Source of the DNA: a virus
IMG/VR virus record: IMGVR_UViG_3300010885_015373
Span: 1 to 21,013 of that record
Length of the DNA: 21,013 nt
Reading direction: 5' to 3' (one strand)
Of the stretch, positions 1 to 21,013 are shown piece after piece. A program made the position numbers and the translations under genes. The first letter of the stretch is position 1, and every line of letters begins with the position of its first letter. The notes below the pieces were generated by a model that was not told where the DNA came from, ran no database searches, and saw only the letters and a program-made list of their open reading frames with translations.

Positions 1-71
1 ACTTCAACGAAACACTTGTATGTTCAGCACCACAGTTCAACGGCTTGCTACAAGGTATCAAGTTAGTTTAA
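1..71 (+). CDS. C-terminal end of upstream gene, probably major capsid protein (partial)
   Basis: An open frame enters from the left edge and ends at TAA 69-71. It encodes about 22 residues ending QFNGLLQGIKLV. The next genes are a small head protein and a head-tail adaptor, and a strong terminator follows at once. This is the usual place of the major capsid gene in siphoviruses. The identity rests on position and on the look of the C-terminus only, because too little protein is present to recognise a fold. Confidence 0.45.
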   Translation, partial: FNETLVCSAPQFNGLLQGIKLV

Positions 72-85
72 CTAAACATGTAGGG

Positions 86-125
86 TGCGCCCCTGTCCCA
101 CTATCGGGGTGGGGGCGCATTCTTA
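86..125 (+). terminator. Rho-independent terminator after the capsid gene
   Basis: The arms TGCGCCCC (86-93) and GGGGCGCA (112-119) are perfectly complementary. A short inner CCC/GGG pairing (97-99 with GGG in 106-109) is possible. The stem is followed by TTCTTATT. It lies 14 nt after the upstream stop codon. It may be partial, so that capsid transcripts outnumber those of the genes behind it (inference). Confidence 0.85.
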
Positions 126-147
126 TTATCGGAAGGATAAGAAAAGA

Positions 148-474
148 ATGCCAAAGTATTTTGCACCTAGTGGTTTATCAACTGTAGAGATCACGGGCAC
201 ACGCACAGGTATTACTACTAATTTGAAACGCGGTAAAGATGGTTTCTTTAACACTGATTCAAAGATGGATGGTAAAGCCCTTAAAGATGCTGGACTGGTT
301 GAAGCATCACTTATGGGTGTGCCAGTTGGTGATGTTGGTTTCATTTGTTCGGGCTGTGGTTTCAATGGGTTCTTCGCAGTCTGTGGGAAGTGTGGCACGA
401 ACAACAAAGCGCAAAAAGAAGAAGATAAAGAAACTGTTGAATGCGACAACTGCGAATGTGGGGAAATTAAATAA
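148..474 (+). CDS. Small head-region protein with C-terminal zinc ribbon
   Basis: The 108-aa protein starts at ATG 148 behind GGAAGG (131-136). The same frame is open further upstream, but there it would run through the terminator. The N-terminal half (MPKYFAPSGLSTVEI...) resembles the small beta-rich proteins often found just after the capsid gene in actinophages. The C-terminal part has Cys pairs CSGC, CGKC and CDNCEC, arranged like a zinc ribbon, with an acidic/lysine-rich linker between the second and third. The stop shares one base with the next start (taATG), which suggests translational coupling to the adaptor gene. Its role is not known; a virion-associated or assembly role is inferred from position. 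Confidence 0.75.
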   Translation: MPKYFAPSGLSTVEITGTRTGITTNLKRGKDGFFNTDSKMDGKALKDAGLVEASLMGVPVGDVGFICSGCGFNGFFAVCGKCGTNNKAQKEEDKETVECDNCECGEIK

Positions 475-1367
475 TGAGTAACGCCTATGGTGCAACAACT
501 AAACTGTTCAGCACCCCATACTTAACCATTGCTGAATACAAGGCTGCACCTACGGCTATTGACTACAACAATTTGGTTACTGATTCTTCAGACCCTGCGG
601 CGCAAGATGCTGAACTGGCTAACAACATTGCACGCGCTTCTAGTTGGATAGACACCCACTGTAATCAGGTGTTGGCGGCTACTGTTGAAACAGAGAACCA
701 GCGTGCCAGGTTCAGCCCTGATGGTTACATTAAAGTTCATCCACGCTATAACCCTATTGTTGCTTTAACTGCTTTTTCTTACGGGTCACAGCCAAACAAT
801 TTAGTTGCCTACCCTGACTGTTCGCAGGGCTGGGTTGAAGATCAAAGCATAGTCATGCCCTGGACTATCGGCACTACTTATTCTTCTGCAGGACCTTTAC
901 AGTTTGGGCTACCGTCTAGCCCACGCGGTCAAGTGTTTTGCCAATACACTTATGTTTCTGGGTTTGCGAACACTACCCTTAGTGCTGGTTCAAGTGCTGG
1001 TGCTTCATCTATTACTGTGGCTGATGGTACGGGCATTGTTGCTGGATCGCGTTTAACAATTTTTGATGGTTTGTTTACTGAAACTTTTACTGTCGCTTCT
1101 ACCTACACCTTTGGTTCTGCCACAGTGCCTGTTGTTGGCACACTAACGAACGCACACCTTGCAGGGGTAGCAGTTAGTGCTTTACCACCAGCCGTTAAAG
1201 AAGCCGCCATACTAGCCACTACAGCGTTTCTTAAAGTGCGTGGTGATTACAGTATGACTATGCAGGTTACTTCTAATGTTGGCACTGCTTCACCTAACAT
1301 GGAATCTTTGAACAGTGATCTTGATTTGGCTAAAGCATTACTAATACCTTTCCGCAGGGTTCGCTAA
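474..1367 (+). CDS. Head-tail adaptor (connector) protein
   Basis: The protein is 297 aa. An N-terminal helical segment with ANNIARASSWIDTHCNQVL, the block FSPDGYIKVHPRYNPIVAL, and the C-terminal helices VKEAAILATTAFLKVRGD match the architecture of gp6/gp15-type adaptors that bind the portal ring. Residues about 167-233 (SSITVADGTGIVAGSRLTIF to VAVSAL) form a beta-rich insertion before the final helices; I recall similar insertions in actinophage adaptors. The gene overlaps its neighbours by one base on each side (taATG junctions), typical of a tightly packed structural operon. Confidence 0.7.
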   Translation: MSNAYGATTKLFSTPYLTIAEYKAAPTAIDYNNLVTDSSDPAAQDAELANNIARASSWIDTHCNQVLAATVETENQRARFSPDGYIKVHPRYNPIVALTAFSYGSQPNNLVAYPDCSQGWVEDQSIVMPWTIGTTYSSAGPLQFGLPSSPRGQVFCQYTYVSGFANTTLSAGSSAGASSITVADGTGIVAGSRLTIFDGLFTETFTVASTYTFGSATVPVVGTLTNAHLAGVAVSALPPAVKEAAILATTAFLKVRGDYSMTMQVTSNVGTASPNMESLNSDLDLAKALLIPFRRVR

Positions 1368-1855
1368 TGTCTAGGGCTGGGTTACGCAGTCAGTTATCTA
1401 GTTACCTGCAAAACGCTACAAGTGTGCCTGATTTGAACCAGGTGTTTACTTCTTTCCCTAAGCAAATAAATTTTCAGGTGAATGCGCAGGCTGGTCAAAA
1501 GTCTAGGGCGGCTGTTGTTATTTTTATTGAACGGGAATCTGAAACCCGTATTGCTTTGGGTGGCGCAACCAGTGGCAAGAAACGCATTGATTATGATGTG
1601 GTGTTGCAGGTGTTCCATCACAGTATGCAAAACAATGCTGAAGATGCAATGGATGATTTAGATGCAACCATTGATGCGTTAAAAGATTACCTGCGTGCAG
1701 ATCATAGGTTTGGTGACACCACGGGTAACATTATTTGGCAGGGTGCTGAACCTGCTATTGATGTTGATTACAGTGAACCGTCTACAAGTGATCGTGGTGC
1801 TACTGAAACTTGGGTGGTTCTTAGGTTTCAGGTTACGCAAATTTACACTGCGTGA
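1367..1855 (+). CDS. Tail terminator-like neck protein
   Basis: The protein is 162 aa. Helix-rich N-terminus, central strands (AAVVIFIERESETRIALGG, KKRIDYDVVLQVFHHS), a helix with DAMDDLDATIDALKDYLRADHRF, and a final strand ETWVVLRFQVTQIYTA. This alpha/beta pattern, the size and the place after the adaptor fit tail terminator/tail completion proteins (lambda gpU / HK97 gp10 neighbourhood). A head-tail stopper is not seen as a separate gene, so either this or a neighbour may do that job. It is the last gene before the terminator at 1863-1907. Confidence 0.5.
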   Translation: MSRAGLRSQLSSYLQNATSVPDLNQVFTSFPKQINFQVNAQAGQKSRAAVVIFIERESETRIALGGATSGKKRIDYDVVLQVFHHSMQNNAEDAMDDLDATIDALKDYLRADHRFGDTTGNIIWQGAEPAIDVDYSEPSTSDRGATETWVVLRFQVTQIYTA

Positions 1856-1862
1856 TCTGATA

Positions 1863-1907
1863 GGCGCAGGGTTGGTACGCCTTCCACCAGCCCTGCGCCC
1901 CTTATTT
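1863..1907 (+). terminator. Strong Rho-independent terminator
   Basis: Arms GGCGCAGGGTTGGT (1863-1876) and ACCAGCCCTGCGCC (1886-1899) pair over 14 bp with one G-U, a 9-nt loop, and a following CTTATTTTCC. This closes the head-neck transcription unit and isolates the cassette that follows. Confidence 0.92.
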
Positions 1908-1908
1908 T

Positions 1909-1925
1909 CCCTTTATTTGTAAGGG
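1909..1925 (+). promoter_or_regulatory. 17-bp repeat, candidate operator (copy 1)
   Basis: The sequence CCCTTTATTTGTAAGGG is nearly the same as 12694-12710, 14382-14398 and the reverse complement of 18812-18828. It ends 22 nt before the -35 of the promoter at 1948. The ends are complementary (CCCTT/AAGGG). Each promoter region of this family carries one such element, which suggests a regulator-binding site. Confidence 0.5.
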
Positions 1926-1927
1926 TA

Positions 1928-2019
1928 AAAAAAGTTTGTAGAAATAGTTGCATGTTTGTTTGTTTTGGGTTTATGATTTAGGTACAAGGTCAGAGTGACC
2001 AGAACAGAAGGGCAAGAAA
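1928..2019 (+). promoter_or_regulatory. Promoter plus 5' hairpin leader (module copy 1)
   Basis: An A-tract (from about 1928), -35 TTGCAT (1948-1953), an 18-nt spacer starting GTTTGTTTG, and -10 TATGAT (1972-1977) predict a start near 1984. The RNA then begins with hairpin GGTCA-GAG-TGACC (1988-2000), followed by the 19-nt leader AGAACAGAAGGGCAAGAAA and the ATG. The same module occurs before the genes at 12597(-), 14272(-), 14497 and 18933, with different hairpin arms that remain complementary. Confidence 0.8.
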
Positions 2020-2361
2020 ATGACAAACAATAACTACGCACTATACGCACAGTTCACCGTAAACAACTCACAGCGCAACTTGGCTGATTCAATTTGTGTA
2101 CCTTTGCATGATGTTGTTGCAGAAGATTTGTATGAAACGACTGATGCAAAAGTTAGCATTATGGGTAGCCACACAAATGGCGGCTTGCTAGTCAGTTTTG
2201 TATTTGATGCAGCCAGCCATGAAGAAGCCATTGCACTTGCAAACACATGGGCAGAAGAATTAAGTTTCGGATCAATGCGCATGTTCTGGCATGAACAAAC
2301 AGATTTTGGTTCACGGGGCGTAAGAATTCTTGATACAGAAAAAACCAAATTGAACGCATAA
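2020..2361 (+). CDS. Unknown protein in an autonomous cassette
   Basis: The protein is 113 aa with no motif I recognise. It is acidic, with a central segment VSIMGSHTNGGLLVSFVFDA and the helix-like EEAIALANTWAEELSF, suggesting a small alpha/beta fold. There is no signal peptide or membrane segment. The gene has its own promoter and hairpin leader and is fenced by terminators on both sides, so it is transcribed separately from the tail genes around it. This arrangement is that of a moron: a gene added between late genes and usually not needed for virion building. The promoter family it shares with the accessory region suggests early or regulated expression. Confidence 0.8.
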   Translation: MTNNNYALYAQFTVNNSQRNLADSICVPLHDVVAEDLYETTDAKVSIMGSHTNGGLLVSFVFDAASHEEAIALANTWAEELSFGSMRMFWHEQTDFGSRGVRILDTEKTKLNA

Positions 2362-2378
2362 ACTATTCAAACAAACTG

Positions 2379-2402
2379 CCCACCTTACGGGGTGGGTTTT
2401 TT
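2379..2402 (+). terminator. Rho-independent terminator closing the cassette
   Basis: Stem CCCACC (2379-2384) / GGTGGG (2391-2396), 6-nt loop, then six T residues (2397-2402). It lies 17 nt after the stop of the cassette gene. Confidence 0.9.
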
Positions 2403-2415
2403 GTTGCCCTTAATC

Positions 2416-2427
2416 TACAATAAACAA
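2416..2427 (+). promoter_or_regulatory. Putative -10 element for a leaderless transcript
   Basis: TACAAT (2416-2421) ends 6 nt before ATG 2428, so a start 7 nt downstream of the -10 would fall on the A of the ATG. No Shine-Dalgarno sequence precedes this ATG, and a new promoter is needed after the terminator. No convincing -35 is visible. Confidence 0.45.
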
Positions 2428-2883
2428 ATGGGCATAGAAACTAACATAGATGTAACAAAACGCGCCCTGTTATTTAAGCGCAAACAATTAGATGAAGCAG
2501 TGCAAGCGGCATCACGGTCTGTGGGTTCATTAACTACTAGAACAATGAAACAACAAATAGTTGGTGCGCACCTTATAGGTACAAGCCGTAGGGCTGGTGA
2601 AAATAGGGGTATTGTCGCAGGTAAACCATCTAATGTTACTGGTAATTTGCGCAGGTCTATCAGATCAAAAACCAGACAAACAGGGTTTGGCAAATACACT
2701 GTAGTAACTGGTGCGTACATGGTCTATGCCCGTTCTTTGGAATTTGGTAATCCCCTTTGGCATACAAATGCACGCTACCCTTTTGTTGAACCTACTGCTA
2801 AACTAATGTCAGAAAACGATAAAGCGCGTAACCAATACATTAAGGCAATGCGCAGGGCATTAACCAAAAGGGGTGTTTCATAG
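2428..2883 (+). CDS. HK97 gp10-like tail completion protein
   Basis: The protein is 151 aa. It has an N-terminal helix (DVTKRALLFKRKQLDEAVQAASRSV), a segment with SNVTGNLRRSIRSK, then YMVYARSLEFGN and YPFVEPTAKL near the C-terminus. The order 'GNLRRSI ... Y..ARSLEFG ... PFVEPA' is typical of HK97 gp10-type neck/tail-completion proteins that cap the tail tube. I chose ATG 2428 because the upstream extension of the frame runs into the terminator stem and T-run. The start has no ribosome binding site, and TACAAT sits in the position expected for leaderless transcription. Confidence 0.7.
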   Translation: MGIETNIDVTKRALLFKRKQLDEAVQAASRSVGSLTTRTMKQQIVGAHLIGTSRRAGENRGIVAGKPSNVTGNLRRSIRSKTRQTGFGKYTVVTGAYMVYARSLEFGNPLWHTNARYPFVEPTAKLMSENDKARNQYIKAMRRALTKRGVS

Positions 2884-3078
2884 GTGGCTAAGTTTCGTGC
2901 AGATGTTGATGAACCGCGTTACTATCCTGATTTGGGTTTAAGTGTTGCGCCTGGTGATGTTGTTGAATTACCTGCAGATACTTTGGCTACTGGTCTAACT
3001 GTTCTTGAATCTGTTAAAGTAAAAAAATCTGTTGATCCACTACCTGCCGATAACGCAGAACCAGCGCAAGGGGAATAA
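2884..3078 (+). CDS. Small beta-rich protein of the tail operon
   Basis: The protein is 64 aa and starts with GTG directly after the previous stop, behind AAAAGGGGTG. The pattern MAKFRADVDEPRYYPDLGLSVAPGDVVELP resembles small actinophage proteins encoded among head and tail genes, with a basic start, a short beta core, then an acidic Pro/Ala-rich tail. The function is unknown. The position between the gp10-like protein and the major tail protein suggests a role in tail assembly or a minor virion component. Confidence 0.65.
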   Translation: MAKFRADVDEPRYYPDLGLSVAPGDVVELPADTLATGLTVLESVKVKKSVDPLPADNAEPAQGE

Positions 3079-3083
3079 TTTTC

Positions 3084-4487
3084 ATGGCATTACCACGGTA
3101 TAAATCCTTTTTAGGTATCGCTAAAGAAGCATCACGCACCCCTGGTACACCCCCTGTTGCGGTGACAAATCTTGACCTAACTGGTGTTAGCGTTAATGCA
3201 CCAACGGTAACTTATGATTCAACTCTTAATGGTGGCACTACAACCGTTGTAACAACAGCAAGTGGTACTACCACAGTTGGAACGGCGGCTAAAACTTTTA
3301 CACCTGTTTTAACTTCTTATTATGTTGTGTCTTTGTTTGCTAAATCTGCTGCCGCTAATTCACGGTCAGGTAACTTACTTATCAATTGGTACAACGCAAG
3401 TAATGTTTTGATTAGCCAGCAAACTAAATCGTTTACTTTTTCTACCAGTGATCAACTTATTACTACTGCATCTGTGCAGCCACCTGCATTAACGGCAAAA
3501 TTTGATGTTACCGTAGACATTACAGGTGCTTCCGCATCAGAAACCTTTTACTATTCTGCACCTAAATTGACTACATCTAGTGGTGTTGCGGCTACGGACT
3601 TCATCCCTGTAAATAGCATTGCCCCATTTGATAACATCAAATACTTAGATGATAACAACTGGCGTGGATCTATGGTTGAAACCTATGGCACAGTGCAGGG
3701 TAACATTCACGCAGAGTTTGAATTTGGTGGGGATGTATTCCCTGATACTATCGGCTATGCAGTTGCTGGTGTTCTGGGTGACTATGTTAAGTCTGGTTCT
3801 TCAGCCCCATACATTCACACTGTTTCAACTTTGAACAGTGGCACTGGTCAGGCAACTTCATACACACTAACCGATTTTAATTCATACAATGCGCGACAGT
3901 TCGCAGGTTGCCAATTTGGTTCTGTTGATTTCAAATTTAATGCTGATGGTCTACTTGATTACACAGCAATGGCGCAGGGTTTCCAGTCAGTTACCGCAAC
4001 CGCGCCTACACAGTCTTACAGTGCTGTTACTAATGTCCCTGTGTGGACTGGTGTAACAACTATTGCTGGTTCTGTAACCGCTAAGTTGGCTGAAGGTACT
4101 ATCAACATCACACGCCCACTAACCCCTATTTACACGGTTGATGGTTCACAAGCACCTTACCAAATTTTCCAGGGTCCAGTTTCAGTTGATGGTACTTTGA
4201 AACTAATTTTTGAAGATGACACAGACTTAACCCGTTACCTAACAAACACACAGCCATCTTTGGACATCACATTTACACAAGGCACTGGTGCTACACAAAC
4301 CGTTGTTCAGTTCACTATGACTAAGTGCGCATTCCAGGTTGCTAAGGTTGATCGTGGGCAAGATTATGTAACCCTTGATGTGACTTACAAAGCAATTGCA
4401 AACACTACTGATGTTGGTGCTAGTGCAGGCTACAGCCCAATTAAGGTAGTATTGAAGAACGCGAAGGCTACTGCAGTTTACGCATAA
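3084..4487 (+). CDS. Major tail protein with an inserted domain
   Basis: The protein is 467 aa and forms the tail tube. The start (MALPRYKSFLGIAKEASRTPGTPPVAV) and the block from about residue 172 (DFIPVNSIAPFDNIKYLDD, RGSMVETYGTVQGN, EFGGDVFPDTIGYAVAGVLGDY) match actinophage major tail proteins, in which these two parts are normally close together. Here about 145 residues (28-171) are inserted. They are Thr/Ser-rich and end FYYSAPKLTTSSG, with a strand pattern like a carbohydrate-binding jelly roll. The core continues to about residue 465 and ends in a beta-rich region. The gene has a good ribosome binding site (AAGGGGAA) and directly precedes the tail chaperones, the standard order. Confidence 0.85.
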   Translation: MALPRYKSFLGIAKEASRTPGTPPVAVTNLDLTGVSVNAPTVTYDSTLNGGTTTVVTTASGTTTVGTAAKTFTPVLTSYYVVSLFAKSAAANSRSGNLLINWYNASNVLISQQTKSFTFSTSDQLITTASVQPPALTAKFDVTVDITGASASETFYYSAPKLTTSSGVAATDFIPVNSIAPFDNIKYLDDNNWRGSMVETYGTVQGNIHAEFEFGGDVFPDTIGYAVAGVLGDYVKSGSSAPYIHTVSTLNSGTGQATSYTLTDFNSYNARQFAGCQFGSVDFKFNADGLLDYTAMAQGFQSVTATAPTQSYSAVTNVPVWTGVTTIAGSVTAKLAEGTINITRPLTPIYTVDGSQAPYQIFQGPVSVDGTLKLIFEDDTDLTRYLTNTQPSLDITFTQGTGATQTVVQFTMTKCAFQVAKVDRGQDYVTLDVTYKAIANTTDVGASAGYSPIKVVLKNAKATAVYA

Positions 4488-4507
4488 ACAAATAAAGGAT
4501 GGCAAAA

Positions 4508-4855
4508 ATGAGAGTAGATGTTTTCAACGGCTGGATAGAATTGCGTGATCCAGATTTAGTACCTGAACGGTTGCGCAGACCAGTGTTTGAAAAGTCTATT
4601 AAGGCTTCACAAATTGCTGAAGACTTTGAAACTGATCCTACAGTTTTATCTTTCTTCAGTGAATTAAATGATGTGTTGGCTGTGGCTTTAATTTCGTCTT
4701 GGTCTTTTGGTGATGTTGTTACTGCGGATGCTTTACAAGATTTACCTGCACGCACTTATGATGATGTGCGTAAAGCGGTGTCACCTTTTGTTAGCCGCAT
4801 GATTCCAGATTTTGGGGATGATGTTGCAGACCCAAAAGCAACTACCGAAATTTAG
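4508..4855 (+). CDS. Tail assembly chaperone, short form (gpG-like)
   Basis: The 115-aa protein (MRVDVFNGWIELRDPDLVPERLRR...) lies between the major tail and tape measure genes, where siphoviruses encode the chaperones that load the tape measure. ATG 4508 is preferred over ATG 4499 because AAAGGA (4493-4498) touches the latter but is well spaced from the former. The sequence is acidic and helical, as is usual for this family. Near the 3' end lies a canonical -1 slippery heptamer (4831-4837), after which an open -1 frame continues to 5049. Most ribosomes should end at TAG 4853-4855. Confidence 0.85.
   Translation: MRVDVFNGWIELRDPDLVPERLRRPVFEKSIKASQIAEDFETDPTVLSFFSELNDVLAVALISSWSFGDVVTADALQDLPARTYDDVRKAVSPFVSRMIPDFGDDVADPKATTEI
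4831..4837 (+). other. -1 ribosomal frameshift site CCCAAAA
   Basis: The heptamer C CCA AAA has the X XXY YYZ form in the frame of the short chaperone (codons CCA 4832-4834, AAA 4835-4837). After a -1 slip, decoding resumes at AGC 4837-4839 and stays open to TAA 5047-5049. The zero-frame stop is only 15 nt beyond the heptamer. Confidence 0.85.
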
Positions 4856-5049
4856 CACGCATCAGGTGGCTGTTCCAGAACGGCAATGTTGATGAACGGT
4901 ATGGTGTTTCACCGTACTTGCGTGACTATCTTTTGGTTAAACATTTTGGCTGGACTAAAGACCAGATAGATGACCAACCTGCGGTGTGGCTTGATTGGAT
5001 GTTGGCTATTCATGGGGAAATTTCTGCAATAGAAAATACACCTAACTAA
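4837..5049 (+). CDS. Tail assembly chaperone, frameshift extension (gpT-like)
   Basis: This -1 frame has no convincing start of its own and encodes 70 residues after the slip (SNYRNLARIRWLFQNGNVDE... to IENTPN). The product is about 180 aa when joined to the short form (join 4508..4837, 4837..5049). Features such as VSPYLRDYLLVKHFGWT and AVWLDWMLAIHGE are typical of the C-terminal half of actinophage chaperones, with their aromatic-rich helix and conserved Trp/Asp. In known phages the ratio of short to long form matters for tail assembly. Confidence 0.82.
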   Translation, partial: SNYRNLARIRWLFQNGNVDERYGVSPYLRDYLLVKHFGWTKDQIDDQPAVWLDWMLAIHGEISAIENTPN

Positions 5050-5066
5050 TTGGTAAAATTAGTTTT
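5046..5066 (+). terminator. Weak AT-rich hairpin with T-run before the tape measure gene
   Basis: CTAATT (5046-5051) / AATTAG (5057-5062), a 5-nt loop, then TTTT. The stem is all-AT apart from one C-G pair, so at most it attenuates transcription. It overlaps the chaperone stop codon. Confidence 0.35.
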
Positions 5067-5087
5067 ACCCTAATGTAAGGTTTTATT

Positions 5088-6887
5088 GTGGCACAAGATT
5101 TACCACCAGTGTATTTAGAGTTCAAGGCTGACATTAAAAACATTACTGATGCTTTGACTAAAGTTGAACAGCAATTAGATGGTTTTGAAAAGAAATCTAA
5201 AAAATCTGGAAATGCTGTAGATGATCTAAAAGCCCGTACTGTTGCGGCTGGTACTTTAATGGCGGCTGGTATTGAACATGTGGCTGGTGAAATTTTTAAG
5301 TTTGGCAAAGAAACTGTTATGGCTTTTGCTGACACTGGTAAAGAAGTGCGTACCCTTCAGCGTTCTATTGGTGGCACGGCTGAAGATGCATCACGCCTAC
5401 GGTTCGCTGGTGATGAATTAGGTGTATCTAACCAGGCTTTAACTATGGGTTTCAAAGCCCTAGCAACTCACCTTGATGCGAATGATGACAAGATTAAACG
5501 CATGGGTATTGCGTACCGTGATGCGCATGGTGAGATTCTGCCTACTAAAGATGTGTTAGCGAACTTGGCTGAACGATTTGCAAGTATGCCTAATGGTTTG
5601 CAAAAGACTGCTTTGGCTACTGATTTGTTTGGTAAGTCTGGTCAGAAGATGATTCCTATTTTGAACCAGGGCAAAAAGGGTTTGAAAGAATTGTATGCAG
5701 AGTCTGACAAACTTGGCGTTACTATGTCTGGTAAAGATTTGAAAGCAACTAAAGATTTTGGGTTGGCACAAAAAAAACTTGGTGAGGCTATCAAGGGTGT
5801 GCAGATTAGTATTGGGCGCGATTTGATTAAGTCGCTCACTAAGATGGTTGATTATGTTCGTATTAATGTTGTGCCTTGGTTGCAGTCTTTTGCTCATGGG
5901 TTGACTGGCAACGGTGGTGTGAATGATGGGCTAAATTCTGCTACTACTTTTGCACACAATTTGGGCGCAATGATAAAAGGCACTATTGGTTTCATTATTA
6001 AATACAAGGATCAGTTGGCACTGTTGGCGGCTGTGTTGTTTTCTATTTGGTCTGGTATGAAAATTGCCGCTGGTGTTGGTGCTATTGTCACCGCTATTGG
6101 TGCTATTGCTACTGCGTGGGCGGCTGTTACTGCGGCGGCTGGTGCGGCGGCTGTTGCTGAAGATGTTGCTAGTGGTGGCACTTTAACTGGTGTTCAAATT
6201 GCCGCTGGTGTTGCTGGTGCGGCGGCTGTCGCTGGTGCTGTTGCTTTGGCTTACACAAAACTAAAATCTTCTTTACCTAAAGTTGATGCTAGTAAAGAAA
6301 TTACATTACCTGATTTACCAGGCGCGGATGCATGGAAACCACCAGCGCAAGGTGGTGGCGGTGCTGGTGGTGGCGGTGGTGCTACTACACCTGATCAAAC
6401 TTTGTTAGAAACACTGAAAGAAGAAGGGCGCAAAATGCGTGCGCGTATTCGTCTTCTAAAACTTGGTGCTTCTAAAGGTCTTGTAGATGCTGTTCTAAGT
6501 TCTAGCAATTGGTCTGTAGAGTTTCAAAAATTAGTTACTGGTGGGCGTACTGCTGTAGCAGAGATGCAAACAATCTATAACAAAACTTCTGCAGGTCTTA
6601 CCGAAATTGCTAACGCGCATCACAAGGTAGCAAGCGCGGCTGAAAAATCTGCCAAAGCAACAGCCAAAGCAACCGCCGCGCAACAAGCATTAAACAATAC
6701 AATGATCAGTTCACAGTCTTGGTTAGCGGCACACACGGCTGGCACACTGCAATCTAATACTGGCAGTGTTGTTGTCCCTGTTTCAATTGATGGGCGTGAA
6801 GTGTTTAGGGCTGTTCAAACGCAGTCTACGCGCAACAGTCGGCGTAACATTACTAATGGTCTAACCTTTACAGGGGCTGTTCTGTGA
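5088..6887 (+). CDS. Tape measure protein
   Basis: The 599-aa protein starts with GTG. The N-terminus VYLEFKADIKNITDALTKVEQQLDGFEKKSKK is a helical coiled-coil region typical of tape measures. The middle (about 290-385) is strongly hydrophobic and Ala/Gly-rich (GFIIKYKDQLALLAAVLFSI, then repeated AAAGAAAVAE-type segments), as in tape measures that enter the host membrane. A Gly-rich linker lies near residues 417-436, followed by a helical C-terminal domain and a beta-like end (VVVPVSIDGREVF). The protein is short for the family, so a short siphovirus tail is expected. It follows the chaperones and overlaps the minor tail gene by 4 nt. AAGG (5077-5080) is a weak ribosome site; TAAGGT (5076-5081) is also placed like a leaderless -10. 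Confidence 0.9.
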   Translation: MAQDLPPVYLEFKADIKNITDALTKVEQQLDGFEKKSKKSGNAVDDLKARTVAAGTLMAAGIEHVAGEIFKFGKETVMAFADTGKEVRTLQRSIGGTAEDASRLRFAGDELGVSNQALTMGFKALATHLDANDDKIKRMGIAYRDAHGEILPTKDVLANLAERFASMPNGLQKTALATDLFGKSGQKMIPILNQGKKGLKELYAESDKLGVTMSGKDLKATKDFGLAQKKLGEAIKGVQISIGRDLIKSLTKMVDYVRINVVPWLQSFAHGLTGNGGVNDGLNSATTFAHNLGAMIKGTIGFIIKYKDQLALLAAVLFSIWSGMKIAAGVGAIVTAIGAIATAWAAVTAAAGAAAVAEDVASGGTLTGVQIAAGVAGAAAVAGAVALAYTKLKSSLPKVDASKEITLPDLPGADAWKPPAQGGGGAGGGGGATTPDQTLLETLKEEGRKMRARIRLLKLGASKGLVDAVLSSSNWSVEFQKLVTGGRTAVAEMQTIYNKTSAGLTEIANAHHKVASAAEKSAKATAKATAAQQALNNTMISSQSWLAAHTAGTLQSNTGSVVVPVSIDGREVFRAVQTQSTRNSRRNITNGLTFTGAVL

Positions 6888-9727
6888 GTCGTGACATACC
6901 TTTGGTGGGTGTTTCTTTATCCCCGTATGTGCAACCTAACACAGACTGGTATGCACGATCTGTTCTAAAATCTAATGCCAACACACCAACTAGCACTACA
7001 CCCACTTCATTATTTCAAAGCATTAGTGGGCGCACTTATTCATTCAAAACCAGGCGTGGGCGTACTTACGATTTGGGGCGAACTGAAGCAGGCACACTTG
7101 ATTTGCGTGTAGATAATTCTGATGGTGCATTGAATCCGTTAAATGGTTCTAATAATTTGTACCCGTTTTGCCCTGCCCGTGTAACTGCAGCGTATCCACG
7201 AACAGGCAACATACTTAATGACACTAACAAAGGTTACATAGGTGAAGTCACTGCAGTGGTTACTGCCGCTACTGGTGGTAGTGGTGTAATTACTTACACA
7301 GCCAATAACACTTTTCAACTTGGGCAACAGGTTTCTGTGACTGGTTTAACTGTGTCTGCCCTTAATTTGTCTGCACAAATTATCACTGGTGCTACTGCCA
7401 CAACTTTTACTGTTGCTAATGCCGCTACTGGTACTGCCACTGGTCAAGTTGGTACAGGGTCTTTGGATCTGCCAGCAACATGGGCTGATAGTTCTGTAAG
7501 TGTTTCTGCTAATGATTCCAATTTTGAATTAGGTGTTATCAGTAACTGGTACAATTTTACTGGTACTGGTTTATCTATAAATACTGCAGTTGGGCATTCT
7601 GGTTCTAAGTCTTTGCAAATTTCGGCTGGTGCTTCAGCGTGGCTAGATGTGCCGTGTGTTGCTGGGCAAACTGTCACCTTTTCTGTATGGGTCAGAAGTT
7701 TTAGCACAACACTTACAGGTGCAATTAACATTTATGCTGATAGTTACGCTAATAGTTCCAGCCCATACACAAGTAATTCATTTGTCACTACTGGTAGTTG
7801 GGCAAGGTATTCAGTTACTGCAGTTGCTACTGCACCAAAAATTACTATACAAATTGCTGGTGGGGCTAACATTCTTTTAGTAGATGATGTGCAGGTTGAA
7901 TTTGGATCTGTTGCCACAACAAACACTACAACTGGTTCAACTATTTTCAATTTGTTTAACGGGTTTGTTGAACGCTTCCCACAATCTTTTCAAGCACCTA
8001 ATCGTGGTGAAGTAAACATGACTGCTACTGATGCGGTTTCGTTAATGTCGCAGAACACTTTGATCAATCCTTATAGTGCTTTGGTTACACAAGATGTAAA
8101 CAGTTATTTGTATTACCCTTTTAATGAAGACAACAGTATTAGTGTTGATGTTTATTCTTCGTTTTATTCTTCTGGTGTTATTACTTATCGTGCGTTAAAT
8201 TCTTTTATTGTTGGTGATGTTGTAACTGTTACTGGTATGGGTGCTAACAATGTTTCAAACACAGTAGTTAGTTTTAGTGATGGTGTGACTTTCAAAGTTA
8301 ATGCAACTGGTGCAGGTACTGTTTATGGTGCTGGTGTCGCTACTGTCACGCGTGTTTATTCACAGTCTGGTAATGCTTACGCAAACATTACTGCGTATGG
8401 CTGGACTGACAAAAACGGTGTAATTACTTTGGGTGAACAAAATAATTTGGCTGGTTTCAATGGCAGTACGAATGTCAATTTTTCTGCACCAGCCGTTACT
8501 GATGTTGCATACATTTTTAACACTATTCCATCTGGTGTTGTGTCTGCAGTTGGCACAAACTTCATGGTTGATGTTTGGGTTAAGTGGACTACTGCAGGTA
8601 GTTTTCTTCAGTTAAGCCATGTGGATGGTACTACAACAACAGTGGGTGTAACTAGCACAGGGTTCTTAACTGCTACGCGTTCAGGTGCTGGTGGTGGTAC
8701 TGTCACACAGTCAGGCACTGATAACAAATTCCAAACTAATGTTTGGCGGCTAGTTCGTGTTTACTATGATGGCACTAACCTGAAACTAGGCATGGCAGAT
8801 TACGATTCAACTACTGCAACATCTGTTTACGGGTTCACATTCAGCACCCTTGCAGTGCCTGCAGTTAATACCAGTTTCATTTTTCTTGGTGCTTTTTCTA
8901 CTGCTTTTGTGGGATCGTGTGCGGCGTTGCGTTATGGTTCTTACAATGCTTTGAACCAGGGTTCAGCAATTAGTAAAAACCTTTTTCAAGTTGGTTGGAC
9001 TGGTTACAGTGGCGCGAAAACTGGTTCACGCTTCGCTGATGTTATGCAAAACTATTCAGGGTTTGAATACACACCTATTGCTTCTGATCTTGGTGTTAAT
9101 CATTCTGGTGTTATGAACCTTGTTGGTAGAACTTTGCAAGATGTTGTGCAAGTAACTTCTGACACTGAACAGGGTTATTGGTATGTGGATGGTTCAGGGT
9201 TTGTAACTTTCAAAGATCAAACGCATAGAAAATACACAACACCTAATGTGCCTGTTGTTAAGTTCGCTGACAATGGTACAGACATTCAGTATGTGGGTGA
9301 ATCTGTTGTTGTTAATTATGATTTAACTTTTGTGTATAACCAGGTAACTGTCACTTGTGGTGGCGCACTGTTTTATGCTGAAGATGCAACCAGCATTAAC
9401 CGCTATTTTCCACGCACACTAAGTATGGCTACAGAGAACGCTTACCCTAATGAAGTTTCTACACTGGCTAATACTTTGTTGGCTAAATACAAAAACCCTA
9501 ATGGGCGTTTGGAAACCATTACCTTTACCCCTGCCCGTAACCCTGCCAACTGGGGTGCGCTTCTTAGTTTAGAAGTTGGTGATTATGTGCAAGTTACACG
9601 AACACCTTTAGGTTCTTCAGCAATAACTTTCAAAGGTTGGGTTGAACAAATTGAACATGATTTTGATGCACAAACTGGTGATTGGTTGATACATGTAAAT
9701 GTGTCCCCACATTTACCTACTTCATAA
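6884..9727 (+). CDS. Large modular minor tail protein
   Basis: The protein is 947 aa, with a GTG start overlapping the tape measure stop. The N-terminal block (about 1-110: SFKTRRGRTYDLGRTEAGTL, DNSDGALNPLNG) matches the minor tail proteins of Streptomyces and mycobacteriophages. Two similar 50-60 residue modules follow at about 132-190 and 430-485 (both with GVITY.A.N.F..G..V.VTG). Between them, about 211-340, lies a jelly-roll, carbohydrate-binding-like domain (FELGVISNWYNF ... LLVDDVQVEFG). Residues about 518-645 resemble a LamG/concanavalin fold (FMVDVWVKWTTAGSFLQL, WRLVRVYYDGTNLKLG). The C-terminal part (about 750-947) is beta-rich with SPHLPTS at the end. It probably combines tail-tip structure with host-surface binding, and no separate receptor-binding gene is seen in the window. 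Confidence 0.85.
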   Translation: MSRDIPLVGVSLSPYVQPNTDWYARSVLKSNANTPTSTTPTSLFQSISGRTYSFKTRRGRTYDLGRTEAGTLDLRVDNSDGALNPLNGSNNLYPFCPARVTAAYPRTGNILNDTNKGYIGEVTAVVTAATGGSGVITYTANNTFQLGQQVSVTGLTVSALNLSAQIITGATATTFTVANAATGTATGQVGTGSLDLPATWADSSVSVSANDSNFELGVISNWYNFTGTGLSINTAVGHSGSKSLQISAGASAWLDVPCVAGQTVTFSVWVRSFSTTLTGAINIYADSYANSSSPYTSNSFVTTGSWARYSVTAVATAPKITIQIAGGANILLVDDVQVEFGSVATTNTTTGSTIFNLFNGFVERFPQSFQAPNRGEVNMTATDAVSLMSQNTLINPYSALVTQDVNSYLYYPFNEDNSISVDVYSSFYSSGVITYRALNSFIVGDVVTVTGMGANNVSNTVVSFSDGVTFKVNATGAGTVYGAGVATVTRVYSQSGNAYANITAYGWTDKNGVITLGEQNNLAGFNGSTNVNFSAPAVTDVAYIFNTIPSGVVSAVGTNFMVDVWVKWTTAGSFLQLSHVDGTTTTVGVTSTGFLTATRSGAGGGTVTQSGTDNKFQTNVWRLVRVYYDGTNLKLGMADYDSTTATSVYGFTFSTLAVPAVNTSFIFLGAFSTAFVGSCAALRYGSYNALNQGSAISKNLFQVGWTGYSGAKTGSRFADVMQNYSGFEYTPIASDLGVNHSGVMNLVGRTLQDVVQVTSDTEQGYWYVDGSGFVTFKDQTHRKYTTPNVPVVKFADNGTDIQYVGESVVVNYDLTFVYNQVTVTCGGALFYAEDATSINRYFPRTLSMATENAYPNEVSTLANTLLAKYKNPNGRLETITFTPARNPANWGALLSLEVGDYVQVTRTPLGSSAITFKGWVEQIEHDFDAQTGDWLIHVNVSPHLPTS

Positions 9728-9729
9728 GG

Positions 9730-9741
9730 TAAAATTATTTA
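9730..9741 (+). promoter_or_regulatory. Putative -10 element for a leaderless transcript (lysis genes)
   Basis: TAAAAT (9730-9735) ends 6 nt before ATG 9742, the same geometry as at 2428, 17609 and 19835. AAGG (9726-9729) is 12 nt from the ATG, which is far for a ribosome site. No clear -35 is visible. Confidence 0.35.
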
Positions 9742-10053
9742 ATGCTTGATCTATCCACTACTGCCAACATTGCACAGATTAGTTCTGTTGTTGTCCCTTG
9801 TGTGTTCGCTGTGTATAGCGTTTGGCGCAGAATAGATAGAAGGCAGTCTAAATTAGAGTTTGATTTAATTCGCGTTAGTGACAAGTTAGATTTTATTGTT
9901 AAACAGTTTGGGCATAATGGTGGCGGTCTACGGCAAGCGGTTAATGAATTAACTGAAAAGGTTTGCCACATTTCTGATAGGCAAATTGAAATAGGGGATA
10001 AAGTTGCGCGACTGGATGGCAAGTTTGAACAGCACATTGTGGAAAATGAGTAG
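9742..10053 (+). CDS. Membrane-anchored coiled-coil protein of the lysis region
   Basis: The protein is 103 aa. One N-terminal membrane segment (about 8-28, IAQISSVVVPCVFAVYSVW), a basic stop (RRIDRRQSK), then a long amphipathic helix with HNGGGLRQAVNELTEKV and a second coiled coil (IEIGDKVARLDGKFEQHIVE). The layout, including NGG-(S/G)-LR-A, resembles the DUF2746-type proteins encoded beside lysis genes in actinophages. It may be a holin or a regulator of membrane disruption; the exact role is not established. Confidence 0.7.
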   Translation: MLDLSTTANIAQISSVVVPCVFAVYSVWRRIDRRQSKLEFDLIRVSDKLDFIVKQFGHNGGGLRQAVNELTEKVCHISDRQIEIGDKVARLDGKFEQHIVENE

Positions 10054-10055
10054 CC

Positions 10056-10133
10056 ATGTGGTTTACAATTGTGGCTACAGCAACCTGTTTGTTTGTTTTG
10101 TTTTGTGATGCGTTCACAGATAGTAGGGGTTAA
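10056..10133 (+). CDS. 25-aa single-span membrane peptide
   Basis: ATG 10056 begins a short frame (MWFTIVATATCLFVLFCDAF...) that ends at TAA 10131-10133, directly against the ATG of the hydrolase gene. Residues about 2-17 are hydrophobic enough for one membrane span, followed by a short polar tail. The first gap base is 2 nt after the upstream stop, and the frame fills the gap between two lysis genes exactly. The ribosome site is weak (GAG about 9 nt upstream). It could be a tiny holin-like or accessory lysis peptide, or a chance frame. Confidence 0.4.
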   Translation: MWFTIVATATCLFVLFCDAFTDSRG

Positions 10134-10550
10134 ATGGTTATCAGTAAATTTACGGGGCTTCAGGCTTACGCACATTTGAAACACATGATGCTTACACATG
10201 TCAGTGGTGTGCAGGGGCGTTGCCATGCGACTTGTCAGAACGCGTGGGGTTTACCTGTTAAGTATGCTTCAGCATTGGATGCGTGGGAACATGTACCTGC
10301 TAAGGCTAGACACACAGATCCTAAACTTGCGCCAATAGGCAGCCCACATTTTTTTGATGGTGGGCTGTATGGGCATGTGGTTTTGCAGTCAGGTAAGAAG
10401 GGCATTGTTATTGGTACTGATGCGCCAACAAATAATTATGTTGGTGAAGTTCCCCTGGACTGGTTTGTTCAGCATTGGGGTAAAAAGTATTTAGGGTGGG
10501 CAAGTGTTTACAATGATGTGCAACTACAACTGAAAGACATGCCAAAGTAA
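10134..10550 (+). CDS. Endolysin-like cysteine peptidoglycan hydrolase
   Basis: The protein is 138 aa. The motif GRCHATCQNAWGLP (Cys30/Cys34), then GSPHFFDGGLYGHVVLQSG with His81, and WGKKYLGWASVYNDVQL near the C-terminus match a family of small CHAP/NlpC-P60-like hydrolases in Streptomyces phages and actinobacteria. The Cys of the first block and His81 would be the catalytic pair. There is no signal peptide or separate cell-wall-binding domain. It lies between membrane proteins of the lysis region, with AGGGG (10125-10129) before the ATG and a one-base overlap with the holin gene. Whether it cleaves a peptide cross-link is inferred. Confidence 0.72.
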   Translation: MVISKFTGLQAYAHLKHMMLTHVSGVQGRCHATCQNAWGLPVKYASALDAWEHVPAKARHTDPKLAPIGSPHFFDGGLYGHVVLQSGKKGIVIGTDAPTNNYVGEVPLDWFVQHWGKKYLGWASVYNDVQLQLKDMPK

Positions 10551-10789
10551 TGACAAAGAAAAAAGCATTAGGGTTACTGCAACATTACGCATACGCGGCG
10601 GTGTCGGGAATTGTTGCAGCGTATGTTGCTGGGTATCACACACCTAAAGACTTAGGCATTGCTATTGTGGCGGCTATTGTTGCCCCTATCCTGGTTGCCC
10701 TTGATCCTACTAATGCTTTGGCTGGTATTCATGCCGCGCCACCTGTGGTTCAAGTTGGTGCTGAAGCAGGGTTAAAAAACAACAAATAA
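10550..10789 (+). CDS. Holin
   Basis: The protein is 79 aa with two membrane segments (about 12-28 AYAAVSGIVAAYVAGY and 34-50 LGIAIVAAIVAPILVAL) joined by a short turn (HTPKDLG), a basic N-terminus (MTKKK) and a polar C-terminus ending GLKNNK. Size, topology and position one base-overlap after the endolysin are those of small phage holins. Confidence 0.75.
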   Translation: MTKKKALGLLQHYAYAAVSGIVAAYVAGYHTPKDLGIAIVAAIVAPILVALDPTNALAGIHAAPPVVQVGAEAGLKNNK

Positions 10790-10839
10790 TTTGTCCAGTA
10801 GTTGCACTAATGTTACAGGTGTGACGGAAGGGGCGAACA

Positions 10840-11037
10840 ATGCCACCTATTTGCGGTGTTGCCAAAGTGTTGTCTGACATGGCTAGTGAAGATAAGCGTG
10901 CACTGTTAGCGTTGTTGGCTGCACCTATACCTGCTACTGCAGTTTCTAGGGAATTAGAAGCGGCTGGTTACAAAACTTCTTACCAGACTGTGTACCGACA
11001 TAGAACCCAAAGTTGTAGTTGTGATGCTAATGAGTAA
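10840..11037 (+). CDS. Small helix-turn-helix DNA-binding protein
   Basis: The protein is 65 aa with a strong ribosome site (GGAAGGGG). Helices around SEDKRALLALLAAPIPATAVSRELEAAGYKTSYQTVYRHR form a resolvase-like HTH (recognition helix about YQTVYRHR), followed by SCSCD. This end (RHR + Cys) is common in small actinophage proteins found near terminase or nuclease genes. It may be a terminase small-subunit-like protein or a regulator. It overlaps the phosphoesterase gene by 8 nt, so the two are probably coupled. Confidence 0.6.
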   Translation: MPPICGVAKVLSDMASEDKRALLALLAAPIPATAVSRELEAAGYKTSYQTVYRHRTQSCSCDANE

Positions 11038-12223
11038 TTTTAGTGAACGCGTAGATAAGTTGTTGGCGGCTGTTGAACAGGATGGCATGCCTACATCTGT
11101 ACCAGTGGCTAAAGGTCAAGGTGAATCTGGTTCTGGTTGGAAACCAGGCGTGGTGTTTGATGGGCATGAAGGTGAGATTACAACAAAGCCCCGTACTAGC
11201 CCTGTAGGTAATTGGGATGAAGAATTAAAAGGGTGGGGTTTTGATCCTGCCCTGTTTGAAGTTGTTGAACCTGTACGCTTTAGCACTTGGCAAACTTATG
11301 ATGAACGCCAACTGTGGGCATACAAAGCCACTATTAAATCAAAGTCTGGTTTGTCGGCTACAGAATTGGATGCTTTGACTGCACCCGTGAAGCGTGATCG
11401 CAGGAAGCCCGTAAAGCCACACACAGGCACGCGCACGCTAGTTGTGCCGCTAGGTGATTGGCAGATAGGCAAAGCAGATGGCGACGGTTTAGAAGGCACT
11501 GTGGCGCGTATTGAAGCATCTATTACTTCTGTGCTGGATCGCGTGAAACTTCTTAGGTCTATGGGCTATGACATAGGCGGTTTGTTGGTTTGTTCACTGG
11601 GTGATTTGGGTGAAGGTTGCAAGGGGCATTACGAACAACAAACATTCAATGTTGAACTTGATAGGCGTGACCAAAACAAAGTTGTGCGCAGGCTAGCACG
11701 CAATTATTTGATGGCACTAGCACCAGAGTTTGAACGCGTAACAGTCGCGGCGGTTGCAGGTAATCACGGTGAGAACAGAAACAATGGTAAATCATTTACT
11801 AGCAACAACGACAATGATGATGTGGCTGTGTGGGAATCGGTAGCCGAAACTCTTAGTGTGCGCCCTGAACTGTATGGGCACATTAAGTGGGTGCTACCCA
11901 CAGAAGAATTAAGTGTAAGTGTGCAGGTGGGTAATCAGGTTATTGGTTTGGCGCACGGGCATCAGGCGCGTGGTGGTGATGTGGGTAAATGGTGGGCTGG
12001 TCAAACTCTCGCAGGTTTGAATACGGCTAGTGCCAACATTCTTTTAACGGGTCACTTCCACCATTTTGTTTGTAAAGAAGTTGCTAAGGGTAAGTGGCAC
12101 ATTCAAGTGCCTGCGCAGGATGGCGGTAGCAATTGGTTTTCTGAAACCACTAGCAATAGTTCTACTGGTCAGGTTTGTTTCTTGTTGTCTGAAAACGGCT
12201 GGTCTGAATTAGCAATTGTGTAA
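11030..12223 (+). CDS. Calcineurin-like metallophosphoesterase
   Basis: The protein is 397 aa from ATG 11030; GTG 11021 and ATG 11024 in the same frame are alternatives. The metal-binding motifs appear in family order: GDWQIGK (D143), GDLGE (D192), GNHGE (N245, H246), HGHQ (H309, H311) and GHFHH (H342, H344). The first motif has Trp-Gln where many members have D-x-H. The N-terminal 130 residues are less conserved and may bind a partner or substrate. Similar proteins are widespread in actinophages, but the substrate (nucleic acid, cyclic nucleotide or phosphoprotein) cannot be read from the sequence. It ends the late operon just before a bidirectional terminator. Confidence 0.85.
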   Translation: MSNFSERVDKLLAAVEQDGMPTSVPVAKGQGESGSGWKPGVVFDGHEGEITTKPRTSPVGNWDEELKGWGFDPALFEVVEPVRFSTWQTYDERQLWAYKATIKSKSGLSATELDALTAPVKRDRRKPVKPHTGTRTLVVPLGDWQIGKADGDGLEGTVARIEASITSVLDRVKLLRSMGYDIGGLLVCSLGDLGEGCKGHYEQQTFNVELDRRDQNKVVRRLARNYLMALAPEFERVTVAAVAGNHGENRNNGKSFTSNNDNDDVAVWESVAETLSVRPELYGHIKWVLPTEELSVSVQVGNQVIGLAHGHQARGGDVGKWWAGQTLAGLNTASANILLTGHFHHFVCKEVAKGKWHIQVPAQDGGSNWFSETTSNSSTGQVCFLLSENGWSELAIV

Positions 12224-12232
12224 ATGTTAAAA

Positions 12233-12260
12233 CCCCTGGATCGGGGAAGTGATCCAGGGG
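12233..12260. terminator. Bidirectional terminator between convergent units
   Basis: Perfect 10-bp stem CCCCTGGATC (12233-12242) / GATCCAGGGG (12251-12260) with an 8-nt loop. It is followed by CTTTAAGTTT on the plus strand and by TTTTAAC on the minus strand. It separates the phosphoesterase gene (+) from the gene ending at 12283 (-). Confidence 0.9.
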
Positions 12261-12282
12261 CTTTAAGTTTGTGTGTCAGTTA

Positions 12283-12597
12283 TTAACCAACTTTTTCAAA
12301 GTAAGTTTCAATTTCATTTTTGTAAACAAAATTTTTGATGCAAGTGTTACCAACGCGCACCCACTCACCTTTGCCCTGTGCTTCAACTTCAGCAACTTTA
12401 TTCAATGGCACGATTTCATCACTCTGCCAAACAAAGAAACAACGGTAGGCGGTGTTATCTGCCATACCTTTGCCGCAATGATGACAAGACTGTAAGCCAT
12501 CTTTTTTTGCTTTAGCGTTATTGCGATCCCAATGCACATGTGCGCCCATGCCGCCACAACTAATAAAACCTTCTGATGTGATTGCTGTAATGTTCAT
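12283..12597 (-). CDS. Cys/His-rich small protein, possibly zinc-binding
   Basis: The 104-aa protein begins MNITAITSEGFISCGGMGAHVHWD. The frame is open upstream, but ATG 12597 is the start that follows the shared hairpin leader exactly as in the other copies. Cys14, His20/22, CHHC (38-41), Cys53 and Cys86 suggest a zinc-bound fold (SCHHCGKGM, YRCFFVW, VRVGNTCIKNF). The family is not known to me. It forms a single-gene unit with its own promoter module and ends at the bidirectional terminator. Confidence 0.75.
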   Translation of the reverse strand: MNITAITSEGFISCGGMGAHVHWDRNNAKAKKDGLQSCHHCGKGMADNTAYRCFFVWQSDEIVPLNKVAEVEAQGKGEWVRVGNTCIKNFVYKNEIETYFEKVG

Positions 12598-12690
12598 TTT
12601 CTTGCCCTTCTGTTCTGCGCACTCTGCGCTGTTAGTACCAGCATAAGACCTAACCAAACAAACATGCAACTTATTTACAAAAGTTTTTTT
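12598..12690 (-). promoter_or_regulatory. Promoter plus 5' hairpin leader (module copy 2)
   Basis: Read on the minus strand: A-tract (12683-12690), -35 TTGCAT (12664-12669), 18-nt spacer starting GTTTGTTTGG, -10 TATGCT (12640-12645), and a start near 12633. The hairpin GCGCA-GAG-TGCGC spans 12617-12629. The 19-nt leader AGAACAGAAGGGCAAGAAA is identical to copy 1, while the hairpin arms are different. Confidence 0.8.
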
Positions 12691-12693
12691 ATT

Positions 12694-12710
12694 CCCTTTA
12701 ATTGCAAGGG
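12694..12710. promoter_or_regulatory. 17-bp repeat, candidate operator (copy 2)
   Basis: CCCTTTAATTGCAAGGG on the plus strand, inverted relative to the promoter it accompanies; 24 nt separate it from the -35. It overlaps the stop codon of the gene at 12698-13033, and its CCCTT/AAGGG arms could also act as a weak terminator for that operon. GGCGTGTCGC, another short repeat, lies 8 nt away at 12718-12727. Confidence 0.5.
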
Positions 12711-13033
12711 TTTTCTTGGCGTGTCGCACATTCACCAGCACCAGCAAAATACGCTGCACCATCAATAAAGTGGTCTAGATCCTGACTAGCCGCAGTGCGT
12801 GCCAACTTCACACCAGCCATACACAACGCAACCTGAAACGCCTGAACTTCAACACCCAACACCACAGACCAAATGCGTGCAATGTTTTCATGGTTCGTTA
12901 CGAAGTCACCAGCCTTACGGTTGCGGTCACCGTAGGTTAGTGCTTTTGCCATGTCTAAGATTTCGCCACGATCCATTGCCACTTCTTGTAGTGCTGTTTC
13001 TAGTTGCTTAAACTGTCCCATCTGTTTCACCAT
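12698..13033 (-). CDS. DUF6378-like phage protein
   Basis: The protein is 111 aa. The segment GDRNRKAGDFVTNHENIARIWSVVLG followed by ALCMAGVKLARTAASQDLDHFIDGAAYFAGAGEC fits the helical DUF6378-type proteins of phages (R-x-Y/AGD...HENIARIW...KLAR...D.FID.AGY). Their biochemical role is not established; a link with nucleotide metabolism has been suggested by similarity to all-alpha pyrophosphatase folds, but no catalytic residues are evident here. The start may be ATG 13033 or ATG 13021; neither has a strong ribosome site, and the gene overlaps the upstream one. It is the last gene of the minus-strand operon. Confidence 0.7.
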   Translation of the reverse strand: MVKQMGQFKQLETALQEVAMDRGEILDMAKALTYGDRNRKAGDFVTNHENIARIWSVVLGVEVQAFQVALCMAGVKLARTAASQDLDHFIDGAAYFAGAGECATRQENPCN

Positions 13034-13244
13034 CTAACGCTTCAATAGTCGGGCAAGGGTATTGAACCCAATTAGTTAAACCAATTACGCCACGCAATGT
13101 TGTGCAATGTTTGCATTCATCTGGGTAATCTGTATCAGGCTGGTGCAGTTCACGCACGCGCTTAATTGCTTCACTAGCATTGCGCAGTAAATTGCCTGCT
13201 TCAGTGACTACAAAAGTATCTTCATCATTCCACAACTTCGCCAT
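13008..13244 (-). CDS. Small Cys-containing protein, unknown function
   Basis: The protein is 78 aa. An N-terminal helix (TEAGNLLRNASEAIKRVRELHQP), a CKHC pair, then WVQYPCPTIEAL. The 'CxxC ... YPCPT' ending is common in small actinophage proteins and may bind zinc with three or four Cys. It overlaps the neighbour upstream by 20 nt and the one downstream by 26 nt, so the genes are tightly packed and probably coupled. Confidence 0.65.
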   Translation of the reverse strand: MAKLWNDEDTFVVTEAGNLLRNASEAIKRVRELHQPDTDYPDECKHCTTLRGVIGLTNWVQYPCPTIEALDGETDGTV

Positions 13245-13395
13245 TCATCTGCCTTTCAATTTCAGCCAACTTAATGCGCTTCTTCACAGATCGCCTATGC
13301 CCTGTGATTTTAATTTTTTGCGGTTTCCCTGCCTGGTCTGTTAGCCACAGTTCAGCCAACACCACCACATTATTTTTCTTACGCTTCTTTGTCAT
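13225..13395 (-). CDS. 56-aa basic protein, unknown function
   Basis: ATG 13395 opens a frame encoding MTKKRKKNNVVVLAELWLTD, then QKIKITGHRRSVKKRIKLAEIERQ, and ends at TGA 13225-13227. The protein is strongly basic with a predicted strand-helix pattern, which could suit nucleic acid binding. It overlaps the upstream gene by 4 nt (ATGA), supporting a real coupled gene. Confidence 0.65.
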   Translation of the reverse strand: MTKKRKKNNVVVLAELWLTDQAGKPQKIKITGHRRSVKKRIKLAEIERQMNGEVVE

Positions 13396-13580
13396 AGTTG
13401 TTTCGCTTTCATAAACATAAATGTTTCAGGATGTTCTAACGCCATCTGGTTATAGATAGGTGTGTCCATGTCATCTGTTGGTTTGAATTGGTCTGCTTCA
13501 TTGTAACCAGCATAATGACCAGCACGGTATGAGATCACAATGATGGGTAGCAGTGACAGTAGTAAAAAGACACTAAGCAT
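13392..13580 (-). CDS. Single-span membrane protein
   Basis: The protein is 62 aa starting at ATG 13580, chosen because AAAGGA lies at the right distance; longer upstream starts would run deep into the WhiB gene. Residues 1-17 (MLSVFLLLSLLPIIVIS) form a membrane segment, followed by YRAGHYAGYNEAD and a polar, Met-containing cytoplasmic or external tail. No homolog is recognised. It overlaps the WhiB gene by 8 nt and the next gene by 4 nt. Confidence 0.65.
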   Translation of the reverse strand: MLSVFLLLSLLPIIVISYRAGHYAGYNEADQFKPTDDMDTPIYNQMALEHPETFMFMKAKQL

Positions 13581-13929
13581 TTTGGCGATTCCTTTTCTGT
13601 GTTTCTGCAGACTTTGCTGCACGGATTTTTCTTTTATGTTTGGCTTCATCTGTTTGACTCATAAACACTTCATGTATTGGGTAAATTGGTGTGGCTTTGA
13701 TTCCGCGTTTGGCACGGATCACGCGCCTATCTTGTGCTGTTGTGCCAGCCCAGATGCCATCTACTTTTACATTTAGTGAATACTCTAAACATGATTTGAA
13801 GATGGGGCAGTTGGCGCAAACTTTGTAGATCATTTGTTTTTGTTTTTCTTCTTGTTCGCGTGAGTCTGGAAAAAATAAATCTACTGGTAGTTCTGCGCAG
13901 GCGGCTTCTGTGAAGTCGGGGCATTTCAT
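13573..13929 (-). CDS. WhiB-like transcription factor (first copy)
   Basis: The protein is 118 aa. Four Cys in WhiB spacing (C11, C38, C41, C47; the last three as CANCPIFKSC) should hold a [4Fe-4S] cluster. The turn GIWAGTT (58-64) stands for the usual G[VI]WGG, with Ala replacing one Gly. A basic tail (RRVIRAKRG, then KHKRKIRAAKSAETQKRNRQ) should bind DNA and is longer than in minimal WhiB proteins. Host WhiB proteins act with the major sigma factor, and a mycobacteriophage WhiB (TM4) is known to interfere with host WhiB2. The role here may be similar (inference). The ATG overlaps the preceding stop by 4 nt. Confidence 0.9.
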   Translation of the reverse strand: MKCPDFTEAACAELPVDLFFPDSREQEEKQKQMIYKVCANCPIFKSCLEYSLNVKVDGIWAGTTAQDRRVIRAKRGIKATPIYPIHEVFMSQTDEAKHKRKIRAAKSAETQKRNRQNA

Positions 13930-14162
13930 TGTGCATCACTTCTGCCGTCTGTGTATCCGCGTGTGTATGCATCCAGTTGTATGTTGTCGGCAACCAGGTG
14001 CATGCCTGCTAGTGTGCCTTCTATTTTTGCATCTGTTAATGCGCGTGCAATTAGTTTCAGCAACGAGTCATTCAAACTGAACCGCGCAAATAATTCTTCT
14101 TGTAATTCTTCACGCGACTGCGCACTATGTTGCGCGGCTTGATCGTGTAGTGACTTTGGCAT
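13926..14162 (-). CDS. Small helical protein, unknown function
   Basis: The protein is 78 aa and largely helical (EELQEELFARFSLNDSLLKLIARALTDAK), with Gly-rich C-terminal turns (YTRGYTDGRSDAQ). No motif or homolog is recognised. It is joined to its neighbours by a 1-nt overlap upstream and an ATGA overlap downstream into the WhiB gene, so it is clearly part of the operon. Confidence 0.7.
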   Translation of the reverse strand: MPKSLHDQAAQHSAQSREELQEELFARFSLNDSLLKLIARALTDAKIEGTLAGMHLVADNIQLDAYTRGYTDGRSDAQ

Positions 14163-14272
14163 TACTCACCTGCCTGTTCTTTGGTTTCATTTTCTTTGGC
14201 TTCGTTTTCTCTGGCTTCAATTACAGCCTTTGCCCACGCTTCTACACCTGCGGCTAATGTTTGTTCATTCAT
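14162..14272 (-). CDS. 36-aa first gene of the minus-strand operon
   Basis: ATG 14272 follows the shared hairpin leader (ACAGAAGGGCAAGAAA) and opens a 36-codon frame (MNEQTLAAGVEAWAKAVIEA, then RENEAKENETKEQAGE). It is very acidic and helical, with Lys-Glu alternation. The TAA overlaps the next ATG by one base. Its position directly behind the promoter leader makes translation likely, despite its small size. Confidence 0.7.
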   Translation of the reverse strand: MNEQTLAAGVEAWAKAVIEARENEAKENETKEQAGE

Positions 14273-14350
14273 TTTCTTGCCCTTCTGTTTTCTCGTACCA
14301 CTCTGGCACTAAACAAACCTTACACGAAACAAACAAAGTTACAAGTTATT
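14273..14350 (-). promoter_or_regulatory. Promoter plus 5' hairpin leader (module copy 3)
   Basis: On the minus strand: -35 TTGTAA (14339-14344), spacer with TTTGTTTGTTT, and -10 TAAGGT (14317-14322, 16-nt spacing). A hairpin GTGCCA-GAG-TGGTAC (14295-14309, 6 bp with one G-U) starts about at the predicted RNA 5' end. It is followed by GAGAAAACAGAAGGGCAAGAAA (split at 14273-14294, 22 nt) before the ATG. This is the most divergent of the five copies and drives the seven-gene operon down to 12698. Confidence 0.7.
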
Positions 14351-14381
14351 TGTAATGATTAATTGTTTTATGGGCGTGTCG

Positions 14382-14398
14382 CTCTTTATTTGCACGGG
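14382..14398. promoter_or_regulatory. 17-bp repeat, candidate operator (copy 3), between divergent promoters
   Basis: CTCTTTATTTGCACGGG, 15 of 17 positions like CCCTTTATTTGCAAGGG. It lies between the two divergent promoters, 25 nt from the -35 of the plus one (14424) and 37 nt from that of the minus one (14344). The repeat GGCGTGTCGC (14373-14382) directly abuts it. One bound protein could affect both directions. Confidence 0.5.
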
Positions 14399-14404
14399 TT
14401 TTCA

Positions 14405-14496
14405 AAGTTTTTTTCTAAACAAGTTGCATGTTTGTTTTGTTTGTGTGCTAGTCTTGTCTTAACAGTCCAGGGTGGGCAGAACAGAAAGGCAAGACA
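14405..14496 (+). promoter_or_regulatory. Promoter plus 5' hairpin leader (module copy 4)
   Basis: -35 TTGCAT (14424-14429), 19-nt spacer starting GTTTGTTTTG, -10 TAGTCT (14449-14454), start near 14461. Hairpin GTCCA-GGG-TGGGC (14465-14477) has one U-G pair. The leader AGAACAGAAAGGCAAGACA (14478-14496) leads directly to ATG 14497. A T-rich tract replaces the A-tract upstream. Confidence 0.78.
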
Positions 14497-14805
14497 ATGA
14501 CAACAACACTAGACATTTCAGCAACAGACACCGCAAAGATGGTACGCAAAGCAATCAAGACCGCATACCCAACTGCAAAGATTTCTGTAGTTACAGATAA
14601 GTATTCAATGGGTGCTGCAATCAATGTCACCATCCTTACCGAAATGACAAACGAACAGGTTGCAGATGTAACCGACATTGCACGCCAGTTTGAAGGCGCA
14701 ACATTTGATGGCACGATTGATCTTAAAGAATACAAAGTATCTGTGCTTGATGGTCAAGATGTTCGTTTTGGTGCAGATTTTATTTTCACACACAAGGGGT
14801 GGTAA
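14497..14805 (+). CDS. LPD29-domain protein
   Basis: The protein is 102 aa. It has the pattern of the LPD29 domain (large polyvalent protein associated domain 29): DTAKMVRKAIKTAYPTAKISV, then YSMGAAINVTI, VADVTDIARQFEGATFDG and ADFIFTHKGW at the end. The spaced helix, the central strand and 'FEGA.FDG.ID' are diagnostic by eye. LPD29 proteins occur alone and inside large polyvalent proteins of mobile elements; their function is not known. It is the first gene of the rightward region, behind promoter module copy 4. Confidence 0.8.
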   Translation: MTTTLDISATDTAKMVRKAIKTAYPTAKISVVTDKYSMGAAINVTILTEMTNEQVADVTDIARQFEGATFDGTIDLKEYKVSVLDGQDVRFGADFIFTHKGW

Positions 14806-14808
14806 AAA

Positions 14809-14850
14809 ATGTCAGACCCTTACGGTACAACTGAATACATAACTGAATAA
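14809..14850 (+). CDS. 13-codon mini-ORF (uncertain)
   Basis: ATG 14809 encodes MSDPYGTTEYITE and ends at TAA 14848-14850. It begins 3 nt after the LPD29 stop. Its upstream AAAAA gives no clear ribosome site. It could be a coupled microprotein or chance. Confidence 0.2.
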   Translation: MSDPYGTTEYITE

Positions 14851-14851
14851 T

Positions 14852-14881
14852 CAAACAAACAAACTAATGGAAGGTTAGACA
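14852..14881 (+). repeat. Repeated leader, type 2 (copy 1)
   Basis: CAAACAAACAAAC (14852-14864, allowing for the frame of the repeat) and GGAAGGTTAGACA (14869-14881) directly before ATG 14882. The same leader occurs before ATG 15060. GGAAGG is the ribosome binding site. It differs from the hairpin-leader family. Confidence 0.7.
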
Positions 14882-15034
14882 ATGAACATTAAAACTTGCG
14901 ACAAATGCAAAGTGACAAACGAACAGGTAACAGTGATCCGATACCCGACAGGGAAGTTAGACAAAACAGTTAATTATTGTGATTACTGTGCACAGAATGT
15001 TGGTTACACATTTCCACTAAAAAGCGACAACTGA
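14882..15034 (+). CDS. 50-aa zinc-ribbon protein
   Basis: ATG 14882 follows GGAAGGTTAGACA. The protein has CDKC (6-9) and CDYC (33-36) with a beta-type spacer (VTVIRYPTGKLDKTVNY), a minimal zinc ribbon. The C-terminus is YTFPLKSDN. It may bind nucleic acid or a protein partner; no specific function can be assigned. Confidence 0.75.
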   Translation: MNIKTCDKCKVTNEQVTVIRYPTGKLDKTVNYCDYCAQNVGYTFPLKSDN

Positions 15035-15037
15035 AAA

Positions 15038-15059
15038 CAAACAAACGGAAGGTTAGACA
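15038..15059 (+). repeat. Repeated leader, type 2 (copy 2)
   Basis: CAAACAAAC (15038-15046) followed by GGAAGGTTAGACA (15047-15059) before ATG 15060. The last 13 nt are identical to 14869-14881. Confidence 0.7.
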
Positions 15060-15701
15060 ATGAAACTAGAACAGGCGCAAGAACTGCGCAAAGCATTTAA
15101 CAAAACACAGATAGACCAAATACCAAAACGCAATAACAAAACAGGCAACACCATCTACCTAGACTATGTTGGTCACGCACATGTGACAGACCGACTACTG
15201 CAAGTAGATCCTGAATACACTTGGACACCACTAGCCACCGACACAAACGGCATGCCTATGCTTGATGAAGTTGGTGGGCTGTGGATCAACCTAACCGTGT
15301 GTGGTGTTACGCGCCCTGGTTATGGTTGGGCTGATGGTGACAAGGGCGGCAACGCTGTTAAAGAAGCAATTGGTGATGCGATCCGTAACGCCGCTATGCG
15401 CTTTGGTGTGGCATTAGATTTGTGGATGAAAGAACCAGCCAGCCCTGCACAGCCAGCACCTGTAAAACCTGCACGCGATTCAAAGCCTGTAAAGAAACTG
15501 CCAGCAAATGTGCCAGTGGCTTTAGATGAAACAGACCGCATAACAGTTGCACATGCTGCAATTGGTTTGGCAACAACACTTGATGCACTGCGCACAATTT
15601 GGAATGAACACAGTGATGTGTTGGACATTGAACACAATGGCACAACTATTCGTGCGTACATTGGTCAGCGTAAAGAAGAAATAGAAACGGCTGGTGCATA
15701 A
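15060..15701 (+). CDS. Rad52/Rad22-like single-strand annealing protein
   Basis: The protein is 213 aa. The N-terminal 125 residues contain NTIYLDYVGHAHVTDRLLQV, WTPLATD, GLWINLTVCGVTRPGYGWA and KEAIGDAIRNAAMRFGVALD, the last block being characteristic of phage Rad52-like annealing proteins. A Pro/Ala-rich linker (about 127-160) leads to a helical C-terminal part (VAHAAIGLATTLDALRTIWN...). In recombination it would anneal complementary strands exposed by a partner exonuclease; the Cas4-type nuclease three genes downstream is the obvious candidate. The stop shares one base with the next start. Confidence 0.8.
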   Translation: MKLEQAQELRKAFNKTQIDQIPKRNNKTGNTIYLDYVGHAHVTDRLLQVDPEYTWTPLATDTNGMPMLDEVGGLWINLTVCGVTRPGYGWADGDKGGNAVKEAIGDAIRNAAMRFGVALDLWMKEPASPAQPAPVKPARDSKPVKKLPANVPVALDETDRITVAHAAIGLATTLDALRTIWNEHSDVLDIEHNGTTIRAYIGQRKEEIETAGA

Positions 15702-15823
15702 TGCCTGATTTGTTACGCGACAACGGCACACCCGTTAAATGTTCTACCTGCAATGAAGGCATTGATTTAGGTAACTTGTGTGTCACACACATTAGAGTTT
15801 GTGGTGATTGCTGTGGATGCTGA
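15701..15823 (+). CDS. 40-aa Cys-rich protein
   Basis: ATG 15701 overlaps the upstream TAA. The protein has CSTC (14-17), Cys27, Cys34 and CCGC near the end (37, 38, 40), a probable zinc-binding knuckle. The gene ends inside the start region of the winged-helix gene, which suggests coupling. Confidence 0.6.
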   Translation: MPDLLRDNGTPVKCSTCNEGIDLGNLCVTHIRVCGDCCGC

Positions 15824-16235
15824 TACCGTATTCCCTTATGCAGGTACTTCTGGTTGGTCGGGTTCAGATACCAGCCGTGCACGCGCAGTTAATGCTGACT
15901 TAAAGGGCAACACCGCTAAGCGACAACTAGCAACACAGGGCGCATTACTCAATGCTGGTGAACTTGGTTTAACTGTGCATGAACTAGATGCAATGTTTGA
16001 ATGGAATCATCACGGTAAAACATCTGGTGTGTTATCTGTTCTACACAAGGCAGGCAAGATTGCGCGGCTAACGATCTCACGCAACGGTTGCAAAATTTAT
16101 GTTCTTCCAAGTTTTGTGAATGGTCGTTTGACTGAACCGCACGGCAGAAAAAAACCAGCAGTTGAAGCAATACAGAATTTGGTTTGTGGGTGCTATTGTT
16201 GCACTGCCATTGTTGAACGATTGGAAAAATTATGA
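15813..16235 (+). CDS. Winged-helix DNA-binding protein
   Basis: The protein is about 140 aa from GTG 15813; GTG codons at 15780, 15801 and 15804 are alternatives and the true start is not sure. GGTG before 15813 may serve as ribosome site. The start VDADTVFPYAGTSGWSGSDTS is like actinophage HTH proteins. LGLTVHELDAMFEWNHHGKTSGVLSVLHKAG gives an HTH, and KIARLTISRNGCKIYVLPSFVNGR gives the wing. The C-terminus carries CGCYCC. It may regulate early genes or assist recombination. Confidence 0.7.
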   Translation: MDADTVFPYAGTSGWSGSDTSRARAVNADLKGNTAKRQLATQGALLNAGELGLTVHELDAMFEWNHHGKTSGVLSVLHKAGKIARLTISRNGCKIYVLPSFVNGRLTEPHGRKKPAVEAIQNLVCGCYCCTAIVERLEKL

Positions 16236-16324
16236 GTCACCCAATTTCACAAGATCAAGTTATTTGTATTAAATGTGGATACCTTAGACCCGTTGATGAA
16301 CCTTGTGGCAGGTGTAGCAAATGA
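16232..16324 (+). CDS. 30-aa zinc-ribbon protein
   Basis: ATG 16232 overlaps the upstream TGA, and its own TGA overlaps ATG 16321 (both ATGA). The protein MSHPISQDQVICIKCGYLRP then CGRC has two CxxC pairs 10 residues apart, enough for one zinc. Overlaps on both sides strongly support translation despite its small size. Confidence 0.65.
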   Translation: MSHPISQDQVICIKCGYLRPVDEPCGRCSK

Positions 16325-16668
16325 TAGTTACGCCACAAGCAATTGAAAAACGGTTAGTTGATTTGTCAAAAGAAATTGATGAAGCGCAACGGTTTCTTGA
16401 TGAAGCAGAAACAGAATACTTTAACGCTAAAGGTGCGTGTGAAATTGCTTTGGCTGAAGCCAGGTTACGCATTGTTAAAGATGGTTTGAAAATGACTGTG
16501 CAAGAAAAAGAAGATGTGGCAACGGTTGAATGCGCTTTATTGATCCGTGCCGTGTACGCATCAGAAGCGAAGGTACGGGCGGCGCGTGGTAACGCTACCC
16601 GTGTGCGTACACAAATAGACATAGCCCGTAGTGTGGGCACATCAGTGCGTGCAGCACTAGACAACTAG
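16321..16668 (+). CDS. Helical coiled-coil protein of the recombination operon
   Basis: The protein is 115 aa and almost entirely helical: TPQAIEKRLVDLSKEIDEAQ, then AETEYFNAKGACEIALAEAR, and a final basic helix (ARGNATRVRTQIDIAR). No catalytic motif. Proteins of this kind often stand next to RecB/Cas4-type exonucleases in actinophages. A partner or adaptor role is possible but not shown by sequence. Confidence 0.65.
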   Translation: MIVTPQAIEKRLVDLSKEIDEAQRFLDEAETEYFNAKGACEIALAEARLRIVKDGLKMTVQEKEDVATVECALLIRAVYASEAKVRAARGNATRVRTQIDIARSVGTSVRAALDN

Positions 16669-16682
16669 AGAAGGTAAACAAC

Positions 16683-17582
16683 ATGAGTATTACAGAAACA
16701 TTGATAAACAAACTGACAGACCAGGACAAGAACAGACCACGCAGTGTGCAAACACAGGTAGGTGTTTCAGAAATCGGTGGGTGCGGTACACGCATTTGGC
16801 ACAAGGTTAATGGCACTGAAGTTACTAACCCTGACACTCTGCGCCTGGCAGCGATTATGGGCACAGCCTTGCACGGCATGATTGAAGAAGTGTTTGAACC
16901 TGATGCACGCTTTAAGGTTGAAACTGAAGTTGCTGTGGGTGACATTCTTGGTCACATTGATTTGATTGATACTGAAACAAACACTATTTGGGATTGGAAA
17001 ACTACCACCAAAAATAGTTTGGCTTATTTCGGATCACGCCAACAAATGTTGCAGGTGCAAATGTATGGCTGGTTGGCTAACCGCAACGGTATCAAGATTG
17101 ACCGTGTGGGTTTGGTTGCCATTGCCCGTGATGGTAATGAGTCAGACATTTTGGAAAAGTCGTGGGCGTATGATGAAGCCTTAGCCCTTGAAGCGGTGAA
17201 CCGATACCACGAAATCAAACAACAGTTTGAACCACCAGCACCTGAAAAAGATGCAAAGTTTTGCGCCAACTACTGCCCATTTTTTGGGGCGTGCACTGGC
17301 ATTGTTGAACCATCACCAACAGATGTTATTGCTAACTTGGAAATTGCTACCCTTGCTGAAGATTACAAAGACATTCAAGCGCAGATTAAAGACCTGACTG
17401 CCAAACAGGATTTCATTAAAGAACAATTGGATGGCACTACTGGTGTTACTGCTACTGGCACTGTGATCAAGTGGGCGCAGGTTGCAGGGCGGCAAAGCAT
17501 TGATGAAGCAGAAGTTGAAAAACTTTTAGGGTTTGTGCCTAAGAAGCAGGGCAACGGTTACAGCCGTTTAACAATTAAGTAG
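16683..17582 (+). CDS. Cas4/RecB-type exonuclease with Fe-S cysteines
   Basis: The protein is 299 aa with ribosome site GAGAAGG. The PD-(D/E)XK nuclease core is visible: GTALH (60-64), GHID (90-93) and D104-W-K106 with T107. Four Cys (C34, and C194/C198/C204 in CANYCPFFGAC) match the [4Fe-4S] cluster of Cas4/AddB-like nucleases. The C-terminal third (about 215-299) is a helical coiled coil and a small basic domain (KKQGNGYSRLTIK). There is no cas1/cas2 or CRISPR array nearby, so it is a stand-alone phage recombination exonuclease, probably working with the Rad52-like protein. Confidence 0.85.
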   Translation: MSITETLINKLTDQDKNRPRSVQTQVGVSEIGGCGTRIWHKVNGTEVTNPDTLRLAAIMGTALHGMIEEVFEPDARFKVETEVAVGDILGHIDLIDTETNTIWDWKTTTKNSLAYFGSRQQMLQVQMYGWLANRNGIKIDRVGLVAIARDGNESDILEKSWAYDEALALEAVNRYHEIKQQFEPPAPEKDAKFCANYCPFFGACTGIVEPSPTDVIANLEIATLAEDYKDIQAQIKDLTAKQDFIKEQLDGTTGVTATGTVIKWAQVAGRQSIDEAEVEKLLGFVPKKQGNGYSRLTIK

Positions 17583-17596
17583 TCTGCGATCTGTGG

Positions 17597-17608
17597 CACA
17601 ATGTTCAG
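17597..17608 (+). promoter_or_regulatory. Putative -10 for a leaderless WhiB transcript
   Basis: CACAAT (17597-17602) ends 6 nt before GTG 17609, and the GTG lacks a ribosome site. The -10 match is imperfect (C at position 1), and there is no clear -35. Its weight comes from having the same spacing as 2416, 9730 and 19823. Confidence 0.3.
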
Positions 17609-17905
17609 GTGACTGGACACCTGCCAAAGATTGCATCACCAAATTTGCCTAACGCTTTGTGTGCCGATAATCGGGTGAACCCTGAATTGTTTTTCGCGGA
17701 TGATTGCCAGCAACCTGATAAGGCTGTGGTGGAACAGGCTAGGGCGATTTGTATTCAATGCCCTGTTCGTGTGCCGTGCCTGCAGTGGGCGTTACAGAAT
17801 GAAAACTTTGGCATGTGGGGTGGACTCACTGCGAATGAACGCAGAGATTTTAAGCGCAGAAAATTGCGCAGACTAAAACATTTAGAAGAATTTGATTTGA
17901 TTTAG
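17609..17905 (+). CDS. WhiB-like transcription factor (second copy)
   Basis: The protein is 98 aa with the full WhiB signature: C18, C48, C51, C57 (spacing x29, x2, x5), the turn GMWGGLT (68-74) and a basic C-terminal helix RRDFKRRKLRRLKH. It is closer to the standard pattern than the copy on the minus strand. The start is GTG 17609; there is no ribosome site upstream. It may redirect host WhiB-sigma factor complexes or control phage promoters. Confidence 0.9.
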   Translation: MTGHLPKIASPNLPNALCADNRVNPELFFADDCQQPDKAVVEQARAICIQCPVRVPCLQWALQNENFGMWGGLTANERRDFKRRKLRRLKHLEEFDLI

Positions 17906-17913
17906 GGGTGACT

Positions 17914-18342
17914 ATGGGCGCAACACCAGAACAACGGGATGCGTACATAGCAACTTTTTTGGAAGCATTGCCTGTTGAATTACGCCCTGACAAAATCACA
18001 ACAACTATAAACAAACATTTGGCTGCAGGGTTTCATAATGGTTGGAAGCCTGGTGTGTTGGCGCGTGAAGTTAGTGCTGGTGTGGGTGGCGCACAGAACC
18101 CTGTGGGGCTACTTGTGCACCGCTTAGGTTTGTTGGCGGTAACTAAACCACTGGTTACACCTACACCGTCTAAGTTTGTGCATGAGTTGCGTGCACCGCA
18201 GTTGCCTGATGATCTGCGTAGTGAACGCAATTTGATTATGCGTAAAGTTATTGCTGGTGATGTGGATGCAGATACGGGTGCAGGTTTGATTGCAGAAATT
18301 TATAGCCGATTTGCTTTAATGCAAGATTCAGATTTAGGATAA
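17914..18342 (+). CDS. Unknown helical protein, actinobacterial regulator-like domain
   Basis: The protein is 142 aa from ATG 17914; GTG 17908 in frame is less likely because AGGGGTG (17904-17910) fits the ATG. The segment INKHLAAGFHNGWKPGVLAREVSAGVGGAQNPVGLLVHRLGLLA resembles a helical segment found at the end of helix-turn-helix or replication-type proteins of Streptomyces (pattern GW.P..L......G..NP...L..RL). No catalytic motif is visible. It follows the WhiB gene by 8 nt, so the two are probably co-transcribed. Confidence 0.65.
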   Translation: MGATPEQRDAYIATFLEALPVELRPDKITTTINKHLAAGFHNGWKPGVLAREVSAGVGGAQNPVGLLVHRLGLLAVTKPLVTPTPSKFVHELRAPQLPDDLRSERNLIMRKVIAGDVDADTGAGLIAEIYSRFALMQDSDLG

Positions 18343-18370
18343 CGGCACATAACTTAATAACCAGTTTTTT

Positions 18371-18533
18371 GTTTGGTCTGATTAAAACTAAACCCGTGAG
18401 ATGTATAAGCCCTAGTGAGATCGGCACAATAGGCAACCAGTTAAATGGTTTACCACCTAGCGTAAGTTTGTTAGGTGTGGGGTATGGAACGCCCATAGCA
18501 TCATAAGAGTAGTGGGCAGTCTTATTAGTATGG
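18371..18533 (+). ncRNA. Candidate structured RNA with pseudoknot in a 222-nt non-coding gap
   Basis: The gap 18343-18564 holds no convincing gene. Possible pairings by eye: P1 GTTTGGT (18371-18377) / ACTAAAC (18387-18393); P2 CCTAGTG (18411-18417) with CAC (18425-18427) and TAGG (18430-18433); P3 AACCA (18435-18439) / TGGTT (18446-18450); P4 CACCTA (18454-18459) / TAGGTG (18472-18477); then GCCCA (18491-18495) / TGGGC (18513-18517) interleaved with ATAAGA (18503-18508) / TCTTAT (18520-18525), an H-type pseudoknot or two exclusive hairpins. The gap ends at the ribosome site GGGGG of the next gene, so it may be a riboregulator of that gene or a separate RNA. No known RNA family is recognised, and no energy calculation was made. 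Confidence 0.5.
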
Positions 18534-18564
18534 CTGTTGAATTCTGGCGAACCTTTGGGGGACT

Positions 18565-18837
18565 ATGAGCAAGCATAAGATTAAGAAGTTACTACTAGAT
18601 GATCTTAAGAAGTCTGGTTACTGTCGCAGTGTGTGGTCTGGTAAGTGTGTGTTGTGTAGTTTTGAAATCAAACACCGTGACCTAATTGTTAAACCTGTTG
18701 GTGATGTTTTGCCGTCTAGGTGGTATCACGCTAAATGTCTTGAAGCCTGGTTGAAGGTTGAAGGTAATCGCAGGGCTGCGGTTGGGCGTGTCGCTGGTGG
18801 TAGGCGTAAAACCCTTGCAAATAAAAGAAAAAAATAG
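18565..18837 (+). CDS. Basic zinc-finger protein
   Basis: The protein is 90 aa. CVLC (about 28-31), then a His-x-x-Cys (RWYHAKCLEAW) gives a C2HC site with the look of a PARP-type zinc finger. N-terminus (SKHKIKKLLLDDLKKSG) and C-terminus (GRVAGGRRKTLANKRKK) are strongly basic, so nucleic acid binding is likely. It starts at ATG 18565 behind GGGGG with 3-nt spacing, directly after the candidate structured RNA. Downstream is a new promoter, so this may be the last gene of its transcript. Confidence 0.7.
   Translation: MSKHKIKKLLLDDLKKSGYCRSVWSGKCVLCSFEIKHRDLIVKPVGDVLPSRWYHAKCLEAWLKVEGNRRAAVGRVAGGRRKTLANKRKK
18812..18828. promoter_or_regulatory. 17-bp repeat, candidate operator (copy 4)
   Basis: The reverse complement reads TCTTTTATTTGCAAGGG, 15 of 17 positions like the consensus. 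It lies inside the end of the zinc-finger gene and 33 nt before the -35 at 18862. GGCGTGTCGC, seen beside two other copies, is at 18785-18794. Confidence 0.45.
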
Positions 18838-18840
18838 TTT

Positions 18841-18932
18841 AAAAAAAGTTTGTCAAAACACTTGCATGTTTGTTTGTTTCTGACTTACAATTGAACTACA
18901 GCGCAGGGTGCGCCAAACAGAAAGGCAAGAAG
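18841..18932 (+). promoter_or_regulatory. Promoter plus 5' hairpin leader (module copy 5)
   Basis: A-tract (18841-18847), -35 TTGCAT (18862-18867), 18-nt spacer GTTTGTTTGTTTCTGACT, -10 TACAAT (18886-18891), start near 18898. Hairpin GCGCA-GGG-TGCGC (18901-18913), then CAAACAGAAAGGCAAGAAG (18914-18932) and ATG 18933. It has the best -10 of the five copies. Confidence 0.82.
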
Positions 18933-19142
18933 ATGTATAAAGTAAGCAAAGCCCGACAGACCAAAACATTAGTTGTTATTTGTGATGGTGAAAATGATGC
19001 ACCATTTATGTTGGTTTGCGATAAGCACAATTTAACTTTAGATTGCGAAACTATTACACAGGCAAAACTATTTGCTTCTTCACCTATTGACTGGTGCGAA
19101 GATTGCGCTACAGAATACTTTGCAAACAAGGCTGGTGCGTAA
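18933..19142 (+). CDS. Small zinc-binding protein
   Basis: The protein is 69 aa from ATG 18933, chosen because it follows the hairpin leader; the frame is open upstream. VCDKHNLTLDC and WCEDCATEYF give four Cys plus one His, similar to actinophage small proteins of the pattern 'C..H ... A..F....P..WC..C'. It is the first gene of a five-gene chain of tiny genes coupled by overlaps. Confidence 0.72.
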   Translation: MYKVSKARQTKTLVVICDGENDAPFMLVCDKHNLTLDCETITQAKLFASSPIDWCEDCATEYFANKAGA

Positions 19143-19333
19143 TGTTTAGCGCAGAACTTATTGAAAACAAACTATCTGCACTTCTAAAGACTTGGCACAA
19201 AGTAGATCAAGCATGGTGGGTTAATGCTGTGCAACATTCTTTGACACAGGTAAACACATTCACGCTAATGGGCAGGATCACTACCAGTGGTAAAGATGAA
19301 GTTATTTATGCGCATGAAGTAGTGGGTGCGTAA
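19142..19333 (+). CDS. 63-aa protein, unknown function
   Basis: ATG 19142 shares one base with the upstream TAA. The sequence SAELIENKLSALLKTWHKVD has a helix rich in Lys/Leu, then WWVNAVQHSLTQVNTF and a beta-type end. No homolog is recognised. It overlaps the next gene by one base. Confidence 0.6.
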   Translation: MFSAELIENKLSALLKTWHKVDQAWWVNAVQHSLTQVNTFTLMGRITTSGKDEVIYAHEVVGA

Positions 19334-19425
19334 TGAGTTGCCCACATGAATGGATGACAGACGAACTAGAAACCTACTGCGCACAATGCGGCGCAGTTGA
19401 ACTAAAGATAGGTGAAGAAGAATGA
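19333..19425 (+). CDS. 30-aa Cys/His microprotein
   Basis: ATG 19333 overlaps the upstream TAA. The sequence MSCPHEWMTDELETYCAQCG shows Cys3, His5 and CAQC (16-19), a compact zinc site, with an acidic tail. It overlaps the next gene by 4 nt (ATGA). Confidence 0.6.
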   Translation: MSCPHEWMTDELETYCAQCGAVELKIGEEE

Positions 19426-19592
19426 ATGACACAACAAACGCTGTAGCGTATTTGCTTGATGGCAATAGGTGCGTGTGTGCTAAATGTTTTCCAGGGGTAA
19501 CTGCTAAATGGTGGTGGTCTTTACTGGACACACCAAGATCAGAAACTTATTTGATTGACTTGAACTGTGATGAATGTGGGGTGACTATCTAA
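19422..19592 (+). CDS. 56-aa zinc-ribbon protein
   Basis: ATG 19422 overlaps the preceding TGA. It has CVCAKC (17-22) and CDEC (49-52), separated by an aromatic stretch (AKWWWSLLDTP). A zinc ribbon is likely. It shares one base with the following gene. Confidence 0.65.
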   Translation: MNDTTNAVAYLLDGNRCVCAKCFPGVTAKWWWSLLDTPRSETYLIDLNCDECGVTI

Positions 19593-19729
19593 TGATTGCT
19601 AAACTGCATGCTGGTTTGGATGCGTGGGAAAATCTTGCGTGGACTGCACGGGGTAAAAAAGTTAAAACTGTTATTGAATTTTCAGTGATACTTGCGTTTG
19701 TGTTTGTCGGTTCTATTGAAATAAAATAG
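19592..19729 (+). CDS. 45-aa single-span membrane protein
   Basis: ATG 19592 overlaps the upstream TAA. N-terminal helix with Trp (HAGLDAWENLAWTARGKKVK) and a C-terminal membrane segment (28-43, VIEFSVILAFVFVGSI). The basic GKKVK before the span would keep the N-terminus in the cytoplasm. Unknown function. It ends the five-gene chain, before the terminator at 19780. Confidence 0.6.
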   Translation: MIAKLHAGLDAWENLAWTARGKKVKTVIEFSVILAFVFVGSIEIK

Positions 19730-19779
19730 TAATGCCGTATTGGGAAGTGCGACAAGGTAAGTAAATAACTGAATAGATT

Positions 19780-19817
19780 AAGGGCTAGGGCTTAGGTCTT
19801 AGCCTTTAGTCATTTTT
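19780..19817 (+). terminator. Probable Rho-independent terminator
   Basis: Arms AAGGGCTA (19780-19787) and TAGCCTTT (19800-19807) pair over 8 bp with one G-U; five T residues follow after AGTCA. The gap before the T-run and the 12-nt loop make it weaker than the others. The short frame MPYWEVRQGK (19732-19764) before it is probably not a gene. Confidence 0.6.
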
Positions 19818-19822
19818 AACCA

Positions 19823-19834
19823 TAAAATAAAAAC
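19823..19834 (+). promoter_or_regulatory. Putative -10 for a leaderless transcript
   Basis: TAAAAT (19823-19828) ends 6 nt before ATG 19835, and that ATG has no ribosome site. A new promoter is expected here after the terminator. No clear -35 is visible. Confidence 0.45.
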
Positions 19835-20056
19835 ATGTCTTTCACTGAAGCGATACAGCAACTTATTGAAAATAGCCCTAGTGCACGCACTGATGGTGGT
19901 GTTTGCACTTCTTGGATTTTGGTAACTGAATGGGTTGATCCTGATGGTTCTGTTTGGTTGGAAGAAAACCGTACACGCGATTTACCAGCATGGCGTAGGC
20001 AGGGCATTTTGTCGTATGTGTTAAATGAAGCAGATGATGGTGAAGCAGATGACTAG
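19835..20056 (+). CDS. Small actinophage-type protein, unknown function
   Basis: The protein is 73 aa. SWILVTEWVDPDGSVWLEEN followed by LPAWRRQGILSYVLNE looks like a widespread family of small proteins in actinobacterial genomes and phages (pattern W.L...W.D..G..WL ... LP.WR..G.L...L). It has a beta hairpin and a helix, with an acidic tail (ADDGEADD). Its role is not known. It overlaps the following nuclease gene by 8 nt. Confidence 0.7.
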   Translation: MSFTEAIQQLIENSPSARTDGGVCTSWILVTEWVDPDGSVWLEENRTRDLPAWRRQGILSYVLNEADDGEADD

Positions 20057-20408
20057 CCAACACCGCAAGCACAGGGGTTACGCCACACAACGCATAGTGG
20101 CTGACTACCTGCGCGTGCATGGTTTCCCTTACGCTGAACCCACAGGTGCTGGCAGACAAGGTTCAGATGTAACAGGCACACCTTGCATTGATTGGGAAGT
20201 TAAAGCCAGAACAAACTTTGACCCTGCAGGGACAATGAAACAACTACGGCAACGGGCAGTGAATGGGACAGTACCAGTGGCGGTACTACGCCTGAACGGG
20301 CAGGGTGAAAAAAGTGTTGAAGATTATTGCGCCATCATTCCCTTCAGTGTTCTTGTAGAACTATTGTTAGGGGCTGGCTATGGCAATGACACCACGCCTA
20401 CTAACTAG
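20049..20408 (+). CDS. PD-(D/E)XK nuclease, Holliday-junction resolvase-like
   Basis: The protein is 119 aa from ATG 20049; ATG 20025 would overlap the upstream gene further. HRGYATQRIVADYLRVHGFP (helix), then GAGRQGSDVTG with the catalytic Asp, and CIDWEVKA (E-x-K) form the nuclease core. Positively charged helix (MKQLRQRAVNG) and strands PVAVLRLNGQG follow. The pattern is that of VRR-NUC/Hjc-type resolvases in actinophages, which cut branched DNA during recombination or packaging. It overlaps the next gene by 29 nt. Confidence 0.78.
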   Translation: MTSQHRKHRGYATQRIVADYLRVHGFPYAEPTGAGRQGSDVTGTPCIDWEVKARTNFDPAGTMKQLRQRAVNGTVPVAVLRLNGQGEKSVEDYCAIIPFSVLVELLLGAGYGNDTTPTN

Positions 20409-20880
20409 CGAATGCGCCGCACACTATCCCCGTCTGTGGCATCTCATAGAAGAATCAAGTAGCAACAGGGATGTGCGCAAGTATCCGATACTGCTAGACA
20501 TGATTAACTTTTGCCAAGAATTTGAAAACTGGATCATTGTAACCACAGACCACATAGCGTATGTGCTAGATGAAGAACCACCAACACATGCACATGACCC
20601 TGTGTATGGTTCAAACCCAATTGTTGAACTGCGTTTAGAATACTTTGCAGATGAAATTGGGGCGTTTCTTTTGCGCCAAGAAATTATTGCTACACAAATG
20701 CTGTGGGATTTAACCGATTGGCATGAATCAATTTTGCACCGCACCAGACCAGAAGTATTACCCAAACATAATGCCAGGCGTAAATGCCCCGAATGTAACC
20801 AGTACGCAGTAATGCAATACGGGCAAGATTTCTTTTGCGTTAATCGTGAATGCCAACACACCTGGATAGGTAGAAAATGA
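20380..20880 (+). CDS. Unknown protein with C-terminal zinc ribbon
   Basis: The protein is 166 aa. ATG 20380 has AGGGG 6 nt upstream; ATG 20386 is also possible. The N-terminal 125 residues are helical and acidic (LTSECAAHYPRLWHLIEE, FCQEFENWIIVTTDHIAYVL). The C-terminus carries CPECNQYAVMQYGQDFFCVN then C (CPEC and CVNREC), a four-Cys zinc ribbon. It may bind nucleic acid. It overlaps the HNH gene by 4 nt. Confidence 0.65.
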   Translation: MAMTPRLLTSECAAHYPRLWHLIEESSSNRDVRKYPILLDMINFCQEFENWIIVTTDHIAYVLDEEPPTHAHDPVYGSNPIVELRLEYFADEIGAFLLRQEIIATQMLWDLTDWHESILHRTRPEVLPKHNARRKCPECNQYAVMQYGQDFFCVNRECQHTWIGRK

Positions 20881-21013
20881 ACAAACAACTTAGGGCGCAG
20901 TTGTGGTGGCGGTCTGAAGGTTATTGTGAAAAGTGTGGTTGCTACATTGACCAGCACCAATTTGCGGCGCATCACAGAATGCTACGATCACAGGGCGGCA
21001 AAGATGACATAAC
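20877..21013 (+). CDS. HNH endonuclease (partial, runs off the window)
   Basis: ATG 20877 overlaps the upstream TGA. The first 45 residues (MNKQLRAQLWWRSEGYCEKCGCYID, then FAAHHRMLRSQGGKDDI) carry the CEKCG zinc knuckle and the HH-x-x-x-x-SQGG motif of HNH nucleases. The remaining part lies past position 21013. It could be a terminase-associated HNH or a homing-type nuclease; the missing C-terminus would decide. Confidence 0.8.
   Translation, partial: MNKQLRAQLWWRSEGYCEKCGCYIDQHQFAAHHRMLRSQGGKDDI

Follow-up and report, generated by a model that had tools for sequence, protein, structure and literature searches.

Why are several transcription units of a single phage genome all predicted to begin with a small hairpin that is never quite the same in sequence? 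The question is raised by a stretch of 21,013 bases (43.5% GC), referred to here as the window, which comprises a whole IMG/VR record classed as linear and which protein family searches of its open reading frames identify as part of a tailed phage genome. Among its genes are those for tape measure and minor tail proteins, a single-strand-annealing protein, a PD-(D/E)XK exonuclease, a RusA-like resolvase and two different WhiB-like proteins (13573–13929, minus strand, and 17609–17905, plus strand), two such genes also being present in each of the relatives G001, G002, G004 and L214. WhiB is regarded as a marker of actinophages (PMC10202952) and the host is therefore likely to be an actinobacterium, whilst the low GC content, the WhiB genes and the company of known freshwater actinophages suggest a freshwater origin. 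In isolated phages (of Mycobacterium, Streptomyces and Propionibacterium), only distant homologues of the single-strand-annealing protein and exonuclease were found.

Five promoter-linked hairpins in the window

The original prediction, made from the DNA letters, described five hairpins, each close to the predicted 5' end of an RNA, and its coordinates, strands and arms all proved correct. The first, GGUCA-GAG-UGACC (1988–2000, plus strand), lies downstream of a promoter of the form TTGCAT-18 nt-TATGAT (1948–1977, plus strand); the predicted RNA 5' end is A1984, leaving four unpaired nucleotides before the stem, and a leader with an SD-like AGAAGGG (2001–2019, plus strand) covers the 19 nt to the ATG at 2020. 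On the minus strand, the promoter TTGCAT-18 nt-TATGCT (12640–12669) precedes GCGCA-GAG-UGCGC (12617–12629), 19 nt before the ATG at 12597, and TTGTAA-16 nt-TAAGGT (14317–14344) precedes GUGCCA-GAG-UGGUAC (14295–14309), 22 nt before the ATG at 14272, at the head of a leftward operon containing a WhiB gene. The fourth promoter, TTGCAT-19 nt-TAGTCT (14424–14454, plus strand), is followed by GUCCA-GGG-UGGGC (14465–14477, plus strand), 19 nt before the ATG of an LPD29-domain gene (14497–14805, plus strand; PF18847, E 2e-12), and the fifth, TTGCAT-18 nt-TACAAT (18862–18891, plus strand), by GCGCA-GGG-UGCGC (18901–18913, plus strand), 19 nt before the ATG at 18933. Distances of 19, 19, 22, 19 and 19 nt from hairpin to start codon are thus as predicted, as are the identical leaders of copies 1 and 2 and the presence of G-U pairs in two copies, one G-U pair in that at 14309 (minus strand) and one U-G pair in that at 14465 (plus strand).

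All five hairpins start 7–10 nt 3' of a sigma-70-type promoter (TTGCAT-N18-TATGAT): in four of the five TTGCAT is combined with TANNNT at a spacing of 18 or 19 nt, with TTGTAA-N16-TAAGGT in the fifth. The pattern NNNNA-GRG-UNNNN with four standard pairs occurs six times on the two strands of the window; 100 dinucleotide shuffles gave 1.4 on average, one of them also reaching six. Five of the six matches in the window are exactly the promoter-linked copies, and the other, at 1736, is within a gene. No Rfam covariance model matched the window at its gathering score.

Two further features of the window deserve mention. The 18-nt spacers of promoters 1, 2 and 5 (1954–1971, 12646–12663 and 18868–18885) open with a near-constant GTTTGTTTG (full promoter pattern TTGCATGTTTGTTTG); this T/G-rich spacer is unusual and is common to most promoters of the window family. 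An exact scan of viral contigs with TTGCATGTTTGTTTG gave 119 matches, almost all due to chance, the real ones being confined to relatives of the window, and was set aside. Separately, a 222-nt segment without an open reading frame (18343–18564), just upstream of a 90 amino acid gene at 18565, is conserved in G001 (96% identity) and G002 (88%) and folds strongly (–58 kcal/mol); a credible Rfam match was not found, and the segment is a possible structured non-coding RNA.

Unit 1 is a mobile cassette

The first unit consists of promoter, hairpin, a gene for a 113 amino acid protein (2020–2361, plus strand) with no Pfam or PHROGs match, and a terminator-like hairpin, CCCACC-UUACGG-GGUGGG-UUUUUU (2379–2402, plus strand), that closes the cassette, the whole lying between two tail genes. 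In G001 the same two neighbouring genes flank an empty site (L207:5496-5590) that lacks promoter, hairpin, gene and terminator, whilst the gene occupying this site in G004 is another one, accompanied by a promoter, hairpin and terminator-like repeat of similar type. Having its own promoter and terminator and being absent from the same place in a relative, unit 1 has the attributes of a moron. Between the tail genes lies a GC-rich inverted repeat, GGCGCAGGG...CCCTGCGCC (1860–1905), which is kept in the empty site of G001 and seems to mark the point at which the cassette landed.

Pairing is kept in relatives while sequence changes

Syntenic relatives of the window (G001, 3300010157_000018; 3300028392_000412; G002, 3300032236_000917; L202; G004, 3300032246_001121; and L214), with protein identities of ~50–98% for most shared genes, add at least 20 further copies of the hairpin, some of the contigs overlapping; these were found partly by leader pattern and partly in a search of related phage contigs with a covariance model built from 11 copies. 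They redefine the element. A GAG or GGG loop closed by an A-U pair, as originally proposed, describes every copy in the window and does not extend to the relatives, where loops such as AGAGA, AGAGC, AGAGG, ACAGG, GCAGG and AGCGU occur and the A-U pair is no general rule. Given this variation, the constant part is a four base pair GNNC/GNNC stem with a pentaloop, mostly AGRGN, the closing C-G pair being invariant within the window family and the stem being extended to 5–6 bp at the position of copy 3.

Changes at corresponding places are instructive. In place of copy 3, GUGCC/GGUAC in the window and G001, there is GUACC-AGAGA-GGUAC in G004 and CGCACC-AGCGU-GGUGCG in G002 and L202; in place of copy 5, GCGC/GCGC in the window, there is GGGC/GCCU in G002 and GGUC/GACC in G004. 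The LPD29 leader of the window has the arms GUCC/GGGC and orthologues have GCCC-AGGGU-GGGC and GCAC-GCAGG-GUGC. An alignment of 11 copies has 94.5% of its cells paired and gives a covariation score of 0.524, compared with 0.02–0.06 when the partners are slid. Nine different 5' arms are found among 16 distinct hairpins of the window family, so there is no fixed inverted repeat: no single palindrome is kept in related phages, even at syntenic positions and in front of LPD29 orthologues found by protein alone, and differing arms and loops are accompanied by complete pairing. The proposal of an RNA element with covarying arms therefore stands.

The surroundings of the hairpin are kept too. In relatives, those AT-rich intergenic promoters of the same type that were identified have a hairpin beginning 6–10 nt from the –10 box, and across the window family the start codon lies 19–23 nt past the hairpin (two copies with an ambiguous GTG start have an ATG at 20 nt). 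An A is commonly found 7 nt past the –10 box; if this is the start, as promoter spacing predicts, 0–4 unpaired nucleotides precede the stem in nearly all copies. This linkage to promoters is stated for sigma-70-like units, late-gene promoters falling outside it. The genes headed by the hairpins mostly have no similarity to each other.

With covariance model R1, hairpins 1 and 2, both training sequences, scored 49.8 and 54.7 bits, and with hairpin 3 held out the model found its leader region (E 9e-4) with the hairpin out of register. R1 E-values in other phage groups were rejected as evidence for the hairpin because it is the constant leader that drives the score, and L008 and L037 score too. 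A scan for the leader itself, ACAGAANGGCAAGANNATG, gave 79 matches, many within genes, and these served only as a set picked blind to hairpins. When bacterial genomes were scanned for a pattern combining core and leader, seven matches appeared, all due to chance and none in Actinobacteria.

A sister family with unrelated stems and loops

Nine of these blindly picked leader matches fall in a sister family of contigs (G005–G012 and G016; WhiB found in G005, G006 and G010) whose tail proteins are 38–63% identical to those of the window, and a hairpin is present at the corresponding position in each of the nine. These include GGUUCA-AAAGAA-UGAACC, GGUUCG-AGAGAA-CGAACC, GAUCCG-AGAGAA-CGGAUC, GGGCU-GGUU-AGCCC and variants; further units on sister contigs carry GGGC-AAACA-GCCC, GGGC-AACAA-GCCC, GGGAG-AACCG-CUCCC and GGGGG-AAACG-CCCCC, and a unit in G031 has GGUUCC-AGAGAA-GGAACC. 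Stems and loops are unrelated to those of the window family, and the distance from hairpin to start codon is 18–22 nt. It is GGGC-AAACA-GCCC that heads the sister-family LPD29 orthologue (46% identity).

Pooling 26 distinct hairpins from the two WhiB-bearing groups (16 from the window family, 10 from the sister family), all 104 of 104 inner stem cells are paired, compared with 47.5 on average, and at most 69, when the 3' arms were re-dealt 20,000 times, a count that is inflated by partial selection of the set for hairpins and whose members, being related by descent, are not independent events. More weight therefore attaches to the LPD29 orthologues, which were chosen by protein alone.

Orthologues of the LPD29 gene

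Searching IMG/VR with LPD29 proteins alone gave 80 loci with 52 distinct leaders, 41 of which have a recognisable promoter of their own. We counted hairpins of the minimum-energy fold that begin at most 5 nt from the predicted start and end 16–24 nt before the start codon. Such a hairpin is present in 27 of the 41 leaders (shuffle mean 2.7, maximum 7) and, when only cluster representatives are considered, in 12 of 22 (mean 1.4, maximum 5). The positives include a third group with GCCCU...GGGGU stems (GCCGC...GCGGU in L282). No WhiB gene was found in the third-group contigs tested and so these are probably phages of other, non-actinobacterial hosts; an LPD29 orthologue is present in an Aphanizomenon phage and none was found in isolated actinophages. 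Directly 3' of the 5' hairpin, third-group leaders (L326, L313, L279 and others) have CUUUU, resembling a weak intrinsic terminator, and an arrangement of this kind where the LPD29 mRNA begins might serve for attenuation. Also among the positives is a WhiB-bearing phage, G028, with the hairpins GUAGCC-AACCGAA-GGCUAC and GUAAGCCC...GGGAUUAC at the first base.

Looking beyond LPD29 to promoter-led units of any gene, the hairpin is present in 17 of 25 in these groups versus 3 of 35 at other phage loci (Fisher p 2e-6). A stricter scan found 15 matches in 1.9 Mb, most of them in these groups, versus one in reversed sequence, and no promoter-hairpin units turned up in Streptomyces phage Salutena, scanned as a control. 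One pattern match on an unrelated contig (L219, 11120–11160) has a TGACAC-AAA-GTGTCA hairpin with an SD-like leader just after it.

Folding of the leaders

In predicted folds the hairpin forms with a probability of 0.74–1.0 in 20 of 21 leaders, a different fold being favoured in the remaining copy (G2_8652). Downstream lies an open purine-rich leader with an SD-like AGAAAGG or AGAAGGG, the SD region being 62–96% unpaired across the 21 predicted leaders and the accessibility of the start codon ranging from 0.02 to 0.93. Hairpin energies are modest (–3.5 to –8.8 kcal/mol) and, compared with shuffles, single-sequence folding finds the leaders unexceptional (mean z about –1). The evidence for the element is covariation and fixed position, rather than folding energy.

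What might the hairpin do?

That the element is an RNA structure is well supported by comparison of the sequences, which establishes its linkage to promoters, its pairing despite sequence change and its fixed spacing. Where the RNA starts, and any role in decay or translation, we infer from these properties. Three functions had been put forward for the hairpin: protection of mRNA ends, binding of a phage protein and tuning of translation. We favour end protection together with insulation of the ribosome site and consider, on balance, that the element is probably a 5'-terminal, sequence-independent stem-loop of the ompA kind serving these two ends. Arms and loops change freely and only pairing and position are constant, so that the action of the hairpin most likely depends on its shape.

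Transcription would begin 6–7 nt past the –10 box, giving an RNA that opens with 0–5 unpaired bases and that would fold, as soon as it emerges, into a hairpin of 4–7 bp. A purine-rich and mostly unpaired leader with its Shine-Dalgarno site would follow, the start codon usually lying 19 nt past the hairpin. Folded in this way, the hairpin would hide the 5' end from an RppH-like pyrophosphohydrolase, from 5'-sensing RNase E and from the 5' exonuclease RNase J, as does the 5' stem-loop of ompA mRNA in E. coli, and would prevent the ribosome site from being paired with sequence upstream of it. The footprint of an initiating ribosome reaches roughly 19 nt upstream, and hairpin and ribosome would thus between them cover the whole leader. 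Structures at the 5' end stabilise mRNA because RppH and the 5'-dependent RNase E route require single-stranded 5' ends, stabilising 5' stem-loops are known from E. coli and Bacillus, and M. smegmatis possesses both RNase E and RNase J (PMC3997798). Two properties sit less easily with protection by shape: four unpaired 5' bases, the commonest predicted number, may allow only partial protection, and the partly conserved AGRGN loop and invariant C-G pair of the window family exceed what shape alone needs, something that shared ancestry could explain.

Preservation of the structure while both stem and loop change argues against a DNA operator and against general loop-specific binding. In the former, the dyads would be where a dimeric repressor binds, a little past the transcription start; they do overlap the initial transcribed region in a set of similar promoters, and fixed dyads occur in Microbacterium cluster EG and mycobacteriophage cluster O phages (PMC7302621, PMC4351075). 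Half-sites differ within one genome, however (GGUC, GCGC, GUCC and GUGCC in the window; GGGAG, GGGGG and GGGCU in G010), the arms co-vary and the G-U pairs break DNA symmetry, making an operator extremely improbable. Binding by a phage-encoded or hijacked host protein that reads hairpin and loop, and so controls translation or decay of a regulon in the manner of the coat-protein and RegA operators, has more in its favour: members of the window family have a partly conserved loop, an invariant closing C-G pair and near-constant spacing, and the hairpin is common to genes without sequence similarity. We nevertheless judge it unlikely, as the sister and third groups keep the position with unrelated loops (AAACA, AACAA, GGUU, AACCG, CGUU), even at LPD29, and no candidate binder was identified.

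A role in transcription, with the hairpin acting in the first 20 nt on promoter escape or on modification of RNA polymerase, as in antitermination by put or boxB, would suit the strict coupling to promoters, the constant location at the predicted transcript start and the short hairpins followed by CUUUU in the third group. It does not predict a constant distance to the start codon, put and boxB require conserved sequences, and unit 1, a single gene closed by a terminator-like hairpin of its own, argues against read-through as the purpose; we regard this role as distinctly unlikely. Finally, promoter, hairpin and leader might simply have been copied together as an inherited cassette in which the dyad is incidental and the hairpin has no selected function. 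Promoter and leader are alike between copies and unit 1 is mobile, with an empty site in a relative, yet both arms have changed repeatedly without loss of pairing, and in other phage groups hairpins of unrelated sequence occupy the same position. Already disfavoured, this explanation is highly improbable.

A broader proposal can be ventured, tentatively and with considerable doubt: that the hairpin is an RNA cap, a standardised structural 5' end for early mRNAs, interchangeable in sequence and moving with promoter cassettes, which arose or was kept in several unrelated phage groups and lets viral messages outlive or out-compete those of the host, possibly in the face of host RNases that depend on the 5' end. 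A sequence-free 5' shield on most recognised early-type units would reveal message protection in phages of abundant freshwater bacteria. It would also supply a rule by which the transcription starts of uncultured phages could be located, and naturally occurring parts with which to stabilise the mRNA of actinobacteria. We found no description of a promoter-linked 5' hairpin of this kind in phages in the open-access literature.

Comparison with known systems

Small hairpins are familiar from the early leaders of lambdoid phages, where boxB (which has a pentaloop) and put have conserved sequences bound by N or by polymerase. Unlike these, the present hairpins differ in arms and loops between groups and at orthologous genes. 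Phage morons carry their own promoter and terminator and are usually defined without a standard 5' hairpin; unit 1, inserted between tail genes with its own promoter and terminator-like hairpin, is moron-like, with the 5' hairpin as an extra part.

Start-associated repeats of actinophages have been listed for more than 10 years and lack an agreed function; the present element is an RNA structure with strong covariation and a testable geometry. Like it, the SAS and ESAS sequences of cluster K phages and of cluster EF Microbacterium phages are repeated before non-structural genes (PMC3203893, PMC7302621), and ESAS also includes inverted repeats. The analogy with cluster K drawn in the original prediction holds for the position before start codons and fails for sequence and RNA pairing, since SAS is a fixed 13-bp asymmetric ribosome-site sequence, 3–7 bp from the start, and the ESAS inverted repeats are reported as not supporting RNA pairing (PMC3203893). 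Unlike SAS, the present element stops 18–23 nt short of the start, and its sequence varies with pairing kept. In Microbacterium cluster EG phages, 18-bp inverted repeats likewise lie upstream of start codons, at 14–22 bp, but have one fixed sequence, GATCAACCNNGGTTGATC, in all copies and, in the portion of the report available, are described without a promoter link (PMC7302621); the hairpins analysed here vary and are promoter-linked, and do not have the same inverted repeat in every copy, as the fixed palindromes of cluster EG and of cluster O do.

Further close parallels are the 5' hairpins of ompA and papA in E. coli and those of Bacillus, which likewise lie near the 5' end of the RNA (a predicted end in the present case) and upstream of an open ribosome site. 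As in ompA-type stem-loops, structure matters rather than sequence, pairing being conserved here, and in predicted folds the ribosome site downstream of the hairpin stays single-stranded. The known cases are single mRNAs, whereas in these phages the hairpin recurs, linked to promoters, on most of the early-type units recognised, and its distance to the start codon is fixed.

Follow-up and report, generated by a model that had tools for sequence, protein, structure and literature searches.

The window analysed here, i.e. the whole stretch of 21,013 nucleotides of IMG/VR virus record IMGVR_UViG_3300010885_015373, contains a 222-nt gap (18343-18564) that starts after the stop codon of ORF 17908-18342 and ends at the ATG at 18565. 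The boundaries given by the first-pass annotation were correct, as was the putative ribosome site that it had noted at the end of the gap. The features of this locus are as follows:

16683-17582: PD-(D/E)XK exonuclease, upstream of the gap
17609-17905: WhiB protein, upstream of the gap
17908-18342 (+): upstream ORF p144, 144 aa
18357-18564 (+): conserved RNA element, sharply bounded at its 5' end and reaching as far as the last base ahead of the start codon
18557-18562 (+): putative ribosome binding site GGGGGA of downstream ORF 18565-18837, proposed from the sequence
18565-18837 (+): downstream ORF (znf), 90-aa basic protein with a CxxC...HxxC, treble-clef or RING-like signature

Protein p144 displayed no Pfam or NCBIfam family above cut-off and no PHROG match; homologues were found in related loci L002, L003, L038, L039 (incomplete) and L049. 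The znf protein had homologues in L002 and L003 (93% and 72% identical, respectively). Its matches to Pfam zf-ANAPC11 and zf-rbx1 were both below cut-off (E 0.009), its AlphaFold model was weak (pLDDT 49.9), and a Foldseek search with this weak model as query gave a best E of only 0.44. The host is likely actinobacterial, because the exonuclease matches lie nearly all in phages of actinobacterial genera: 111 of the 112 records from named phages belonged to phages of Arthrobacter, Mycobacterium, Gordonia, Rhodococcus and Tsukamurella, all below 60% identity. Besides the WhiB domain at 17654-17848, the window displayed a second one at 13723-13911 (-). The intergenic module that follows znf (18808-18938), spotted through matches of one L002 stretch to the window, recurred at 1926-2023 (+), 14411-14500 (+) and 12593-12712 (-), and resembles a repeated promoter with a leader that ends AACAGAAAGGCAAGAAGATG. 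The strongest folding for its G+C in the window was observed at 1801-1932 (+), around the end of ORF 1367-1855, and is perhaps a terminator.

Searching with the znf protein led to two IMG/VR contigs, L002 and L003, both of which have the gap sequence at the equivalent position; the whole comparison rests on these three homologues (window, L002 and L003). DNA identities for the pairs window-L002, window-L003 and L002-L003, respectively, were 96.4, 89.1 and 87.2% for the gap, 90.7, 80.6 and 79.7% for the exonuclease gene, 85.2, 69.7 and 69.0% for the WhiB gene, 81.8, 63.1 and 59.0% for p144, and 94.8, 79.9 and 81.1% for znf. At the DNA level, the gap element thus displayed the highest conservation of the locus among the three sequences, above its flanking genes. 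Identity rose sharply around 18358 and remained high until about 18568, helix P4 (see below) excepted. The element shared 200 of 207 aligned bases with L002 and 186 of 206 with L003, and its last part up to the ATG (18505-18564) was identical at 58 of 60 positions to L002 and likewise to L003. Four-fold sites of the exonuclease gene were 53-71% identical among the three.

Synonymous divergence (dS) of znf was 0.115 between the window and L002 and 0.44 between the window and L003, which is about a quarter to half that of the exonuclease, WhiB and p144 genes (0.41-0.46 and 0.85-2.1, respectively; RusA rows against L003, being out of frame, were left out). Such low values over window positions 18565-18822 suggest either a recent exchange of the segment or constraint on its DNA. 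Since such an exchange would inflate raw identities, znf offers the fairer yardstick: element substitutions amounted to about 3.4% against a znf dS of 0.115 (window-L002) and about 10% against 0.44 (window-L003), i.e. a change rate of roughly a quarter to a third of that at znf synonymous sites.

A stop-free frame was present on the minus strand of the gap in the three sequences. Coding on either strand was rejected because 1- and 2-base indels shift the frame between homologues, and a small upstream ORF (ATG UAU AAG CCC UAG) was discarded since the L003 sequence differs there. Covariance model R1 spans 18357-18532. When 62 sources, i.e. the window plus 61 loci, were searched with Infernal, just the three known copies were recovered, and DNA-pattern searches of viral contigs gave no member beyond L002 and L003. 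Among genome contigs, the strict DNA pattern had no match, and the exonuclease alignment also yielded no member. INPHARED phages displayed no similar DNA at E 1e-5; with E up to 10, weak matches occurred in 21 records, the best 10 of 21 at E 3.

The proposed fold consists of a 5' hairpin, a core and a hairpin competing with part of that core:

18371-18393 (+): 5' hairpin PA, GUUUGGU/ACUAAAC, 7 pairs, invariant in the three sequences, no covariation
18398-18504 (+): five-way-junction core P1-P5, same minimum-energy fold in the three sequences
18400-18404 with 18498-18502 (+): closing helix P1, GAUGY/GCAUC, 5 pairs, one U-G pair becoming C-G in L003
18409-18411/18432-18434 (GCC/GGC) and 18415-18417/18425-18427 (GUG/CAC) (+): P2, loop AGANCGG, 6 pairs, invariant in the three sequences
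18435-18450 (+): P3, AACCA/UGGUU, loop GUUAAA, 5 pairs, invariant in the three sequences
18454-18462 with 18469-18477 (+): P4, three pairs changed on both sides, first among 235 helices (see below)
18480-18483 (GGGU) with 18491-18494 (RCCC) (+): P5, loop AUGGAAC, 4 pairs, one U-G pair becoming U-A in L003
18491-18517 (+): alternative hairpin, incompatible with P1 and P5

Folded alone, the core adopted the identical five-arm structure in the window, L002 and L003, with P1 enclosing P2-P5 and thereby creating the five-way junction. Three of the four successive hairpins drawn in the first-pass annotation correspond to PA, P3 and P4 (the last at 18454-18477, with 8-9 pairs, all kept). The remaining one (18411-18433) had a fourth pair that exists in the window only, leaving 83% of cells paired (a cell being one pair in one sequence); its conserved form is P2, GCC/GGC with GUG/CAC inside. 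Downstream, two interleaved stems had been read as an H-type pseudoknot or as two alternative states. The first stem (18491-18495/18513-18517) has five pairs in the window and L002 but four in L003 (93% of cells paired), excludes P5, and is part of the alternative hairpin. The second one (18503-18508/18520-18525) kept 15 of 18 cells (83%), one pair being lost in two sequences and a different pair in a single one. As this stem is broken in both relatives and the first competes with P5, the pseudoknot was abandoned as a conserved fold. The annotation's whole model, from which P1 is missing, kept 94.3% of cells.

The idea of two states fared better, since hairpin 18491-18517 and P1/P5 are indeed mutually exclusive. 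When the transcript was extended to 18517, the energy model favoured the hairpin in the window (0.99) and L002 (0.96), but P1 instead in L003 (0.95). Alternative states are therefore possible, though in this calculation the preference was not conserved among the three sequences. Segment 18491-18533 displayed a folding z of -2.44.

Comparison of folding energies with shuffled sequences gave different answers for the whole gap and for its core. The full 222 nt folded no better than chance in the window (z -0.30, 73 of 200 shuffles as good), and z was -0.58 in L002 and +0.81 in L003. Core 18398-18504, on the contrary, did better than shuffles in the window, L002 and L003 (z -2.41, -2.40 and -3.01, matched by 3, 5 and 1 of 200 shuffles, respectively), and its RNAalifold consensus energy was better than that of 500 out of 500 column shuffles. 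Its minus strand folded more weakly (z -1.44). Of 1674 segments of 107 nt taken from the two strands, 54 folded equally well or better for their G+C, so that folding energy alone would not pick out the core.

The 35 pairs of the model (core and PA) were formed in 105 of 105 cells, and slid versions of it reached at most 41.3% paired, with zero two-sided changes. The search for covariation in homologous regions revealed compensatory changes in one helix of these three sequences: all three two-sided changes fell in P4. A scan for helices of at least four pairs kept in the three sequences listed 235 of them, with P4 ranking first (three two-sided and four one-sided changes) and the runner-up showing one two-sided change. 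The observed covariation was matched by 43 of 500 letter shuffles, and for P4 alone the probability that random transitions would leave every pair intact was 0.09-0.18. Covariation comes mostly from one helix; 27 of the 35 pairs are invariant and hence uninformative. Between the window and L003, 24 substitutions and 6 gap columns were counted. In paired columns, the 10 changes were all pair-preserving transitions and every pair was kept; unpaired columns displayed 7 transitions together with all 7 transversions and all 6 gaps (P 6e-4 with gaps included, 0.01 when only substitutions are considered).

The "candidate new structured RNA" of the first-pass annotation was thus upheld: the gap had no Rfam match, was conserved above its flanking genes, accumulated indels of non-coding type, and displayed both compensatory changes in P4 and one core fold in the three sequences. 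On these comparisons, it is very probable that the gap holds a genuine structured RNA.

This RNA matches no catalogued RNA family. The annotation had recognised no known class by eye, and the Rfam 15 search of the whole window likewise gave no match at or above gathering score. A permissive search of 18300-18620 returned three sub-threshold matches (SNORD75, SCARNA1 and mir-981), the best of which, to small nucleolar RNA family SNORD75 (19.9 bits against a gathering score of 50), is probably due to chance. Neither the L003 homologue (Rfam) nor the window searched for tRNA and tmRNA genes (ARAGORN) gave any match, and no description of this RNA was found in the literature searched.

Several known systems offer partial likenesses. 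Autogenous translational operators in phage mRNAs are structured leaders bound by the product of the gene that they precede. The gap RNA resembles them in that its structure lies next to a ribosome site and the protein encoded behind it is small, basic and probably nucleic-acid-binding, but at about 210 nt and with a five-way junction it is larger than known short hairpin operators. With bacterial riboswitches it shares a junction of several arms ahead of a ribosome site and a competing hairpin. Unlike them, it matches no Rfam class and was found here in phage contigs only. Of its two exclusive folds, the hairpin was preferred in two sequences and disfavoured in one, and predicted accessibility of the ribosome site differed inconsistently among the three. 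HEARO, or IscB omega RNA, comes to mind because an HNH gene follows the gap RNA in L003. Yet the RNA occurs without HNH in the window and L002, the next gene is the zinc finger in two of the three records, no Rfam match was obtained, and the L003 HNH protein scored 24.4 bits against the IscB model (cut-off 175). GOLLD and ROOL are structured phage RNAs of unknown function as well; according to PMC12286853, GOLLD is often longer than 800 nt, and tRNA islands are often close to either RNA, in contrast to the gap RNA with its approximately 210 nt, its window without tRNA and its lack of an Rfam match.

The RNA and znf occurred together. Model R1 and the znf profile each matched the same two of 22 related records, in addition to the window; neither was found in the other 20. 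Owing to this co-occurrence, the earlier proposal that the zinc-finger protein binds the RNA or is regulated by it appears plausible. The conserved fold lies next to a ribosome site, and znf as its linked gene is present in the three records with the RNA. In L003, an HNH ORF of 170 aa (L003:2492-3001; Pfam HNH, E 3.4e-5) stands between leader and znf, occupies the position right behind the leader and repeats the first six codons of znf (MSKHKI); its arrangement suggests an insertion of the homing type. When P1 was enforced, the invariant CCC at 18393-18395 was among the best predicted partners of a ribosome-site G in the three sequences, with modest probabilities.

Our preferred reading, to which we assign a probability of about 0.5, is that 18357-18564 is a plus-strand, cis-acting leader RNA controlling translation of the small predicted zinc-binding gene. 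It is favoured because conservation reaches the ATG, RNA and znf co-occur, and CCC 18393-18395 is among the best predicted partners of a ribosome-site G. The RNA would be made within an exonuclease-WhiB-p144-zinc-finger transcript, and its fold, or a shift between the junction and hairpin 18491-18517, would set the accessibility of GGGGGA. As a trigger, a protein would be likelier than a small ligand: either the zinc-binding protein itself, acting autogenously, or a different one from phage or host.

What counts against a leader, apart from the small sample of three homologues, the ordinary full-length folding and the predicted switch not shared by L003, is that L038 and L049 display another conserved non-coding stretch directly after their p144 homologue (L038:7651-7860 and L049:726-985). 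No znf homologue was detected in either record by profile search. The two stretches are mutually 63-64% identical over about 147-160 bases (E 6e-5) and begin AACCACA...GTTGTAAAACT..TGCC.ACG. The L038 exonuclease is 89% identical to that of the window. Homology to the gap RNA, suggested by eye from the shared AACCA...GTAAAACT just after p144, was not upheld: no credible covariance-model match was obtained, and 50 of 100 shuffles were as good in profile-profile score. These stretches may be analogous or strongly diverged RNAs. Their standing without a zinc-finger gene makes a non-leader role at the post-p144 site possible. The gap RNA could also be an independent non-coding species that is released from the operon transcript by cleavage and acts in trans, e.g. 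on a host or phage protein that it binds; the link with znf would then reflect operon position only. These stretches and the independent folding of the core agree with this. Conservation, however, continues past the core, across the ribosome site and up to the ATG, a simple consensus scan detected no promoter- or terminator-like sites on either side of the element, and the support from L038 and L049 is weakened by the failed homology tests; we hold a trans-acting RNA to be rather unlikely, if the most serious competitor.

The HNH ORF beside the element in L003 and the reduced dS of znf relative to the exonuclease, WhiB and p144 genes would fit a feature acting at the DNA level, be it segment exchange between phages (perhaps HNH homing with co-conversion of the flanks) or a recombination or protein-binding site. 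Such an explanation is improbable in view of the pattern of changes, which is that of a plus-strand RNA, with pair-preserving transitions in stems and transversions and gaps confined to unpaired positions; moreover, the G-U pairs of P4 are mismatches on the other strand, which folds less well. Finally, a closing stem that carries four arms, of which the third has the length of a variable arm and the last (P5) has four pairs and a 7-nt loop, resembles the topology of class II tRNAs and might point to a degenerate or mimic tRNA-like structure. Against this stand a closing stem of five pairs, a P3 loop of 6 nt and a P5 loop, AUGGAAC, that is not a T loop, together with the negative ARAGORN and Rfam results, so that very little credence can be given to a tRNA origin.

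The cis-acting leader, if true, would represent an RNA family absent from Rfam, in metagenome-only phages probably infecting actinobacteria, and it comes with a concrete secondary-structure model directly testable by chemical probing and reporter assays. At its boldest, and as a long shot, it would define a new class of regulatory RNAs in actinophages, whose cloverleaf-like five-way junction gives way to the competing hairpin and so exposes or hides the ribosome site of a treble-clef protein gene; RNA and protein would move as one cassette (with HNH in one phage), and unrelated or strongly diverged RNAs would fill the slot elsewhere. The genome position after p144 also holds, in other phages, a different conserved non-coding stretch.
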